Positions 1 through 64,000 of a stretch of 64,000 nucleotides of DNA are shown here, in pieces. The position numbers were made by a program, and so were the translations under genes. Under the pieces are notes generated by a model that searched no databases, was not told the DNA's origin, and worked only from the letters and a program-made list of their open reading frames with translations. Each line of letters opens with the position of its first letter. Positions within the stretch are counted from its first letter, which is position 1. This stretch comes from Candidatus Nitronereus thalassa (GTDB taxonomy: Bacteria; Nitrospirota; Nitrospiria; Nitrospirales; UBA8639), in assembly GCF_032191465.1 (NCBI RefSeq), contig NZ_JAQOUE010000001.1, positions 2,046,001-2,110,000 of the forward strand. Direction: 5' to 3'.

Positions 1-1
1 G

Positions 2-853
2 CCAGTCACGATTCCGGTGACAAAGATTGCAGGTGACATTCCCATGGATGCCGCCGCCCCCATTTGGGAAACGGTGCCTGGCGTGATAGTACCCCTCAGC
101 GGCCAAACCATCACCACGCCCATGCACCCCAATATTTCCGTCAAGACGGTGATGGTTAAAATGGCTACTAATGGACGCGACATTGGGGTGTGGGCGAATT
201 GGGGAGATCAAACCCTCAATGAAACGGTGATCGGACCACAGGATTTCCGTGACCAGATGGCCGTTCAATTTCCAGTACAAACATCCGGGGCACCCCCCTT
301 TCAATGCATGGGGCAATCGGGTGGCACCGTTAACATTTGGCGATGGAATGCTGAATGGCAAAAGGATCTCGGAACTGGTGTCGCAGGAATGTGGGACGTG
401 GATCAGCAATATCCTTCCCTAGCCTGGGATTATTACTATGAAGAACCGGCAGGTGGAGTGACTTACATGGACCGCAACGGACGATCCTCTGGTCCATTCA
501 ATGAAGGGATCTGGTCCGGGAATATCCTGTCTGATCCCAACCTTCGAAAAAGTTCCGTGGAGGATTTAAATGCCAACGGGTTTAGTACGTTGACCACACA
601 AACGAATCAAAATGTTCTCGGAAACGGATTATGGGAACCCTATGGCGCGCTCAAGGGCGGATGTTGTAACGGCCCCACATGGCGAGTGGTGATGAAGAGA
701 ACCCTCAAAACCGGCGATAAGAACGACGTACAATTTCTCTCAGGCATGACTGTCCCTGTGGCATTTGCAGTCTGGGATGGGTCAAACGTTGAACGCAATG
801 GGATGAAAGGAATTTCCACCTGGTTCAGCGCAAAGATGCCAGACAATCTGTAG
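2..853 (+). CDS. Nitrite oxidoreductase gamma-like (NxrC-type) haem-binding protein, 5' partial
   Basis: The reading frame is open to the left edge, so the N-terminus and presumed export signal lie outside the window. A GTG at 17 is an internal codon in this view, not a convincing start. The visible part (PVTIPVTKIAGDIPMD, then PIWETVPGVIVPLSGQ and IGPQDFRDQMAVQFPV) matches the ethylbenzene dehydrogenase-type haem-binding domain of the gamma subunits of DMSO-reductase-family enzymes. In Nitrospira this family supplies the NxrC candidates thought to pass electrons from periplasmic nitrite oxidoreductase toward the membrane. A 42-residue membrane peptide follows 11 bases downstream and shares its terminator. 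It could instead be the gamma subunit of another molybdoenzyme of the family. The haem ligands were not identified. Confidence 0.7.
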   Translation, partial: PVTIPVTKIAGDIPMDAAAPIWETVPGVIVPLSGQTITTPMHPNISVKTVMVKMATNGRDIGVWANWGDQTLNETVIGPQDFRDQMAVQFPVQTSGAPPFQCMGQSGGTVNIWRWNAEWQKDLGTGVAGMWDVDQQYPSLAWDYYYEEPAGGVTYMDRNGRSSGPFNEGIWSGNILSDPNLRKSSVEDLNANGFSTLTTQTNQNVLGNGLWEPYGALKGGCCNGPTWRVVMKRTLKTGDKNDVQFLSGMTVPVAFAVWDGSNVERNGMKGISTWFSAKMPDNL

Positions 854-864
854 AGTTGGTGTCG

Positions 865-993
865 ATGAATCCTAAGGCCGAACCTTCTGGGAAATATTCC
901 TGGATCCTCAACGTGTTGTTGGGTATGGTGCTCACAGCATTGGTATTGACCTTGGGAGTGATCATTTGGGCGAGCATTGCGATCCTTTTCTAG
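865..993 (+). CDS. 42-residue single-span membrane peptide downstream of the nxrC-like gene
   Basis: ATG at 865 opens a 42-codon frame ending in TAG at 991. The product has a short polar N-terminus (MNPKAEPSGKYSW) and then one long hydrophobic helix of about 26 residues ending at the C-terminus (IIWASIAILF). Alternative GTG (859) and TTG (856) starts exist, and no strong ribosome site is visible. It lies 11 bases after the NxrC-like stop and directly before a terminator, so the two genes probably share a transcript. I infer that it could be a membrane anchor or assembly peptide for the haem protein. No family was recognised. Confidence 0.6.
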   Translation: MNPKAEPSGKYSWILNVLLGMVLTALVLTLGVIIWASIAILF

Positions 994-1020
994 GGGAGCC
1001 GATTTCAAGGCTCCCCTTTC
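993..1020 (+). terminator. Rho-independent terminator after the nxrC-like operon
   Basis: Perfect 8-bp stem GGGGAGCC (993-1000) and GGCTCCCC (1009-1016) with an 8-base loop, followed by TTTC. The first stem base is the last base of the upstream TAG stop codon, so the hairpin begins where translation ends. Confidence 0.8.
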
Positions 1021-1051
1021 ACTTCTCCAACAACCTCACGACCTTGCGCAA

Positions 1052-1513
1052 ATGGCTAAATCAGCGTCATTGACTGACGAGAGACCACCAGCGCCTCATC
1101 GATCAAATTCTCTTCTGTCCCGTGGAACGGATATCAAAATTTTGGGAATTCTGTTTGTTCTCTCCGGGGGAATAGATTTTTTCTGGATTCTTTCTTACCC
1201 GGATTACGCATTGAAGGTCTTTGGCACCACGTTTGACGGATGGGCTGGTGCGCTGGTGAAATACCAACATCCCGTTATTCACTGGGTCATTGGTTATGGG
1301 TTTTGGAACCTCAGACGTTGGTCCTTTTGGGGGTATTTGGCATATCTCGGATTGGCCTGCGTAAGTGAAACGATCAATCAAGTCGTATTGGGATTCAATA
1401 CGACACGGACCTCAATGATTATTATCAGCCTTCTTTTCGGCACCTACATCATGGCACGCCGACATGTCTTTCATGCCAAGTCCACAATCGAACAATCTTC
1501 CCCAATCGCATAA
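1052..1513 (+). CDS. Small polytopic membrane protein of unknown function
   Basis: 153 residues from ATG at 1052. The frame stays open back to 977, but that start would lie inside the upstream terminator hairpin, so 1052 is preferred. Four hydrophobic segments are visible: about residues 28-47 (ILGILFVLSGGIDFFWIL), one around PVIHWVIGYGFW, one around FWGYLAYLGLACV, and one near the C-terminus (TSMIIISLLFGTYIM). The N-terminal 25 residues are polar. The end overlaps the next gene by 50 bases. I do not recognise a family; the layout resembles small uncharacterised inner-membrane proteins. Confidence 0.55.
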   Translation: MAKSASLTDERPPAPHRSNSLLSRGTDIKILGILFVLSGGIDFFWILSYPDYALKVFGTTFDGWAGALVKYQHPVIHWVIGYGFWNLRRWSFWGYLAYLGLACVSETINQVVLGFNTTRTSMIIISLLFGTYIMARRHVFHAKSTIEQSSPIA

Positions 1514-2369
1514 GCTCACGCTCACGTATCATTGTTCTTCCGTGCTTATTGCCGTCCTTTGTCTCGTGCTACTGAGCGGCTGCAGCATGCTCTCCCTGGC
1601 CTATGATTATGCCGATTGGATTTTGCTTTGGCGCATCGATCATTATTTCAACACCTCTCCTCAACAAGAGGAACGATTAGAACCACACGTCAAAGAACTT
1701 CATCGCTGGCATCGAATCCAGGAATTGCCCTTATATGCGCGGTTCCTTCGAGACGTCCAGGACCAGGTGAAAACAGGCTTGTCCTCTGAAAGCCTTGATA
1801 ACCTATTGCTCAATTATCAAGAGCTTCGCGGTCACCTCGCCAGACAAATTGCCTTCCATGGCGCCTCGTTTTTGCTTAATCTCCAACCCGAGCAACAAAC
1901 CTATTTCCAATCTGTCCTCAAACAAGAAAACCAAGAGCTTCAAGAGGACTTCGGAGAAACACCAGAAAAGCGTGTAGCCAAACGTATGGAATCCGTTTTG
2001 AGCATTTTGGAGTTCTGGGTTGGTCATGTCTCGCAGGAGCAGACGAAAACCATCCGCACATTCATTCAAGGTTTCCCAGACACGACGGAGGCATATCTCA
2101 ACTATCGTGAATTCCGCCAGCGACAGCTGCTCGATGTGCTCATGGAATCAAGAGATGCGACCATCGTGGAGAACAGGGTCGCGGAATGGATTAATTCAAA
2201 CGGGCAGGACGTCCCTCCAGAGTATTATTCTGGAGTGCAACAATGGCAGGAGGCTGTAAAAACAATCATATTGAACATAGATCAAATCCTATCGCCAACC
2301 CAGAGGCATCACATGATCTCAAAACTGCAAAAATTCATTGATGAGCTTGAAAGGCTTTCTCTGGCTTAG
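1464..2369 (+). CDS. DUF6279-type lipoprotein
   Basis: 301 residues. The N-terminus carries a lipoprotein signal: a hydrophobic stretch ending in LLSGC, so the mature protein should start at that cysteine and be lipid-anchored. The mature part begins SMLSLAYDYADWILLWRIDHYF, is strongly helical and charged, and fits the DUF6279 lipoprotein family as I remember it; the function of that family is unknown. The chosen start overlaps the preceding gene by 50 bases. A GTG just before the hydrophobic core (about 1541) would remove the overlap and still leave a usable signal peptide, so the exact start is uncertain. Confidence 0.65.
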   Translation: MSFMPSPQSNNLPQSHKLTLTYHCSSVLIAVLCLVLLSGCSMLSLAYDYADWILLWRIDHYFNTSPQQEERLEPHVKELHRWHRIQELPLYARFLRDVQDQVKTGLSSESLDNLLLNYQELRGHLARQIAFHGASFLLNLQPEQQTYFQSVLKQENQELQEDFGETPEKRVAKRMESVLSILEFWVGHVSQEQTKTIRTFIQGFPDTTEAYLNYREFRQRQLLDVLMESRDATIVENRVAEWINSNGQDVPPEYYSGVQQWQEAVKTIILNIDQILSPTQRHHMISKLQKFIDELERLSLA

Positions 2370-2560
2370 ACATTCTGAAATTTGGCCGTGCCCGCTGAGC
2401 CAATAAATTTCTCTCACCTTGTCTCTGAAATCTCTCCATACTATTATGACCTCGTGCTGAAGTCCTTTCTCAGGTGAAAAGTTTGACTTCAGTATCACGT
2501 AGACTGAAAAAAGGATCAAACGCAAACGAGTTTCAAGATCACCCAGCTAAGGAAGTGGTA

Positions 2561-3442
2561 ATGTCCAAACGTCATAAGCGTGAAAAAGCCTCTCGTGAAG
2601 CTTCAAAAGATTCCAGTCTCCCACCTGTCCAGGAATTCAAGCGTACGTCTCCAATTGATCTGGTTGTTCTCGTCCTGGCAATAGCGGGAATCCTAGTGAC
2701 CGCATACCTCACGTTTACGGCCTCATTTGAAGAGCACCCGGCATTCTGTAGCGAAGGCTCGGGATGCGACATCGTGCAGAGTAGTCGTTGGGCGACATTC
2801 CTTGCCGTACCCATGGCTCTTTGGGGTTGCCTTACCTATATCGTCATAGCCGGACTTTCCTGGCGCGCGCGAACCAAGCTTGGAAGCTGGACACCGTTAA
2901 TTTTCATGGCATTTTGTGGCTTTGCCATCAGTGCCTACCTGACCATCGTCTCCGTCGTAGAAATCGAAGCGACATGCCCGTATTGTCTCGCCTCATTCGC
3001 GATCATCACGACAATTATGATTCTGACCTTGGTGCGGCAACCGCCTGGATGGCTGACCTCGGTCAAGGAAGCCGCCGTGGTCGCGGTACTCATCGTGGGT
3101 GCGCTACACCTGCACTATAGTGGAGTCTTCGACGCCTCGGCCGGACCAGAAGACCCTCAACTTCAAGCACTCGCCACCCATCTAGAAAAAACTGGTGTCA
3201 AATTCTATGGAGCCTACTGGTGCCCTCGCTGCCAAGAACAGAAGGCTGTCTTTGGGTCATCGGCGAAACGACTCCCATATGTCGAATGTAGTTCAGGCGG
3301 ACGTGGAAGTGCTCTCACTGCTCCATGCGTCAAGAACGACATCAAAAGTTACCCCACCTGGATCATCGGGGAACAGCGACTCACCGGCTTGGTCAAGCCT
3401 CGAGAACTAGCCAACGCCTCGGGTTTTGATTGGAAAGAGTAA
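2561..3442 (+). CDS. VKOR-family disulfide-forming protein fused to a thioredoxin-like domain
   Basis: 293 residues from ATG 2561, which has a good AAGGAAG ribosome site; a longer frame from 2474 is open but less likely. Residues 1-30 are polar, then come several membrane spans. The VKOR signature is present: a loop cysteine pair C63/C69 (FCSEGSGCD) and the quinone-side CPYC pair C139/C142. After the last span a periplasmic thioredoxin-like domain carries CPRC (C221/C224) and two more cysteines (C243, C256). Bacterial VKOR homologues replace DsbB by passing electrons from a Trx-like partner to quinone; here both parts are one chain, as in cyanobacterial and plant proteins. Expected role is disulfide formation in exported proteins, which suits a cell rich in periplasmic cytochromes. 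Confidence 0.88.
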   Translation: MSKRHKREKASREASKDSSLPPVQEFKRTSPIDLVVLVLAIAGILVTAYLTFTASFEEHPAFCSEGSGCDIVQSSRWATFLAVPMALWGCLTYIVIAGLSWRARTKLGSWTPLIFMAFCGFAISAYLTIVSVVEIEATCPYCLASFAIITTIMILTLVRQPPGWLTSVKEAAVVAVLIVGALHLHYSGVFDASAGPEDPQLQALATHLEKTGVKFYGAYWCPRCQEQKAVFGSSAKRLPYVECSSGGRGSALTAPCVKNDIKSYPTWIIGEQRLTGLVKPRELANASGFDWKE

Positions 3443-3719
3443 AAACAATTCTTCCTAATGTCATCTGCTGCGTCTGCTCGTTCAACAACCCGAGCCGACA
3501 CAGCCCGTTTTCTTCCACCCCACCTGTCCAATGAATACACCATCCCGCAAGCCCTCCTTTTCCCGTCGCATCGCTCTCCAATACTACCCAGACATGCATG
3601 ACTCTTGGGGTTTCCTGGAAGCATAGAAAAAACCTTGGTCATATACGAAAGCTGTCGAGAAAGTTTACTGTGTACGATAAATTGCGTATGCGGCGATAGA
3701 TATTGAGGATTCGGTCGTT

Positions 3720-3736
3720 TGTCTCATGTTGAGAGG
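3720..3736. promoter_or_regulatory. Candidate enhancer (UAS) inverted repeat upstream of the PEP-CTERM gene
   Basis: TGTCTCA, 3-base spacer, TGAGAGG: five of seven positions of the right arm match the inverse of the left. It lies about 155 bp upstream of the sigma-54-type core at 3891, a normal distance for a sigma-54 activator site. A perfect version of the same sequence occurs upstream of another sigma-54-like core (23866). Confidence 0.45.
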
Positions 3737-3890
3737 TGAAAGGTGTCAGGTAAGTTGGCGGTTTTCGTCCTTCCGCTGACTCGCAAGTGCTCAGGGTTTC
3801 CCCGGTGGCAGTCCCACGATTCTACGTATATTAGACAAGCTGTATACATTCCTATTGGTTCCGTCATGTTGTTGGTCGAAATCTTTTTCT

Positions 3891-3906
3891 TGGCATGCTT
3901 CCTGCT
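3891..3906 (+). promoter_or_regulatory. Sigma-54-type -24/-12 promoter for the PEP-CTERM gene
   Basis: TGGCATGCTTCCTGCT matches TGGCAYG-N4-TTGCW with one mismatch (C for the first T of the -12 box); the GG and GC pairs have the required spacing. It lies 72 bp before the start codon at 3979. The rest of 3443-3978 (536 bases) holds no gene I can support; a 74-codon frame at 3743 lies across both regulatory sites and looks accidental. Confidence 0.65.
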
Positions 3907-3978
3907 AAGTAAGCTCCTTGAGTGTCGCGCCAGGCACTTAGAGGAACAGCACCATCACAACAACTAAGGAGGAATGCC

Positions 3979-4722
3979 ATGAAAAGCTTTACATTTTCAA
4001 ATCGATTCACAACAGCCTTATGGTCGTCATTGCTGTGTGCCAGTATTCTTTGCGGTAGTTCAGCGTTTGCGGCGAGTTTTGATTTCGCCTCACGGACCGA
4101 CACGTTGCCGCCAGGTGGTACCGGAGAGTCGGCCTGGGATACCTTTACTCCCTATACATGGACGGTGGATGGTATTACCGTGACGGCCACCGCGCGCAAT
4201 CTTGCAAATTCGCAAAGTCGTTTTGTCTATGCAGATGCCAACAATGCGGGGTTAGGAGTTTGTACCACTCTGAGTGGTGGAGCTTCCACCGGTGCGCGGT
4301 CCAGCTTTTCAAATATTTGCAATCCAAGTAATGACGACAATATCACCAAAAACGATGTCCTTGATTTGGTGTTTAGCGAAGTCGTCACGATTGACGTACT
4401 GACCTTAGTCAACGGCAGTCATGGCACCAGCTTTACCGGCGACTTTGGCGTGGCCGTGGATTTTCTTGGAACTCCAACGAGCATTCTGGATTACACCCAC
4501 CTTCTGGCCCAACACAATGTGGTCAATCCCGGTCTGTTAACTGGCACAACCTTCAGCTTTATTGCCAACGCCACCATTTCTGGAACAGAAAGCAATAGCC
4601 GGCAATTGTACGTCAATGCGATTACGGCCAACGCTCCCGTCCCTGAGCCCAGCACGATGATACTACTCGGTTCTGGCTTAGTCGGCCTCATTGGCTACCG
4701 GATGAAAACAACCAAGGCGTAA
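3979..4722 (+). CDS. PEP-CTERM sorting-domain exported protein
   Basis: 247 residues from ATG 3979, preceded by a strong AAGGAGG site 7 bases upstream. The N-terminus is a classical signal peptide ending around SSAFA. The C-terminus carries the PEP-CTERM signal: VPEPST, then a short hydrophobic helix (MILLGSGLVGLIG), then basic RMKTTKA. In this family the tail is recognised by an exosortase and the proteins are tied to extracellular polysaccharide. The mature part is Thr/Ser/Asn-rich and probably beta-rich, with an FDFAS start and cysteines near VCTTLSGG and SNICNPS; I recognise no enzyme domain. It stands alone with its own promoter and terminator. A related protein with a near-identical tail lies at 38380. 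Confidence 0.88.
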   Translation: MKSFTFSNRFTTALWSSLLCASILCGSSAFAASFDFASRTDTLPPGGTGESAWDTFTPYTWTVDGITVTATARNLANSQSRFVYADANNAGLGVCTTLSGGASTGARSSFSNICNPSNDDNITKNDVLDLVFSEVVTIDVLTLVNGSHGTSFTGDFGVAVDFLGTPTSILDYTHLLAQHNVVNPGLLTGTTFSFIANATISGTESNSRQLYVNAITANAPVPEPSTMILLGSGLVGLIGYRMKTTKA

Positions 4723-4751
4723 TCGGTTAGTCGATCATCTTGTCACACGAT

Positions 4752-4784
4752 AAAGCCTCATCGTTTCGGCGGTGGGGCTTTTTC
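4752..4784 (+). terminator. Rho-independent terminator after the PEP-CTERM gene
   Basis: AAAGCCTCA (4752-4760) pairs with TGGGGCTTT (from 4773) with one G-T wobble, followed by a run of T. It lies 30 bases after the stop codon. Confidence 0.75.
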
Positions 4785-4946
4785 TATGAACATACAATCC
4801 TCAAGAATTTGGACTTCTGTATACCCCTCAACCAATCACCTCAATCAATGGGCTTTTGTCTTATGTTTTTGAAAAAAAATTTGCTCAAGAAGATTTATTC
4901 CAGTTCAATATAGGAAACGAAACTGCAAAGGATCTGTGAGATTTTT

Positions 4947-5504
4947 ATGATGGAGGAAATTCCCGAATGGGTAAAAGCGGCGCAGGCCAAATGGAAATAC
5001 CGAGGTCTCAGAAGGCCCTCCTTTGCCATAGAACCTCAATCGGGGCAAGAGTCGGTATGGGATTACCCGCGGCCTCCACGAATCGTCCGCGACCAACGGC
5101 ATGTAATTGTCCGAGCCAATGGTCGAATCATCGCGGATTCGCAATCGACCTATCGAGTTCTGGAAACGGCAAGTCCCCCGACGTTCTACATTCCCCCAAG
5201 TGATGTTGGCAACAGTGTGTTGCTACCAAGAGCCAAATCTTCCTTGTGCGAATGGAAAGGCAGGGCTCAATACTGGAGCATGAAGATGGATGGGCTGGTC
5301 TTAGAGGATGTGGCTTGGTCGTACATGAATCCCTTTCCTGGGTTCGAGGTAATCGCCGGGTATATAGCCTTTTATCCCAATCGAGTGGACTGTTACGTCA
5401 ATGAAGAACTTGCACAACCACAACCCGGAGGACTCTACGGAGGCTGGGTCACTCAGGATATCGTCGGTCCGTACAAAGGTGAGCCAGGCACAGGGAGTTG
5501 GTAA
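4947..5504 (+). CDS. DUF427 domain protein
   Basis: 185 residues. The middle and C-terminal parts match the DUF427 fold: VIVRANGRIIADSQ, VLETASPPTFYIPP, then LCEWKGRAQYWSM and VAWSYMNP near the end, which are the most conserved blocks of this family. Known members are small soluble proteins without an established reaction. There is an N-terminal extension of about 45 residues (EEIPEWVKAAQAKWKYRG) seen in longer members. Two adjacent ATG codons (4947, 4950) are possible starts. It stands alone, with a convergent small gene downstream. Confidence 0.85.
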   Translation: MMEEIPEWVKAAQAKWKYRGLRRPSFAIEPQSGQESVWDYPRPPRIVRDQRHVIVRANGRIIADSQSTYRVLETASPPTFYIPPSDVGNSVLLPRAKSSLCEWKGRAQYWSMKMDGLVLEDVAWSYMNPFPGFEVIAGYIAFYPNRVDCYVNEELAQPQPGGLYGGWVTQDIVGPYKGEPGTGSW

Positions 5505-5588
5505 GGCCAAAGCTGGTTATCTTGATGCGAATTCTTCAGGAAGGATTTTCAGAACAGAGACTTTCAGCACCCTAGGAATAAAGAACCA

Positions 5589-5705
5589 TCACTCCTTATC
5601 TTTGCTCCACCAGGGTTTCCCCAAGGTCCAGCCCAGTCCCGCCAAGATCAAGACGATGAGAACCACAAATACCATAGCAATAACAAAAATTAATTTTTGA
5701 ATCAT
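5589..5705 (-). CDS. 38-residue single-span membrane protein
   Basis: Reading leftward from ATG at 5705-5703, the frame gives 38 residues: MIQK, a hydrophobic helix of about 22 residues (LIFVIAMVFVVLIVLILAG), then GWTLGKPWWSKDKE and stop. A GAAGG lies just upstream of the start, though closer than ideal. One membrane span with a charged Trp-rich tail is typical of real small membrane proteins and unlikely by chance. No family was recognised. It converges with the DUF427 gene. Confidence 0.5.
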   Translation of the reverse strand: MIQKLIFVIAMVFVVLIVLILAGLGWTLGKPWWSKDKE

Positions 5706-5837
5706 ACCTTCATTTAACACCCCATCGAACCATCTTCCATAGTCCCCTACCCTTATTATATGCCGTTTTGATGGGTTTTTGTCTAAGGTTTCATTAGATC
5801 GTCATTGCCTAAGGCTCCCAGTGACTGCAGAATATGA

Positions 5838-6119
5838 ATGAATGAGTCCATTACACGCGCGACGGACATGCGGGTGTTTCATTTGGAAGACATAGGACCG
5901 CATTACGTCACAACGTTGCGAGCCTGGCGGGACAATTTATTCAAAAACAAAAACAATATTCACGCGCTGGGATATTCTGAGGAATTTTTCCGCATGTGGG
6001 AATTCTATTTTTGTTATTGCGAAGGGGGATTTACCGAGCGAGCCATCAGTGACGTGCATATGTTGCTGACTAAACCTGAGAACCGACGGGACCCAATCAT
6101 CAACAGTTGGGCAGCATGA
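5838..6119 (+). pseudogene. Remnant of cyclopropane-fatty-acyl-phospholipid synthase (3' end)
   Basis: The 93-codon frame contains only the last part of a Cfa-type S-adenosylmethionine methyltransferase: FHLEDIGPHYVTTLRAWR, ALGYSEEFFRMWEFYFCYCEGGFTERAISD and MLLTKPENRR. These are the conserved C-terminal blocks of the family, which normally has about 400 residues. Nothing resembling the N-terminal domain or the SAM-binding motif lies upstream; similarity starts near codon 10. It is almost certainly a deletion remnant, not a functional enzyme. It is followed at 6137 by a shorter remnant of a DCC-family gene; these two gene types often sit in one cluster. Confidence 0.8.
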
Positions 6120-6136
6120 AAGGAGAGTTAGGCGAC

Positions 6137-6181
6137 TGGTTTACCAAAAACCGATAGTGGCTCACTGAAAAAACAAGGTAA
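6137..6181 (+). pseudogene. Fragment of a DCC-family (DUF393) gene, 3' end with an internal stop
   Basis: In frame from 6137 the sequence reads WFTKNR, stop, WLTEKTR, stop. This aligns without gaps to the last residues of the intact DCC gene at 24526 (WFAKNR-L-WLTGKAR), the TAG replacing a TTG leucine codon; about 34 of 45 bases agree by eye. Together with the cfa remnant just upstream it marks a decayed gene cluster. The fragment is short, so the call rests mainly on that alignment. Confidence 0.55.
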
Positions 6182-6338
6182 TTTTCCATCAACTTCTCTT
6201 AAACCAACTTCATCAAACGCGCCAGCCCCTTTCCCCCTCAACCTTCATTTTCCTCCTAGCTTCTCTTTTATGATATTGTTTTGGTGAGTTCGTTTTTTCC
6301 TGACCACCCATTCAAATGTCTTGGTGAATTAAAATTTC

Positions 6339-7526
6339 ATGCCCAACATGCTCTCGGTTACATTTCCTCCTCAGGGAAAGGCCTTCTTTTCCTATGGTTT
6401 TCGTCCGTTCTTTCTTGGTGCCTCGCTGTTTGCCGGATTCGCTGTTCCGGTGTGGATTTTGGTTTTTGCCGGATTCGTTGAAATGGATTTTCCCTATCCT
6501 TCGCGTGAGTGGCATGTCCATGAAATGGTGTTTGGTTTTCTGCCTTGCGTGATTACGGGATTTATTCTGACAGCCATTCCCAACTGGACCGACCGCCCTC
6601 CTGTCAGTGGGTGGCCGTTAATGCTCTTGTTTATCTTATGGGTGGCCGGTCGTCTGAGTCTCGCTTGTCCATGGGTCCCTGGCGTCGCGGCGGCCATAAT
6701 TGATAGTTCGTTTTTCCTCGCCGTCGCCGGGGTGGTTTGGAGGGAAATTATTGCAGGGCAAGTGTGGGATCGTTCGCCGATAGGAATCCTGATCAGTCTG
6801 TATGGCATCGCCAATATTCTGTTTCACGTCTTGGCTTTAGGCAATCAGGAAACAAATCTTGCCACGCGAATGGCGCTGGGATTGCTCATGGTCTTGCTGG
6901 CCCTCATTGGAGGACGCATTACACCAGGTTTTACCGAGGACTTTTTGGCGGAAGCCAATATCGCGAAACCGCCTGCGGCCTTTTCTCCTTTTGATGGAAT
7001 CTCCATTCTTCTTATCGCCGCCGGAGCCGTAGCCTGGATCATTCAACCACAACATGTGGCGACAGGTTGGATCTTCATCGTGGCAGGGTTGGCAAACATA
7101 ATCCGACTGAGTCGGTGGCATGGTTGGGTCACCTGGCGAGAGCCACTCGTGTTGATCCTTCATGTGGGGTATGGTTGGTTAGCGCTATCGTTGCTTATCC
7201 TGGGAGGATCGATACTTGGATTCGGGCTCCAACCGGAGGATGCTGTTCATGCACTCACTACCGGGGCCGTGGGATCGATGACGTTGGCCGTCATGACACG
7301 CGCGACGCTCGGCCATACAGGGCGACCGAAGAAGGCGAACCAGGTAACGATCGTGATGTATCTCTTGGTCACTCTCGGAACCCTACTCCGGGTATTTGGG
7401 CCACTGACCGAAATTTCAACCACACTCATTCTCAGCCTGGCTGGCATAGCATGGAGTGGTGCATATCTCTTGTTTGCCACAGTCTACGGCCCTTTCCTGC
7501 TTCAGCCGAGCCTCGACGACGAATAA
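6339..7526 (+). CDS. NnrS family haem/copper membrane protein
   Basis: 395 residues, almost entirely hydrophobic with roughly twelve membrane segments. Family landmarks are WHVHEMVFGF (residues 58-67), the following TAIPNWTDRPP, GGRITPGFTEDF near residue 192, and AVMTRATLGHTGRP in the C-terminal half; the conserved histidines are probable metal or haem ligands. NnrS proteins occur with nitric oxide metabolism and protect against nitrosative stress, a sensible need for a nitrite oxidiser. No clear ribosome site precedes ATG 6339; ATG 6348 is an alternative. The gene stands alone, with decayed genes upstream and a DUF2254 gene 100 bases downstream. Confidence 0.88.
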   Translation: MPNMLSVTFPPQGKAFFSYGFRPFFLGASLFAGFAVPVWILVFAGFVEMDFPYPSREWHVHEMVFGFLPCVITGFILTAIPNWTDRPPVSGWPLMLLFILWVAGRLSLACPWVPGVAAAIIDSSFFLAVAGVVWREIIAGQVWDRSPIGILISLYGIANILFHVLALGNQETNLATRMALGLLMVLLALIGGRITPGFTEDFLAEANIAKPPAAFSPFDGISILLIAAGAVAWIIQPQHVATGWIFIVAGLANIIRLSRWHGWVTWREPLVLILHVGYGWLALSLLILGGSILGFGLQPEDAVHALTTGAVGSMTLAVMTRATLGHTGRPKKANQVTIVMYLLVTLGTLLRVFGPLTEISTTLILSLAGIAWSGAYLLFATVYGPFLLQPSLDDE

Positions 7527-7626
7527 GACATTTCTCACCAGCACACCTCCCGACATTCGTGGCCAGCCTTCCGACTCTGCTATAGTCCTCAGGAACGCCG
7601 TCTATTCATTCGAGTTCAAAGGATAG

Positions 7627-8979
7627 GTGAAAGTGAATACCCGACTCATCAATATCTGGTACGCGATTCGTTCCAGTTTATGGTTTCTCCCAGCCATACT
7701 GACCCTGCTTGCCGGGGCCTTGGCCATGGCGACCCTTATGGCTGATCAGACTTTCAGGGATACAATCACTCGAATCCTTGGACCCTTTGGGACCATGGGA
7801 CCCGATGGCGCGCGGGCCTTGTTGAGTACCGTGGCTGGATCAGTCATCACCATTGCCGGTGTCGCCTTTTCCATTACGATCGTCGCACTCACCCTCGCGT
7901 CTTCACAATTTGGCCCTCGACTCCTGCGAACCTTCATGAAGGATAAAGGCAATCAACTCGTTCTCGGAATTTTTATCGCCACCTTTGTCTATTCACTGTT
8001 GGTGATGGGAGCCATTCGAGATGCGGAACACCAGTTGTTTGTTCCGATCATCTCAGTCTTTTCCAGCTTGATGTTTGCATTAGTCAGCCTGGGCGCCTTT
8101 ATCTATTTCATTCATAATGTGTCCACATCCATTCATGCGGATAATGTGGTGTTTGCCATTAGTCAAGATCTCAATCGTGCGGTTGGCCGCATGGTCGCCA
8201 AGGGGGCCAATCGTCAAACTCATGAAGCAGAGTCTACGGCAAAGGCGTGGACACAAGAAAACGAGGAAAACTCAATCCTCATTGTGTCTTCCGAAAATGG
8301 ATACCTCCAGGCCATCGATTTTCCCAACCTGGTCAAACTGGCTAAGGAACAAGACATCAGATTCAAGCTCCTCCATCGTCCGGGTGATTTCGTGATGAAG
8401 AGCCACAGCCTGGTTCGATTGTGGCCGAAAAAAGAAATCCCCGATGAAGTTCACCGGATCGTCAACCAAGCGTTTATTTTGGGATCACAACGAACAGACG
8501 AGCAGGATATTGAGTATGCCATTCATCAAATGGTGGAATTAGCGCTCCGGGCGCTTTCGCCAGGAATCAACGACCCATTCACCGCGATGAGCTGCATCGA
8601 CTGGCTGGGAGCCGCCATCAACCAATTAGCGGAACAGGGACTTCCCACGCCGTATTACCACGATGACCAGGACGAACTTCGCGTCATCGCCGATGTGCCG
8701 GAAATGGCCGGGATCTTCGATGCGGCCTTCAGTCAGATCCGGCAGCATGGGTGTAACAATGTGGCGGTCACACTGCGCTTATTGGAAACGTTTAAGGGAA
8801 TTGCCGTGTGTACTGAAAATCAAGAAGTCCGCACGGCCATCAGTCGGCATGCGGAAATGGTCCATGGAGCAAGCCAGCCCCATGTGGTGGCAAAGAGTGA
8901 CAAGGACGACGTGGAGGACCGCTACAAAGCAGTATTCGAAACCCTGAACACCCCATGTCCGGAATCGCTTTCGAGTTGA
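7627..8979 (+). CDS. DUF2254 predicted membrane protein
   Basis: 450 residues from GTG 7627 (a second GTG lies two codons later). The N-terminal part has four hydrophobic segments at about residues 15-40, 65-92, 110-130 and 140-165, including VAGSVITIAGVAFSITIVALTLASSQFGPR, which is the most characteristic block of DUF2254. The remaining 280 residues are soluble and presumably cytoplasmic, including EYAIHQMVELALRALSPGINDP. The function of this family is unknown. The gene is full length for the family and stands alone. Confidence 0.85.
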   Translation: MKVNTRLINIWYAIRSSLWFLPAILTLLAGALAMATLMADQTFRDTITRILGPFGTMGPDGARALLSTVAGSVITIAGVAFSITIVALTLASSQFGPRLLRTFMKDKGNQLVLGIFIATFVYSLLVMGAIRDAEHQLFVPIISVFSSLMFALVSLGAFIYFIHNVSTSIHADNVVFAISQDLNRAVGRMVAKGANRQTHEAESTAKAWTQENEENSILIVSSENGYLQAIDFPNLVKLAKEQDIRFKLLHRPGDFVMKSHSLVRLWPKKEIPDEVHRIVNQAFILGSQRTDEQDIEYAIHQMVELALRALSPGINDPFTAMSCIDWLGAAINQLAEQGLPTPYYHDDQDELRVIADVPEMAGIFDAAFSQIRQHGCNNVAVTLRLLETFKGIAVCTENQEVRTAISRHAEMVHGASQPHVVAKSDKDDVEDRYKAVFETLNTPCPESLSS

Positions 8980-9055
8980 GAAATACACGAACCTGGACAG
9001 GGGAAAAACCCCAAATCAATAAATGCTTCACCAGATGTATGAAAGTATGAGTCCC

Positions 9056-9149
9056 GTCGCCCGAAGGTGGGGTAAACCTTCGGACGACATAGCCAGTCAC
9101 CTTCCTGGTGACTGACTATATCCTGTCGGAGGAGTGCAATGACAGGATA
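9056..9149. ncRNA. Three contiguous hairpins: candidate structured RNA or attenuator
   Basis: Three strong inverted repeats follow one another with no spacer. Hairpin 1 spans 9056-9088: GTCG plus CCGAAGGT pair with ACCTTCGG plus CGAC around one internal mismatch, loop of 7. Hairpin 2 spans 9089-9119: ATAG plus CAGTCACC pair with GGTGACTG plus CTAT around one mismatch, loop TTCCT. Hairpin 3 spans 9119-9149: TATCCTGTC pairs with GACAGGATA, with a 13-base loop containing GGAGGAG. No T run follows, so this is not a standard terminator. It lies between DUF2254 and a 46-residue gene. The rest of 8980-9329 shows nothing else. Strand and function are unknown, and I matched it to no known RNA family. 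Confidence 0.4.
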
Positions 9150-9329
9150 GTACCATTCTACTCCCTCAGCCATAGTTTGGGAAAATTCCTCAGTTTCAAC
9201 CCCACCCACACCACCTTTGTCATTGAACTTTCTCTGAGTAATGTAACAACCAAAATTTTTCTGACCCACCGTAGCAACAGATCACGTGGTATAATAAAGA
9301 AAGGAAAAAAATGAAAAAGGGAGGAAATC

Positions 9330-9470
9330 ATGGGAACTATCGAAATGTACGGAATTCTGTCGATCGTGTTGGGTGTGATCGGAATGATTGTAATGCTGAA
9401 GGGTAAACGACCCACCTACCCTTCTTCCAAAGAATTAGCCCATAACCAACCTCAGATATTAGGAAGCTAG
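9330..9470 (+). CDS. 46-residue single-span membrane protein
   Basis: ATG 9330 follows an excellent GGGAGGAAATC ribosome site. The product (MGTIEMYGILSIVLGVIGMI, then VMLKGKRPTYPSSKELAHNQ to the stop) has an N-terminal membrane helix and a short basic, polar tail, suggesting a tail on the cytoplasmic side. No family was recognised. The leader upstream contains the three-hairpin element, about 180 bases before the start. Confidence 0.65.
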   Translation: MGTIEMYGILSIVLGVIGMIVMLKGKRPTYPSSKELAHNQPQILGS

Positions 9471-9526
9471 ACCTTTTAATATTTTCGCCACCGTAAGGTC
9501 GGGATGGGCAACCAGGGGGTACCCCA

Positions 9527-10210
9527 ATGAAAAACAGCATCGTGTTTGTCATATTTCTGCACTGCTGGCTGCTCGTCACCCCCAGCCACCTGCCCGCCGA
9601 CCAGGTCCACAAAAGTTCAGTCATTCTGAAGGAAGTGCGGGACATCAACAACGCAGAAGGCATCCTCATTGCCAAAGAATCAATCTACGGTGGCGGAATT
9701 AGTCAAAACCCATCGGCCCACACTCCACGTGATCAAAATCATGGTGTGGTGCTCAGAGAATTTCGTTCTCCCACAGAAAGGTTCACCGTCAAGAGTGGGG
9801 AAACGACCATCACGTCCCAAGTCATACCCCTGGTCACAGAAAACAACCAACCTGGACTGTGGAATCCGGCCAACGGCGAGTGGGTATTTAAAAATAGTGA
9901 GACCAATAGTTATGAAAGTGTGATTCACGTCAAAAAGGGCGGGGACTTGGATATTGTCTACCAAAGCACAGGAATGCGCCGGGGAGGCGAACGCCATGTC
10001 CTGCATTATGGCCTGAATGGAAATCCGCATGCCGTGAGTCTATCCAGGACACGCCTCAAAAAGGCCTTTGCCTCCCAGCCCTCTCCTTCCAACACCACAC
10101 CTGTCCTGAACTACCAACCAGCGGATGACATCATTCTGGTGGAAATGGCATTTACGCAGGATGGCTTCGTGTTCCAGCCCATCTTTGATTACCAAGTCAT
10201 AAAGCAGTAA
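9527..10210 (+). CDS. Secreted protein of unknown function
   Basis: 227 residues. The N-terminus is a signal peptide (MKNSIVFVIFLHCWLLVTPS, cleavage probably near HLPA). The rest is soluble and beta-prone with no cysteines, containing repeated short hydrophobic/polar alternation and a GMRRGGERHVLHYGLNG segment. I recognise no domain or catalytic motif. A GGGGGTACCCC palindrome lies immediately before the start. It stands between a small membrane protein gene and the photolyase gene and is probably a periplasmic or surface protein. Confidence 0.6.
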   Translation: MKNSIVFVIFLHCWLLVTPSHLPADQVHKSSVILKEVRDINNAEGILIAKESIYGGGISQNPSAHTPRDQNHGVVLREFRSPTERFTVKSGETTITSQVIPLVTENNQPGLWNPANGEWVFKNSETNSYESVIHVKKGGDLDIVYQSTGMRRGGERHVLHYGLNGNPHAVSLSRTRLKKAFASQPSPSNTTPVLNYQPADDIILVEMAFTQDGFVFQPIFDYQVIKQ

Positions 10211-10285
10211 CCTATCACCAATAATAATTATATTGGGCAACCAGTTTTAACTTGTGCAATGGATAAAGAAGGAGCTTCTTCACTT

Positions 10286-10316
10286 CCCCTCCTTTGTAAG
10301 GAGGGGCCAGGGGAGG
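10286..10316. repeat. REP-like intergenic hairpin element
   Basis: CCCCTCCTT, 3-base loop, AAGGAGGGG, followed by CCAGGGGAGGT. Short elements of this design recur between genes in many bacterial chromosomes. A degraded look-alike may be present near 51610. It lies 46 bp before the photolyase gene. Confidence 0.4.
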
Positions 10317-10361
10317 TAGAAACACAGAAATGGCTAGCACAAATATGACAAGACAGAATAC

Positions 10362-11792
10362 ATGACAACAAACAACTCCCCCATCGTCGTCTGGTTTCGT
10401 CAGGATTTGCGCATCAGGGACAACCCGGCACTATTTGCCGCGCATCAAACCGGACACCCAATTATTCCGGGATTTATTCTGGACGATGAATCGAGCGGAG
10501 AATGGAAGTTAGGCGCAGCCAGCCGCTGGTGGTTGCATGAAAGTCTTGCCGCGCTGAACGACTCCCTCAATAAAAAACTCTGCCTTCGGGCAGGGCCAGC
10601 CCAAAAGGTATTGAAAGACATCGTTAAAGAATCGAAAGCAGAATCGGTGTACTGGAATCGATGTTACGAGCCCTGGCGAATCAAACGAGATGCAAGCCTT
10701 CAAAAATCCTTGACCGAACAAGGGATTGAAGTTCACACCTTTAACGGCTCTCTTCTGTTTGAACCTCAGGCGACACACAAAAGCGACGGCACGCCGTATA
10801 AGGTATTTACACCCTTCTATAAAAATAAATTTCTGGGGAAGGAGAACGAACCCAGAAAACCACAGAAAGCGCCGAAAAATTTATCGCTAACGAAACACAA
10901 AGGTGTGTCGCTTAAGGATCTGGAACTCTTACCAACCATCCCCTGGCACAAGAAACTGGCGAAACATTGGCAACCCGGGGAAGATGGAGCACGGGCGCGG
11001 CTGAAGGCGTTTCTAAAAAACGGAATCAAAGGCTACAAGGAAGGCCGCAACTATCCGGACAGAAACAATGTCTCACGCCTCTCACCACATCTGCACTTTG
11101 GAGAAATTTCACCGAACGAAGTATGGCATGCGGCTAAACTCAAAATGAAACCGGGGGGCCTGAGGACAGACGGAGACACCTTTCTCAGTGAACTGGGCTG
11201 GCGGGAATTTTCCAATAATCTGCTGTTTCATTTTCCCGATCTGCCCCGCGTGAATCTTCAAAAGAAATTCAATGCCTTCCCCTGGCGAAAAGATGTCAAC
11301 GCGCTCAAACGTTGGCAACAAGGTCAAACAGGGTATCCCATCGTCGATGCCGGCATGCGTGAGCTCTGGGAAACCGGTTACATGCACAACCGGGTGCGCA
11401 TGATCGTCGGATCGTTTCTCGTCAAAAACCTGTTGTTGCACTGGCACCATGGAGAAGAATGGTTCTGGGATACGTTGGTCGATGCCGACCTCGCCAACAA
11501 CAGCGCCAGCTGGCAATGGATCGCAGGGTGCGGCGCCGATGCCGCGCCCTACTTCAGAGTTTTCAACCCCGTGACCCAAGGCCAAAAGTTTGATCCAGAA
11601 GGGAACTATGTTCGACGATTCATCCCGGAGTTAAAAAAGATGCCTGTGAAATATCTACATAACCCCTGGGATGCACCAGAAAAAGTATTAGTGGAGTCAG
11701 GAGTAAAACTCGGAAAAGATTACCCTCGTCCAATCGTCAAACTCAGTGATTCCCGGGACCGAGCCCTGGAAGCATTTTCTGCACTTCGCTAG
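10362..11792 (+). CDS. phr: Deoxyribodipyrimidine photo-lyase (class I CPD photolyase)
   Basis: 476 residues, the normal length. The N-terminal Rossmann-like antenna domain starts IVVWFRQDLRIRDNPALFAA. The C-terminal FAD domain has RNYPDRNNVSRLSPHLHFGEISP, the WREF block, GYPIVDAGMRELWETGYMHNR, WFWDTLVDADLANNSASWQW and YFRVFNPVTQGQKFDPEGNY, all diagnostic of light-driven repair of cyclobutane pyrimidine dimers. The last 70 codons are matched by a second, diverged copy at 13443-13657, with the break at an AAGGCCAAAA shared by both (11579 here). The 3' part of this gene may therefore have arrived with the inserted ATPase/antitoxin module. The nearest known element upstream is the REP-like hairpin. 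Confidence 0.95.
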   Translation: MTTNNSPIVVWFRQDLRIRDNPALFAAHQTGHPIIPGFILDDESSGEWKLGAASRWWLHESLAALNDSLNKKLCLRAGPAQKVLKDIVKESKAESVYWNRCYEPWRIKRDASLQKSLTEQGIEVHTFNGSLLFEPQATHKSDGTPYKVFTPFYKNKFLGKENEPRKPQKAPKNLSLTKHKGVSLKDLELLPTIPWHKKLAKHWQPGEDGARARLKAFLKNGIKGYKEGRNYPDRNNVSRLSPHLHFGEISPNEVWHAAKLKMKPGGLRTDGDTFLSELGWREFSNNLLFHFPDLPRVNLQKKFNAFPWRKDVNALKRWQQGQTGYPIVDAGMRELWETGYMHNRVRMIVGSFLVKNLLLHWHHGEEWFWDTLVDADLANNSASWQWIAGCGADAAPYFRVFNPVTQGQKFDPEGNYVRRFIPELKKMPVKYLHNPWDAPEKVLVESGVKLGKDYPRPIVKLSDSRDRALEAFSALR

Positions 11793-11866
11793 TTTCAAAA
11801 TGGGAATGTTGCACGTTCAGCATAAGGTTGCGTGATCATTTATACTCAATTATTATCGATTTCATA

Positions 11867-11896
11867 TATAAATATGTATAAATTGGTATAAATAGA
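11867..11896 (+). repeat. Three tandem 10-bp TATAAAT repeats at the ATPase gene start
   Basis: TATAAATATG, TATAAATTGG and TATAAATAGA follow each other with exact 10-bp spacing and end two bases before the ATG at 11899. One repeat per helical turn places the same face toward a bound protein, so an operator or a set of overlapping -10-like boxes is plausible. No Shine-Dalgarno sequence fits between them and the start codon. Confidence 0.5.
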
Positions 11897-11898
11897 CT

Positions 11899-13083
11899 AT
11901 GGACCCTATAAAAAACCCGTTTTCCCCCGGTGCGGGGTCTCCACCGCCGGAACTTGTGGGACGCGACCCAATTTTAGAGCAGGCCAGGATTCTTCTCGGA
12001 CGGGTGCGGCAACGGCGTCCCGAAAAAAGCATGTTGCTCACGGGCCTTCGTGGAGTAGGCAAAACGGTTCTGCTCAATGAGATCAAACGAATGGCGGATG
12101 ATGATGGCTACCGCACCATCTTTATCGAGGCCCATGAAGGCAAAGCCTTAGGTCCGTTGATTGCCCCCTACTTGCGGACCCTACTCTATGACCTAAATCG
12201 AATGGCGGGGACCGGAGACAAGGTCAAACGCGGATTGGCTGTTCTTCGGAGTTTTATCGGCGCTCTCAAACTTACGATGGGTGATATCACTATCGGATTG
12301 GATATCGAACCAGAAAAAGGTGCTGCAGATAGTGGTGACTTGGAAGTTGATCTGCCTAACCTCTTCATTGCCATAGGTGAAGCTGCCGAGGATCGAAAAA
12401 TCCCCGTGGCCATCTTCATTGATGAAATTCAATATTTCAACAAAAAAGAATTGGGTGCATTGATAATGGGGATGCACAAAATTCAACAGCATCAACTCCC
12501 ATTGGTGTTACTGGGGGCGGGCTTACCTATTCTTCCTGGATTGGCCGGTGAGTCGAAATCCTATGCCGAAAGGCTATTTAGCTTTCCCAATATTGGGGCA
12601 TTATCGATAGACGATACGGCCAAGGCATTACAAGATCCTGCGCAAGAAGCCGGGATAGCCTTTGACCCTTCCGCGTTAACCGAGGTGTATCGCTTGACGA
12701 AGGGTTATCCGTATTTTCTTCAGGAATGGGGATATGTTGCTTGGAATATTGCAACTTCCAGCCCCATTACCTTGCAGGTGATTCAAGATGCCACATTAAC
12801 GGTCATCCCACGCCTCGACGAAAATTTTTTTCGTGTTCGTTATGAGCGCCTCACCCCAAGTGAAAAAAACTTTCTGAGGGCCATGGCTGAACTTGGACAA
12901 GATGCCCATCGCACGGGAGATATCGCGGATATCTTGGGCGTAAAGGTTACCAGTCTCGGTCCCGTTCGAGCCAAACTGATTAATAAAGGAATGATCTATA
13001 GTCCTGCACATGGTGATCTGGCATTTACCGTGCCGCTATTTAGTGACTTCATGATTCGGACGATCCCTAAATTTCAAGGGTAG
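11899..13083 (+). CDS. AAA-type P-loop ATPase (Orc/Cdc6- or archaeal-ATPase-like)
   Basis: 394 residues. After NPFSPGAGSPPPELVGRDP, typical of this ATPase group, Walker A is GLRGVGKT (49-56) and Walker B is VAIFIDEIQYF (D175/E176). A sensor-like LPLVLLGAG follows near residue 212. The C-terminal third is a winged-helix-like region (LTPSEKNFLRAMAELGQDAH, then DIADILGVKVTSLGPVRAKL), which would bind DNA. Such single-gene ATPases occur on mobile elements and beside toxin-antitoxin-like genes; the exact role is unknown. A BrnA-like antitoxin gene follows 60 bases downstream. The pair lies between the photolyase gene and a duplicate of its 3' end, so it looks like an inserted module. Confidence 0.8.
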   Translation: MDPIKNPFSPGAGSPPPELVGRDPILEQARILLGRVRQRRPEKSMLLTGLRGVGKTVLLNEIKRMADDDGYRTIFIEAHEGKALGPLIAPYLRTLLYDLNRMAGTGDKVKRGLAVLRSFIGALKLTMGDITIGLDIEPEKGAADSGDLEVDLPNLFIAIGEAAEDRKIPVAIFIDEIQYFNKKELGALIMGMHKIQQHQLPLVLLGAGLPILPGLAGESKSYAERLFSFPNIGALSIDDTAKALQDPAQEAGIAFDPSALTEVYRLTKGYPYFLQEWGYVAWNIATSSPITLQVIQDATLTVIPRLDENFFRVRYERLTPSEKNFLRAMAELGQDAHRTGDIADILGVKVTSLGPVRAKLINKGMIYSPAHGDLAFTVPLFSDFMIRTIPKFQG

Positions 13084-13144
13084 TGGGGAAGATGAACTTC
13101 CGGGCGAATCCTCCTAGCGGGTTACACCATTAAGAGAACGGAAC

Positions 13145-13438
13145 ATGGCAAAGAAACCATCCGTATCATCGGTACGAGGCAGACCAGCCGCAAAGAACGC
13201 GCGGCCTACTCCAGACCACAAGCTTGATTTTTCAGATATTCCGGAATCCACGGATGACGAACTCAAAAAAGCACGTCGTGTGGGACGACCCAAGAGTAAA
13301 ACGGGGAAACAACTCATTGCCATTCGCTTGTCGCCAAAACTATTAGAGACTATCCGACGAATGGCGGCCAAGCAAAAGAAACCCTACCAGACGTTGATCC
13401 ATGAATTATTGGGAAAGGCAGCCTCACGCGCTGCTTGA
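13145..13438 (+). CDS. BrnA/CopG-like antitoxin, orphan
   Basis: 97 residues. The N-terminal half is basic and disordered (KKPSVSSVRGRPAAKNARPT), then comes DFSDIPESTDDELKKARRVGRP, typical of BrnA antitoxins, and a C-terminal ribbon-helix-helix segment (LIAIRLSPKLLETIRRMAAK, YQTLIHELLG). BrnA normally represses its own operon and blocks the BrnT ribonuclease encoded just upstream. No BrnT-like gene is visible here; the upstream neighbour is the AAA ATPase. Either the antitoxin is an orphan or the two form an unusual pair. The photolyase 3' remnant starts 4 bases after the stop codon. Confidence 0.72.
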   Translation: MAKKPSVSSVRGRPAAKNARPTPDHKLDFSDIPESTDDELKKARRVGRPKSKTGKQLIAIRLSPKLLETIRRMAAKQKKPYQTLIHELLGKAASRAA

Positions 13439-13442
13439 GGCT

Positions 13443-13657
13443 AAGGCCAAAAATTTGATGCGGACGGAGAATACGTTCGACGGTTTGTCCCCGAATTAAA
13501 AAAGATGCCCAAGAAATACCTGCACAACCCTTGGGAAGCGCCGGAAAAGGACTTAGCTGAAGCGGGTGTGAAACTGGGGAAAGATTATCCCCTACCAATC
13601 GTCAAACTCGGTGAATCGCGAGAACGAGCTTTAGAAGCCTTTGCTAGCCTTCGCTAG
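13443..13657 (+). pseudogene. Second copy of the photolyase 3' end (remnant)
   Basis: From AAGGCCAAAA at 13443 the sequence encodes 70 residues, GQKFDADGEYVRRFVPELKK through ALEAFASLR and stop, colinear without gaps with the last 70 residues of the photolyase at 10362; about 55 of the 70 are identical by eye. It has no start codon or upstream domains. The copies are too different for a recent tandem duplication. A foreign element that brought its own version of the gene end and displaced the old one, as integrating islands often do, explains this better. Confidence 0.85.
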
Positions 13658-13668
13658 CACTAAAATAA

Positions 13669-13744
13669 ATGTCGCTCGCTAAGTTGGCAGAGCAGCTAAC
13701 TCTTCATCAGCGGGCCACAGGTTCGATCCCTGTACGACCCACCA
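13669..13744 (+). tRNA. Degenerate tRNA-Lys (CUU)-like sequence, probably a pseudogene
   Basis: 76 bases with encoded CCA. The T arm (ACAGG, TTCGATC, CCTGT) is perfect and the anticodon loop CTCTTCA gives CUU (Lys). The acceptor 5' strand fails to pair at positions 1, 2 and 7 with the 3' strand (ACGACCC), the D stem has an A-G mismatch at its fourth pair, the anticodon stem has an A-C mismatch, and position 37 is C where a purine is expected. An intact 3' half with an eroded 5' half is what an integration site often leaves. It lies 11 bases after the photolyase remnant. Confidence 0.55.
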
Positions 13745-14088
13745 TCTTTTTCAAGCACTTACGCACACCATAGATTGACCCCACCAGAAGAAAAAACAGA
13801 TTTAGACCTGTTTCTGGGATTTGGGCTTGCCTTTGTCCTATAAATTATCCTGAAATTAAGTTCCTATAAGCACCTCACAAGGTTAATAAATCGCTGCTCT
13901 TGTAAACTTGCCCTCATCTTAATCCGTTTCCTTCCCCTACTGTCCCTTCTGGCAATTCATCCCAGTTGAAAACTTGAGTTTTTTGCCGATAGGGTTACGA
14001 TTCATCCACACCAGACGACAAGAAATTGTATGGTAAAGTCGTGAGATGAAAAATTAGGATTCGCAAGGTAAGGTAGTCACCCAACAAC
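13745..14088. other. Gene-free stretch between the tRNA-like sequence and the AddB-like gene
   Basis: 344 bases without a supportable gene. A weak AAACAG/CTGTTT hairpin lies near 13797-13816. I see no duplicated tRNA 3' end in it and no recognisable coding remnant. Confidence 0.4.
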
Positions 14089-16779
14089 ATGTTAAAACAA
14101 GCCCAGCTTTTCATTCGCCTTACCCCAGGAGTACTTCGACCTCAGTGGGGGCATGGTTATGTAAATGAGTTTCGCGGTGGTCCCGAAACCCTGTTGCGAT
14201 GGCTCGAAACTCAGTTAGGGCTTCCGGTTCCCTCGGTTCATACTGCGGATCGGATTACCGAGTACGCCGCGGCGCTTGACACCGTCGTAGACTCGGTAAT
14301 TACTGCCAGTATGAAGACAGATCGTTGGGGGACGGCTTCCGATCTGCTTTCTCGCCGAGATGAACTGCTGCTGGCTGGATGGAATGAGACCAACTCCGAT
14401 GCCTTGCCCGACTTAGTTCGCGATCTTGCTCAGGCTGCAGAAGGCCGAACGTTTGTGTTTCTCAGCGAAGCGGCGCGCTTGCAACGGGTGCTTGATGCCC
14501 TGAGTGTAGGGCAAGTGCTGCCTCCTCATCGTTGTTTCCTGCATGATTCCCTGGATGTGTGGCCGGTAGTTTGGCGCACAGTACTTGGAAAGCTAGATGT
14601 TGTTAATCAGCCGGAACACGCGCCTCATGGTCCCCACGCTTCTGCCCTGTACACAGCACAAAACGTTGTACGTGGCGCCGACAGCACAAGTATCGAGCAG
14701 GACTCGACCTTTCGCTATGTTCACACACGCAGCGAGTCCGCTGCCCTTGAGTTGGTTGCCGCTATCTTGGCGGGTGTTCCGAACAAGTTGGCAAGCACCG
14801 TCATTTGTTGTGAAGACGACGACTTGGCACTGCGTCTTGATGCAAGCCTCAGCCGAATCGGTCTGCCGACTACTGGGGCGTCGGCCTGGTCGCGGGCACA
14901 CCCGGTGCTACAAATTTTGCCGCTTAGCTTGGCCCTTTGTTGGGAACCGGTTGATCCGCAAGCACTGCTTGATTTTCTGACGCTACCCTTCCTGCCACTT
15001 CCCAGAAAGGCCGCATCCCGATTGGCCAATGCACTGGCCCAAGAACCCGGCTTGGGAAGCAGTCAGTGGGATGTAGCCGTAAATGAACTTTGCGGCGAAG
15101 AGCATGATCCTGGGGGCAAGGTTCGAGAACGACTCGATTCCTGGCTGCTCTGTGACCGAACCTCAAGAGGAAGCGAAATCTCATCACGCCTCATACGCTC
15201 ACGCTGTGGAATGGTTGCCCAATGGGCTTCCGGGCAAGCGACATTGTTTGCAAAGGGTGATCAAGCAGATCCCAGATTGATAAACGCATTGCAGATTGCG
15301 GCCAGGCAAGCGTCATTGCTAGGTGAGTTGGCCGAAAACCAGGGGATGGCCTTGTCAGAGCCCCAATTGGCACGCTTGCTGGAAGAAGCTCTGGCAAACG
15401 GAGTGGAAACGACCTCGTGCATCGAAGCCGAGGATGGCCCCATCCGTGTGCGATCTCTCTCCGAGATTGACGGACCGTGTGATTGGCTCATTTGGCTCGG
15501 TCTAGGGACGGCAGATGCAGCCCGATGCCGTTGGTCCTCCGATCAGCTTCGTAAACTTCGTGAAGCAGGGATTGAGGTTGACGATGGAAGCAACAATCTT
15601 TCTTCGCTACGTTTCGCTGAAGCTCGCGGTTATGGCTTCGTCAAGGAAGCATTTCTCGCCGTGCTCCTGCCGCAGGATCTGGTGAAACGTTGGCACCCAA
15701 TCTGGCTCGCGATTCGTGCATGGCTACGAGATAAAGACATTGAGCAGCCGCCCGTCTTTGAAGATCTGGTCGCGGCCGGTGAGGTGACCTCACTCTCCCC
15801 ATTCATATTTGAGTGTCAGGACGCTGACATTGAGCCTTCCCAGAAACCACGCCCTCTTTGGGCCATCCCGGATAACCTGCTTTGTGATCGCGAAACGGTC
15901 TCAGCTACCGAGTTACAGGATCGACTCGGCTGTCCGTTGAAATGGACTTTCAACTACCAAGCGAAAATTCGTCCAAGCCCTAACGCCGAACTACCCAACG
16001 ATTTCCAGCTCAAAGGAACGTTCTGTCACCGCATTCTTGAGCGCGTGTTCGGTGGGGGTGGTGACTTGCCGACAGTCGACGACGCGGTTGCCCGCGTTAT
16101 CGCCACCTATGAAGAGCGACTTCCTCTTGATGCCGCTCCGCTTGCTCTACCCGACAAGTACTTCGAACGTCAACGACTTCGCAGTGAACTGGAAAATGCG
16201 ACGCGTGTGCTCATCGGCACATTGGCCAGTGGCGGGTATCGAATTGTTGGAATCGAAGTAGAGCTCTCAGGAGAGGCATTTGGAAAGTCACTGAAGGGTT
16301 TGATTGATTGCGTTACAAAACGAGACAACGGCGATGAGGCGATCATCGATTTCAAGTATAGCGGCCGGTCTAAGTATCATTCACTCATCGAAGATGGGAA
16401 GGCGGTCCAGCTTGCCACATATGCCTATGGACGATCGATGGTACACGGCGCATTTCCTGCTGTTGCCTATCTGGTGCTCTCCGACGGTCTAATCTATTCA
16501 CCATCGGAAAGCCCGCTTAACGGCGATGACAACCGGTCCCTTATCGACGGACCCGCGATTCAAACGGTATGGCAAAAGTTTTCCGCCGCCATCACCAGGG
16601 CCGATGACTGGTTGACGTCCGATGCTCCCGTTCCGGCTCGTCCGCTGCAAGATCCCACTCAGTGGCCTGAAGGCATAGACAAACTTGTGCTGGATCCGAG
16701 AATCAGGGCGAATACGATACAGGATGTCTGTAGGTACTGCCATTACAAGACTCTTTGCGGGATTCAGGAAACCTCATGA
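14089..16779 (+). CDS. AddB-like PD-(D/E)XK nuclease subunit with Fe-S-type cysteines
   Basis: 896 residues. The C-terminal part is a RecB/AddB-type nuclease: LKGTFCHRILERVF (motif His), AIIDFKYSG (D and K of the active site), and AVQLATYAYG (QxxxY motif). A cysteine before the nuclease (LGCPLKWTF) and a cluster at the end (CRYCHYKTLCG) match the four-cysteine Fe-S arrangement of AddB. The first 600 residues look like an inactivated UvrD-type helicase scaffold without an evident Walker A, as in AddB. The next gene overlaps by ATGA, so the two proteins should form one complex that unwinds and degrades DNA ends for recombination or defence. B. subtilis AddB is about 1,160 residues, so this is a shorter version. 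Confidence 0.8.
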   Translation: MLKQAQLFIRLTPGVLRPQWGHGYVNEFRGGPETLLRWLETQLGLPVPSVHTADRITEYAAALDTVVDSVITASMKTDRWGTASDLLSRRDELLLAGWNETNSDALPDLVRDLAQAAEGRTFVFLSEAARLQRVLDALSVGQVLPPHRCFLHDSLDVWPVVWRTVLGKLDVVNQPEHAPHGPHASALYTAQNVVRGADSTSIEQDSTFRYVHTRSESAALELVAAILAGVPNKLASTVICCEDDDLALRLDASLSRIGLPTTGASAWSRAHPVLQILPLSLALCWEPVDPQALLDFLTLPFLPLPRKAASRLANALAQEPGLGSSQWDVAVNELCGEEHDPGGKVRERLDSWLLCDRTSRGSEISSRLIRSRCGMVAQWASGQATLFAKGDQADPRLINALQIAARQASLLGELAENQGMALSEPQLARLLEEALANGVETTSCIEAEDGPIRVRSLSEIDGPCDWLIWLGLGTADAARCRWSSDQLRKLREAGIEVDDGSNNLSSLRFAEARGYGFVKEAFLAVLLPQDLVKRWHPIWLAIRAWLRDKDIEQPPVFEDLVAAGEVTSLSPFIFECQDADIEPSQKPRPLWAIPDNLLCDRETVSATELQDRLGCPLKWTFNYQAKIRPSPNAELPNDFQLKGTFCHRILERVFGGGGDLPTVDDAVARVIATYEERLPLDAAPLALPDKYFERQRLRSELENATRVLIGTLASGGYRIVGIEVELSGEAFGKSLKGLIDCVTKRDNGDEAIIDFKYSGRSKYHSLIEDGKAVQLATYAYGRSMVHGAFPAVAYLVLSDGLIYSPSESPLNGDDNRSLIDGPAIQTVWQKFSAAITRADDWLTSDAPVPARPLQDPTQWPEGIDKLVLDPRIRANTIQDVCRYCHYKTLCGIQETS

Positions 16780-19700
16780 TGCACACACTCGAACTGGTTC
16801 GCGCAGGTGCAGGATCAGGCAAGACGACAGATCTCTGCCAGACGGTCGTCCATGCTGTCGCAGGCGGATTGGATCCTGCACGTATCCTTGCCACGACCTT
16901 CACGAAAAAAGCTGCTGCTGAGCTCAAAGGCCGAATCCAAACACAATTGTTCGGTGCAACCGACGGAAGTGCAACGACACACCGTCATGCCGATCGGCTT
17001 GAGTTGGCGGCCATTGGTACCGTGCACAGTGTGGCGCACCAGGTCTTATCCCGCTATGCCATCGAAATGGGATTGTCACCACGTCTCGAAGTCGTCACGG
17101 AAACCGCAAGCGAACGAGCGCTTAGCTACCTGCTTGGTGCCATTCCCCTCTCAGCCTGGCAACCGCTTGCCGATTGTGGGGAACGACTGGGGATCAATGA
17201 CTTGCATCGTCGCATCCTGGCCTTGCTCGCCGCCAAGCGAGGAAACCGCATCAACGACGCCGACTTTACCACCCAAATGGCTTCCAGTGCCGATCGCGTG
17301 TGTGAGCTGCTTTCCCCATCCGGTGTGGCCGCAGTCGAGACGCCGATCAGCCAGTTGTATGACCTCGCTGACGATGCACTAACGGACATTGATGCCTTGA
17401 CCGACGATACACAACTCACAAACAAAGGACGACAAAAACTTCGCCAACTCAAGTCAAAGCAGATTTCGCTCTGGGGCAGCTATCTGCAGGCGATCAGAAT
17501 AACGGCAGGCAAGAGGTCAGGTGCCGACGGAATGCTCAATGCATTGAGAACCCATGCCTCTCAGGTCCGTCAGAATCCTCGACTCCATGCTGATATTCGA
17601 CAGTTTTCGTCCCTCTTGACTGCCGAGACGATTCGTCTCGATTCTCAATACAAAGCCTACAAAGCTGAACGTGGATTGGTGGACTTCACCGACCTGGAAA
17701 TTCTCTTTCTCAAACTTCTTGAGGACGAAAGCCTTTCTGCTCGTTTAGGTGAAGATTTCGATCTTGTCCTGGTTGATGAATTTCAAGATACGAACCCGCT
17801 GCAACTCGCTATTTTCCGCAGACTGCAATGTGTCTCACTTCGCAGTCGTTGGGTCGGTGACCCGAAACAGGCCATTTACGGGTTCCGCGACACCGATCCG
17901 GCGCTCGTCAATGAAATTTGGCAAAATGCTTCTGAGGCTACCCGCACCGAACTTCCCAACAACCACAGAAGCCAACGCGGACTGGTCCAGTTTGTCGGCC
18001 ATCTATTCGGTCCCATATTCGGAGATGATGCGAGGCAGACGCCGCAGAAAGCGGCCTTGCCGCGGGGAGTTGAACGATGGGTATTTGACACACAGAACCA
18101 AACGGACGATGCGATTGCGCTCGCCTGTGGAATAGCAAACCTGCATGCGGAAGGAATACGATTTGGCGATATCGTAATTCTAGAACGAACAAACCGACTA
18201 CTCCCGCCCATCGCCACGGCTTTTGACACCTTGGGGATTCCCTATCTGCTCGAAAGTCCCGGTCTGCTGTCCACTCGCGAAGGGGCACTAATTCTGGCGG
18301 GTCTGCGGCTGGTTGCTGATCGAAGAGACTCCCTTGCTGCTGCAACGGTGCTTCACCTTCTGAGCGATCCTAAGCAAGACACCCCCGATTGGATCACAGA
18401 GCGTCTGCAAGCTCTTCGTGATACGAATGCCGGCGGCGGGTCGGAAACGCCACATGCTTTTCACCTTCCTTGGGAGGGTGACGCGCGTTTTTCACGCATT
18501 GAAAACATTAATCGCTTACTCCTGTCACCGACACTTGTTGTTCAACAGGTAATCGAGGCCTTGGATTTACCCACTTACGTTCAAAAATGGGGGGATCCCG
18601 CACAGCGTTGCTCGAATCTCGACTCCATTTTGCGACATGCTCGTGAATATGAGGAGATCGCATTCGACAGCGGCCAAGCAGCGACGCTTAGGGGTTTCAT
18701 TCTCTACCTCGAAGAACTTGCAGGCGATAAGCTCGATCTTCGTTACCCCCCGCAAGGGCATGATGCCGTGACGTTGATGACATACCATTCATCCAAAGGG
18801 CTGGAATGGCCAGTCGTCGTGCTCAGCGGATTAAACTCCGACCGACCGCCCAACATGTGGTCACCGGTTGTCACCGGTGGTGGGCAAAGCGACGCAGATC
18901 CGCTAGAAGGACGAACCTTGGAATCATGGACATGGCCTTTTGGACAGACCGAGGGCCAATTCGGTGGATTGCGCACCGGCAGCGGTCTCGAAGACGATGC
19001 GCTCACCTCCCCCGAGGGACAAGCACGCACGTGTCGCGAAACCGAGGAAAATCTGCGATTGCTTTATGTGGGGTGTACGCGTGCCAAACACAAACTCGTG
19101 TTTGCGCATCGTGCGGGAACGTATGCGTGGCTAGCACAACTCTCCGCAGTAGATTCGTTGCTCGACTGCAACCTCGGAGAAGGTGAACACGAACTGAATG
19201 GAATTGATACGTCATTCGTTTTGCGCCACTTGAACACTAACAGGGTTGATGACTGCCGAATTCCGGCAAGACAAAAAGAACGGTGGCGCTCATTGACTGG
19301 AAACCCGAATCCGCCGGGCTTCTCTCCCCGTTTTCACGCTCCCAGTCAAACCTCTGCAGAGCCAGGCGACGTGGCGTTTCACAATGAGGAACTCCCAGGT
19401 CCGTCCTATTTCCCATCGGGAGCTGATGAAGATCACTACGCAACAATCGGAGAAGCGGTGCATAGTTATCTTGCAGCTCTTCCGTCGATGCAGTCGCTGA
19501 GCGATGTCGAGAAAGAAGGCGTGGCAGAGCGTTGCCTTGCTGCGTTTTCTGTAACCGGCATCCTTTCGCCGTCGATTCTTGTCTCTTCGGGTAACCGTTT
19601 CTCTGAATGGGTTGAATCGAAATATCCCGGTGCTCAATGGCTCACAGAGCTTTCTGTGACGGCTCCGCGATCAGCTGGGGGGCAATGGAATGGGGCACTA

Positions 19701-19907
19701 GATTTGTTACTTGAACTTACCGATGGGAAAGTCGTCATCATTGACCACAAGAGTGCACCGATTCGGCGAGAGCACTGCGCAGCAAAAGCCACAACTTTTT
19801 CGGGACAATTGTTGGCGTATAAGGAAATGATCAACAGTACAGAGCAAGTAGTTGATTCTTATTGGATTCATTTTCCTCTTGCGGGAGTCATGGTCAAACT
19901 TGTTTAG
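16776..19907 (+). CDS. AddA-like UvrD/RecB helicase-nuclease
   Basis: 1043 residues from ATG 16776, which overlaps the preceding stop as ATGA. Superfamily 1 helicase motifs are complete: I RAGAGSGKTTDL (residues 9-20), Ia ATTFTKKAAAELKGRI, II LVLVDEFQDTNPLQL, III RWVGDPKQAIYGFRD, IV ELPNNHRSQ, V MTYHSSKGLEWPVVV, VI LLYVGCTRAKHKL. The C-terminus is a second PD-(D/E)XK nuclease: GEAVHSYLAAL, WNGALDLLLELTDGKVVIID followed by HK, and GQLLAYKEM. With the AddB-like partner this gives an AddAB-type machine with two nuclease sites. It could be the housekeeping enzyme for double-strand break repair; its place next to an insertion site and a restriction-like helicase makes a defence role possible too. 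Confidence 0.85.
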   Translation: MMHTLELVRAGAGSGKTTDLCQTVVHAVAGGLDPARILATTFTKKAAAELKGRIQTQLFGATDGSATTHRHADRLELAAIGTVHSVAHQVLSRYAIEMGLSPRLEVVTETASERALSYLLGAIPLSAWQPLADCGERLGINDLHRRILALLAAKRGNRINDADFTTQMASSADRVCELLSPSGVAAVETPISQLYDLADDALTDIDALTDDTQLTNKGRQKLRQLKSKQISLWGSYLQAIRITAGKRSGADGMLNALRTHASQVRQNPRLHADIRQFSSLLTAETIRLDSQYKAYKAERGLVDFTDLEILFLKLLEDESLSARLGEDFDLVLVDEFQDTNPLQLAIFRRLQCVSLRSRWVGDPKQAIYGFRDTDPALVNEIWQNASEATRTELPNNHRSQRGLVQFVGHLFGPIFGDDARQTPQKAALPRGVERWVFDTQNQTDDAIALACGIANLHAEGIRFGDIVILERTNRLLPPIATAFDTLGIPYLLESPGLLSTREGALILAGLRLVADRRDSLAAATVLHLLSDPKQDTPDWITERLQALRDTNAGGGSETPHAFHLPWEGDARFSRIENINRLLLSPTLVVQQVIEALDLPTYVQKWGDPAQRCSNLDSILRHAREYEEIAFDSGQAATLRGFILYLEELAGDKLDLRYPPQGHDAVTLMTYHSSKGLEWPVVVLSGLNSDRPPNMWSPVVTGGGQSDADPLEGRTLESWTWPFGQTEGQFGGLRTGSGLEDDALTSPEGQARTCRETEENLRLLYVGCTRAKHKLVFAHRAGTYAWLAQLSAVDSLLDCNLGEGEHELNGIDTSFVLRHLNTNRVDDCRIPARQKERWRSLTGNPNPPGFSPRFHAPSQTSAEPGDVAFHNEELPGPSYFPSGADEDHYATIGEAVHSYLAALPSMQSLSDVEKEGVAERCLAAFSVTGILSPSILVSSGNRFSEWVESKYPGAQWLTELSVTAPRSAGGQWNGALDLLLELTDGKVVIIDHKSAPIRREHCAAKATTFSGQLLAYKEMINSTEQVVDSYWIHFPLAGVMVKLV

Positions 19908-20340
19908 ATCACCTTATACACATTCGTTGTACACTGTTATTTTGTTGTCGAAAGTCCACGAATACGAATTTTAAACGAGCATCTTAGCCAAATAGGGTAT
20001 TATCCAAGAAGCTGTTCAAAAGCAGATAGTGCAAGCAATGGCCCACACGTGGGAGTTTTCCAAGTATGATACCGGCCTGAGTACTCCCTGTGCCAAGAAT
20101 GTTGCGAAGGAGTGGTCTGCATTGTAGCGTGTCGGGGGGGAGTATTTGAAGAGAAGTAGAGCGACGTTTGAGGGGTAGCATCGGCGTTAATGGGCCGCCC
20201 TCCCAATATTATCCAAGGCTTGAGAAGGAAGGAGAAGGTCCATAAGGCAATTCAAAAAAATCGGATGCCATTCTTGGGCTGCCTCCAACCTCAGGACAGA
20301 ATCATTTTTAAACCGAGTCTGGAAAATTATCTAAATTCTA
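19908..20340. other. Gene-free stretch between the nuclease-helicase pair and the HA-repeat helicase
   Basis: 433 bases in which I support no gene. TATTATCCAAG occurs twice (about 19998 and 20209), and a CCCACACGTGGG palindrome is present near 20042. Short minus-strand frames here match nothing I recognise. A promoter for the helicase at 20341 is expected, but I could not fix one. Confidence 0.4.
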
Positions 20341-23300
20341 ATGTACCCCTACTTGTCACAATTTGATTGGTCCATTATTCATTGTTGGAATGATTTAGAG
20401 GACAAGATCCGAGTACTTTCAACCGTCCAAGCACGGGGGGAAGCCTTTGAGGAATTTTGTCACGCCTTTTTTACCCATCAAAAAGACTTTTACCAAGCGA
20501 GAAATATCTGGCGTTTCAAGGAAATACCTGAAAACATTTTAAACCAAATAGGGTTAAATACCTCTCAAGATCGTGGCATAGATGGGTTGCTACAGCAACA
20601 TGATGGAACTTTTACAGCTTACCAAGCTAAATTTCGAAGTGATCGAGCAGACACCCCATCACAGCATGAGTTGTCAACATTTTATATGATAAGTGATAGG
20701 GTGAATTTCCGTCTTGTTGTCTCTAATGTCCAAAACTTACCTTCAATAGCCACCGAGAGAAAAGATCATGGCCATATTCTTGTAGATACACTGCTTGAAC
20801 TTTCGCCAGACTTTTTTCAATGCCTCAAAGACCACGTTTGTTCCGATTATTTACACCATGAACCTCCGCCCGTTGCAAAACCTTTTCAAATTGAAGCCCT
20901 TGATGCAATTCTTCAGGGGTTTAGGGTGTCTTCCAGAGGCCAAGCGATTTTGGCTTGTGGAGCCGGAAAAACACTTCTTGGGAAATGGGTAGTTGACCGA
21001 CTCGGCAGTAAACGAATTTTAGTAATGTTTCCGAGTTTGGCCCTAGTTCGTCAAACTATGGGGGAATGGTATAGAGCTCAATCCGGAACTTTTCGCTACA
21101 TATGCATTTGCAGCGATCCAACAGTCGACGTTTATCGGGAGGAAGATGAGTGGGAAACACAACCCTCTGAACTCGATGTCAGGGTCTCCACCAATGCACA
21201 GGACCTTGTGGTTTTTTTTAGTAAAAATGAAACCGTACCTCAAGTGGTCTTTTCGACGTATCAGAGTGGTTCTGTCATTGTAGAAGCTCTAAAAAATCCT
21301 GCACTTGAAAATTTCCACTTTGACCTTGTGATTTGTGATGAGGCTCATCGGGTAGCTGGAACGGCTGGGCGAGCTTTTTCATCTGTACTTGATGACAATT
21401 TGGTGAGGGCAAAATACCGCCTTTTCATGACTGCTACTCCTAAGATTTTATCTCCACGGCTTTCAGAAAAAGATTCCACGGATAGTAACTTAATTTGTTC
21501 CATGGATGACCATGCCATGTTTGGCCCTGTCTTTTATCGGTTTCCCTTTAGCGAGGCAATACATCAAGGAGTTATTTGTGACTATAGGGTAGTGGTTATA
21601 GGTGTTAGTGAGGAAGAGATTCTAGATTTAATTCGTGAGGGAGGTACGATTCAGATAGAAGATTCTGAGACATGGAAAGCAGAAGTGTTGGCCCAAAGAA
21701 TAGCTCTGTGCAAAGCCATTGCTAACTATGGAATTCAAAAAATATTCACTTTTCATAACCGAGTCTCTGCTGCAGCACATTTTGTGAATGTGAACACACC
21801 CGATAGTTTCCCTTCTGTGTTGAAAAAATTTAGCCCTAATCTCCAATATATGGCTAGCCACATAGAAGGCAAAATGTCAGCAGGAATACGAAATAATATT
21901 CTCCGAACGTTTTCTTTAAGTACGCGGGGTGTAGTTTCTAATGCACGGTGTCTTGGAGAAGGTGTAAATGTTCCCATAGTAGATGGAATATTTTTTGCGG
22001 AACCCAGAAAGTCAGTAATTGATATTGTTCAGGCAACGGGGCGTGCGCTTCGCAAGGTTCCTGGCAAGGATCGTGCCTATATCATTATTCCAGTTCTTGT
22101 TAAAAAAGGAGAAGAAGTCGACCAAATTTTGGAAGAAAGTAAGTTTGATACCGTCTGGCAAGTGCTTTCGGCTATGACAAGTCAAGATGAACGCTTAGAT
22201 GCCACTATTAAAGAGGTTCGGATCAAACAAGGAGAAGGGGCCATTCCCAGATTAGGGGATTCAGGGGGATCTTTTCATTCGGAGTTTATTGATACCCAAA
22301 CAATTCTCATGGGGTTTCCTAAGCATATCCCTTTTTCAGTATACCAAAAGGCTTTTAGCCTTGAAGCGATAGAGAAATTGGGAGAGAGATGGCACCTGCG
22401 TTTTGGCGCCCTTAAAGATTATGTGAAACATCATGGTAAAGAACCAAGCAAAGAGGATGAATTTGAAGGTTTTAAAATTGGAGCTTGGCTTCAAGCCCAG
22501 CGTACGGCATACAGGAAGAAAAAACTTCCCGAAGATCGGGCTAATCTCCTAAAGGAACTTGATATTGATTTGGCCGCCTCCTATGACCTCCAACAAAGCT
22601 GGGAAGAACATTTAGAGGGGTGCAAGAAGTTTTTAAAAGAAGAAGGGCGTCTGCCATCTCAAGGCGAGGAATTTTGGGTGAGTGAAGAAAGAACAGCATT
22701 AACAATTAAAGAAAAAATGAAAAACGAGTATTCATCATTGGGGCCAGGATTTTTACCTGGTCAGGTTTGGGAAGGAACAAAACTCCTTAAGGTAGGTAAT
22801 TGGCTGGGGCATCAACGTCGTTTTTACAGACAAGGCAAGCTCTCCAATGAAAGAATTGAAAAAATGGAAAAGGAATTGAAGCTTGTCTGGGATCCTACGA
22901 GAGAAAAATGGGAAAGAAATTTTGCAGCATATAAAGCTTTCGTAGAAAAAACAGGGTTGCAACCAGATAGGCGGACTAAATTTCGAGGAGTTGCAATTGG
23001 CAACTGGACCAGTAATAACGTTCGAAAGGCTTACAAGGAAGGTAAATTATCTGACGAGCAAATCAAAAATTTTGAGTCTCTTGGAATGGTTTGGAGCCAA
23101 AAAAAGAGCACATCTCCAAAAACCAAAAAGCCAAGATTCCCAGGTCAACACTCTGAAGATATTTTAGACCAAGGGTACAGTTTTCTACAAGATACTAGTT
23201 TATGGATAGATCTCTATGCTAAATGCAAAGAATATATAAAAGAATTTAATTCCCCTCCACTGCCTGGCCGTATTTACTTTGGATTTCCAATAGGCTCTTG

Positions 23301-23403
23301 GTTAGAATCTCAATGTTATTTATATGAATTGGGAAAACTTCCCGATTACGAAAAGGAAAAAATTTCCCTTTTAAAAAATCTTATTAATCTGGAAAAAAGG
23401 TAA
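20341..23403 (+). CDS. Restriction-type DEAH helicase: Mrr-like nuclease, SF2 helicase and four helicase-associated repeats
   Basis: 1020 residues in three parts. Residues 30-150 are a PD-(D/E)XK-like domain: RGEAFEEFC, RGIDGLL (D81) and YQAKFR (Q95/K97), the QxK form seen in Mrr-like enzymes. Residues 180-620 are a superfamily 2 helicase: ACGAGKTLLG (Walker A, 205 on), ICDEAHR (DEAH 333-336), FMTATP (364-367), and VQATGRALRKV (motif VI). From about 665 come four helicase-associated repeats, each W...Y..F/Y..E.G..P, then IG.WL..QR..Y..GKL. The coding sequence is visibly A+T-richer than both neighbours, and no methylase is present. I infer a transferred single-gene defence or restriction factor; the target is unknown. 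Confidence 0.85.
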   Translation: MYPYLSQFDWSIIHCWNDLEDKIRVLSTVQARGEAFEEFCHAFFTHQKDFYQARNIWRFKEIPENILNQIGLNTSQDRGIDGLLQQHDGTFTAYQAKFRSDRADTPSQHELSTFYMISDRVNFRLVVSNVQNLPSIATERKDHGHILVDTLLELSPDFFQCLKDHVCSDYLHHEPPPVAKPFQIEALDAILQGFRVSSRGQAILACGAGKTLLGKWVVDRLGSKRILVMFPSLALVRQTMGEWYRAQSGTFRYICICSDPTVDVYREEDEWETQPSELDVRVSTNAQDLVVFFSKNETVPQVVFSTYQSGSVIVEALKNPALENFHFDLVICDEAHRVAGTAGRAFSSVLDDNLVRAKYRLFMTATPKILSPRLSEKDSTDSNLICSMDDHAMFGPVFYRFPFSEAIHQGVICDYRVVVIGVSEEEILDLIREGGTIQIEDSETWKAEVLAQRIALCKAIANYGIQKIFTFHNRVSAAAHFVNVNTPDSFPSVLKKFSPNLQYMASHIEGKMSAGIRNNILRTFSLSTRGVVSNARCLGEGVNVPIVDGIFFAEPRKSVIDIVQATGRALRKVPGKDRAYIIIPVLVKKGEEVDQILEESKFDTVWQVLSAMTSQDERLDATIKEVRIKQGEGAIPRLGDSGGSFHSEFIDTQTILMGFPKHIPFSVYQKAFSLEAIEKLGERWHLRFGALKDYVKHHGKEPSKEDEFEGFKIGAWLQAQRTAYRKKKLPEDRANLLKELDIDLAASYDLQQSWEEHLEGCKKFLKEEGRLPSQGEEFWVSEERTALTIKEKMKNEYSSLGPGFLPGQVWEGTKLLKVGNWLGHQRRFYRQGKLSNERIEKMEKELKLVWDPTREKWERNFAAYKAFVEKTGLQPDRRTKFRGVAIGNWTSNNVRKAYKEGKLSDEQIKNFESLGMVWSQKKSTSPKTKKPRFPGQHSEDILDQGYSFLQDTSLWIDLYAKCKEYIKEFNSPPLPGRIYFGFPIGSWLESQCYLYELGKLPDYEKEKISLLKNLINLEKR

Positions 23404-23865
23404 GCCTAAGAAATAAGCCAATACCCATAACCGACCACAAACTTATCAAATAAAAGAATCAGAAACTGTTGTATCTGAAACTCTGGGGAAAAGGCCAAAT
23501 TTTCCGCGGTGATTTCACCTCGCTAGTGCAACCGTGGCTTGATTGTAGGTGAATTCAAAAAGAAAATGCGGTTAATTCTATTTATTAATGCATTATGTGA
23601 CTTTATTCTCATTCCAAGAAATTGGGTTAGATCCTGCGGAACCATATTTTATTGACCACTAAATTAATCTCAACTAGCAACTCAGCAGAAACAGGTTCCG
23701 CGACAGGTTTCCTCAAGAACCCACAATCGCAACTCATTAGGAGTTTTGATTTCTTTCTTCGAACTCACTGATTCCGTATTAGCTGGTTTACTCAGCCAGG
23801 CTCCCTCTCAACAAATCAGTCACAGTCCCTGCCATAGGCCCCATCCACCGCGATCTGACTTTTTT

Positions 23866-23879
23866 TGTCTCATGAGACA
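23866..23879. promoter_or_regulatory. Perfect 14-bp palindrome, candidate sigma-54 activator site
   Basis: TGTCTCATGAGACA is identical to its reverse complement. It lies about 165 bp upstream of the -24/-12 core at 24044. A partial second half-site (GGGACA) follows near 23909. The spaced version of the same arms occurs at 3720, upstream of the first PEP-CTERM promoter. Confidence 0.55.
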
Positions 23880-24043
23880 GGAAAGTGTGTCACGGAATAT
23901 CTTCTCGTGGGACAGATCCTTCAAAAATCCTTTGTTTTCGGCTCATTTTATTTTTGTTTTTCCCATAATAAAAATTTTTAAATTATAATATTATCAATAG
24001 CTTATATAGATATTGACTCGCCACATATTCGCTTTTCTCCTCT

Positions 24044-24059
24044 TGGCATTATCTATGCA
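24044..24059 (+). promoter_or_regulatory. Sigma-54-like promoter upstream of the 114-residue membrane protein gene
   Basis: TGGCATTATCTATGCA keeps the essential GG and GC pairs with correct spacing and differs from TGGCACG-N4-TTGCW at three less critical positions. It is 100 bp before the start codon at 24160, with the palindrome at 23866 as a possible enhancer. Confidence 0.5.
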
Positions 24060-24159
24060 TTTATCTTTGGTTGAGGAAGATTTCGAAAAAATATGTCTCA
24101 TTCTTCTTGATTTTTTAGGGCTGGAAAGGTGCAAACCGCCACTGGAGGAGGACCCGGCC

Positions 24160-24504
24160 ATGGGAACCACTCACCATATCATCCGTACCACGCTCTTAGG
24201 AATCGCTCTGGCGATTCTGACCATTCCCTTGTTCCATGCCCCACTCACCATCCCGCACTTTCCGGAAAGTGAATCGTACGGTCCACTGGAGTTTTCCGAC
24301 GTTCGGATCGTCACTCTGGATCTCTCGGTTCCGTATTCCGATCCCGACCTCATCCACCGGATGACCATCCACGCTGATGATTCTTTCATGTGGTGCTTTC
24401 AGGGATCATCGCAAGAACCTTTCTGCCAGGACGAACTCTGGGATGAGAGGCATGCCCAGCTATGGAAACATCTGATGACGCTCCAGGGCATCCCCTCGCT
24501 ATGA
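24160..24504 (+). CDS. Membrane-anchored protein of unknown function
   Basis: 114 residues from ATG 24160, which has a strong GGAGGAGGA ribosome site; the frame opens at a TTG at 24013, but that would translate through the promoter. Residues 8-32 form a hydrophobic anchor or signal (IIRTTLLGIALAILTIPLF). The rest is acidic and soluble, probably periplasmic, with two cysteines (MWCFQGSSQEPFCQDE) that could form a disulfide. No family was recognised. The DCC-family gene follows 21 bases later and may be cotranscribed, which would pair a possible disulfide substrate with a thiol-redox enzyme. Confidence 0.55.
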   Translation: MGTTHHIIRTTLLGIALAILTIPLFHAPLTIPHFPESESYGPLEFSDVRIVTLDLSVPYSDPDLIHRMTIHADDSFMWCFQGSSQEPFCQDELWDERHAQLWKHLMTLQGIPSL

Positions 24505-24525
24505 CGTGATGGGAGGCACGGTCAA

Positions 24526-24912
24526 TTGATAGATCAATCTCTGGAAACTCAAGTGAAGCCCTTTCCGCTGACGGTGTATTTTGACGGCGAATGCCCCATT
24601 TGCCGTCGAGAGATCGATTTGATGAAAATTTTCAATCGACAGGGACGCCTACACTTCATTGATTTTTCGACCTCGTCCTACCGCCAAGACGATCATGGGC
24701 TCAGCCCCTGTGACTTGGGAAGTGTGATTCATGCCCGCTGGGCCAATGGAATCATCATCACCGGCGTGGATGTGTTCCGAGCAATGTGGGAGGCCATTGG
24801 TTTAGGATTTTTTTCCCGTCTGAGCCGCCGGCCCACGATCAACACTTTGTTGGTCAAGGCCTATCATTGGTTCGCTAAAAACCGATTGTGGCTCACCGGG
24901 AAAGCTCGTTAA
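24526..24912 (+). CDS. DCC-family thiol-disulfide oxidoreductase-like protein (DUF393)
   Basis: 128 residues from TTG 24526, with GGGAGG 9 bases upstream. The signature VYFDGECPICRREIDLM gives the CxxC pair near residues 24-27 in a thioredoxin-like fold; the family is named for the aspartate and two cysteines. Later blocks (IHARWANGIIITGVDVFRAM) are also typical. Such proteins are predicted small redox enzymes without a settled substrate. The C-terminus (WFAKNRLWLTGKAR) is echoed by the degraded fragment at 6137, so the genome once had a second copy. Confidence 0.85.
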   Translation: MIDQSLETQVKPFPLTVYFDGECPICRREIDLMKIFNRQGRLHFIDFSTSSYRQDDHGLSPCDLGSVIHARWANGIIITGVDVFRAMWEAIGLGFFSRLSRRPTINTLLVKAYHWFAKNRLWLTGKAR

Positions 24913-25073
24913 CTGTCAGTATTTTTTTTCTGGGCTTTACTTTATATGTTGACGATTATGAATGAACTAGCGACACATTCTATATTGCATGTTGCCTTTC
25001 GGGGGAAATCCATCCCCGTAAAATTTTTTGGTTCGCACGCCTTTTTTCGTGGACTGTTCCATGGAGGGAGAAG

Positions 25074-26354
25074 ATGAGACATTTTTTCACGACATCTTTA
25101 AAGGTTTTCCGACATACCTTTTTGTTCACGATGGCCTGGCTGGGATTTCTCGTTCCACCTCTTCACGCCCAAGACAGACCCGTGAAAGAATTTTTTATGA
25201 CCGTGCAAGAAACGACGATTACGTTGTTGGAGGATCCTAAGAAAGAAGTGACGGTTTGGGCCTATGCGTTGAAAGGTGAACAGCCGTCAGTGCCCGGTCC
25301 GGTGATCCGAGTGAACCAGGGGGATTTGGTGAAGGTGCATTTTACCAACACGCATTCCCTTCCCCACACCCTGCACTTTCATGGAGTCCATCCATTTGCC
25401 ATGGATGGGAACGGGCAACGGTCTATGGGCCGCGAACAACTCCAGATGCCGGGAGAATCTTATACGTATGAATGGGTGGCCGAAGAGGCCGGGTTTTATT
25501 GGTATCATTGCCATTTCAATACGGCTCAGCATCTCGATCATGGAATGTATGGGCTGTTTATTGTCGAAGATCCCTACTGGCCCCCGGTCGATCGCGAAAT
25601 CCTGACGGTGTGGGATGAATGGGACACCGATGGTGATGGACGGTACGACACGCACACGATCAATTCTCGTTCGGCTCCCGACTTTCTTCCGTTGCAGGCG
25701 ACCACTGGTGAACGGGTACGAATCATTCTGGCGAACATCGGGTTCGAATTTCACACGCCCCACCTGCATGGTCAACGATGGGTGGAGATGAACCCGGGGA
25801 CCCTGGCTCGGCCCGGGTGGGATAATCCCAATGGCGTGGTGTCCATCGGACCCGCGGAAATCAAAATCGTCGAGTTCGAGGTGAAGCATACGGGCACGTG
25901 GTTATTTCACTGTCATGTGGTTCCCCATGTGGCAGATGATGGCAAATACCCACGTGGGATGCTGACCATGTTGAAGGTCACCGATCAAGTCACAATGCTT
26001 CACAGTGCCCCCGTTCTGAAAGACAGTGCTGAACGCAGCGAGGCTGCGCCTTCCCCGGAATCTTCTGTGGCCACCATTCCGGACTTCCAGCCTTTCGATT
26101 ATCCGACGGGGGTGGCGAATCGAGGCTATGACGTCTACAATACCCACTGCAAAGCCTGTCATGGAAATTTGGCCCAAGGTGAATATGGCCCAACACTCCG
26201 GCAAAATCAGATTCTTCACGACAACGACAAATTTTGGAAGACCGTGCTCAAAGGGAAAGGGAACATGCCGGCTTGGGAAAGCCGTCTGAGCAAGAATCAT
26301 ATCGCGGATGTCCAGGCTTACCTGAAAACACTTAAGCCTCCCCCACCGCCCTGA
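25074..26354 (+). CDS. Two-domain multicopper oxidase fused to a C-terminal cytochrome c
   Basis: 426 residues with a strong GGAGGGAG ribosome site and a signal peptide ending near LHAQD (residue 34). Two cupredoxin domains follow. The first has HTLHFHG (H98, H101, H103) and WYHCHFNTAQH (H145-C146-H147). The second has HTPHLHG (H227, H230, H232) and LFHCHVVPHVADDG (H279-C280-H281, H285), with an RGM nearby. Each thus carries blue-copper and bridging-copper ligands, as in two-domain multicopper oxidases. A linker leads to a monohaem cytochrome c with CKACH (359-363). It is exported and likely oxidises a substrate or reduces O2 or nitrite with electrons passed through its own haem. NirK-like activity cannot be excluded from sequence alone. 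Confidence 0.85.
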   Translation: MRHFFTTSLKVFRHTFLFTMAWLGFLVPPLHAQDRPVKEFFMTVQETTITLLEDPKKEVTVWAYALKGEQPSVPGPVIRVNQGDLVKVHFTNTHSLPHTLHFHGVHPFAMDGNGQRSMGREQLQMPGESYTYEWVAEEAGFYWYHCHFNTAQHLDHGMYGLFIVEDPYWPPVDREILTVWDEWDTDGDGRYDTHTINSRSAPDFLPLQATTGERVRIILANIGFEFHTPHLHGQRWVEMNPGTLARPGWDNPNGVVSIGPAEIKIVEFEVKHTGTWLFHCHVVPHVADDGKYPRGMLTMLKVTDQVTMLHSAPVLKDSAERSEAAPSPESSVATIPDFQPFDYPTGVANRGYDVYNTHCKACHGNLAQGEYGPTLRQNQILHDNDKFWKTVLKGKGNMPAWESRLSKNHIADVQAYLKTLKPPPPP

Positions 26355-26426
26355 CCTGTCGGCACAGGGAAGCAAGTGCGGGGACCTTCACTCACCACAG
26401 TAACCACTATTTAGAGACAATCACGC

Positions 26427-27836
26427 ATGGAAAAATCCTCCAATACCTCGTTCGATTACGATCTCATTTGCATTGGAAGCGGCCCTGCCGGACAGCGTGC
26501 CGCCGTTCAGGCAGCCAAACTCGGGAAGAAGGCCGCCGTGATTGAGAAACGGCGAATGGTGGGAGGAGCTTGCCTTGATACCGGGACCATTCCCAGCAAA
26601 ACCTTTCGTGAAGCCGTGTTGGCCTTTTCCCATTTGAAAAACAACTTTCATGAACATGGGCGGGGCGCCTCCGGCCGCCCGACCGCCAGCCAACTCCTTT
26701 CGGGTGTTCAAGAAGTCATTCGTACCGAGGGTGATGTTCTAGAGGATCAACTGTTCCGAAATGATGTGGCCATGATCAAGGGAGATGCCAGTTTTCAAGA
26801 TCCTCACACTCTTCAGCTGGTCACGGAGGGGGACACTACGCGCATAAGAGCGGAGAATATTCTCGTGGCCGTCGGCACGATTCCTACCCCTCCCCCGGGA
26901 GTTCCGGCGGATGGGAAGATCGTCATCAATAGTGATGGCGTCTTGAGTCTCACCGATTTGCCAAGAACCATGGCCGTGGTCGGCGCGGGGGTAATCGGTC
27001 TTGAATATGCGTCGATGTTTGGAGATTTAGGCATTGAAGTCACGGTGGTCGATGGTCGACAGCGCCCGCTCGAATTTCTGGACAGCGAAATCGTGGATGA
27101 ATTGATTCATCAGATGCGAAACAAGAATGTCTTGTTTCGTCTCAATGAAACCGTCGAGTCTCTTGAAATCTCTTCCGGTCCTCGCACGCGTGCTGTGTTG
27201 AATTTGGAATCAGGCAAACGGTTGGTGTCGGATTTGGTGCTCTATTCCGTCGGTCGGTTGGGAGCGACCGAAGCCCTCAATCTGAAAGCCGCGGGGCTGG
27301 AGGCGGATTCTCGTGGTCGTTTAACGGTCAATGATCATTTCCAAACGACCGTTCCGCATATTTATGCCGCCGGGGACGTGATCGGGTATCCCAGTCTGGC
27401 CGCGACCTCCTCGGAGCAAGGCCGACTCGCCGCCTGTTATGCCTTCAATATCCCCACCGAGCCCATGGTCGACCATTTCCCGATCGGCATTTATTCTATT
27501 CCGGAGATTTCTATGGTGGGCAAAACAGAACAAGATTTGACGCGTGAAAAGATTCCGTACGAGTCAGGCATCGCTCGATATAAGGAGATTGCCCGTGGCG
27601 GCATCATGGGAGACGATAGCGGATTTTTAAAAATGTTGTTTCATCGGCAGGATCGCCGTTTGTTGGGCGTGCATGCCATCGGCACGGGCGCAACGGAACT
27701 TATCCATGTGGGGCAGGCAGTGTTGGGTATGGGTGGTGGGTTGGATTATTTCATTAAGACCGTGTTCAATTATCCTACGCTGGCCGAGTGTTATAAAGTC
27801 GCCGCCCTCGATGCCTACAACAAACTCCACGAATGA
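26427..27836 (+). CDS. sthA: Soluble NAD(P) transhydrogenase (Si-specific)
   Basis: 469 residues. The FAD-binding GSGPAGQRAAVQAAKLGKK begins near residue 18. The block GGACLDTGTIPSKTFREAV keeps a single cysteine followed by TGTIPS, the pattern that separates SthA from disulfide reductases of the same fold, which have CxxxxC. The NAD(P)-binding VVGAGVIGLEYASMFGDLG and the second FAD motif HIYAAGDVIGYPSLAA follow. It interconverts NADH and NADPH in the cytoplasm. The dimerisation domain is complete (GATELIHVGQAVLGM near the end). It lies 72 bases after the copper oxidase gene, possibly on the same transcript. Confidence 0.92.
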   Translation: MEKSSNTSFDYDLICIGSGPAGQRAAVQAAKLGKKAAVIEKRRMVGGACLDTGTIPSKTFREAVLAFSHLKNNFHEHGRGASGRPTASQLLSGVQEVIRTEGDVLEDQLFRNDVAMIKGDASFQDPHTLQLVTEGDTTRIRAENILVAVGTIPTPPPGVPADGKIVINSDGVLSLTDLPRTMAVVGAGVIGLEYASMFGDLGIEVTVVDGRQRPLEFLDSEIVDELIHQMRNKNVLFRLNETVESLEISSGPRTRAVLNLESGKRLVSDLVLYSVGRLGATEALNLKAAGLEADSRGRLTVNDHFQTTVPHIYAAGDVIGYPSLAATSSEQGRLAACYAFNIPTEPMVDHFPIGIYSIPEISMVGKTEQDLTREKIPYESGIARYKEIARGGIMGDDSGFLKMLFHRQDRRLLGVHAIGTGATELIHVGQAVLGMGGGLDYFIKTVFNYPTLAECYKVAALDAYNKLHE

Positions 27837-28156
27837 ACCGACAGGTCATAAAATTTTTACGGCCGCTTCCCAAACAGGTCAAAATTCAAAATACTGCAAG
27901 GCGATGGTTTCTCCTCACCCCATTCACTTCCACCATTGGCTCTGTGATAGGTCTCTCTTTCAAAACTAAATTTCCCGAAATCCTTTTCGGGGCCAAAAGT
28001 GTGGAGGTGAGATAGGTCCTATGGACTAGCCACCTTTAAAGTATTCTCTTTCGAGATGAGTGTTTAACGGAATACCTTCTGCCCCTCATTTTTTTTATTC
28101 ATATTATGTTACACTTCTGTCTGGTTTTAAAAGACTACGTATAACCTTCCTAGTTT
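27837..28156. other. Gene-free stretch between sthA and the HlyD-type gene
   Basis: 320 bases. Short plus-strand frames here show no domain or composition suggesting a gene. A promoter for the secretion locus is expected toward the right end but is not clear, and I see no convincing terminator. Confidence 0.4.
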
Positions 28157-29572
28157 ATGTCTGTTCAAAAAGGCACCAAAAACCATTTCTCCCTCGGATC
28201 TGGCCCCTTTGATATTCGGTACCCTGCGGCCAACAAGCGACTGAAATCCTGGACCGCGGTCAGGTTCCCGCGACGATTGCGCACATGGACCAGGTTGTCC
28301 CTCATGTTGTTTGTGGTGTTTGCCGGCCTCGTCGCTTTTGTTCCTTGGACACAGACCGTCACGGTCAAAGGCCAGCTGTCAGCCTATTCACCTGTTGAAC
28401 GACCCCAAGAGATTCATGCACAAATTAATGGTGCCATTCGAACATGGCATGTCAATGAAGGGATGACGGTTCGCAAAGGAGACTTGGTGCTGGAGCTCGA
28501 GGATGTGAATCCAAAGTTCCTCGCCCCGGATCTCTTGGAGCGCTTGGATCAATCCCGCGAAGCCCTGGCCCAACAACGTCAAGCAGCATTGGATCGCGCG
28601 GAAATCCTGGCCAAACGAATTGACGAAATGACCGGCTTGACCCGCGCCGCCACCACCTCAGCCGAAGCCAGGGTGTCGGAAAGTAGCAATAAAGTCCAAA
28701 GTATGGAGCAACGTTTGGCCGTTGCAAAAGTCGCTGAAGAAACCGCCGCCTTAAATCTAGAACGTTCACGGGTTCTTGAGGCCGAAGGGTTACTCTCACG
28801 ACGTGATTTGGAACTCGCCATTCAAGCCGCCACTGCCACACGCGCGGAATTAAAAGCTGCAGAGGCGGCCCTGCGGGAAGCGCAACAAGGCCGGCGGGCC
28901 CTAGCCTACAATCGTGAACAGATCGATGCGGAACTTAGTCAACGAGTGCTCGAAACCCGTTCACAACGGGCCTCCGCCCTTGCCGATGCCGCGAAAGCTG
29001 CGAAAGAATTAGCGGATTTGGAGTTAACCCGATCTACAGCACTGCAACGGCGTGTGGCTAGTCGCGTGACGGCCCCACTGGATGGCACCGTGGTTCGCTT
29101 GACCCGAATCGGACCAGGAGAAATCGTCAAACCCGGCGATCTGTTGTTCACGATCGTTCCAATAAGTGCCACACGCGCGGTGGAGATGTGGGCCGAGTCC
29201 ATTGATGCACCGCTCCTCACGCCGGGCCGTCCCGTCCGATTGCTTTTGCATGGCGTTCCGGCAATTCCGCTACCCGCCTGGCCGGAGTTAATGGCGGGAA
29301 CCTATGACGGATCCATTCAGGTGGTGGACCAATCGGCTTCGGCGAATGGTAAATTTCGTTTGTGGGTAGTCCCCGATACGACACGCCGACCGTGGCCCAC
29401 CCAAGATCAGGTGCGGCAAGGCACGCAGGTGATGGGCTGGGTGATTTTGAATCGAGTACCCCTGTGGTATGAAATGTGGCGTCGGTTTAATTTATTTCCG
29501 CCAGATTACGAATCAGGAGAAATCAACTTGTATGATGTCTTTTTGCCGAAAGCCGGACGACCGGGGAAATAA
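28157..29572 (+). CDS. HlyD-family periplasmic adaptor (membrane fusion protein)
   Basis: 471 residues. A basic N-terminal tail precedes one membrane span near residues 52-74 (LSLMLFVVFAGLVAFVPW). A biotinyl-lipoyl half (AQINGAIRTWHVNEGMTVRKGD) follows, then a long alpha-helical hairpin rich in Ala/Glu/Arg (about residues 125-300) and the second lipoyl half with VTAPLDGTVVRLTRIGPGEI. This is the architecture of type I secretion or efflux adaptors that bridge an inner-membrane transporter and a TolC-like channel. The channel and transporter genes follow directly. A cargo gene is not recognisable nearby. Confidence 0.85.
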   Translation: MSVQKGTKNHFSLGSGPFDIRYPAANKRLKSWTAVRFPRRLRTWTRLSLMLFVVFAGLVAFVPWTQTVTVKGQLSAYSPVERPQEIHAQINGAIRTWHVNEGMTVRKGDLVLELEDVNPKFLAPDLLERLDQSREALAQQRQAALDRAEILAKRIDEMTGLTRAATTSAEARVSESSNKVQSMEQRLAVAKVAEETAALNLERSRVLEAEGLLSRRDLELAIQAATATRAELKAAEAALREAQQGRRALAYNREQIDAELSQRVLETRSQRASALADAAKAAKELADLELTRSTALQRRVASRVTAPLDGTVVRLTRIGPGEIVKPGDLLFTIVPISATRAVEMWAESIDAPLLTPGRPVRLLLHGVPAIPLPAWPELMAGTYDGSIQVVDQSASANGKFRLWVVPDTTRRPWPTQDQVRQGTQVMGWVILNRVPLWYEMWRRFNLFPPDYESGEINLYDVFLPKAGRPGK

Positions 29573-29635
29573 ATCACACACCATCGCACAAACCCAATGC
29601 CAATACTTGCACAAACTCATAATAGGAGAGGAATC

Positions 29636-31090
29636 ATGTTGACCATAGTCCGAATAATAATTATCGGGTTGTTGATCGGATTGAGTGTCACACCAGTGCA
29701 GGCTGAAAATCCCACACGCGAACTTTCTGGGAAACAACCTTCATCCGTCCTCACCTTACAAGAGGTGTTGACGAAGGTTGAACAGGGACACCCGCTTCTC
29801 CAAAGTAGTCAAACGCAAAAAACTGTGGCGGCCGGAAAAGTGCTCAAAGCTCTCGGGGCCTTTGAACCGAACCTTGTGAACGATTGGGAATTAGAACGAC
29901 TGGTGAAGGATGGAAAGACCGTCAGTGTCGGTTTTAATGATACGTTCGTTGAAATGCGGCACCCTTGGGGGATTAAAGGGTTTGCCGGATTTCGTGCGGG
30001 TATCGGCGATGTAGAAATCGCGGATTTGGGTATCGAAAACTCAAATCAGCCGCTGTTAGGAATTGTCTTTCCTATGCTTCGTGGATTGATGACGAACCCC
30101 GCCCGAGCCGAATTGCAGAAGTCCAACTTGGCCGATAAACAAGCCGACCTTGAGATTCAACAGGCGCGGCAAGACTTATATCTTGGTGCGGCCACACAAT
30201 ATTGGAATTGGGTCGCCGCTGGAAAGTTTGTCGAGGTTCAAGAAAAAGCCGTCTCGGTAGCAGACGCCCGTTCTGCACAAACCATGAAACAGGCGGATGC
30301 AGGGGCAAGGGCGCAATTCGATGGCATTGAAGCCAACCAGGAAGTACAACGACGGCGAGATCTGTTGATCAAGGCCAGGCGTAAACTCGAGGAAGAGCAA
30401 TATCGACTCGCCTTATTTTTGTGGGAAGGCGACAATCCCGTGGTCCCGGCACAGATGATGGCCCCGGAGTTTCCACCTCTTGAGTCCACGCTAGATTCTG
30501 ACCAATTTAAACACGATCGCCAACAAGCAGCCACCGCTCGGCCTGAAGTCCGACTCGTCAATCTCGAAGCTGAGTTCAACCACATTGATTTGGATGTTGC
30601 GGAGAACAATTTTCTTCCCGATTTGACTGCGGAAGCCCAACCCACCAGAAAGCCCGGTGAGTTTGTGTTGGGGTTGGGCTATCGGTTTGGGGTGCAATTA
30701 AGTTTTCCGTTTCTTCAGCGCGGAGCACGCGGAGACCAAATGCAAATGGAAGCGAAAGCCCAACGCTTGAAATTATTGCAGCGCTATCGCATGCAGCAAG
30801 TGGCACTGGATGTCGACAATGCACAATCCGCCATTTCCCGTGCGCAGGAGCGCATTCAAGTCTCACAACAGGCGTTGCAATTGGCGCAGGAATTGGAAAA
30901 AGGCGAACGCACTCGCTTCAAATTGGGAGCAACCAGTTTGGTGTTTGTCAATCTTCGTGAGCGGCATGTGGTCCAAGCGGCTGAAGAATTAATTACTGCC
31001 CTAGCGGATTACCAAAAGGCCCTTGCGTTATATCAATGGGCGATCGGCGGGTGGGCCAACGGGCCATTCGCCGCAGAGGTAAACGGATGA
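29636..31090 (+). CDS. TolC-family outer-membrane channel protein
   Basis: 484 residues from ATG 29636, which has an AGGAGAGG ribosome site; an upstream in-frame ATG at 29597 is less likely. The signal peptide ends near TPVQAEN. The mature protein shows the TolC pattern: SVLTLQEVLTKVEQGHPLLQ at the start and two related helical halves with regularly spaced Ala, Gln and Glu (ADKQADLEIQQARQDLYLGA; DVDNAQSAISRAQERIQVSQ). It should form the outer-membrane duct for the adaptor encoded upstream. The gene order adaptor, channel, ABC protein implies one export machine. Confidence 0.85.
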   Translation: MLTIVRIIIIGLLIGLSVTPVQAENPTRELSGKQPSSVLTLQEVLTKVEQGHPLLQSSQTQKTVAAGKVLKALGAFEPNLVNDWELERLVKDGKTVSVGFNDTFVEMRHPWGIKGFAGFRAGIGDVEIADLGIENSNQPLLGIVFPMLRGLMTNPARAELQKSNLADKQADLEIQQARQDLYLGAATQYWNWVAAGKFVEVQEKAVSVADARSAQTMKQADAGARAQFDGIEANQEVQRRRDLLIKARRKLEEEQYRLALFLWEGDNPVVPAQMMAPEFPPLESTLDSDQFKHDRQQAATARPEVRLVNLEAEFNHIDLDVAENNFLPDLTAEAQPTRKPGEFVLGLGYRFGVQLSFPFLQRGARGDQMQMEAKAQRLKLLQRYRMQQVALDVDNAQSAISRAQERIQVSQQALQLAQELEKGERTRFKLGATSLVFVNLRERHVVQAAEELITALADYQKALALYQWAIGGWANGPFAAEVNG

Positions 31091-31106
31091 AGGGCATACC
31101 TTTCGT

Positions 31107-32756
31107 ATGAGTCAACATCTTCCTCTCCTTCGGGAGAATCTCGACCGCCTCGGCCTGTTCCTGAAACAGGAACGCTCCGTGTTATTAGCCATTCTGTCCT
31201 ATGCCGTGGTCGTCGGGGTCTTTTCTCTGATTATTCCGCTCACGGTCCAAGAATTGGTCAACACCTTCGCGTTTGCCGTTTCGCCCGTCATGGTGGTCAC
31301 TCTGGTCGGCATCATGGCCGTGATTCTTCTTTTTGTCAGCGTCTTTCGTGTGTTGCAGTTTTACGCAACCGATATTCTCGAGCGTCGAGTCTTTGTTCGA
31401 GTCGCGTTGGCTCTCGCCCAAATCTTGCCACGTTTTAAAGAAGATTCCTTTCACACCGACTCCATCAGCCGTTTTTTTGAAACCATTTTTATGCAGCGGG
31501 CTCTTGCCAATCTCTTTGTCGATTTTACGAACGTCTTTATTGGTGGATTCATCGGCATGGTCTTGCTGGCCCTCTATCATCCGTATTTCCTCATATTCGA
31601 TGTCATTTTAATCGGGGCAACGTTTCTCATTTTTGCGTTGGGAAAGGGAGGGCTTCGGACCACGCTGCACATGTCCGATGCGAAATATGATGCCTTCCAT
31701 TGGTTTCAGGAAGTGGCCGACAATTTGTTGCATTTTAAAACTACTCGTTGTTTGGATTTGGTCGTTGAGAAAGCCGATAACTTAGCCACGGCCTATGTGC
31801 AGGCACGCAAAAGTCGATTTCGTGTGTTGCTCCGTCAATACATTGGATCTCTGTCGATTCAGGTCATCCTTCACACCGGGCTATTGGGAACGGCTGGTTG
31901 GCTTCTCAGCAAGGGCGAGTTAACGTTGGGACAATTGGTTGCAGCAGAGGTTATTGTGGCCAGTCTCTTGCTCAATCTCGAGTCCGTCGTGAAACGCCTC
32001 TATCTCGTGTATTATTTTTTTACAGCCCTCACGGAACTTGACCATTTGTTTTCCCTCCCTCAAGACCGTGCAACGACAGATTCCGCTGATTTTTCAATTC
32101 CCCAATCCGGCGCTCAAGGAGTGCATCTGGCGTGTAGTGGTATTCGTCTCACCAGTGCCTGGTGGTCGATCCCCAAGGATGTTAATTTTGAAGCGCTTCC
32201 TGGCGAAAAATGCGCGCTGATTTGTGGAACGGAATCAACGCGTCATGGCATATCCTTGGTAATCGCGGGATTACAGCCACCATCAACCGGAGTGGTTCGC
32301 TATAACGGCATTGATGTCCGAAATGTCTCTCTTGACGAGGTCAACGAACTTCGAGGTATCGTCTTCGGCCGGGATCTCAGATTGTTTGAAGGCACTATGG
32401 CTGACAATATCACCATGGGGCGAAGCGGCATCGAATCTGAAGATCTGTTGTGGGCATTAAACGTGGTGCAGCTGAATCAAGAAATTGATGAGCTACCCGA
32501 TGGGCTGCAGACGAACATTAAGGAAGGTGGTCGGGATTTCACGCCCAGTCAACAATTGCGGATTTTATTAGCTCGGGCCATTATCACCCGTCCATCGCTT
32601 CTGATATTAGACGGCGCCTTGCATGAAATTCCTAGCCATATTCGAGAAACGATTTTTCGCCATCTTTGCTCCAGGGAAGTTCCGTGGACTCTGGTGGTCG
32701 TGACCACAGATTCGACCGTCCGCACACTTGTGCATAAGTGCTTTACCCTCTCGTAA
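31107..32756 (+). CDS. ABC exporter-like protein with a catalytically degenerate ATPase domain
   Basis: 549 residues. The N-terminal half (about 20-310) is an ABC exporter membrane domain with five to six spans. The C-terminal half has the outline of a nucleotide-binding domain but every active motif is altered. Walker A reads CGTESTRHG, without the GK[ST]. The signature reads FTPSQQ instead of LSGGQ. Walker B is LLILDG, with glycine for the catalytic glutamate. The switch histidine is missing (VVVTTDS). The frame is intact and the surrounding residues are conserved, so the protein seems maintained but unlikely to hydrolyse ATP. It follows the TolC-like gene by 16 bases. It may scaffold the channel or pair with an ATPase encoded elsewhere. 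Confidence 0.82.
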   Translation: MSQHLPLLRENLDRLGLFLKQERSVLLAILSYAVVVGVFSLIIPLTVQELVNTFAFAVSPVMVVTLVGIMAVILLFVSVFRVLQFYATDILERRVFVRVALALAQILPRFKEDSFHTDSISRFFETIFMQRALANLFVDFTNVFIGGFIGMVLLALYHPYFLIFDVILIGATFLIFALGKGGLRTTLHMSDAKYDAFHWFQEVADNLLHFKTTRCLDLVVEKADNLATAYVQARKSRFRVLLRQYIGSLSIQVILHTGLLGTAGWLLSKGELTLGQLVAAEVIVASLLLNLESVVKRLYLVYYFFTALTELDHLFSLPQDRATTDSADFSIPQSGAQGVHLACSGIRLTSAWWSIPKDVNFEALPGEKCALICGTESTRHGISLVIAGLQPPSTGVVRYNGIDVRNVSLDEVNELRGIVFGRDLRLFEGTMADNITMGRSGIESEDLLWALNVVQLNQEIDELPDGLQTNIKEGGRDFTPSQQLRILLARAIITRPSLLILDGALHEIPSHIRETIFRHLCSREVPWTLVVVTTDSTVRTLVHKCFTLS

Positions 32757-32890
32757 TTATTGATGTTGAGAAATACAACGGGGAAATGGATGTTGTTGGA
32801 GTCAAACAGCATAGGGGAACATGGGCTTTCCTGTCTCAGGTATTCGCATTATTTTTTCCTTTCGCAATCCTCTACGGTAAAATTATTATA

Positions 32891-34228
32891 ATGAGTAATT
32901 TACTTGCCGCTCGATCCCTCATGGCCATGTCCCTGGGTTTCCATATTATATTCGCCATCATTGGAATGGCCATGCCACTCATGATGGTGATTGCTGAATG
33001 GCGCTGGCTGAAAACCGGGGACGAGGTATACCTCACCATTGCCAAACGTTGGGCCAAAGGCACTGCCATTTTCTTTGCAGTGGGCGCGGTAACGGGAACT
33101 GTGTTGTCATTTCAGCTTGGCTTACTATGGCCAAAATTTATGGAATTCGCGGGTCCAATTATTGGGCTCGCTTTTTCCATTGAAGGATTTGCGTTTTTCA
33201 CAGAAGCCATCTTTCTCGGTATCTATCTTTACGGATGGAGAAAGGTCAGTCCGCATGCGCATCTTGCAGCTGGAGGAGTCGTCGCGCTGAGTGGCATTAC
33301 ATCCGGTGTTGTTGTGGTCCTGGCCAATGGCTGGATGAACACGCCGCGGGGTTTTACGATGATCAATGGCCTTCCCGCGAACATCGACCCCATTGCCGCA
33401 TTGCTGAATCCTTCAGGGGGCCTTCAGGCCTTGCATATGATTACAGCGGCCTTCGCAGCCACGGGTTTTGCGGTCGCTGGCATTCATGCATTTCTGCTTC
33501 TTCGCCATCCTGGTAATGCCTTTCATCAAGGGGCTCTAAAAATCGCGTTGGCCGTGGGCTGTGTTAGCGCATTGTTTCAACCATTGAATGGTGACTTCCT
33601 GGCCAAACAAGTGGCTGAATATCAACCCCTAAAACTCGCAGCCTTTGAAGGCCAAGTACACACGCAAAAGGGTGCGCCATTTCGACTCGGCGGGATTTGG
33701 AATTCTGAAAAAGAAGCCTTCGACTATATTGTCGAAATTCCATATGCCTTGAGCCTGATGTTACACATGGACCCTCATGGCGAGGTGATAGGGATCAAGG
33801 AATTTGCCAAGGAAATCTGGCCTCCCATCGGGGTGGTGCGTACGGCCTTTCAAATTATGGTGGGCATTGGCTTTTTCATGATGGGGATGGCTGTGTGGGC
33901 GGCATGGTTGGCCTTCAAAACACGAACTCTATTCCAATCGAAATTATTTTTAAAGGCGTTGGTGTTGTCGATACCGCTTGGCTTTATTGCGACGGAAGTC
34001 GGTTGGGTGGCAACAGAGGTGGGACGGCAACCCTGGGTGGTGGTGGGGTATTTAAAGACTGCCCAAGCAGTGACTCCCATGCCAGGGATTTCCGTTTCGC
34101 TGATTTTCTTCGCGGGATTGTACGCTTTCCTCGCCGCTATCGTCATCTGGCTAATGTGGCGTCATGTTACGGCCACACCCACCCAATTTGAAATGCAAAT
34201 GAAGGGAAGCGCGCATGATCGGATATGA
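32891..34228 (+). CDS. cydA: Cytochrome bd-type quinol oxidase subunit I
   Basis: 445 residues from ATG 32891; the longer frame from 32738 runs through likely promoter sequence. Nine hydrophobic segments are expected. The start SLMAMSLGFHIIFAIIGMAM contains the high-spin haem histidine, and GRQPWVVVGYLKTAQAVTP is the signature block after the quinol-binding loop. The short length fits the short-Q-loop or cyanide-insensitive type. It oxidises quinol and reduces oxygen with high affinity in the inner membrane. The cydB start overlaps its end by 14 bases. The upstream 134 bases separate it from the ABC gene and probably hold a promoter. Confidence 0.92.
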   Translation: MSNLLAARSLMAMSLGFHIIFAIIGMAMPLMMVIAEWRWLKTGDEVYLTIAKRWAKGTAIFFAVGAVTGTVLSFQLGLLWPKFMEFAGPIIGLAFSIEGFAFFTEAIFLGIYLYGWRKVSPHAHLAAGGVVALSGITSGVVVVLANGWMNTPRGFTMINGLPANIDPIAALLNPSGGLQALHMITAAFAATGFAVAGIHAFLLLRHPGNAFHQGALKIALAVGCVSALFQPLNGDFLAKQVAEYQPLKLAAFEGQVHTQKGAPFRLGGIWNSEKEAFDYIVEIPYALSLMLHMDPHGEVIGIKEFAKEIWPPIGVVRTAFQIMVGIGFFMMGMAVWAAWLAFKTRTLFQSKLFLKALVLSIPLGFIATEVGWVATEVGRQPWVVVGYLKTAQAVTPMPGISVSLIFFAGLYAFLAAIVIWLMWRHVTATPTQFEMQMKGSAHDRI

Positions 34229-35243
34229 AACGATCCTGGGGATCGTCCTACTTCTCGCGCTCACGTTTTATGCTCTCATGGGTGGTGCCGACTTCGGTGC
34301 CGGTGTGTGGCACCTCCTCGCGAGGGGAAAAACTCGACGGAATCAACACCAGTTAATCGGCGAGGCCATCGGCCCGATTTGGGAAGCCAATCACGTGTGG
34401 TTAATTTTGGTCGTCACGATTTTATTTACGGCCTTTCCCCCAGCCTATGCACAGGTGTCCATTACGCTTCACATCCCGCTGACCCTTCTGGTGATTGGGA
34501 TTGTTCTTCGAGGGTCAGCCTATGCCTTTCGACATTACGACGTGAAAGATGATGACGTTCATTTACGGTGGGATCAAATTTTCGCGCTCTCCAGCCTGAT
34601 TAGTCCTCTGCTGCTCGGCATTATTCTCGGCTCAGTGACGGCCGGCAATTTTCCTGTGAAGCCTGAGAGTTTTTTTGAAGGGTTCGTGGCTCCTTGGATC
34701 CAGCCGTTTCCACTGGTGATGGGTGTATTCACATTGGTGCTGTTTGCCTATTTGGCGGCCTCTTATCTTCTTTTGGAAACACAGGACCTGGAACTTCAGG
34801 AACTTTTTAGAAAACGGGCCATCGCCTCGGTGTTAATAGCCGGCGTCTTAGAAGAGCTGGTCATGCTACTCGGAAAAACTGGAGCCCCCCGTTTGTGGGG
34901 AGAATTGACGAACAGCCTATGGGGAGGTTTTCTTCAAATAGGCATGGGAAGTCTGACATTGGTAGCGATCGCGTTGTTAGTCACCCGACGATATTGGTGG
35001 GCAAGGACCTGCGCGATTGTTCAAGTTACGATTACAATTTTGGCGTGGGGCATTGCGCAATCTCCCTATTTAGTACCCCCTTATCTTACAATCTTCAATG
35101 CCTCATCACCGGAAGTTATGCTACGCCTTATTGTCATCGCGCTATTCACCGGCGCGCTGTTATTATTTCCATCACTGTTGTACCTATTCAAAATATTTAA
35201 AGGTGGAACGTTATTTGGAGTTCCGAAGAAATCGGATGGATAA
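34215..35243 (+). CDS. cydB: Cytochrome bd-type quinol oxidase subunit II
   Basis: 342 residues, eight to nine membrane spans. The N-terminal block LTFYALMGGADFGAGVWHLL and GPIWEANHVWLILVVTILFTAFP are the best conserved parts of CydB. It has no haem-binding core of its own but stabilises subunit I. ATG 34215 lies inside the end of cydA with AAGGGAAG upstream, so translation is coupled. No small CydX-like gene is apparent in the 80 bases after it. Confidence 0.92.
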   Translation: MIGYETILGIVLLLALTFYALMGGADFGAGVWHLLARGKTRRNQHQLIGEAIGPIWEANHVWLILVVTILFTAFPPAYAQVSITLHIPLTLLVIGIVLRGSAYAFRHYDVKDDDVHLRWDQIFALSSLISPLLLGIILGSVTAGNFPVKPESFFEGFVAPWIQPFPLVMGVFTLVLFAYLAASYLLLETQDLELQELFRKRAIASVLIAGVLEELVMLLGKTGAPRLWGELTNSLWGGFLQIGMGSLTLVAIALLVTRRYWWARTCAIVQVTITILAWGIAQSPYLVPPYLTIFNASSPEVMLRLIVIALFTGALLLFPSLLYLFKIFKGGTLFGVPKKSDG

Positions 35244-35389
35244 GTGCCCACAAATTAACGCAACACCCCTTTTATTGTATTGATAATGTTGGGATTGACA
35301 GATAAATTACCCGTGCTCATATTTTGAGTGCCAAGAATTTGTTTTATAGAGAATGGGAAGTGTTTAATAGATTTCCGAAACTCCCCAAA

Positions 35390-36064
35390 ATGCCAAATTT
35401 CGTCAAAAGACTTCTTAGTAAAGGCATTTCGCGAAAAACCAGGAAAACCCGGTCTGCCTTTCTTCAGATTGTTTTCGTCTTGTGTATTCTCCTATTGGCC
35501 TTCCCGGCCTTTGCCTCCCCTGCTTTAGAAAAATTGTTTGGTTTTGTCACCATGGCTGGCGAAGCGATGGGCTCCCTAGCGGATGGAATCGAAAAATCTT
35601 TTAACACCGGAACTCGCATTTATGACGATTTGTCAATCCGAGAAGAAAAAGAACGACTCTTGGACCTCAGCGCCAATCTGAGTCATTTAGGAATGATTCA
35701 GACTGAATTTGTGGGAACCTTAGAGGAATTTAATGCACGACCGGATGTGGAGAAGTGGGAGAAGCTGGCGGAAAACTCACGAATGATTTCGGAAGACGTT
35801 CGCAGCCTGATTGCCCATTTAAAAGCCGAACGCAGTCCCTTAGTCACGAAAGGAGAAGCCTATGATGCCCTTCTATTAACTCTGCAACACAGAGGGACCA
35901 CGATTACCGAATTTCAAAAAATTCAGCTGCCTCTGACCGCTGACGATTTGGATACTTTGAAAAAAATTGAAGCCACCTACTCAGTCCTGCTAACCAATTT
36001 ATACCGGGCCAAAGAATCCCTTAATACATATATTGAACAGCGGTTTGAAGATTTGAAACCTTAA
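35390..36064 (+). CDS. Secreted helical protein of unknown function
   Basis: 224 residues from ATG 35390; the frame extends up to a TTG at 35324, and neither start has a clear ribosome site. A very basic N-terminus (KRLLSKGISRKTRKTRS) precedes a hydrophobic signal (FLQIVFVLCILLLAFPAFAS). The mature part is rich in Glu, Leu and Lys with heptad-like spacing and looks fully helical; there are no cysteines after the signal. No domain was recognised. It is followed by about 200 bases without genes. Confidence 0.55.
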   Translation: MPNFVKRLLSKGISRKTRKTRSAFLQIVFVLCILLLAFPAFASPALEKLFGFVTMAGEAMGSLADGIEKSFNTGTRIYDDLSIREEKERLLDLSANLSHLGMIQTEFVGTLEEFNARPDVEKWEKLAENSRMISEDVRSLIAHLKAERSPLVTKGEAYDALLLTLQHRGTTITEFQKIQLPLTADDLDTLKKIEATYSVLLTNLYRAKESLNTYIEQRFEDLKP

Positions 36065-36269
36065 TCCCTTGCGCGTACCTCCCACGCTCGGCACCGCACT
36101 TCCCATACGGATTTTCTTTCTCCTTCATTTCTTCCCTACTTGATATAGCCAATATTTGTGATATAACCATGGCATTCAAATCCCATCACCATCTCTCTCC
36201 CATCTCAAACCCAAGAATTTTTCTTTTGCATGTTACCACCTAAGACACCTGATTCATAAGGAATCCTTG

Positions 36270-37376
36270 ATGATTACACCGATTCATCAGCGCATTATTA
36301 TTGGGGTCGAAATCGAAGCCTATAGCATCAACGCGGCAGATCACAAAATTGGTCGGCGATTGTCTAAACCCCGGCCTGGACTCTCGGAGTCCGGGGAAAA
36401 ATTTTCCCGTGACGCCTCCATTGGCAGTGAATACAACAGTCGTCCGTTTACGACTGTCCGGGAATCGCTGTTTCTTCTCAAAGCTGGACTTCGCAAATAT
36501 CTTCGAGGATTGTATCGCAGTCGGGAAGAAGACCAAGATTACCGTGTCCCCTTGCTGGTTGGCGGATGGACGAATCGATTTGCAGGAATGCATATGCACA
36601 TTTCAGTTGCCAATCGGAAAATGACCAAGAAAGAAGCCTGCGCTTTGAGTTGGCACCTTCATGACCAACTGCCTTTTTTCATCGCGATTGGAGCCAATTC
36701 TCCTATCTGGAACAAAGTGATCACCGGGAAGGCTTCGAATAGGTTTCTCCGTGGAGATCAAGCCTATTTTACGGTCACCAAACGTGGGCACCTTACCTCG
36801 GTAAACACTCGAGAGATGGTGTACAGCCCCGGACGAAAAACCAAACCCCCGACATTGGAAATTCGAGTATTGGATTCAAATCTCCCGGAATTTGTCGTGG
36901 CGAACCTATGCCTCCTCAAAGCCGTGTGCCTACGGTGGTTAAAAGGAAAGCGGTCCGCCAACCGGATGAGTCATGCCGATTATTTAGAAGCTCGCCTCGA
37001 AGCTGCAACCAAAGGTATGCGTGGCAAACTCCCTTGGCGTAAGGATTGGATAAGTGTCCCCGACTATTTAGATCGATTTCTTTGGGAGCACCGCGAGGAA
37101 TTCGAGGTCATGGATATTCCAGAAGACATCTTCGAAGTCTTTCGTCTACTCAAGCGTGGGTATAATGGCAGTCGGATTATTCACGATGCCGCGCTTCTCG
37201 CACAGCGAGAACATCCCCAAACGTGGCAGCGCCGCTTTGCGAAACGATATCGAACAGGCATGGTGGAATTGCTCAGTGGCAATACGCTCCACGATTTTGC
37301 GCGGGAAATTGGGATCTCCCTTCCCAATACAGACCGGGTATGGTTAGGACGAAAGCGAGGCTCCATCGATGAGTAA
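36270..37376 (+). CDS. Predicted amidoligase / glutamate-cysteine-ligase-fold enzyme
   Basis: 368 residues from ATG 36270, with AAGGAA upstream. Fold landmarks of the GCS-like carboxylate-amine ligases are visible: IIIGVEIEAYS near the N-terminus (metal/ATP site glutamates), RDASIGSEYNSRPF, and GMHMHISV (paired histidines). PTLEIRVLDSN is the distal strand with a conserved Glu and Arg. These enzymes use ATP to join a carboxylate to an amine. The downstream gene overlaps by 8 bases and encodes a class I glutamine amidotransferase-like hydrolase, a pairing predicted for small-peptide or protein-tagging pathways. It is not the housekeeping glutathione enzyme by size or context. The substrate is unknown. 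Confidence 0.72.
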   Translation: MITPIHQRIIIGVEIEAYSINAADHKIGRRLSKPRPGLSESGEKFSRDASIGSEYNSRPFTTVRESLFLLKAGLRKYLRGLYRSREEDQDYRVPLLVGGWTNRFAGMHMHISVANRKMTKKEACALSWHLHDQLPFFIAIGANSPIWNKVITGKASNRFLRGDQAYFTVTKRGHLTSVNTREMVYSPGRKTKPPTLEIRVLDSNLPEFVVANLCLLKAVCLRWLKGKRSANRMSHADYLEARLEAATKGMRGKLPWRKDWISVPDYLDRFLWEHREEFEVMDIPEDIFEVFRLLKRGYNGSRIIHDAALLAQREHPQTWQRRFAKRYRTGMVELLSGNTLHDFAREIGISLPNTDRVWLGRKRGSIDE

Positions 37377-38112
37377 AAAATCACCAGCCCCCTTAATCGG
37401 GATCACCTGCGAGGCCATTTCCCATCGCAAGGATTTCGCGGATTATGATTTATTATGCGATCATCGCTATGCCACGGGAATTGCGGAGGCGGGAGGGCAT
37501 CCGGTGTTATTGCCCATCGCCCACAATCGAGCGACCTTGGATCGTTACCTGGAGGGGATTGATGGCCTGGTCATCGTTGGTGGAGATGATCTTGATCCAT
37601 CATGGTATGGAGAATCTCCCAAACGGCGAACCAAGGTCGCCTTTTCAAAACGATCCGAATTCGAGGCCTGGCTCTACAAAGCCGGGGCCCAACGGCGATT
37701 ACCCATTTTGGGAATCTGCTACGGGATGCAACTCATCAATGTCATTGAGGGCGGCACCCTGTATCAACACATTAAAGCTCGCCCCAATGGCCCCAAGGTT
37801 GATCATCAGGGTAAAAAAAACGGAGTCCATCCGGTCAACATCCTTCCTCACACGAAATTGGGTAAAATTCTCGGACCTGGAAAAAAGAAAGTGGCGACGG
37901 AACATCACCAAGGAATCCGGAAACTCGCACCGAAATTTATTGCTTCCGCCAAGGCCGCCGACGGAATTATTGAAGCCATGGAACGCCCCAACCGACCGGA
38001 AATTTTTGCGGTGCAATGGCACCCGGAACGACGTCTTCAATTCGCCTCGACTCGACGACTATTCAAAGCGTTCGTCAAATCCTGTCGACGCTATCAGAAG
38101 AATAAAGACTAG
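37369..38112 (+). CDS. Class I glutamine amidotransferase-like hydrolase (peptidase C26 / gamma-glutamyl-GABA hydrolase type)
   Basis: 247 residues. The nucleophile block GICYGMQ gives C117, with the partner residues in WHPE (H218, E220). LIGITCEA, GIDGLVIVGGDDLDPSWYGE and VATEHHQGI fit PuuD-type gamma-glutamyl hydrolases. Start and previous stop overlap, so it is translated with the amidoligase gene. Such a hydrolase could remove gamma-glutamyl groups added by its neighbour or supply ammonia to it. The C-terminus is basic (RRYQKNKD). Confidence 0.85.
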   Translation: MSKKSPAPLIGITCEAISHRKDFADYDLLCDHRYATGIAEAGGHPVLLPIAHNRATLDRYLEGIDGLVIVGGDDLDPSWYGESPKRRTKVAFSKRSEFEAWLYKAGAQRRLPILGICYGMQLINVIEGGTLYQHIKARPNGPKVDHQGKKNGVHPVNILPHTKLGKILGPGKKKVATEHHQGIRKLAPKFIASAKAADGIIEAMERPNRPEIFAVQWHPERRLQFASTRRLFKAFVKSCRRYQKNKD

Positions 38113-38305
38113 TGACTGATGGGAGTTAACTATCTGCTTGATTACGTAAATTTTTTCCACCGACATTTCCCTTCATCCTTCGGTATTTCTATCCCTAAAG
38201 GTTCTCTAAATGCGGAGTTCGGACCTGCCACGCCCAATGCTCTGAAAAAACACGAGCATTTGGATTCCTTAACACTTAGCAAAAGATAGACCCCTTCCCC
38301 ACGAT

Positions 38306-38348
38306 TCCATAAAACAAACGAGCCCCACCACTAGCATGGTGGGGCTCG
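38306..38348 (-). terminator. Terminator of the second PEP-CTERM gene
   Basis: A perfect 12-bp stem, CGAGCCCCACCA (38319-38330) with TGGTGGGGCTCG (38337-38348), with a 6-base loop. Read on the minus strand it is followed by a T-rich tract (TTTGTTTTATGG). It starts 31 bases past the stop codon. Confidence 0.85.
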
Positions 38349-38379
38349 ATGTTCGGGAATCCTTTTAGCGACTAAGTGC

Positions 38380-38982
38380 CTAGACCCAGGCTTTTTTGAT
38401 CCGATAACCAATGAGGCCAACTAGGCCTGAACCAAGTAGCAACATTGTGCTTGGCTCGGGGACCTGTCCTCCGGTGCCAGGGGCAGTATAAATGGCGACA
38501 TGTGAAAATGAACCCTGGTTGGGCCAGAGGTCTTCCAAATTAATTTGCATTTTTCCATCCCATCCAATGCCCGACACGCCCACATTGAATAATTGTTGTT
38601 GTGGGCTATGATTTCCATTCTTTGCAAGAATGACGCATTCCAAAACCGCGCATTCCAGAAAACCTGGACCATTCCAGGTAATTTGAGCATCTTCGGCTCC
38701 ATTGGGGAAAGTAGTGGTGTAGTGACTCGCGGACGACCCTGATTCACTTCCACCTTGGTTTTGTTTATACACTTGGGTTAAGTTCAAAATACCGGTAATG
38801 CCAGAAATTTCTGCGTCCGTGTGGGTACTGGTTTGAGAGGAAGTCCAATCTACATCAGAAGTCCCCAAGTTTATTGGCGTCGCGTGAGCGGGATTCACAG
38901 AAGAGAATCCTACAAATGCCATCATCGTCAGCACGCTGAGGACAAAAAATGATCGAGATTTCATTCCGATAGAGTGATTCAT
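38380..38982 (-). CDS. PEP-CTERM sorting-domain exported protein
   Basis: 200 residues with an AAAGGAGG ribosome site 8 bases upstream of ATG 38982. The signal peptide ends near NPAHA. The C-terminus is QVPEPSTMLLLGSG, a hydrophobic helix, then RIKKAW, almost the same tail as the protein at 3979, so both are likely sorted by the same exosortase. The mature domain is Ser/Thr/Gly-rich with a pair of cysteines in LECAVLECVILA. No enzymatic domain was recognised. It has its own sigma-54-type promoter and a strong terminator. Confidence 0.88.
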   Translation of the reverse strand: MNHSIGMKSRSFFVLSVLTMMAFVGFSSVNPAHATPINLGTSDVDWTSSQTSTHTDAEISGITGILNLTQVYKQNQGGSESGSSASHYTTTFPNGAEDAQITWNGPGFLECAVLECVILAKNGNHSPQQQLFNVGVSGIGWDGKMQINLEDLWPNQGSFSHVAIYTAPGTGGQVPEPSTMLLLGSGLVGLIGYRIKKAWV

Positions 38983-39062
38983 GGCGAAAACCTCCTTTTA
39001 AAGACTATAGAAAATTGTTTATAGGTCAGAATTTTCTGAACTATCGGCGCAAGCATACCTTT

Positions 39063-39078
39063 CGCAAGCCCCATGCCA
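39063..39078 (-). promoter_or_regulatory. Sigma-54-type promoter of the second PEP-CTERM gene
   Basis: On the minus strand TGGCATGGGGCTTGCG agrees with TGGCAYG-N4-TTGC throughout. It is 80 bp upstream of the start codon at 38982. No clear TGTCTCA-type inverted repeat was found at the distance seen for the two other loci. Confidence 0.7.
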
Positions 39079-39800
39079 TTTATTAAAAGAGCTCAAAAAT
39101 ATAAACAGACCGTTACCATCGACCAACATATTCTTGAAACATCTCCATTAATCTCTGGTAATGGTTTCGTTTCAAAAGCTATACGGAGTGGCTGCATACC
39201 TCCATTTTGTAAACGGAGCTGACGGCAAGATAAACCACTGAAGCCAGCATCCTCACAAACAATAATACTTTTCGGCACATACGCCATTTAGCGTAGTACG
39301 TAAACATTTTCGACAGGTTATGTGGGTTACAAAGTCAAAGGTGATACTTTGGCCCTGCGACATCTGAATTCCTGCGGTTATTAAAAAGGAGAAACACTAG
39401 GGGAAATATCGGTGTGGCAATTCAGGATGAAATTGAATAAACCTCGAATATTTTCAAGTAATAAGCACTTGAAGCTTTCTTTTAATCGCCTCCAGCGATT
39501 ATCAAAAATTTCTAAATATTTAACGGCATTCGCAGATGTTTTTCCTGAGGAATGGAATCCGTTGGGGGGAGGGGTAGTTTTTCTTATTCCTTTGCCGAGC
39601 AGGGGGTGACAAAAGGCATTCGATCAAGATTGTGGTTTCTGGTCAACTTTTTCTACCGACAGGACCCCCCCCTAAGCCGATACAGCCCTAAACAATAGGT
39701 TTCACACCAATGCTTACTACCCAAAGGATTAAATTTTGAACATTTCGCTAAAGGTTGTACCGACTGCTTCTAATCTGGCCTTCAGAGGAAAACCGAAAGT
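39079..39800. other. Long gene-free stretch between the PEP-CTERM gene and the zinc-ribbon gene
   Basis: 722 bases. Frames at 39093 (minus) and 39412 (plus) have no coding character, and the first overlaps the sigma-54 site region. The left part should hold activator sites for the PEP-CTERM promoter. I see no repeats or RNA genes in it. Confidence 0.45.
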
Positions 39801-39944
39801 TTAACCGTCTTGGCCTCGAGGGCGGGCACGGCCGAATTTTTGTCGGTTTTCTTGTTCGATTTGTTGCTGGCAGGCTTCGCAGATTTCGCCGTATTCTTCG
39901 GTCATGTAGGTTTCACCAATTTCTCCGCAGCGGTCACAGATCAT
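39801..39944 (-). CDS. 47-residue zinc-ribbon protein
   Basis: ATG at 39944 with AGAGGTG 5 bases upstream gives 47 residues. Two CxxC pairs, C3/C6 (ICDRC) and C22/C25 (ICEAC), make a small zinc ribbon; the rest is Glu/Gln-rich, then Arg/Gly-rich at the end (GRARPRGQDG). It lies 26 bases after lspA on the same strand, so ileS-lspA-zinc ribbon is probably one transcript. A nucleic-acid or ribosome-associated role is a guess from the basic tail. Confidence 0.7.
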   Translation of the reverse strand: MICDRCGEIGETYMTEEYGEICEACQQQIEQENRQKFGRARPRGQDG

Positions 39945-39970
39945 TGCGCACCTCTTGGTTGACGTAAGAT

Positions 39971-40501
39971 TTACGGAAGGTTTTCTTGTGGCAGAGTTCC
40001 GGCCGGTGGGTCTTCTTTCTTTTTGTCCAATGCGAAAATGATCAGGAGAGAGACGACACCGACACTAATAGCGCTATCGGCAACATTGAAAGCAGGCCAG
40101 TGGTAGCCCTTGATATGAAAATCGAGAAAATCGATGACTTCTCCGAATCGCAGGCGGTCAATGAGATTGCCGATCGCTCCCCCAAAAATACTGGATACGG
40201 TAAGCTGCCCCCATACGTCATCGGGATGGAGCCGATAGAAAATCGTGCCGAGTAACCCTAATGCGAAAATGGAGGTTCCCACGAAAAAGATTAACCGAAA
40301 GGCGCTATTGGATTGCGCAAAGATACCAAAGGCCGCACCGGGATTTCGAATGTAGGTCAGATTGAAAAAATCTGGAATGACCGGAATCGACTCATGCAAA
40401 TGCATGGTATGCATGACAAACATTTTGGTGACCTGGTCCAAGGCAATCAGGACAAAACTCACCCCGACTAGCAACAAATACCGGCGTCCCCCATCATTCA
40501 C
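39971..40501 (-). CDS. lspA: Signal peptidase II (lipoprotein signal peptidase)
   Basis: 176 residues from GTG 40501, which overlaps the ileS stop as GTGA; the longer open frame reaches into ileS. Four membrane spans. Catalytic aspartates lie in GGAIGNLIDRLRFGEVIDFL and FNVADSAISVG, and the N-terminal span has LDQVTKMFV. It removes the signal peptide from diacylglyceryl-modified prolipoproteins in the inner membrane; several lipoproteins in this window (for example at 1464, 60374 and 62431) are substrates. Linkage to ileS is very common in bacteria. Confidence 0.95.
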   Translation of the reverse strand: MNDGGRRYLLLVGVSFVLIALDQVTKMFVMHTMHLHESIPVIPDFFNLTYIRNPGAAFGIFAQSNSAFRLIFFVGTSIFALGLLGTIFYRLHPDDVWGQLTVSSIFGGAIGNLIDRLRFGEVIDFLDFHIKGYHWPAFNVADSAISVGVVSLLIIFALDKKKEDPPAGTLPQENLP

Positions 40502-43353
40502 GAGACCGCCTCGACGCACCGCTCGCATAGCGTCGGATGTGCGGCTTGCGTTCCAACCGTTGGCCGATAATTCCAACACCGCTCGCATTTTTCGCCTCCT
40601 GCTTTTTCTACCAGGAGAAGGATACCTAGAGATTTATTTGGCTCTTTAAGCGCATCTGACCCCCAACCCTCATCCAACCTAATTTCCACCTGAGAAACAA
40701 TGAAAAGCTCCGGCAAATTTTTTTCATAGGAATGAAGAATATCGAACCGCCTTTTCTGCGGAACTGTTAAAATAACCTTGGCCTCCAAAGAAGAACCTAT
40801 GAGTTTGTCCCGTCGTCGCTGCTCAAGTATCCCTAAGACTAAAGACCGAACTTCCAATAACTCTTTCCAACGATTTTCCAAGATTTCCTGGTTCTCTAAA
40901 ATAATAGGCTCAGGAAATGTCGAAAGATGTACCGAGTCATACGCTGATGGGGATTTGTTTTTTTCTGGCAACACATCCCAGACATCTTCCGCGGTAAAAC
41001 TTAAAATTGGGGCCATGAGTCTGGCTAAACTCGTGACAATATGATGCAGGACCATCTGGGAACCGCGGCGCAGAGGTGAGTCTTTGCGAAAGGTGTAGAG
41101 ACGATCCTTTAGTATATCGAGGTACGTGGCGCTCATATCCACCGAACAAAAATAATCCAACTCGTGCACGATTTGGCGAAAATTGAATTCTTCATACCCT
41201 TTCCGCACGTTGTGATTGAGCTTGTTGAGTCGCATCAACGCCCACCGATCTAATTCCGGTAATTGTTCAATCGCGACTTGGTGGCTCGGATCGGACGGAA
41301 CGTAATCATAAATATTGCTCAACAGATACCGGCACGTGTTTCGAATCTTCCGATATTGCTCAGCCAATTGTTTCAAGATGGGCTCGGAGATCCGCAGGTC
41401 TTCCTGATAATCTTGCGCTGCCACCCACAGGCGAAGAATTTCCGCCCCGTATTGTTTGATGACATCTTGCGGGGCCACCACGTTGCCCGCGGACTTGGAC
41501 ATTTTTTTGCCTTGTCCATCCACCACAAACCCATGCGTGAGCACGGCACGGTACGGAGCCGACCCATCCGTGGTCACCGAAGACAACAAGGCGCTATGAA
41601 ACCATCCCCGATGTTGATCCGACCCTTCAAGATATAAACTTGCAGGCCACCATCCCTCCCCCTGCTTCTTGACCACGGCGGCATGGCTCACGCCGGACTC
41701 AAACCACACATCCAAAATATCTTGTTCCTTTTTGAACTCGCGGCCACCGCATTCAGAACAGGAAGTGCCCGAAGGAAGAAGTTCAGTCGCCGATCGTTCA
41801 AACCACACATCCGCGCCACGCTCACTTACGAGGTCGGCAATGTGCGCGATGATTTTCGGGTCCGCCACCGTGGCCGAACATTTGGTGCAGGTAAAACCTG
41901 GAATCGGCGTTCCCCAGATCCGTTGACGAGACAAACACCAATCCGGACGATTGGAAATCATGCCAAAAATACGATCGCGGCCTCGCTCCGGAATCCATTG
42001 CACGTGGTCGATTTCTTTCAACGCCCGCTCTCGCAATTGTCCTTTTTCCATGGACACGAACCATTGCTGCGTCGCGCGAAAGATCACTGGCTTCTTACAG
42101 CGCCAACAATGGGGATACGAGTGATCGAGTGTGCCCTGACCAAGAAGCATGCCGAGTTCTTGAAGCTTTTTGACAATCTCTGGATTGGCCTTCAACACAT
42201 GTTCGCCTTCAAAAGCCTGAAACTCATTTGTAAAACATCCTCGATCATCAACCGGGACCATGACTTGAAGGGGTTCGGTGAGAATCTGGCTTTGGGCTTT
42301 GGCATTATATTTCAGCGCGAGGATATAGTCTTCCATACCGTGGCCCGGGGCGATATGCACACAACCCGTGCCCTGCTCCAACGTCACGAAGTCTCCAAGC
42401 AAAATCGGCGAGAGCCCTTCGGTTAATGGACGCCCACACACCAGTCCTTCAAATCCATCTTTCCCTTTTTTCACGGCAAGAATTTTTGGTTCCGGCAACT
42501 CGCAGGCTTTGGCCATTGCATCGACTAACTTTTCCGCGATGACGAGGACTTCATCGTCAACCTGGACAAAGGCGTAGTCAATGTCTGGATGCAGAGCAAT
42601 CGCCTGATTCGCAGGTAAAGTCCAAGGTGTCGTGGTCCAGATCACCACTGAAACCTTTTCCACAGCATCCAGGCCAGCAATACCAAACTGTTTGTGTGGA
42701 TTCACTTGAAAGGGAAACTTCACGTAAATCGAAGGCGAGACGTGGTCTTCGTATTCGACCTCGGCTTCCGCCAACGCGGTTTGGTCTTGGGTGCACCACA
42801 ACACTGGCTTGAGACCTTTGTACACGCCACCCTTTTCCACGAACTTTCCAAACTCGCGCACAATGGTCGCTTCATACTCGTGGTTCATCGTGAGGTAGGG
42901 ATGCGCCCAATCCCCCAACACGCCTAGCCGCTGAAATTCATCCCGCTGAATGGAGTAGAATTTTTCCGCATATTCCCGGCACAACTGTCGAAGCTGCGTG
43001 GAGGTGAGTTCCTTCTTCTTGGCCCCAAGCTGTTTCGTCACCTGATGCTCGATAGGGAGGCCATGGCAATCCCACCCTGGAATATATGGGGCTCGAAAGC
43101 CTTCCATGGTTCGGGACTTCACAATGATATCTTTGAGGATTTTGTTCAGCGCATGGCCGATGTGAATGTGCCCATTGGCATATGGCGGACCATCGTGAAG
43201 GATGTACAACGGTTTGTCCGCGCGCGATTCCTGTATTTGTTGATACAACTGTTGCTCGGCCCATCGCGCGAGAAACTCCGGTTCGCGTTGAGGCAAATTT
43301 CCCTTCATCGGGAAATCGGTTTTTGGCAAATTGAGGGTTGCTTTATAATCCAT
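40498..43353 (-). CDS. ileS: Isoleucyl-tRNA synthetase
   Basis: 951 residues, full length. The HIGH motif lies in YANGHIHIGHALNK and the KMSKS loop in GKKMSKSAGNV; the editing-domain block WTTTPWTLPANQAIALHPD is intact. The C-terminus ends with a zinc finger of bacterial type (CERCWNYRP, LCERCVEAVS). It charges tRNA-Ile. It is coupled to lspA through the overlapping stop/start. The start codon at 43353 is followed by the usual DYKATLNLPKTDFPMKGNLP. Confidence 0.97.
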   Translation of the reverse strand: MDYKATLNLPKTDFPMKGNLPQREPEFLARWAEQQLYQQIQESRADKPLYILHDGPPYANGHIHIGHALNKILKDIIVKSRTMEGFRAPYIPGWDCHGLPIEHQVTKQLGAKKKELTSTQLRQLCREYAEKFYSIQRDEFQRLGVLGDWAHPYLTMNHEYEATIVREFGKFVEKGGVYKGLKPVLWCTQDQTALAEAEVEYEDHVSPSIYVKFPFQVNPHKQFGIAGLDAVEKVSVVIWTTTPWTLPANQAIALHPDIDYAFVQVDDEVLVIAEKLVDAMAKACELPEPKILAVKKGKDGFEGLVCGRPLTEGLSPILLGDFVTLEQGTGCVHIAPGHGMEDYILALKYNAKAQSQILTEPLQVMVPVDDRGCFTNEFQAFEGEHVLKANPEIVKKLQELGMLLGQGTLDHSYPHCWRCKKPVIFRATQQWFVSMEKGQLRERALKEIDHVQWIPERGRDRIFGMISNRPDWCLSRQRIWGTPIPGFTCTKCSATVADPKIIAHIADLVSERGADVWFERSATELLPSGTSCSECGGREFKKEQDILDVWFESGVSHAAVVKKQGEGWWPASLYLEGSDQHRGWFHSALLSSVTTDGSAPYRAVLTHGFVVDGQGKKMSKSAGNVVAPQDVIKQYGAEILRLWVAAQDYQEDLRISEPILKQLAEQYRKIRNTCRYLLSNIYDYVPSDPSHQVAIEQLPELDRWALMRLNKLNHNVRKGYEEFNFRQIVHELDYFCSVDMSATYLDILKDRLYTFRKDSPLRRGSQMVLHHIVTSLARLMAPILSFTAEDVWDVLPEKNKSPSAYDSVHLSTFPEPIILENQEILENRWKELLEVRSLVLGILEQRRRDKLIGSSLEAKVILTVPQKRRFDILHSYEKNLPELFIVSQVEIRLDEGWGSDALKEPNKSLGILLLVEKAGGEKCERCWNYRPTVGTQAAHPTLCERCVEAVS

Positions 43354-43417
43354 GGTTAACTCAGTCAGGATACGAACAAAGGTGGGAACTAAATGCGATG
43401 AGATGGCTTCATAGTGT

Positions 43418-44521
43418 TTAGCTGACCGCCATCATGCGATCCAGTGCCAACTTGGCGAGGACTTTTTCATCTTCTGGAACGGAAATTTGGTTCACCACGA
43501 TGCCTTGCGCCAGATTCTCCATGCACCAGCACAAATGCGCCCCATCAATTCTATACATGGTGGCACATCGGCATACGGTGGGGGATAGGAAAAAGACCTG
43601 CTTATCGATCTCTTCGTTTTTGAGCCGATTCACAAGATTCAACTCCGTGCCTACGACCCAGGACGTTCCAGGTTCTGCCTGTTTCACCGTTCGAATAATA
43701 AACTCGGTCGACCCTACAAGATCGGCCTGATTGACCACATTTTCATGACATTCCGGGTGCACAATGACTTTGATCCCTGGATAGGTCTTCTTAAAATATG
43801 CCACATGCTCAGGCTGAAACATTTGGTGTACACTGCAATGGCCTTTCCATAAAATCAGTCGAGCCTTCCGAATCGCGTCCTTCGTATTGCCGCCATAGGG
43901 CATAAAGGGATCCCACACAATCATCTCTTCCCGTGGCATGCCCATCTTATTGGCCACATTCCGCCCGAGGTGCTCATCAGGAAAAAAGAGAATCTTTTCC
44001 CTTCGGGCCCAGCACCATTCCATGACGGCCTTAGCATTGGAGGAAGTACAGGTAATGCCACCATGCTCGCCACAAAATGCCTTGAGCACGGCGGCCGAAT
44101 TGACATAGACCGCCGGCATCACCTCATTTTCAACATCAAGCACCCGCCCTAATTCTTCCCAGCATTGATCCACCTGTTCGATCGCCGCCATATCGGCCAT
44201 GGAACAACCTGCCGCCATATCCGGCAAAATGACCGTTTGCTTGGTACGGCTTAAAATATCCGCAGTTTCCGCCATAAAATGCACTCCGCAAAATACGACG
44301 TAGGGATGCTGAGAGCGTTCTGCCGCTAATTTTGACAACAACAGGGAGTCGCCCCGAAGATCAGCATGGACGATGACCTCATCCCGCTGATAATTATGCC
44401 CCAGCATCAGCACCTGATCGCCCAACGCCTTCTTGGCTGCAACCGTGCGCTCAAACAATTCCTCTGGGGAAAGGTCTTGATAGTCAGAAACGGGAAGCTC
44501 AATCGCTTGAACTACATTCAC
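43418..44521 (-). CDS. nadA: Quinolinate synthase
   Basis: 367 residues from GTG 44521, preceded by a moderate AAGGGTG site; the open frame reaches 44578 but lacks family similarity there. Typical blocks: LMLGHNYQRDEVIVHADLRG, VVFCGVHFMAETADIL, ILPDMAAGCSMADM, GGITCTSSNA, and the C-terminal cysteine-rich CRCATMYRIDGAHLCWCMEN. Three of these cysteines bind the 4Fe-4S cluster. It condenses iminoaspartate with dihydroxyacetone phosphate to make quinolinate for NAD synthesis. No nadB or nadC is seen next to it. It faces the thiC riboswitch region divergently. Confidence 0.95.
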   Translation of the reverse strand: MNVVQAIELPVSDYQDLSPEELFERTVAAKKALGDQVLMLGHNYQRDEVIVHADLRGDSLLLSKLAAERSQHPYVVFCGVHFMAETADILSRTKQTVILPDMAAGCSMADMAAIEQVDQCWEELGRVLDVENEVMPAVYVNSAAVLKAFCGEHGGITCTSSNAKAVMEWCWARREKILFFPDEHLGRNVANKMGMPREEMIVWDPFMPYGGNTKDAIRKARLILWKGHCSVHQMFQPEHVAYFKKTYPGIKVIVHPECHENVVNQADLVGSTEFIIRTVKQAEPGTSWVVGTELNLVNRLKNEEIDKQVFFLSPTVCRCATMYRIDGAHLCWCMENLAQGIVVNQISVPEDEKVLAKLALDRMMAVS

Positions 44522-44825
44522 AAAGCACCCTTTCGTGAACCATTTTATTGTGAGTGGGAGACCGGAGGTGCCGGACACCCATCAACCTGTACCACCCCCC
44601 GAACGGTCGAGGGAATCAAAAGATAAAGTTTCTAATTGTAGCAAATTTCTTCATATTTCCAAAGCCATAGGATGCATGATCGGGTTTTAGGGGCACAAGT
44701 CTTAATCCCCCACCTTGTCCATCAGTGATTCTAAGGCGTATAGTTTCCTCATAACCACAGTATTTCCTTACAAGGCTTCAGATTGACAGGGACCTAGGCA
44801 ACGAGTACCATTTGAGCGTGAAAGA

Positions 44826-44916
44826 ATAGCTAGGGGAGCCGCACGGCTGAGAGTCTTTGGGAAAAAAGACAACCCTTACCACCTGATCTGGTTAGTACCA
44901 GCGTAGGGAAGCGGTG
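44826..44916 (+). promoter_or_regulatory. TPP riboswitch aptamer
   Basis: The conserved thi-box blocks are all present and in order: CTAGGGGAGCC (from 44830), GGCTGAGA (44845-44852), ACCCTTACCACCTGATCTGG (ending 44891) and GTTAGTACCAGCGTAGGGAA. Binding of thiamine pyrophosphate should favour the terminator at 44939 and reduce expression of thiC and the genes after it. Confidence 0.95.
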
Positions 44917-44938
44917 TTGAATAGAGAAGTCTTCTACC

Positions 44939-44968
44939 AAGCCGCTCCCTCCAGGGCGGCTTTTTTTT
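44939..44968 (+). terminator. Riboswitch-controlled terminator in the thiC leader
   Basis: AAGCCGC (44939-44945) pairs with GCGGCTT (44956-44962), extended inward by two pairs including one T-G wobble, and is followed by eight T. It lies 22 bases after the TPP aptamer and 70 bases before thiC, making transcription attenuation the probable mechanism. Confidence 0.88.
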
Positions 44969-45019
44969 GGCCATGTTGACCTCACCTTTATATCTGGCAG
45001 GGCCGTGTTGCCTGCTTGA

Positions 45020-46960
<1,941 letters not shown>

Positions 46961-46969
46961 AGGGACATG

Positions 46970-47770
46970 ATGGACAATCTCAATCCAGCGCCGCTTCGTG
47001 AACGAGACGTCACTCGTCAGATTGCGCGCGAATTTTATAAAGAATTTGACTCACTGATTGAAAGCGATGTGATTATTGTTGGCGGTGGACCGTCGGGCCT
47101 TTTATGCGCCCATGATCTAGCCGCCAAGGGCATTCGCACGCTCTTGATCGAACAAAGCCTCGCCCTCGGTGGAGGATTTTGGTCTGGCGGTTATTTGATG
47201 AACAAAGCCACCTTATGCGAACCCGCCAATGAAATATTAGAAAGCATGGGTGTCCCGTGCAAACCCATTAAGGAATGCGCAGGAATGACTATCGTTGATC
47301 CACCCCATGCCACGGCCCGGTTGATTGCTTCGGCTTATGAAGCGGGCGCTAAGATCATGAACCTTACCATGGTCGTCGACTTGATTCTGCGAGGCGAAGG
47401 CGTACTTGAAGGAGTCGTGGTCAATAACTCCACGGCTGAATGGGTCGGTCATGACCGGATTCATGTTGACCCCATTGCCTTGGAATCTAAAATCGTGGTG
47501 GATGCCACAGGCCATGATGCCATCATCGTTGAACTACTGAATAAGCGGGGACTCTATCAGTCAGTTCCCGGAAATGGAGGCATGTGGGTTGCACGTTCGG
47601 AGGCGATGGTTGTAGAAAATACACGAGAGGTTTTCCCCAATTGTTTTGTTACGGGGCTCGCAGTTGCCGCCGTCGATGGTTCTCCACGCATGGGACCTGC
47701 GTTTGGATCCATGCTCTTATCCGGTCGACGTGCTGCCGAATTGGTCTATCGGAAATTGAAAGGGGAATAA
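46970..47770 (+). CDS. thi4: Thi4-type thiazole synthase (sulfide-dependent adenosine thiazole synthase)
   Basis: 266 residues. The second of two tandem ATG codons (46967/46970) gives better spacing from AGGG. The N-terminal dinucleotide fold reads IIVGGGPSGLLCAHDLA, followed by GGGFWSGGYLMNK, and the block HVDPIALESKIVVDATGHDA. In yeast Thi4 a cysteine two to three residues before DP donates its sulfur once; here the position holds histidine, as in archaeal enzymes that use free sulfide catalytically. It makes the thiazole half of thiamine from NAD and glycine, complementing ThiC. C-terminal NAD/Gly-site block: GMWVARSEAMVV and MGPAFGSMLLSG. Confidence 0.9.
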   Translation: MDNLNPAPLRERDVTRQIAREFYKEFDSLIESDVIIVGGGPSGLLCAHDLAAKGIRTLLIEQSLALGGGFWSGGYLMNKATLCEPANEILESMGVPCKPIKECAGMTIVDPPHATARLIASAYEAGAKIMNLTMVVDLILRGEGVLEGVVVNNSTAEWVGHDRIHVDPIALESKIVVDATGHDAIIVELLNKRGLYQSVPGNGGMWVARSEAMVVENTREVFPNCFVTGLAVAAVDGSPRMGPAFGSMLLSGRRAAELVYRKLKGE

Positions 47771-47800
47771 GCACTACCCTCATTAGTCTTCAGAGGAATA

Positions 47801-48316
47801 ATGAATATCCAAGATTTTGTTCAACAGGGGGAAGGACTCCAAGAAGATAAAATGACCGCATGGGATTTATTCCAGCAAGCCTATGATCATCAGATGAAAG
47901 GGAAGCTGGATGAGGCAATCAAGTTATATCAACGGTCCATCGACACCTTCCCCACAGCAGAGGCGCATACGTTTCTAGGGTGGACCTATAGTTTCATGGG
48001 GCAACTTCATGAAGCCATAGAGGAATGTCATCGCGCCATTGCCACAGATCCGGACTTCGGCAATCCCTATAATGATATTGGCGCCTACCTCATTGAACTG
48101 GATCAACTTGACGAAGCCATCCCCTGGTTGGAAAAGGCTACTAAAGCCAAACGCTATGAAAGCCCGGCCTTCCCGCATATGAACCTCGGCCGAATCTACG
48201 AAAAACAAGGAGACTGGGATCACGCGATTGACTGCTATAAAACGGCCGTCACTTTGAATCCCAAGTATGAATCAGCCAAGCGGGCGATGATGCGGCTCAT
48301 TACATTGATGAACTGA
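47801..48316 (+). CDS. TPR-repeat protein
   Basis: 171 residues with AGAGGA before the ATG. After about 20 residues there are four tetratricopeptide units: FQQAYDHQMKGKLDEAIKLY, AHTFLGWTYSFMGQLHEAIE, NPYNDIGAYLIELDQLDEAI and AFPHMNLGRIYEKQGDWDHA. There is no signal peptide, so it is cytoplasmic and a protein-binding scaffold. It lies 30 bases after thi4 in the riboswitch-led cluster; a direct thiamine role is not implied by sequence. Confidence 0.85.
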   Translation: MNIQDFVQQGEGLQEDKMTAWDLFQQAYDHQMKGKLDEAIKLYQRSIDTFPTAEAHTFLGWTYSFMGQLHEAIEECHRAIATDPDFGNPYNDIGAYLIELDQLDEAIPWLEKATKAKRYESPAFPHMNLGRIYEKQGDWDHAIDCYKTAVTLNPKYESAKRAMMRLITLMN

Positions 48317-48362
48317 ACTCCCGCGATATCCACCATTTTTTCCCAAACAGGACTCATGACAT

Positions 48363-48746
48363 ATGGATTCTCCCAAAACCGTTCTCGTGGCCGTGAGTGA
48401 TGTATTTTTTTATACAAAAATTCGCGATGCCTTTAAACCAGCTGGCTTTACCCTGCAACGCATAAAATCAGAGACAGATGTCGAAGCAAAAGCCATAGAG
48501 CTTCATCCTGTCGCAATCGTGTTGGATATGAATGATCCGAGACTCAACGGCAAGCAAGCCTTACAAACACTAAAAGGGCACCCAGAGCTCAAACATATTC
48601 CGGTGCTAGCATTTGCCAATCACGAAGAAGTGGATACTTGGCGGGCGGCAAAAGAATTGGGAATCGACAAGATCGTCTCACGGAACGAATTTTCTTCCCG
48701 AACCTTGGCGCTTCTCGAAGAAGTCACCAAGCAAGTGTCGTCATGA
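48363..48746 (+). CDS. Degenerate response-regulator receiver domain protein
   Basis: 127 residues forming a stand-alone CheY-like fold. The phospho-acceptor aspartate is probably in AIVLDMNDPRLNG. The acidic pair at the N-terminus is reduced to one aspartate (VAVSDVFF), the switch Thr/Ser region reads LAFANHEE, and the lysine before the last helix is Arg or Asn (VSRNEF). Phosphorylation is therefore doubtful, and a pseudo-receiver binding role is likely. Its stop overlaps the next start (ATGA), coupling it to the YgfZ-like gene. Confidence 0.72.
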   Translation: MDSPKTVLVAVSDVFFYTKIRDAFKPAGFTLQRIKSETDVEAKAIELHPVAIVLDMNDPRLNGKQALQTLKGHPELKHIPVLAFANHEEVDTWRAAKELGIDKIVSRNEFSSRTLALLEEVTKQVSS

Positions 48747-49840
48747 AGCACTCACCCCTCCATTCACAGCATCAATCGTTAGGGGCCCAGATTGAACCCG
48801 TTGGGGAATGGGAAATGTCGGCCCATTACGGAAACCCCATCGCAGAACACCTCGCGGTACGAAAAGACGTGGGTCTGGCTGACCTTTCCCATCGGGGCTT
48901 ACTCCAAGTCACAGGGAACGATCGAGTTTCCTGGCTCCAAAGCATCATCAGCAACGACATTCTTCCCTTACAGACTGGGCAATGGCTCTATTCTAGCTTT
49001 ATGTCCCATAAGGGAAAGATATTGAGTTATTTCCGCGTATACTGTCTTGAAGAATTTCTCTTGGTGGAAGACACAGGAGAAGTCGGGGATACTACGTTTC
49101 AAACCTTCAGAAAGTTTTTGCTGTATGGCACCAAAGCCAAAATGAAAAGTTGTAGCGAAACGTGGGGCCTATTGTTAGTGAGTGGCCCCAAAGCGCCTCA
49201 GTTGATTAGCCGTGCATTTGGCATAGACGCCTCAAACCTCAAGATCCACTCTTTTCTCAAACATGACTTTAATGGCCAACAACTGCTTATCGCCAAAACA
49301 GAAGAAACTGGCGAACACGATTTCGAATTATTTGCTCCCTTCGATGTCCTCCCTGCCGTATGGGAACAAGTCTGGGCTTCTGGGACACCTCTCGGCCTTC
49401 ACGCCTTTGGCACTCAGACAAGAGAAACCCTCCGCATCGAAGCAGGCATTCCCAAACTTGGACCGGATTTGAATGAACAGATTGTTCCACCTGAAGCCAA
49501 CTTGGAAGGCAAGGCCTTTAGCTTGACCAAAGGTTGCTATCCCGGGCAAGAAGTCGTAGCCCGCATGGACACCTATGGTTCCGTGAAGCGGCGGCTGGTC
49601 GGATTAGTCATTGAAACTCCCGTGAATCAAGTTCCCTCTCCTGGAACAAAAATTTACAAAGGAGATCGTGAAGTCGGCTGGATCAGCAGCGCCACATATT
49701 CTCCTTCCCTTCAAAAAACCATTGCCTTGGCTTTCCCATTACGGGATTTCACCATTCCCAAAACGGAATTATCCATCGCCCATGATCAACACCATTATCC
49801 AGCCTTCGTTCAGCCACTTCCCTTTTATCCAGCTCGCTAA
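48743..49840 (+). CDS. ygfZ: YgfZ/GcvT-like folate-binding protein, Fe-S cluster assembly factor
   Basis: 365 residues from ATG 48743, overlapping the previous stop; the open frame starts earlier but inside the receiver gene. The YgfZ signature KGCYPGQEVVARMDTYGSVK is intact, with the catalytic-type cysteine. The GcvT-like N-terminal block LAVRKDVGLADLSHRGLLQV is also present. YgfZ helps maintain some Fe-S enzymes using tetrahydrofolate. ThiC carries a 4Fe-4S cluster, so its place at the end of the thiamine operon makes biological sense. Confidence 0.88.
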   Translation: MKHSPLHSQHQSLGAQIEPVGEWEMSAHYGNPIAEHLAVRKDVGLADLSHRGLLQVTGNDRVSWLQSIISNDILPLQTGQWLYSSFMSHKGKILSYFRVYCLEEFLLVEDTGEVGDTTFQTFRKFLLYGTKAKMKSCSETWGLLLVSGPKAPQLISRAFGIDASNLKIHSFLKHDFNGQQLLIAKTEETGEHDFELFAPFDVLPAVWEQVWASGTPLGLHAFGTQTRETLRIEAGIPKLGPDLNEQIVPPEANLEGKAFSLTKGCYPGQEVVARMDTYGSVKRRLVGLVIETPVNQVPSPGTKIYKGDREVGWISSATYSPSLQKTIALAFPLRDFTIPKTELSIAHDQHHYPAFVQPLPFYPAR

Positions 49841-49876
49841 ATTTCGAACTTTTTTTCTTTAGCAGTAAGCAAAAAA

Positions 49877-49908
49877 AAATCCCCTCCTGAGTTTCCAGGA
49901 GGGGATTT
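49877..49908. terminator. Bidirectional terminator between ygfZ and a convergent gene
   Basis: AAATCCCCTCCTG (49877-49889) pairs perfectly with CAGGAGGGGATTT (49896-49908), loop of 6, flanked by an A run on the left and a T run on the right, so it works in both directions. It closes the TPP-controlled operon. Confidence 0.9.
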
Positions 49909-49936
49909 TTTTGACCGCTTCTCAGACCAAAGCTAA

Positions 49937-50437
49937 TTATTCTGGGTGACGCGCCGCCGAGATAGCCCCAACGATTTCCAGCAAAGCGCCTTCTCGTTCT
50001 GGATCGTCTAATGACACCAGAAGATGCGATTCTTCTCCATGCGTGATTGTTAGAGAAACAAACGGCTTTTCTTGGGCTTTTAATTTATCCCCACTCACCC
50101 CTACACCACCTTCATCTTTCCAGACACCATACTGGATTTGGATTTTCTCCAAGTCCTTGAGGGAAAAAATGTCGTATCGAAAATAATCATCACCAATCAC
50201 CATATCGAAGGCGACATTTCCCGAAGTCAGGGCCACCGCATTAAACCGTCCCTGATCTTCATATCCATGCGGAAGACCAGCATTTATGTAGAGATGGGCG
50301 ACCTTTCGTCCACCAAGGGCCAAATTTACTTTTTTCTTCATGGCCTGATAGTCAATTTGTAATGGCCGCTCATCCTCGTCTGTGGAAGCCAGCGCGGCAG
50401 CCTGTAATTTTTCGAACACTTCATCGGCTGTTAACAT
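49937..50437 (-). CDS. Conserved-looking cytoplasmic protein of unknown function
   Basis: 166 residues from ATG 50437, which has an AAAGGAG site at good spacing; the frame opens further upstream at 50479. The protein starts MLTADEVFEKLQAAALAS, is acidic, and alternates short beta-like segments (GNVAFDMVIGDDYFRYDIFS) with no signal peptide, membrane span or cysteine motif. I recognise no family. It ends at the shared bidirectional terminator. Confidence 0.6.
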   Translation of the reverse strand: MLTADEVFEKLQAAALASTDEDERPLQIDYQAMKKKVNLALGGRKVAHLYINAGLPHGYEDQGRFNAVALTSGNVAFDMVIGDDYFRYDIFSLKDLEKIQIQYGVWKDEGGVGVSGDKLKAQEKPFVSLTITHGEESHLLVSLDDPEREGALLEIVGAISAARHPE

Positions 50438-50719
50438 GCAAACTGCTCCTTTCCCAATCTTTAACTTTTCTGGACTCACTCAACTCGCTGAGTACGATAG
50501 CGGGTCGCCAAGCGGAAACGCAAGTATCCAGATTCCGTTAAACCTAAGCCCTCCACAACGGTCATCTTGGGTATTCGTATGAATATTGGACTCTATAAAT
50601 AAGGAAAAATTTTCAAACGGGCACCATAGCCAACCGTGCCTCAACGCGTAATTTGCAAACACTGTAGACGGTTCGGCATACTGGAATTTGGTAGATATTA
50701 TTATTGAGGGAGTCGATCC

Positions 50720-50932
50720 ATGAGTGACCAGCTTTGTATGATTGATGGTTGCACCAATCGAGCCTATGCCCCCTCGGGTACAGGGCAATTGTGCAAAGAC
50801 CACTTTACCAACTTCGTCCGATGGCGACGAAAAAAAGGCGGGATGGGAATGTTCCGGAAGTATAACAGCATGACCATGGAAGAACGGGATAACATTGTTC
50901 TGGAATGGGGCAAAACCCTATCGGTCGGATAA
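50720..50932 (+). CDS. Small cysteine-containing (zinc-finger-like) protein
   Basis: 70 residues, with GAGGGAG upstream of the ATG. C6, C11, C25 and H28 (LCMIDGCTNRAY, QLCKDHF) could bind a metal in a CxxxxC...CxxH pattern, followed by basic WRRKKGG. This looks like a small nucleic-acid-binding protein, but I cannot name the family. It is a lone gene between two minus-strand genes. Confidence 0.6.
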   Translation: MSDQLCMIDGCTNRAYAPSGTGQLCKDHFTNFVRWRRKKGGMGMFRKYNSMTMEERDNIVLEWGKTLSVG

Positions 50933-50971
50933 ATCAACTCTGGAGGGGAATGGCCCTCGTCTTCACCAGCA

Positions 50972-51364
50972 TTACTCCATCAACGGCGAGCCATGGTGAT
51001 GGATCATCTTCCAGCCTTCGTCAAACCGTTCGAATAAATTTGTCGCCACCACCCGACTATTTTGCGTATCGTCTCCATGGCGGCTCGTGATATTTTCAGT
51101 ACAAATCACCCAAGCTAAATCCCCCGCCACTTGGACCTGAAGCTCCGTGAGTGAGAATGCCATCGAAAACACATTATTAAAGATCACCACCCAAGAATCT
51201 CGAACTAGCGGCCATCCCACGCGAATACTCCAACCCGGATGAATACAGGTCACGTATTCCTGATGCGCCCAAATTCCATCCATTTTCATAATATCCAAAC
51301 ATTCAAACGCTCCATAGAAATCTTCATTGGCGCGCGTGACTTCTTCAATCCGCTCTTTCAACAT
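50972..51364 (-). CDS. NTF2-like (SnoaL/DUF4440-type) protein
   Basis: 130 residues, full length for the family. The sequence begins with a helix leading into NEDFYGAFECLDIMKMDGIW, then HPGWSIRVGW, and ends with strands including WVICTENITSR and VATNLFERFDEGWKMIHHHGS. These are the cone-shaped NTF2 fold landmarks seen in small stress- or metabolite-associated proteins. No catalytic residues can be assigned with confidence. It stands alone on the minus strand. Confidence 0.8.
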   Translation of the reverse strand: MLKERIEEVTRANEDFYGAFECLDIMKMDGIWAHQEYVTCIHPGWSIRVGWPLVRDSWVVIFNNVFSMAFSLTELQVQVAGDLAWVICTENITSRHGDDTQNSRVVATNLFERFDEGWKMIHHHGSPLME

Positions 51365-51693
51365 TAATCGATATCCTTTCTACAAACACCTTATCGTCGA
51401 ATCGATGGGGATAGACTCAACCTTTTCTTCTTAGATCATCATCCCATCCTGGTTTCCTTTGGGCAACCCCTGGAGCCATGTTGCTGGTTGCTCGTCGCTA
51501 GTGGCTGGTGACAAATAAAAAGGGGCCCAATACTTATCGCAGTTTAAAGTTTCATTTATTCTCGCAAAATTGTCCTGGGCTTGGTAAATGAGTAGCTGCG
51601 GAATCTAATTCCTCCCCTCCTTTTGTTTCGCAGATCAGTAGGAAGACCGGGGGAGGGCACGATAAGATCTTTTAGCTACCAAAGGGAATACGC
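51365..51693. other. Gene-free stretch, possible degraded REP-like element
   Basis: 329 bases without a supportable gene. CCTCCCCTCCTT near 51611 and GGGGGAGGGC near 51648 look like the two ends of an element similar to that at 10286 but interrupted and diverged. No terminator for the transporter gene is clear. Confidence 0.35.
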
Positions 51694-52590
51694 TCACGAA
51701 GTTGAGGATCTCGTGACCAGCCACACACCACTGAGGACCAGGATAATACCGATTATTTTCACGACATCGAAGGATTCCCCTAAAATAATGAGGGACAACA
51801 GAAGCGATGACACCGGAATCAAATTTATAAACACCCCTGCCCTTGAGGGACCAATTCCCGACACTCCATACAACCAAGCCTGTTGCCCCAGGGCCGTGGC
51901 AAATACCACGACATACACCAAGGCCATCCAACCAGAAGCCGAGACACTCGCAAGGCCAACATCCAAGACTTTATGATCGGTCCAAAGAAGAGGAATTTGG
52001 ATCAGGATTGAAATGAGCAGCGTTGTCCAGTTAACCGTAAGAGGCGTCATCCGCTCCATGACGTGCCGGCTGCCTATGGTATAAAGGGCCCAGCTGACCA
52101 AAGCGAGAACCACCAAAATACCACCCAGCAATGGCTTGTCCCCTGGATCCCCGGACGCATTTCCTCCGGAAACTATGGCCACCCCTACGAACGAAATCGC
52201 ACATCCTACCCAAACCCGACTAAACGGTACGTCCTTGAGAAATAATGAGGACAATACGGCGGTAATGGTGGGGCTTGCTCCAATAATGACACCAGCAGCG
52301 CCAGCATCGATAAACTGCAACCCATACAATATCAGTAAATGATTCCCTAGGACCCCCATACCCAACGCCGACAAGATCCCAATATCCTTAAAGGCCCATT
52401 TCGTGGAAGCCTGGTCTTTCCACCACCATAATGGAATGAGGATACCTAACGCCCCAATGCCTCTGAAGACTGAAACTTCCACGGCCGAAAAGGCACCTAA
52501 GGCCACTTTTTGCGCCACAATCGATCCCCCCCAAACCACGGCAGCGGTAATTAAGGCCGCATAGGCCGCTGATTCGCGTGGACCAGACAT
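51694..52590 (-). CDS. EamA/DMT-family transporter
   Basis: 298 residues with ten hydrophobic segments in two similar halves of five, the hallmark of drug/metabolite transporters. The first half begins AALITAAVVWGGSIVAQKVA and has IDAGAAGVIIGASPTITAVL; the second has SRAGVFINLIPVSSLLLSLI and LGESFDVVKIIGIILVLSG. The substrate cannot be predicted; relatives export amino acids and other small metabolites. It stands alone. Confidence 0.88.
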   Translation of the reverse strand: MSGPRESAAYAALITAAVVWGGSIVAQKVALGAFSAVEVSVFRGIGALGILIPLWWWKDQASTKWAFKDIGILSALGMGVLGNHLLILYGLQFIDAGAAGVIIGASPTITAVLSSLFLKDVPFSRVWVGCAISFVGVAIVSGGNASGDPGDKPLLGGILVVLALVSWALYTIGSRHVMERMTPLTVNWTTLLISILIQIPLLWTDHKVLDVGLASVSASGWMALVYVVVFATALGQQAWLYGVSGIGPSRAGVFINLIPVSSLLLSLIILGESFDVVKIIGIILVLSGVWLVTRSSTS

Positions 52591-52704
52591 ACTGTAATCC
52601 TTTGAAAGAGATTTATCAGGATTCTACCTGATGTGATAGGCTGGAAAAGTCAGACCAGATTTGCCATGCTATGCCAATGAAAGGGTCCTGAGGCAACTTC
52701 TATT

Positions 52705-53469
52705 TTGCACTCTCAAACTTCTCACCAAACTCAACCCTGGATGGACCCTCCCACACCCTTGACTCTTCCACAAGGGGAAGTTCATGTGTGGCGCGGAATT
52801 GTAGACCTTCCTCCTTCCCGCCTTCAAGTTTACCAAGAGAGCCTGAGCAGGGAAGAACAGGAACGAGCTCAGCGGTTTCGTTTTCTCCAACATCAAACTC
52901 GGTTCATTTCGACACGGGGAGTGTTGAGATCCCTACTCGGGCACTATCTCACTTTGGCTCCGCAGGAAATCGAATTAGATTCAAGTCCTCAGGGCAAACC
53001 CTTTGTGGCAAACCCTGGTTCCCGCCCCCTCTATTTTAATGTCAGCCATTCCCAAAAAATCGCGCTATTTTCTTTCAGCCATGATTCAGAAGTTGGAATT
53101 GATGTGGAAGGCACCAGACCTGGGCTGGATTATCACTCTATAGGCCAACGAATCATGAGTGCACAAGAACTGCAGTGGCTCGAGAGTCTTCCGGTTTCCA
53201 AGCAAAAAGCCGCTTTTTTGACATGCTGGACACGGAAAGAAGCCTTTGTGAAGGCACATGGCTCAGGACTGAACTTTCCCATGAAGGACCTCACCTTGAC
53301 ATTCTTGCCTCATCAACCGGCCACTATTGTCCACATTGCCGACACCGATTTGGCAAGCCGTCCCTGGGCTATCTATCCGGTCTATCCTCGAATCCGTTAT
53401 GCGGCGGCCTTGGTCGTGGCTGGTAGACCCCATACCGTCCAATTTTGGAATGCCGATGGGTGGAAGTAA
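52705..53469 (+). CDS. 4'-phosphopantetheinyl transferase (Sfp type)
   Basis: 254 residues from TTG 52705, or 242 from ATG 52741; neither has a strong ribosome site. Family blocks: RFRFLQHQTRFISTRGVLR, LYFNVSHSQKIALFSFS, VGIDVEGTRP (metal-binding Asp and Glu) and FLTCWTRKEAFVKAHGSGL (W-x-x-KEA-x-x-K). It attaches phosphopantetheine from CoA to carrier proteins. The Sfp type usually serves polyketide or peptide synthases but can also activate fatty-acid ACP; no such synthase lies in the window, so it may be the general enzyme here. Confidence 0.92.
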   Translation: MHSQTSHQTQPWMDPPTPLTLPQGEVHVWRGIVDLPPSRLQVYQESLSREEQERAQRFRFLQHQTRFISTRGVLRSLLGHYLTLAPQEIELDSSPQGKPFVANPGSRPLYFNVSHSQKIALFSFSHDSEVGIDVEGTRPGLDYHSIGQRIMSAQELQWLESLPVSKQKAAFLTCWTRKEAFVKAHGSGLNFPMKDLTLTFLPHQPATIVHIADTDLASRPWAIYPVYPRIRYAAALVVAGRPHTVQFWNADGWK

Positions 53470-53719
53470 AATCACAGACTCACCAAAATCTTTGATTCCA
53501 GCAACAGCTTCTTGCCTTATCACGATCATGGGACTAGAACGCTTTTTCTGGTCCAAGAGGCCCTTACGGCCCTAAAGGCTTAGACGCATAGGCCTTCTGT
53601 CCGGTTGACGTGACTCGCCCCCAAGAATAAAATGAGATCCTATTGTCCCGAGAGGGTCATTGGAACAAATTTTTTTTGAAAACCAAATTTTGGCACGATA
53701 AGTTTAAGAAGGAGGGATT

Positions 53720-54067
53720 ATGTCTTTATTGATTACTGAAGAATGTATTAATTGTGGGGCGTGCTTACCCGAATGCCCAAACGAGGCCATCTTTGAAACC
53801 CGTAGCGCTGCTGAAGAAAAGGGAAACAAAGTCGGTGAAGGGCAAGGAGAAGGTGACACCGTCTATGTCATTACCTACGAGCGGTGTACCGAATGCGTCG
53901 GTCACTTTGACGAACCTCAATGCGCGGCGGTGTGTCCGGTGGATGATTGTTGTATTTCCGACCCAGAAATCCCTGAAACCACCGAAGTCTTGTTAGAAAA
54001 GGCGAAAACACTTAACCCCGACAAAGAAATCGATCCCGCCAAAGTATGGAGCGGCGTTCGAAACTAA
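53720..54067 (+). CDS. YfhL-type 2[4Fe-4S] ferredoxin
   Basis: 115 residues after a strong AGGAGGG site. The first cluster motif is C9-x2-C12-x2-C15-x3-C19. The second set, C56, C59, C68 and C72, has the longer insert typical of YfhL/FdxN-type alvin ferredoxins, with two further cysteines C77 and C78. A Lys/Glu-rich insertion (residues 30-45) lies between the motifs. A cytoplasmic low-potential electron carrier; the partner is unknown. A strong terminator follows. Confidence 0.92.
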   Translation: MSLLITEECINCGACLPECPNEAIFETRSAAEEKGNKVGEGQGEGDTVYVITYERCTECVGHFDEPQCAAVCPVDDCCISDPEIPETTEVLLEKAKTLNPDKEIDPAKVWSGVRN

Positions 54068-54090
54068 ATTACGCGGTCATTGCCAGCGAT

Positions 54091-54128
54091 AAAAAAGCCC
54101 GCTCTCTTATCGAGAGCGGGCTTTTTTA
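54091..54128. terminator. Bidirectional terminator between the ferredoxin gene and smc
   Basis: GCCCGCTCTC and GAGAGCGGGC form a perfect 10-bp stem (54097-54106, 54112-54121) with a 5-base loop, flanked by six A on the left and six T on the right. It can serve both convergent genes. Confidence 0.88.
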
Positions 54129-54207
54129 TTTTCGATCTTTATCAAACTACCTCGGGATAAACCCAAAACCGATCGGAACCAGCCTTTTTCTTAACTAGTA
54201 GGAAAAT

Positions 54208-57200
54208 CTAGGCATTTTGCAAATCTCCGATTCGTACGGATACAAACTTGGACACCCCAGGCTCCTCCATGGTCACCCCAAATAATGAGTCGGCAATTTC
54301 CATGGTACGTTTATTGTGGGTAATCACCAAAAATTGTGAAAGATCAGTCAATTGAGTCAAGAATCTCGCAAAGCGAATCACGTTGGGTTCATCCAACGGC
54401 GCATCCACCTCGTCAAGGATACAAAAGGGTGATGGTTTGATAAGAAAACTGGCGAATAACAACGCGAGCACGGTAAGGGCTTTCTCTCCCCCCGATAACA
54501 TGGAGAGATTCTTGAGCCGTTTTCCAGGAGGCTGGGCCACAATATCCACACCAGCATCCAAGTAATTACCTTCCCCGTCCTCCTCTGATTCCGGCAGAGC
54601 CAAGACTAACTCTGCATGTCCTCCGGCAAACAGCGCAGAAAATACCTCCCCGAATTTTTCCTGCACCGCCTTAAATGTTTCCTCAAACATTTGATTCGTG
54701 GTTTGGCTCAAGCGGTCGATAATTTCTTGCAATGATTGGATCGACTCGGATAAATCTGCTTCCTGTTTGGTCAGAAATTGGAAACGCTCTTCCAGCTCAC
54801 GATGTTCCTCAATCGCCGCCAAATTGATAGGACCCATTCGTTCCAATCGCCCTCGGATCGTGCCGACCCGCTCCCGCCAGGCGGTTGGGCCTTCCGCGGT
54901 ATGTTCAGAACCATCAGAGTCTTCAGAAAACGATATTGGCTCCGAAAGATCTTCAACAGACTGCCCATAGGTGCCGGTTAAAGTATCGACGACAGTCTGC
55001 CACCGTGTTCGCACTTCGGCTAACTGCACCTCAAGGGCGGCTCGCTTATCTCGGGTGGAGGTAAATTGTTTCCGGATATCGGCCAACCGCTGTTCAAACT
55101 CCCGGACCCGACTCATGCCAGCATGGTGGCGCTCCTCCAAGGTTTGCAATTCTCCTCGGAGCGTGTCTTTCTGTTGCTCGAGATTCTTGAATAATATCTC
55201 GGCGCGATTCTGTTCAGCCTGGCTTTCCTGAGCTTTTATTTCCAGGGTTTGAACTTTTTCCGCCAATAGACGTATCCGTGATTGTCGAGCCTCTTCTTCC
55301 TGCTGAATCCGATCCGAATCAGCCTGCGTGCGCTCTCGTCGCTCATGTAAAGTCGTGCGGGTCAGTCGGGCACCGGTCAATTGTTCATATAAACGGGAGG
55401 TCTCAGCTTCAACCTCCTGAAGCTGGGCCACTAACCTGTCCAAATCCGACTGTTGGGTCGTCTGCTCCTGCGCCAATTGTCCGAGGCGATCACGACAGGT
55501 TTGGCTTTGTTCTTTCAGGCGAACGAGACCGGCCTGGTTGGAGGCTAATTCCTGAGTTACCGATTGCACCTGCTCTTCAACATCCGCAATCTGCTGTTCA
55601 AAATTACTGACCTCATTTTCTGCCATGAGGACATTCCGTTCGGACTCCTTCAGCAACTCATCTAGCGTCCGTAATTGTTCCTTGGCTGCTTCGTGCTCTT
55701 GCCGTAATTCTTTATGCCGACGTTCCGTCGCTTCAAGACGTTGTCCAATATCCGCAATGTGGCTTTCTAAGGTTCGTACTTCGCGTCTTCGCTGAAGGAC
55801 GCCACTCGAATCTCCGGTTGATCCTCCACTCACCAACCCTGATGTTTCGACAATCTCTCCAGAAAGCGTCGCGAAAAGAGGGGCTGTGGGTCCAACCCAT
55901 CGACGCTGACGAACTAAGGCCAAGGCTTGATCAAGATTTTGAATAACCACCACGCGCTGCAAGAGAGAATGAACCACAGCCTTCAATTCCTCAGGAACAC
56001 CTACCATTTCTGCGGCGCGCCCCATTACGCCTTCCTGTAATTGCAGCTCAGACCACCAATCCGGCACTTGCCCTTGAGTAATGTCATAGGGTTGTGAGGG
56101 AATGAATGTACCTCGACCTAAGTCATGCTCTTTCATGAATTGTAGCGCTTGAAGAATATCGCTCTCTCCATCAACTACCCAGGCACGAATATGTTCGCCC
56201 AAGGCCGCTTCAACCGCTTGCTCAATTTGCTGAGGAACGTCAAGACACTCACCTACGGCTTCTTTCACCCCCTGGTACGTCTGGCGGATGGATGAACTTT
56301 CTGCTCCACCTTCGTACCCAAATTCTTCCTGGAGCACGGCTTGAAGAGCTGCCAGACGGGACTCTGCCGCAGCTTGCTCGGTTTTCCCGTTAACCCGTTG
56401 CTGTTCCACATCACGAATTTGCTGATCGAGTTGGGAAAGCTGTAACAATATCTCTTCACGATGAGCACGTGTCGATTGAACTTGTGTGGTCAGCTGCCCA
56501 AGCTTTTCACGGGCATCAACCAACTTATCTCGAATGTCTGTAAGGTCGGTTTCACCAAGTGATTGATCCTCCTGAAGTTGCCGAATTTCACGGCTAAGAT
56601 CCTCCTGACGTGCATCTAAGTTTTGAAGCCGGGTCTCTGATTGAGTTCGTTCAACTGTTCCCTCTAAAATTTGTTTCCGTAAACTTTCGGCCTGGGCTTG
56701 CAAGGATGACCGAGTGTCCACCAGCGCTTGTTCTTCAGCTTCCAGTCGGGCTAGGGTCTGTTCCGCCTGTTGGGCGTCCTCCCTGGCCTGGGTTAACTGC
56801 TGTTGCAGCGAGTCAATGGCACCGACCGCATTCGCGGATTCCCGCCCGAGACGATCTTGTTCTTCTACTCCTTGAGCCTGTTGTTCGGTATAGAGTTGGA
56901 TTCGATGACGTTCCACTTCCAGGACCGTGAGGGTTTGCCCCATTTCATGTTCCAGCTTGCGTAGCTCTTCTTGGGTTTTCCCCACGACTTCCCCATCCCG
57001 GAGCTGCTCTTCTTTGAGCTGTTCATGCGTCGCGGTCACCGTCGCTTCTTCAGCCATATGCTCAGCCTCCTGGGCTTCCAGGGCGGAGATTTGATTTTCA
57101 AAGTCGGCGCGGTCACGCCCTAATTCTTGGTAATCCCAGCGCAAGACATTCAGCTCGAGAGCCCGACATTCTTCTTGGAGCTTTCCATATTGCTCAGCTT

Positions 57201-57858
57201 GACGGGCTTGACGCTCGAGTGTCCGAAGCTGTTTTTGGACTTCCCCGATGACATCCCGGACCCGAACCAAATTTTGTTCCGTGGAATTGAGCTTTCGAAG
57301 TGCTTCGTTTTTTTGTTTTTTAAACCGTCCGATGCCCGCCGTTTCTTCAATAAAATTCCGACGGTCCTGTGGTGACCCGGACAAAATCTGATCAATATTG
57401 CCCTGCTCAATCACCGTATGTCCTTTGGTCCCAGCCCGCGCTTCTAAAAACAGGCTGCGCACATCCTTTAACCGACAGGGAATTTTATTGATGTAATACT
57501 CACTGTCTCCATCCCGGTACAACCGCCGAGTGACCATGATTTCTTTATTTCCGGGAAGCTCATCAAACACCCCGGCCACAGATTCCAATTCCTGACTGGT
57601 CACATCAGTAACGATCAAGGACACTTCGGCCATGCCCAAAGGCTTTCGGGATTCCGTGCCATTGAAAATCACATCTTCCATTTTCTCGCTTCGGAGAGCC
57701 TTGGTACTTTGTTCTCCCAAGACCCACAATATGGAATCCACCACATTGCTTTTGCCAGCTCCATTTGGGCCCACAATAGCGGTAATCCCTTTGGGGAAAT
57801 CGATTTTGGCTTCGTGGAAGGACTTAAACCCGGAAACGATCATCGACTTGAGTTGCAT
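54208..57858 (-). CDS. smc: Chromosome segregation protein SMC
   Basis: 1216 residues, full length. The N-terminal ATPase half has GITAIVGPNGAGKSNVVDSI (Walker A) and the C-terminal half has LSMLSGGEKALTVLALLFA (signature) and FCILDEVDAPLDEPN (Walker B/D-loop). Two long Glu/Gln/Arg-rich coiled coils surround a hinge around residues 500-680 (GHTVIEQGNIDQILSG lies near the N-terminal head; the hinge has ALGEHIRAWVVDGES). SMC dimers with ScpA/ScpB fold and separate chromosomes. The scpAB genes are not in the window. It is transcribed toward the ferredoxin gene. Confidence 0.97.
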   Translation of the reverse strand: MQLKSMIVSGFKSFHEAKIDFPKGITAIVGPNGAGKSNVVDSILWVLGEQSTKALRSEKMEDVIFNGTESRKPLGMAEVSLIVTDVTSQELESVAGVFDELPGNKEIMVTRRLYRDGDSEYYINKIPCRLKDVRSLFLEARAGTKGHTVIEQGNIDQILSGSPQDRRNFIEETAGIGRFKKQKNEALRKLNSTEQNLVRVRDVIGEVQKQLRTLERQARQAEQYGKLQEECRALELNVLRWDYQELGRDRADFENQISALEAQEAEHMAEEATVTATHEQLKEEQLRDGEVVGKTQEELRKLEHEMGQTLTVLEVERHRIQLYTEQQAQGVEEQDRLGRESANAVGAIDSLQQQLTQAREDAQQAEQTLARLEAEEQALVDTRSSLQAQAESLRKQILEGTVERTQSETRLQNLDARQEDLSREIRQLQEDQSLGETDLTDIRDKLVDAREKLGQLTTQVQSTRAHREEILLQLSQLDQQIRDVEQQRVNGKTEQAAAESRLAALQAVLQEEFGYEGGAESSSIRQTYQGVKEAVGECLDVPQQIEQAVEAALGEHIRAWVVDGESDILQALQFMKEHDLGRGTFIPSQPYDITQGQVPDWWSELQLQEGVMGRAAEMVGVPEELKAVVHSLLQRVVVIQNLDQALALVRQRRWVGPTAPLFATLSGEIVETSGLVSGGSTGDSSGVLQRRREVRTLESHIADIGQRLEATERRHKELRQEHEAAKEQLRTLDELLKESERNVLMAENEVSNFEQQIADVEEQVQSVTQELASNQAGLVRLKEQSQTCRDRLGQLAQEQTTQQSDLDRLVAQLQEVEAETSRLYEQLTGARLTRTTLHERRERTQADSDRIQQEEEARQSRIRLLAEKVQTLEIKAQESQAEQNRAEILFKNLEQQKDTLRGELQTLEERHHAGMSRVREFEQRLADIRKQFTSTRDKRAALEVQLAEVRTRWQTVVDTLTGTYGQSVEDLSEPISFSEDSDGSEHTAEGPTAWRERVGTIRGRLERMGPINLAAIEEHRELEERFQFLTKQEADLSESIQSLQEIIDRLSQTTNQMFEETFKAVQEKFGEVFSALFAGGHAELVLALPESEEDGEGNYLDAGVDIVAQPPGKRLKNLSMLSGGEKALTVLALLFASFLIKPSPFCILDEVDAPLDEPNVIRFARFLTQLTDLSQFLVITHNKRTMEIADSLFGVTMEEPGVSKFVSVRIGDLQNA

Positions 57859-58044
57859 AAAATCCGTCAGCCTTGTTGGAATGGTGAATACAGGAAATTT
57901 ATCCGGGGTGATCTAACACAGGTATAGCAAAAAATCAAAGGCAGAGCACTAAATGTCGTGGGTTACCATATATAATACTTCCAAGTATTGTGGTTTTACT
58001 GATTTTTATCCACTTCAGGACAACTGCAATATAGCAGACCTTTT

Positions 58045-58983
58045 TCATTTGCGACCAGGCATGACTAATTCCTTGGGAAGGAGAAATTCCACATCCTCTT
58101 CGACGACAGTCAGCTCTTCGACTTCCGTTGCACCCAACCCTTTGAGGTAGGAAACCACTTCTGTGACGAGGACCTCTGGGGCCGAAGCCCCTGCAGTAAT
58201 CCCAATTGATTCGACCCCCTTGAGCCAATCGCTTTGGATATCTTTATAAGAATCAATGAGATAGCTAGGAATAGCAAAGCGCTCCGCCAATTCACGAAGT
58301 CGGTTGGAATTTGAACTGTTGGGCGAACCAATCACAAGAATCAGCTCTACAAACTTGGCTAATTCTTTGACGGCATTTTGGCGATTTTGGGTAGCATAGC
58401 AGATATCTTCTTGGTGAGGTCCTTTAATGCCTGGAAACCGCTGATGTAGGGCTTCCACGACTTCGCGGCACTCATCCACACTCAGGGTCGTTTGGGTCAC
58501 ATAGGATAAATGGTCGGTATTTTCCACTTGTAGGTTTTCCACGTCCTCGACAGAGGACACCAAATGAAACTTATCCGGAATTTGCCCCAAAGTCCCAACC
58601 ACTTCGGGATGCCCAGCATGGCCGATTAATATGAGTTCATAATTATTCGTGTAGTCCCGGTTGACCTCATTGTGGACTTTGATGACAAGCGGACAGGTAG
58701 CATCGATCGCTTTTAAGTTTCTCCGCCTCGCATCCTCCCACACACTTTTCGCGACGCCATGGGCGCTAAAAATCACCAAGGCTCCATCGGGCACTTCATC
58801 CAATTCCTCGACAAAGACGGCACCGCGTTCACGTAGCGAATTGACGACATGCCGGCTATGCACAATTTCGTGCCGCACATAAATCGGAGCACCGTACCGC
58901 TTGAGCGACAGTTCAACAATTTCAATGGCCCGATCAACGCCAGCACAAAATCCTCGCGGATTGGCTAAATATATTTTCTTCAC
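58045..58983 (-). CDS. ispH: 4-hydroxy-3-methylbut-2-enyl diphosphate reductase
   Basis: 312 residues. Three cysteines for the Fe-S cluster are in [22 protein letters not shown] and [11 protein letters not shown]; other conserved blocks are [25 protein letters not shown] and [10 protein letters not shown]. It catalyses the last step of the MEP pathway, giving isopentenyl and dimethylallyl diphosphate in the cytoplasm. It lies between fabH and smc on the same strand, with gaps near 200 bases, so co-transcription is possible but not shown. Confidence 0.97.
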
Positions 58984-59202
58984 GGAAGCCTCCTTACATT
59001 TGCCGGAAATGGGATTCGCCTTGGAAAGTTCAGCAAGGGGAAAAACATAGGTAAAAGTCGAGCCACCTTAGGCTAGGTTTCGCTATTTCGTCAACTTATT
59101 TTAAGAGATACGTCGCCCGTAAACAAAGAGAGACGAAATGCGAGCGACAGGAGACGAATTACACCCATCGCCACGCAAAAAGTCCCACAAAGACGGGCCT
59201 AT

Positions 59203-60216
59203 TTACCACCGGATGAGAGCGGTTCCCCACGTTAACCCACCACCAAAGGCACCAAGAAGTATAAGGTCGCCTTCGGCAAACTTGTGTTGCCCTTGGGCTG
59301 CATCCAAGGCTATGGGCAGGGAAGCCGACGAGGTATTGCCTACCTGCTCAATCATCGAAAACATTTGGGTCGGAGCCAGACGGGCACGGTTGGCAATGGC
59401 TCGAAGCATTCGAGCATTCGCTTGATGCGCAATCACCTGAGTAATATCACTAACCTTGAGGTCGAACTCCCGAAGTATGTCTGCGAAAGCCACACTCAAC
59501 CGCTTAACGCCCGTGCGAAATACTTGGCTGCCTTTCAGCTCAATGGCATGAAGATGATTTTCAACTGTTTCGGCACTGCCTGGAAGTTTCGATCCTCCCG
59601 CAGGCACAGTAATAAGGTTACGATATGCCCCATCAGAATATAAACGAATTCCTAAAATTCCTGGCGCCTTGTTCGAGTCCGCTGCCGCTATCCCTTCATC
59701 TCTTACCATCACCGCGGCTCCGGCTCCATCGCCAAACAACATGGCACTGGACTTCCGCGTACCATCCAGATATCGGGATTTCACTTCCGCCGCCACGACA
59801 AGACAACACCGATATTGCCCGGATCGGATAAAGGAGTCGGCCATCGACAACCCATATAAAAACCCTGTACAAGACGCGGCTAAATCAAATGCAGCCACAG
59901 GTCGGGCCTTCAATTTTTGTTGGAGATAACACGCGGTTGACGGGAAAATGGTGTCGGGAGAGGTCGTCGACACCAAAATGGCATCGACCGCTTCAATGGA
60001 GAGATCCGCAGCACTCAATGCCCGACGGGCAGCCTCTGCTGCTAAGTCCGAACACGTTTGCTCTGGATGGCACCAATGCCGTGCTTTAATACCCGTCACT
60101 CGAAAGACATCTTCATCCGGCAAACCCAACAATGAAGCCACTTCGTCATTGCTGACCACACGCTCGGGCAAATAGGTACCAGTACCTTTGATTCGGCTGA
60201 ATACTCGGTTTTTCAT
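59203..60216 (-). CDS. fabH: 3-oxoacyl-ACP synthase III (KAS III)
   Basis: 337 residues from ATG 60216; the frame opens at 60246 but the added residues do not fit the family. Catalytic residues are visible: Cys in FDLAASCTGFLYGL, His in VIAHQANARML, and Asn in EQVGNTSSASLPIAL. The N-terminus (RIKGTGTYLPERVVSNDEVA) is standard. It starts fatty-acid synthesis by condensing acetyl-CoA with malonyl-ACP. No other fab genes are adjacent. It is divergent from bamD across a 157-base promoter region. Confidence 0.92.
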   Translation of the reverse strand: MKNRVFSRIKGTGTYLPERVVSNDEVASLLGLPDEDVFRVTGIKARHWCHPEQTCSDLAAEAARRALSAADLSIEAVDAILVSTTSPDTIFPSTACYLQQKLKARPVAAFDLAASCTGFLYGLSMADSFIRSGQYRCCLVVAAEVKSRYLDGTRKSSAMLFGDGAGAAVMVRDEGIAAADSNKAPGILGIRLYSDGAYRNLITVPAGGSKLPGSAETVENHLHAIELKGSQVFRTGVKRLSVAFADILREFDLKVSDITQVIAHQANARMLRAIANRARLAPTQMFSMIEQVGNTSSASLPIALDAAQGQHKFAEGDLILLGAFGGGLTWGTALIRW

Positions 60217-60373
60217 GAAGTTTGTTTTAGAGTGGGCTTCGCCCAATCTCCGTTTTTACTCCTGCATTCGATAACCACTAATTTTCGAAGGCCCAACTTG
60301 CGTGAAAGTACGTACCATGGTAATGTTAGAAGCTTAACATCTGCTATCAATTTTGTTAATCAATTAACTTATA

Positions 60374-61366
60374 ATGAAACCAAGAAAAATTTACTTCAGA
60401 GTCGTCGGAACTATCCTATTGGCTGGTCTACTGGCAGGCGGTTGTTCAAGCACGCCAGAAAAGGAAACCGTCTCTCAAGACGTTCCTCTCAGTGGAACCG
60501 ATGAACAGATCTTTGTTGGGGATACCATTGAAATGAACTACGACCCCAATGTCATCATGAAACGAGCCGAATCATTTCACGATAAAGAAGGCTATGCCGA
60601 AGCCATCGTCGAATACCAACACTTTTTAGATCTTCATGGCAACCACGTGCTCGCACCTTACGCCCAGTACCGACTCGCACTCAGCCACTTCAAAATGATC
60701 CAAACGATTGACCGCGATATCAGCCCCATTGAAAAAGCCCGTAATGAGTTTATTGAACTGATGCAAAAGCATCCAGCTAGCCAATACGAAGCCGAAGCCC
60801 GAATTAAGATCGGCGAATGCGAAGACCTCTTGGCCCAACACCATTTATTTGTCGCGGAATTTTATTATAAAAAAGAAGCCTATCTCGCAGCCGCCCAGCG
60901 TTATAAAATGATCATTGACTCCTATCCTCATTTGGACGCGGCGGCAGAAGCTAAATACGAATTGGCTAAAACCTACAATGATTTAGGTGTGCCAGATTGG
61001 TCTCGGGACTGGCTGGTCGCTTTAGTTCGAGAACATCCCCAACACAAATTACGCAATGATGGCTTAAAAATGTTAGCCAGCATTCAAAAAGAACACCCCA
61101 ATCTTGTCGTCGCGCAAAACCTGGGAACGTTGGACACCAACCTTCTCACGACCAGTTTTCTTCCCTTGAACCAATCAGCCCCGATTGTCCCTTCTGCAAA
61201 AAATTCCCATCAGGGAACAACCGCCCAACACAAACCCTCGCACACCGAATGTGCCATAGGATCTTGGTGTGAAACCTCTGGCTCGATCGATTCGAGTTCT
61301 ATTTCCGCAAACCATTCCTCGACTCCAGCACCTATAACCTGCCAAACAGGAACCTGGTGCGAATAA
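60374..61366 (+). CDS. bamD: BamD-like outer-membrane assembly lipoprotein with an unusual cysteine-containing tail
   Basis: 330 residues. The lipoprotein signal ends LLAGGC (C24). The mature protein has BamD-type TPRs: EGYAEAIVEYQHFLDLHGNH, then APYAQYRLALSHFKMIQTID, and AEARIKIGECEDLLAQHHLF and AEAKYELAKTYNDLGVPDW further on. It should sit on the periplasmic side of the outer membrane and help BamA insert barrel proteins. BamD is usually 240-280 residues. Here a Ser/Thr-rich tail follows with two copies of a short motif, CAIGSWCE (293-300) and CQTGTWCE (323-330), the second at the very end. Such a tail is unusual and might bind metal or form disulfides. Confidence 0.85.
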   Translation: MKPRKIYFRVVGTILLAGLLAGGCSSTPEKETVSQDVPLSGTDEQIFVGDTIEMNYDPNVIMKRAESFHDKEGYAEAIVEYQHFLDLHGNHVLAPYAQYRLALSHFKMIQTIDRDISPIEKARNEFIELMQKHPASQYEAEARIKIGECEDLLAQHHLFVAEFYYKKEAYLAAAQRYKMIIDSYPHLDAAAEAKYELAKTYNDLGVPDWSRDWLVALVREHPQHKLRNDGLKMLASIQKEHPNLVVAQNLGTLDTNLLTTSFLPLNQSAPIVPSAKNSHQGTTAQHKPSHTECAIGSWCETSGSIDSSSISANHSSTPAPITCQTGTWCE

Positions 61367-61456
61367 GCGACTAGTTTTCTTGCCTCTCGAATTCTCTTTT
61401 CTTACCCTCCCCAATACGGGCATGTAAGTTGTCATGGAATACTTTTTAATGAAGAC

Positions 61457-61474
61457 ATACCTCACATGAGGTAT
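61457..61474. promoter_or_regulatory. Palindromic sequence downstream of bamD
   Basis: ATACCTCACATGAGGTAT has two 8-base arms that are exact inverses around CA. It lies about 90 bp after bamD and 55 bp before a terminator, so it could be an operator for a short transcript or part of a 3' structure. Confidence 0.35.
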
Positions 61475-61528
61475 CGACAGGATTCAGATTTCATGAGAGA
61501 GTCAAACCATGGCGCATCCTCCTGTGTG

Positions 61529-61570
61529 AAGGCCCACATGGCATTAAGCCGGTGGGCCTTTTCTTTTTTC
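61529..61570 (+). terminator. Rho-independent terminator
   Basis: AAGGCCCAC (61529-61537) pairs with GTGGGCCTT (61552-61560), with a 14-base loop, followed by a T-rich run. It is 160 bases past bamD, which leaves room for a short untranslated RNA or a long 3' tail. The rest of 61367-61677 holds no gene that I can support. Confidence 0.8.
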
Positions 61571-61677
61571 AAATACTGTCATACCACCCCCTGAACTTGC
61601 CTCCGCCATGACAGCCCGATGTTGGTGTTGGCCTAGAAAAATATGTAAGACAGGTGCCTAGAAGGAGGGAAAATTAA

Positions 61678-62427
61678 TTACTGTCCGATATACCAACCGA
61701 TGCCATTCCGCTCAAGAAAGCTGGTAATTCGGGTGAGGGAGTCGCCATAAATGAGTACTCCAGCCAAAATCAAAAAGGATCCACCGACCACCGAAACTCC
61801 TCGAAGATACAAGCGGGCCTTTTTAAAATAGTTCAAAAAACTATCCACGCTAAACGCCGTAATGAAGAGTGGTAAGCCAAGGCCTAAAGAATAGGAAGCC
61901 AACAACATAATGCCATCTTGCATGGATTCGGTAGTGCTGGCGTAAGCCAGAATAGCACCAAGGATGGGCCCCACACAGGGAGTCCAGGCCGCCGCAAAGG
62001 CCGTGCCTATTAAAAACGATCCCACATATCCCACGGGGCGCTTGTCAAATTGGACCAAGTGATGTTCGGTCATCAGAAAGTTCAATTTCAACAGACCAAC
62101 CATATACAGCCCAAAAATAATAATGAACACGGCCCCGATTTTTCGAATGATATCTTGGTATTCGTACATAACTTGACCAATGAAACTCGCGGAGGCTCCA
62201 AACGCAATAAAGACCGTTGAAAATCCCGCGATAAACAGCAAGGAGTTCACCATAATAGATTTTCGCAATCGATGGCGTTCCGCAGCGTCGGTTAATTGTT
62301 CAAGGGATAGACCAGTGATATAGGACACGTAAGACGGAACAAGCGGCAACACGCAGGGGGAAACGAACGACAATAGCCCCGCACTAAATGCTGCAAACAG
62401 CGAAACCTGATTGAGTGAATCGATCAT
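61678..62427 (-). CDS. ccdA: Cytochrome c biogenesis membrane protein CcdA
   Basis: 249 residues, six membrane spans. Redox cysteines occur in FVSPCVLPLVPSYVSY (first span) and AAAWTPCVGPILGAIL (fourth span), the diagnostic pair. It carries electrons from cytoplasmic thioredoxin across the membrane to a periplasmic thioredoxin-like partner. The TlpA-like gene ends 3 bases before this start, and the two are surely cotranscribed. The nearby ccm genes give the shared purpose of apocytochrome reduction. Confidence 0.92.
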   Translation of the reverse strand: MIDSLNQVSLFAAFSAGLLSFVSPCVLPLVPSYVSYITGLSLEQLTDAAERHRLRKSIMVNSLLFIAGFSTVFIAFGASASFIGQVMYEYQDIIRKIGAVFIIIFGLYMVGLLKLNFLMTEHHLVQFDKRPVGYVGSFLIGTAFAAAWTPCVGPILGAILAYASTTESMQDGIMLLASYSLGLGLPLFITAFSVDSFLNYFKKARLYLRGVSVVGGSFLILAGVLIYGDSLTRITSFLERNGIGWYIGQ

Positions 62428-62430
62428 GGG

Positions 62431-62988
62431 TTACGACGCATCCAACAAATTTTGAATTAATTCCCGAGCTTCTGGACTATTCCAATCACGTGCGCCAAAC
62501 ACACGGTGACGAAGAGTGCCTTGACGATCAATCAAATAACTCATAGGCAAGGTGCGAATGCCATACGCGCCACTCACACGATAGTCCGCATCGTGGAGAA
62601 TGGGAAAGGTAAGCGCCTTGGCTTCCACAAATGGTCGCGTAATCACGCTGCCTTGATGATCTGAGGAAATCGCTAAAATTTCGAAACCTTGGTCCTTCAA
62701 ATCCTTGTACACAATCTCCATGCTAGGCATTTCCACCCGGCAGGGACCACACCAGGTCGCCCAAAAATTCAGAAGGACGACTTTGCCCTTATAATCCGCA
62801 AGGGATAGCCACTTTCCTTCAAGGTCAATCAGCGTGAACTCTTCCGCAGGCGCTCCAATAGTGGGACGAGATTTTTGAAACGCTACAGTCTGGCCCGCTT
62901 CTGGATCGGGAGGACTTTCCGTCAACCCAGAATCACACCCGACTCCCAAGACCATTGCGAACAATAAAAGAACCCATGAATGCCTCAT
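62431..62988 (-). CDS. TlpA/ResA-like thioredoxin-fold lipoprotein
   Basis: 185 residues from ATG 62988; the open frame reaches 63075 but would put the signal sequence inside the protein. The N-terminus is a lipoprotein signal (LGVGC, C18). The AhpC/TlpA-type domain begins APAEEFTLIDLEGKWLSLAD, and FWATWCGPCRVEMPS gives the redox pair C80/C83; a cis-proline region lies in RTLPMSYLIDRQG. It probably keeps haem-binding cysteines of apocytochromes reduced, using CcdA as electron source. A ResA or CcmG equivalent is likely. Confidence 0.9.
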   Translation of the reverse strand: MRHSWVLLLFAMVLGVGCDSGLTESPPDPEAGQTVAFQKSRPTIGAPAEEFTLIDLEGKWLSLADYKGKVVLLNFWATWCGPCRVEMPSMEIVYKDLKDQGFEILAISSDHQGSVITRPFVEAKALTFPILHDADYRVSGAYGIRTLPMSYLIDRQGTLRHRVFGARDWNSPEARELIQNLLDAS

Positions 62989-63200
62989 CAATGTAGAATA
63001 CCATCCCTTGGTCTTTGTGGGTAGCGAACACAGGATGAGCCGGTCATGATATTCATACCATCTGGGAGGCGTCAATTAAGCCTGTCATGAAAAAGGCTGA
63101 CCTAGACATGCAGCCTTCCCATCAATTATACTACGTAGTCATTTCGGCAGACCCAGGCATTGAACCTGTTTTCATGGATCACCTTGATTAAAATAAATAA

Positions 63201-63216
63201 AAATACCTAGGTATTT
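63201..63216. promoter_or_regulatory. Perfect 16-bp palindrome upstream of ccmA
   Basis: AAATACCTAGGTATTT is its own reverse complement and lies in A+T-rich sequence 78 bp before ccmA. It may be an operator for a dimeric regulator acting on ccmA or on the divergent tlpA-ccdA pair. The remaining bases of 62989-63294 show nothing else. Confidence 0.45.
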
Positions 63217-63294
63217 ATAATTACAAAACAGATTCCCTCTGCCAATAGCCTCATCCCACGTTCTCAAAAAAGAAAGCTTACAACTTCCAATATC

Positions 63295-63969
63295 ATGACC
63301 GCCATCTCATGCCATAACATCAGTAAATTCTATGGGCATTATGAGGTGCTTCACAATCTTTGCCTCACGATTCAGGAAGGCGAGTGCTTTTCCCTATTCG
63401 GCCCAAATGGCGCTGGTAAAACAACGTTGCTCAAAATCCTGGCAACCCTTCAACGCCCCAGTGACGGAAAGTATCAAATTCTAGGCCTGGATGGGCTAAA
63501 GGAAAAAGAAGCTATTCGATTCCATATGATGTTTTTAGCTCATGGAGCACACCTCTACGAGGATTTGGATGCGCGCGAGAATTTACAATTCTCTCTTGCC
63601 TTGCGTGGACAATGCCCAGGCGAACGCGAGATGAAGCTGGCATTGGATCGTGTGGGAATAGGAGCGTTTGCCGAGATGAAAGTGCGAAATTATTCGGCAG
63701 GCATGAAAAAACGGTTGGCGCTAGCCAAAGCGATGTTAGCCAAACCCAAAGTCTTACTGCTGGATGAACCCTTTACCGCCCTCGACACCACGGGCACGGA
63801 AATCATGCGCGAGTATATTCGGGAACGGTTATCCGACAATGCCGCGGTTCTGATGTCCACCCATGACCATGATAAAGCCCGTCCCATTACCAGCCGCGCT
63901 GGCATGCTTCGCCAAGGGACCCTTCAGGAAATTTCAATCGAGGCGCTCAAATCCGATGACCTTTTTTAA
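63295..63969 (+). CDS. ccmA: Haem exporter ABC ATP-binding protein CcmA
   Basis: 224 residues, a single nucleotide-binding domain. Walker A is LFGPNGAGKTTLLKIL, the signature is NYSAGMKKRLALAKAML, Walker B is VLLLDEPFTALD, and the switch His is in LMSTHDHDKA. It powers the CcmABC machine that releases haem-loaded CcmE for cytochrome c maturation in the periplasm. The ccmB start lies inside its 3' end (14-base overlap), which supports CcmA over other ABC ATPases. Confidence 0.9.
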   Translation: MTAISCHNISKFYGHYEVLHNLCLTIQEGECFSLFGPNGAGKTTLLKILATLQRPSDGKYQILGLDGLKEKEAIRFHMMFLAHGAHLYEDLDARENLQFSLALRGQCPGEREMKLALDRVGIGAFAEMKVRNYSAGMKKRLALAKAMLAKPKVLLLDEPFTALDTTGTEIMREYIRERLSDNAAVLMSTHDHDKARPITSRAGMLRQGTLQEISIEALKSDDLF

Positions 63970-64000
63970 CGTCATCCGCTGGATTGTGTGGAAGGACCTG
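63956..64000 (+). CDS. ccmB: Haem exporter membrane subunit CcmB, 3' partial
   Basis: ATG 63956 opens a frame overlapping the end of ccmA and running off the window; the visible residues are MTFFNVIRWIVWKDL. The VWKDL block is typical of the CcmB N-terminus. It would be the membrane partner of CcmA. Confidence 0.7.
   Translation, partial: MTFFNVIRWIVWKDL

What the first reader, a model, noticed from the sequence alone, without database searches (positions are those of the whole stretch)
20341..23403. Single-gene restriction-like helicase with four helicase-associated repeats
The protein combines a GID...QxK Mrr-like nuclease, an SF2 DEAH helicase and four HA repeats that probably read DNA or RNA. 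It lacks any methylase or specificity partner and is A+T-richer than its neighbours. It may be a self-contained anti-phage protein in which the HA repeats decide the target.
Basis: partly seen in the sequence, partly recalled or inferred. Interest (0 to 1): 0.62.

Follow-up and report, generated by a model that had tools for sequence, protein, structure and literature searches.

The report
Type-ISP-like nuclease-helicase with reader repeats
A single bacterial protein joins the DNA-cutting and DNA-pulling engine of a known class of restriction enzyme to an array of small repeats with strongly varying surfaces that probably decide what it attacks, in place of the usual methylase and recognition domain.

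Summary
Confirmed: window 20341-23403 encodes one intact 1020-aa protein: Mrr-like nuclease, SF2 DEAH motor and four HA repeats. The engine is that of Type ISP restriction enzymes (LlaBIII: phmmer 3.6e-66; VIA Z 27.2 over 596 residues, next outside Type ISP 17.7). D81 and K97 align with LlaBIII D78 and K94. The methylase-recognition half is absent; an HA array stands there. In a core tree the methylase-bearing enzymes form one clade, HA-bearing relatives lie outside it. Nuclease-bearing relatives have 2-13 HA repeats; six proteins with 83-92% identical cores have 4-8 counted repeats, and their 34 repeats show 32 different helix-2 surface sets. Nearly the same surface positions vary most in other lineages. 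The gene is patchy, AT-rich and in a variable segment. The sister clade adjoins defence or candidate defence genes. Best reading: a methylase-less, Type-ISP-like restriction enzyme with an HA target reader. Defence activity and DNA reading are untested.

The parts
20341..23403 (+). whole gene: Mrr-like nuclease + SF2 DEAH motor + four HA repeats, 1020 aa
20341..20835 (+). N-terminal Mrr-like PD-(D/E)xK nuclease, residues 1-165; E37, G79-I-D81, Q95-A-K97
   Evidence: invariant in A1; aligned with LlaBIII E38, D78, K94
20863..22233 (+). two RecA-like lobes of the SF2 motor, residues 175-631 (GKT with K210, DEAH 333-336, TATP 364-367, QATGRA 564-569)
22234..22380 (+). partly helical linker, residues 632-680, in the place where Type ISP enzymes have the coupler
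22390..22563 (+). HA repeat 1, residues 684-741
22600..22893 (+). HA repeat 2, residues 754-851, split by an insertion at about 798-816
   Evidence: low-confidence stretch 796-811 in the model
22909..23094 (+). HA repeat 3, residues 857-918
23203..23361 (+). HA repeat 4, residues 955-1007
11793..25073 (.). variable segment between the photolyase and multicopper-oxidase genes that holds the gene; about 0.4 kb in relative G252, about 7.5 kb of other genes in G300

Best explanation
It is a single-chain, ATP-driven restriction-type nuclease. Its engine is that of Type ISP restriction-modification enzymes, but the methylase and recognition domain are replaced by an array of HA repeats. Proposed working: the HA array binds a target in incoming DNA, the SF2 motor then fires and pulls DNA, and the Mrr nuclease cuts when movement is blocked or two enzymes meet. 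Shown: domain make-up, kinship with Type ISP, conserved catalytic residues, lack of the methylase half, varying HA number and hypervariable HA positions. Inferred: DNA as ligand, the order of activation, defence as the purpose. With no methylase in the protein, the host must be spared another way, for example by lack of targets or by the need for a feature of invading DNA.
For: LlaBIII is the best match by sequence (3.6e-66), Foldseek (1.3e-35) and VIA (Z 27.2, 596 residues, 28% identity; best entry outside Type ISP 17.7). D81 = D78. PADLOC's Type IIG REase-MTase model matches residues 16-629 only (8.5e-109). Core tree: all 53 methylase-type rows lie in one starred clade of 57 rows; all HA rows lie outside, five of them in its sister group. 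HA counts 2-13. Cores 83-92% identical against 4-8 repeats, and 32 distinct helix-2 sets among 34 repeats. Hypervariable columns chosen on one part of the repeats have pN/pS 1.24 and 0.84 in the other part against 0.30 and 0.27 elsewhere; 0 of 2000 random column sets reach it. Rank agreement with 13 proteins of other lineages: Spearman 0.76. L022 has PDC-S19 2 bp away, L024 DUF4238 3 bp away, L034 DUF4238 34 bp away; a DUF4238 protein protects against T7 (passage in PMC9122126). Patchy spread and a variable segment.
Against: No activity data. The window's own neighbours are not known defence genes, only an AddA/AddB-like pair of which the AddA-like gene is rare (1 of 40 family genomes). PADLOC hits are not much commoner around HA loci than in control ORFs. 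The closest relative, L021, lies beside housekeeping genes. pN/pS near 1 may be relaxed constraint. The window protein's own repeats are diverged and irregular. HA arrays also occur on helicases of phages and plasmids.
Confidence: 0.55

Rival explanations
1. It is a mobile-element or DNA-processing helicase, akin to TtrA of Streptomyces linear replicons, that acts in DNA transfer, replication or end processing rather than in defence.
For: The motor+HA part matches 739 plasmid records, 386 of Streptomyces and 115 of Pseudomonas (some of the 739 are Type ISP enzymes). The inward genes near the ends of two linear Streptomyces plasmids, L197 and L198, have 4 HA repeats and no nuclease motif. TtrA is required for SLP2 conjugation (passage in PMC8743542). 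That these two genes are ttrA is my inference from place and direction.
Against: The window gene has an intact nuclease site, lies in mid-contig (2.07 of 3.36 Mb), and no transfer genes were seen in the window genes scanned. Its nearest kin by tree (L021, L184, L022, L024, L034) all have the nuclease region.
Confidence: 0.2
2. It is a defence protein, but the HA array senses a phage protein, not nucleic acid.
For: Varying repeat number and hypervariable positions fit any fast-evolving binding partner. No known DNA-reading superhelix was seen among the 50 best Foldseek rows for an HA array.
Against: The HA region of the window protein carries net charge +11 against -9 and -4 for nuclease and motor. 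HA follows a nucleic-acid motor in the relatives, though these were found by their motor.
Confidence: 0.13
3. It is a Type IV-like enzyme that attacks modified DNA or a DNA structure, with HA as a non-specific DNA grip.
For: No methylase in the protein; no DNA methylase among the 25 commonest of 96 Pfam families of 87 neighbour ORFs (the other 71 were not shown).
Against: A non-specific grip does not readily explain why the same positions vary so much while the scaffold is kept.
Confidence: 0.12

Closest known systems
Type ISP restriction-modification enzymes LlaBIII (4xqk) and LlaGI (5ffj)
   Same: Mrr nuclease with aligned catalytic residues (LlaBIII), SF2 motor, single chain
   Different: no methylase, no recognition domain; HA array at that place; no self-protection by methylation within the protein
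Nuclease-less HA helicases of phages, Pseudomonas megaplasmids and Streptomyces linear plasmids
   Same: SF2 motor followed by HA repeats, 3-6 in most
   Different: no Mrr nuclease; other replicon contexts
HA domain structure 2kta (Bacteroides)
   Same: single HA fold, Foldseek probability 0.97, rmsd 2.6 over 64 columns, but E 2.2; weak sequence match
   Different: one isolated domain, no function given
SauUSI (7clg), Type IV ATP-dependent endonuclease
   Same: SF2 motor in a single-chain restriction enzyme
   Different: much weaker match; other nuclease type (recalled)

Membership tests
Type ISP restriction-modification enzyme | N-terminal Mrr-family nuclease with active-site residues | tested here: met
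Type ISP restriction-modification enzyme | SF2 helicase-like ATPase | tested here: met
Type ISP restriction-modification enzyme | all-helical coupler | tested here: inconclusive
   VIA alignment runs to residue 734 / LlaBIII 721, helices between 603 and 680; not tested alone
Type ISP restriction-modification enzyme | gamma-class N6-adenine methylase | tested here: not met
   no methylase family in Pfam; no [ND]PP[YFW] seen in the translation
Type ISP restriction-modification enzyme | C-terminal target recognition domain | tested here: not met
   C-terminus is HA repeats; PADLOC match ends at 629
Type ISP restriction-modification enzyme | translocation-driven cleavage | not testable with these tools
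   biochemistry needed
TtrA-type telomere helicase | place near the end of a linear replicon | tested here: not met
   2.07 Mb into a 3.36-Mb contig; topology of the contig not known
TtrA-type telomere helicase | SF2 motor with HA repeats | tested here: met
   that the compared genes are ttrA is inferred
Anti-phage defence system | protects against phage or plasmid | not testable with these tools
   bench test needed
Anti-phage defence system | lies among defence genes more than expected | tested here: inconclusive
   clear for L022, L024, L034, L040; tally of 87 against 76 control ORFs only modestly different

The most novel reading that the evidence does not exclude
HA repeats are modular target readers: each repeat shows a variable helix-2 face (HA positions 33, 36, 37, 40, with 41, 44 and loop 22-23) that reads part of a DNA sequence, and repeat number and surface are reshuffled to retarget a methylase-free Type-ISP-like nuclease. 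Type ISP enzymes would then be one branch of a wider family of nuclease-motors with exchangeable C-terminal readers.
Probability: 0.22. Interest if true: 0.85.

Novelty: new variant of a known kind. Interest (0 to 1): 0.55.

Why it matters
If right, a common but little-studied repeat (HA, PF03457) is a target-reading module, and restriction by a Type-ISP-like motor can work without self-methylation. That makes two questions testable: what the HA domain binds, and how a methylase-free restriction enzyme spares its host. Even if only partly right, it places the Type ISP enzymes within a wider family of nuclease-motors with different C-terminal modules.

Tried and rejected
tRNA-Lys at 13669-13744 as an integration site: no repeat of 12 bases or more of the tRNA and the following 46 bases elsewhere in the window. 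A constant partner gene: among neighbours none recurs widely except between related phages; DUF4238, near two HA loci, is the commonest Pfam family by ORF count. HA array against PDB: no hit at E 0.001; 2kta is the one true-looking match; that no DNA-reading superhelix appeared is no evidence of absence. Papers: PF03457 gives one unrelated plant paper; 'helicase associated domain' with defence terms gave none; other searches listed no paper on this architecture as far as titles and abstract starts show. Entropy-chosen columns are circular, so repeats the test with split sets. pN/pS uses simple counting with high pS (0.41-0.64). Rows dropped before the tree: 127 proteins to 111, fragments and near-copies. 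L182 was not used further because it is the contig of L043 by length. The tree label MT rests on a [ND]PP[YFW] motif plus length over 1300, not on a family search. The tree is by the quick method, rooted at the midpoint, with several long branches.

Full report
What is there. The window holds an intact gene at 20341-23403 for 1020 residues, the only copy and the only HA gene of a 4.0-Mb genome in two contigs. Pfam gives HA repeats, ResIII, Helicase_C and DEAD. A profile built here from relatives finds four HA repeats, the second cut by an insertion, and the AlphaFold2 model agrees (23 sequences, mean pLDDT 80, pTM 0.68). The nuclease signature E37, G79-I-D81, Q95-A-K97 is kept; E37, G79, D81, Q95 and K97 are invariant in eight aligned proteins. 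Gene GC is 41% against 49% for the window, and GC3 is 34%.

What it is related to. By sequence the best solved relative is the Type ISP enzyme LlaBIII (3.6e-66), then LlaGI. In the alignment D81 falls on LlaBIII D78 and K97 on K94 (residue numbers counted by me from the printed alignment). PMC4872093 names a D78A mutant of LlaGI in a section on nuclease-dead forms (passages seen). Foldseek puts LlaBIII first at 1.3e-35 and VIA gives Z 27.2, 3.3 A over 596 residues, against 17.7 for the best entry outside Type ISP. PADLOC's combined restriction-methylase model matches residues 16-629 only. So the engine is shared and the second half is not: Type ISP has coupler, methylase and recognition domain (abstract of PMC4666363; passages of PMC4872093), this protein has HA repeats.

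Family tree. Of 131 loci examined, 121 gave an ORF matching the first 640 residues. On a core tree of 111 rows, all 53 rows labelled methylase-type fall in one starred clade of 57; HA rows with a nuclease (22) and without (12) fall outside it, five of them in its sister group of seven together with two rows of other make-up. The window protein joins L021 and L184 (support 100), then L022, L024, L034 and the viral contig L114 (98). The root is at the midpoint, so the direction of the swap is not shown; the simplest reading is that the methylase-bearing form is one branch of a wider nuclease-motor family.

HA repeats vary in number and surface. Nuclease-bearing HA proteins have 2 to 13 HA repeats. 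L025, L026, L027 and L043 have cores 83.5-92% identical but 8, 4, 6 and 4 repeats; L180 (core 91% to L025) has 6 before a stop and L181, which is split, has 6. One of these records is titled Nitrospira sp. (L043). Among their 34 repeats the six positions of the helix-2 face and turn form 32 different sets, and between L025 and L180 only one repeat pair is nearly identical (0.94), the other best pairs 0.67-0.82. Columns chosen as hypervariable on one part of the repeats have pN/pS 1.24 and 0.84 in the other part, against 0.30 and 0.27 for the other columns; 0 of 2000 random sets of 12 columns reach this either way. In 13 proteins of other lineages nearly the same positions are most variable (Spearman 0.76; position 30 is an exception, variable there and not here). 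Positions 33, 36, 37 and 40 are spaced as one face of helix 2 of the model. Helix-3 positions are better kept, so exposure alone seems not to explain it; accessibility was not computed. In the window's own subfamily L021 and L184 share 522 of 659 core residues but 237 of 366 in the HA part. This is what a target-reading repeat should look like, but ratios near 1 do not separate diversifying selection from relaxed constraint, and the ligand could be DNA, RNA or protein.

Where it sits. The protein matches in 13 of 295 genomes of the phylum sample at E 1e-20. In relative G252 the photolyase and multicopper-oxidase genes are about 0.4 kb apart; in the window 13.3 kb lie between them, with an AAA ATPase, tRNA-Lys, an AddB/AddA-like pair, the HA gene and a DCC1-like gene; in G300 about 7.5 kb of genes for other things (two CMAS-type methylases, lipocalin, an amine oxidase and more) fill the place. 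The AddA-like neighbour matches in 1 of 40 family genomes, its own, at E 1e-60. So the gene lies in a variable segment. The window beyond 40 kb carries housekeeping genes in the ten scanned.

Link to defence. In the sister clade L022 has a PDC-S19 candidate defence gene 2 bp behind the HA gene, L024 a DUF4238 gene 3 bp behind, and L034 a DUF4238 gene 34 bp behind, in two ORFs. A single DUF4238 protein gives strong resistance to T7 (passage of PMC9122126). L040 has a PDC-S04 gene, and a Rhodococcus plasmid relative with 8 HA repeats has a NACHT gene about 5.6 kb away. Against this, a tally of 87 neighbour ORFs around 25 loci (74 PADLOC families at 1e-10, many from one UvrD-like protein) compared with 76 control ORFs (17 families, most of them look-alikes of housekeeping genes in my judgement) shows only a modest excess of dedicated defence families; I make no significance claim. 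L021, the closest relative with L184, lies beside carbamoyl-phosphate synthase and a SAM hydroxide adenosyltransferase gene.

The other life of HA. HA helicases without nuclease occur in phage contigs (counts), Pseudomonas megaplasmids (6 repeats in L196) and as an inward gene at the end of linear Streptomyces plasmids (4 repeats each in L197 and L198). [quoted passage not shown] HA therefore serves motors of both attackers and hosts, which suits a general reader of nucleic acid but weakens HA as a sign of defence.

Verdict. It is not a Type ISP member, since methylase and recognition domain are absent, but it probably works like one after target binding.

Noticed in passing
window 14089-19907: AddB-like PD-(D/E)xK protein and AddA/UvrD-like helicase, overlapping genes; the AddA-like one is found in 1 of 40 genomes of the family at E 1e-60, so a rare nuclease-helicase pair.
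   Followed up: partly
window 13669-13744: tRNA-Lys(ctt) inside the variable segment; no tRNA was found in the 20-kb stretches around the same genes in four relatives.
   Followed up: partly
window 24526-24912: The DCC1-like gene lies before the multicopper oxidase here, but after the genes matching 32738 and 34215 in G252 and G300: local gene order has been rearranged.
   Followed up: no
L180 5914-9027, L181 5479-8649, L028 10035-12269: HA nuclease genes broken by a stop, split in two, or lacking part of motor lobe 1: decay, or draft-assembly error.
   Followed up: no
L029 4467-7781: A nuclease-motor of the same family with an integrase-repeat-like stretch (INT_rpt) instead of HA repeats; possibly a third kind of C-terminal module.
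   Followed up: no
L115-L143 (viral contigs): Nuclease-less HA helicases as recurrent genes of viral contigs, with shared neighbours between several of them.
   Followed up: no

Follow-up and report, generated by a model that had tools for sequence, protein, structure and literature searches.

We describe a tripartite operon of Candidatus Nitronereus thalassa whose ABC exporter-type protein combines an intact membrane domain with a nucleotide-binding domain (NBD) that has lost nearly all of its catalytic residues, and which belongs to a family that reaches across three phyla. With a probability of about 0.6, we read this operon as encoding an exporter that has given up ATP hydrolysis, in which a putative homodimer of the pseudo-ABC protein, presumably driven by an ion gradient, would send a small molecule or peptide through a HlyD-type adaptor and a TolC-type channel.

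The window, by which we mean the whole 64,000-nucleotide stretch of DNA analysed, comes from a 4.0-Mb Nitrospirales genome, which has MAGs of the same order, such as NPIRA02 and NPIRA04, as its named close relatives. Adaptor, channel and ABC protein are encoded in one operon, as the initial annotation had proposed from the letters alone: the three genes follow one another in the same orientation on the + strand at 28157-32756 (Table 1), separated by gaps of 24 bp (HlyD/TolC) and 16 bp (TolC/ABC). None of the three open reading frames has an internal stop, and the ABC frame is intact over the 549 residues that had been claimed for it. Pfam matches identify the first two products, the channel also matches TIGR01844 (45 bits), and the adaptor is present in a single copy in the genome, with no paralogue.

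Table 1 Features of the operon in the window (positions are those of the window).
Feature	Position	Strand	Basis or remark
HlyD-family periplasmic adaptor, 471 aa	28157..29572	+	HlyD_3 (Pfam 3e-12) / Biotin_lipoyl_2
TolC-family outer-membrane channel, 497 aa	29597..31090	+	OEP Pfam 1.6e-27
Pseudo-ABC exporter, 549 aa: intact type-IV/T1SS membrane domain and catalytically dead NBD	31107..32756	+	
Transmembrane domain, residues 1-330, six long helices	31107..32096	+	AF2 model; sole part left in NBD-less relatives
Intracellular loop 2 / coupling helix 2, residues 196-225	31692..31781	+	Conserved with NBD, eroded without NBD
Glu281, TM6	31947..31949	+	19/20 representatives, three phyla
Degenerate Walker A GTESTRHGIS, residues 374-383	32226..32255	+	
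Degenerate signature FTPSQ (for LSGGQ), residues 478-482	32538..32552	+	
Walker B LLILDG, residues 498-503: Asp kept, catalytic Glu replaced by Gly	32598..32615	+	
Switch His replaced by Thr534	32706..32708	+	

Genes for cytochrome bd oxidase subunits I and II occupy 32888-35243 of the window, starting 131 bp after the ABC gene, and cytochrome bd genes also lie some kilobases from the operon in three other genomes (G009, G017 and G020). On the other side, 25074-26354 encodes a multicopper oxidase with a fused C-terminal cytochrome c domain, nitrite-reductase-like. A CydDC-like link to cytochrome bd biogenesis, suggested by the adjoining bd genes and by a match to the CydC model, was rejected: the match covers the NBD only and reaches 94 bits against a cut-off of 329, the best full-length matches of the protein are to models of type I secretion (T1SS)/NHLM exporters, and the neighbouring genes differ in relatives.

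Compared with 35 canonical exporters, the window protein has lost the lysine of Walker A (where GxSGSGKST is expected), the glutamine of the Q-loop (Gly/Arg, in VFGRD), the LSGGQ signature, the catalytic glutamate that follows the Walker B aspartate (D502-G503) and the switch histidine (T534, followed by D535 where canonical exporters have arginine); its match to the ABC_tran Pfam model is weak (3e-6, 28.3 bits, cut-off 25 bits). The initial annotation had held that all catalytic motifs are gone, which is right for these five but not for the Walker B aspartate, which is kept (LLILD). All complete Nitrospirales homologues examined share the same substitutions, and in an alignment of 73 homologous rows (partial copies included) each row that spans the sites lacks both the catalytic glutamate, replaced by glycine, and the switch histidine. 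Independent assemblies carry the same substitutions, which excludes a sequencing error, and no homologue with canonical motifs was found in the same operon in the set searched. Relative to canonical exporters, the replaced positions G503, H506 and D535 are nearly invariant among homologues; N400, R416, R439, D446, W449 and W527 are new near-invariant positions of the NBD, and R513 is also among its family-specific invariant residues.

A profile built from 14 homologues detects the family in 154 of the 242 genomes of the class, and among the matches listed from a phylum-wide sample of 396 genomes all fall in two families of one order. The HlyD, TolC and ABC genes occur all-or-none, the identical 25 of 60 related genomes holding all three. 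Pairwise dN/dS has a median of 0.075 in the membrane domain and 0.092 in the NBD; as judged from these ratios, both domains are under purifying selection. A maintained pseudo-ATPase exporter, as had been suggested, is therefore supported by the conserved substitutions, by the selection acting on the NBD and by the lack of any canonical member in the searched set. All representatives form one clade (SH-aLRT 100) in both full-length and membrane-domain-only trees, which are quick trees with long stems and an uncertain exact root. Broken copies are occasional: in one (G085, L160:6568-8269) the frame breaks where the membrane domain passes into the NBD, and another (G193:C220:10129-10839) is a remnant with two stops.

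The operon and its surroundings vary among these genomes. Several genera of Nitrospiraceae have tandem second ABC copies, which are equally dead. Directly after the ABC gene, Nitrospiraceae operons carry an extra gene for a two-TM protein with a periplasmic four-helix bundle (4HB_MCP_1) and no signalling output (L056:8755-9546; homologues in L051-L055 and L159-L161); a 246-aa ORF at 35324 of the window was considered as a homologue of this accessory protein and dropped, there being no BLAST match. In one Nitrospira lineage (L057:4452-9200) the dead ABC gene is preceded by three TolC-family genes in tandem, and glutamine stands in for the TM6 glutamate. Orphan dead ABC paralogues without HlyD and TolC also occur in Nitrospira (L060, L061 and L062), with histidine-kinase-like genes nearby in L060 and L062. 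Genes for DabA (PF10070)/proton-antiporter-like inorganic-carbon pumps adjoin the operon in several Nitrospirales genomes, and a Sphingobium plasmid has a DabA (DUF2309) gene 43 bp upstream of its ABC gene; the loci concerned are L058, L059 and L158 (downstream of the NBD-less gene), L043 (upstream of HlyD) and L165 (1362-3914), the DabA assignment being Pfam-confirmed in L058 only. A functional link between such pump genes and the operon is possible. Several operons of Nitrospirota, Bacteroidota and sphingomonads have LysR regulators beside them; from one phylum to another these are no more than distant relatives, and they fit small-molecule export weakly.

Beyond Nitrospirota, we queried 72,556 plasmids first with the whole protein and afterwards with only its membrane domain. 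The latter query matched 22 plasmid records, all of them Sphingomonadales or Bacteroidota relatives (Persicobacter, Aureibacter, Riemerella), and not one canonical ABC transporter among the 72,556. This cross-phylum survey consists of plasmid records, with some unannotated relatives read for the ABC gene alone or left unread; the ABC, HlyD and TolC genes are adjacent in 8/8 annotated operons read. In Novosphingobium aromaticivorans DSM 12444 the operon is carried by pNL2. All NBDs read outside Nitrospirota are degenerate, in different ways per lineage, that of Riemerella keeping the P-loop and a glutamate and lacking the Walker B aspartate, the signature and the histidine. Whereas the HlyD proteins of the three phyla match mutually with E values of 1e-61 to 1e-29, a T1SS adaptor from Azospirillum matches that of the window at only 1e-5. 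In a membrane-domain tree, a branch with SH-aLRT 100 sets all 20 representatives apart from the rest, and positions Y32, R98, H158, S190, W199, Q244 and Glu281 are among those common across phyla. On sequence grounds, the common descent of the family over three phyla is shown.

In three Nitrospirales genomes of one genus (G024, G021 and G220, with homologues L031, L032 and L158) the NBD is missing altogether. Their gene comes to a clean stop just past the membrane domain, with 337-346 aa encoded, and a search of G220 at E<=1e-15 recovered no dead NBD standing by itself. The three members form one clade in a quick tree, and a single deletion therefore accounts for them. In the TM helices they share 67-80% identity with NBD-bearing kin, but loop 2 with coupling helix 2 carries a small deletion and reaches 35% identity, against 62-68% between NBD-bearing kin. 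The HlyD and TolC proteins of G024 and G021 are 68-77% identical to those of the window, and an NBD-less pair gives a dN/dS of about 0.27 (0.12/0.45), which remains in the purifying range. In type IV exporters, coupling helix 2 docks on the NBD of the partner. Conserved TM helices next to an eroded coupling helix 2 thus suggest that the membrane domain works without ATP hydrolysis and not through an ATP-driven partner. The family displays graded states, from a P-loop remnant to a fully dead NBD to an NBD deleted with its docking helix eroded.

With no complete catalytic site found and one clade that, judging by selection, functions without an NBD, we infer, strongly, that the family as a whole cannot run on ATP hydrolysis; of the two options that the initial annotation had left, work without ATP hydrolysis is the one we favour. 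Something other than ATP hydrolysis must then power or gate such a pump.

The predicted fold is that of an ABC exporter. In PDB searches the full-length AF2 model (mean pLDDT 77.7), in which the NBD is modelled as folded, matches ABC exporters over 549 residues; the model of an NBD-less member (mean pLDDT 67) shows six long helices, and its top alignments by TM-score are to ComA, HlyB and PCAT1. These models bear on fold and not on mechanism. Together with the membrane-domain fold that they predict, of the type IV ABC exporter kind, the presence of a HlyD-type adaptor and a TolC-like channel in one operon and the best full-length model matches liken the system to T1SS (HlyB / LssB / PrtD; TIGR03375, TIGR01846), and a Persicobacter relative aligns from position 60 of the LssB model, inside the N-terminal domain region. 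It differs from T1SS in its apparent lack of a functional ATP-hydrolysing NBD, in the absence of an N-terminal peptidase-like domain from the window protein and in a TIGR03375 score of 112.7 bits against a curated cut-off of 693.1; neither an RTX-type substrate gene nor one for a protein with a C-terminal secretion signal was noticed beside the operon, in the window or in the neighbourhoods read.

Precedents exist for ABC exporter-type membrane domains that transport on their own. SbmA works without an NBD and is proton-coupled, with coupling helices lost and a conserved glutamate (PMC13316013). SbmA/BacA proteins (SLiPT) resemble the family described here in their ABC-exporter-type membrane domain and, as far as the NBD-less members are concerned, in the lost coupling helix. 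However, SLiPTs are importers with a TM0 domain, descended from YddA, whereas the window family belongs to a HlyD-TolC export operon; SbmA has a six-residue glutamate ladder where this family has a single family-wide carboxylate; and the window protein keeps both its NBD and a conserved coupling helix 2, the loss of both being confined to the G024/G021/G220 clade. The SbmA/BacA model PF05992 matches neither the window protein nor L165, L163, L170 or the NBD-less L031. The membrane domains LmrA-MD (PMC2704374, PMC6155054) and MsbA-MD (PMC4979069) carry out proton-coupled transport without an NBD, but they are laboratory truncations and thus artificial constructs. An ABC-HlyD-OMP operon of the sphingomonad Blastomonas fulva, HlyBD2-OMP2, with genes 48-58% similar to those of Novosphingobium aromaticivorans, is described as an ordinary ABC-type pump, motif loss going unmentioned in the accessible excerpt of that source (PMC9505733); judged by its description, it probably belongs to the same family. 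A HlyD-TolC system with an ATP-dead ABC exporter was not found in our literature search. The earlier remark that no named system is like this one therefore stands for the operon as a whole, undescribed in the literature searched, but not for the idea, which SbmA/BacA, LmrA-MD and MsbA-MD anticipate.

Glu281 in TM6 is the main candidate coupling residue. It is the only carboxylate conserved family-wide (Table 1), Nitrospirota adding E49 and D139, and canonical T1SS relatives have Asn/Gln in its place; one Nitrospiraceae clade (L026-L030) has Gln. Equating it with E314 of LmrA was tried and dropped for a misfit in spacing (E314 lies 74 and Glu281 about 99 residues before the position of the Walker A lysine), and the two are probably not equivalent.

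Given the precedents of LmrA-MD, MsbA-MD and SbmA, and with ATP hydrolysis seemingly not the general source, we favour ion-driven export. The system would descend from a type I secretion/HlyB-LssB-like exporter, an inner-membrane homodimer of the pseudo-ABC protein forming an export pump with the HlyD adaptor and TolC as exit duct. Transport would be carried out by the membrane domain, energized by an ion gradient, most likely of protons, acting on carboxylates such as Glu281. The dead NBD would remain docked in most members, serving structure or regulation; one clade has deleted it and yet kept the system. The broader proposal, of an unrecognised cross-phylum tripartite exporter family in which a naturally ATP-dead ABC motor has turned into an ion-driven secondary transporter with living intermediates, strikes us as having even odds.

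The pseudo-ABC protein may instead be a gated conduit, a sensor or a platform for HlyD-TolC assembly, with export passive or driven by another inner-membrane protein. The sensor-like 4HB_MCP_1 domain encoded in Nitrospiraceae operons and the orphan copies near histidine-kinase-like genes would suit such a role, and ion drive of the pseudo-ABC protein is something that we infer. We nevertheless consider such a role unlikely, as the operon has no other conserved transporter in the neighbourhoods read, and the strong conservation of the whole membrane domain, including the TM6 glutamate, fits transport.

Quite improbable, in our view, is continued gating by nucleotide, in which ATP would be bound but not cleaved by the NBDs, or cleaved through unusual chemistry, and would so drive or license transport. 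Many Nitrospiraceae copies keep a P-loop-like GKT/AKT, and pieces of the kind GKT, GKS and GKN are kept in Nitrospiraceae and Bacteroidota members, among them Persicobacter and Riemerella, so nucleotide binding may still matter there; the family-specific invariant NBD positions given above and the low dN/dS of the NBD are in keeping with it. In the window's own family, however, the Walker A lysine is gone along with Q-loop, signature, glutamate and histidine, and three relatives dispense with the NBD entirely.

Heterodimers in which one of the sites is degenerate are well known (TAP, TM287/288, TmrAB; PMC7756269), and the initial annotation had raised dimerization with another half-transporter as its second option, here a canonical one encoded elsewhere. 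Those exporters share degenerate NBD motifs with the window protein but keep one catalytic site, whereas none was found here and the operon holds no partner. The window genome has one family member; the five other ABC exporters found in it with the window protein are MsbA-like and canonical, at 21-30% identity, one of them, beside lpxB, passing the MsbA cut-off. An active second half-transporter was found neither in cis nor as a T1SS paralogue in this genome, and the adaptor, too, stands alone. The tandem copies of Nitrospiraceae are dead as well, both half-sites lack the glutamate and the histidine, and coupling helix 2, which would contact the NBD of a partner, is eroded in NBD-less members. 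We thus disfavour a heterodimer as very improbable. Decay of the gene has next to no chance, despite the isolated remnants in G193 and G085: with the same substitutions in every complete homologue, intact frames, a median omega of about 0.09 in the NBD and the whole operon kept in 25/60 genomes, it is refuted for the family as far as sequence can tell.

The question of whether an ABC exporter's membrane domain transports unaided has so far been judged from truncated LmrA and MsbA constructs and from SbmA. If ion-driven export by the pseudo-ABC protein is true, a natural family, its export operon intact and its dead NBD kept by most members but wholly lost in one clade, would open the transition from ATP-driven to ion-driven transport to direct test, and HlyD-TolC ducts would prove able to function with an ABC fold in which no ATP is consumed. 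In Nitrospirota, Bacteroidota and Sphingomonadales, genes that carry the label 'ABC transporter ATP-binding protein' may not encode ATPases.
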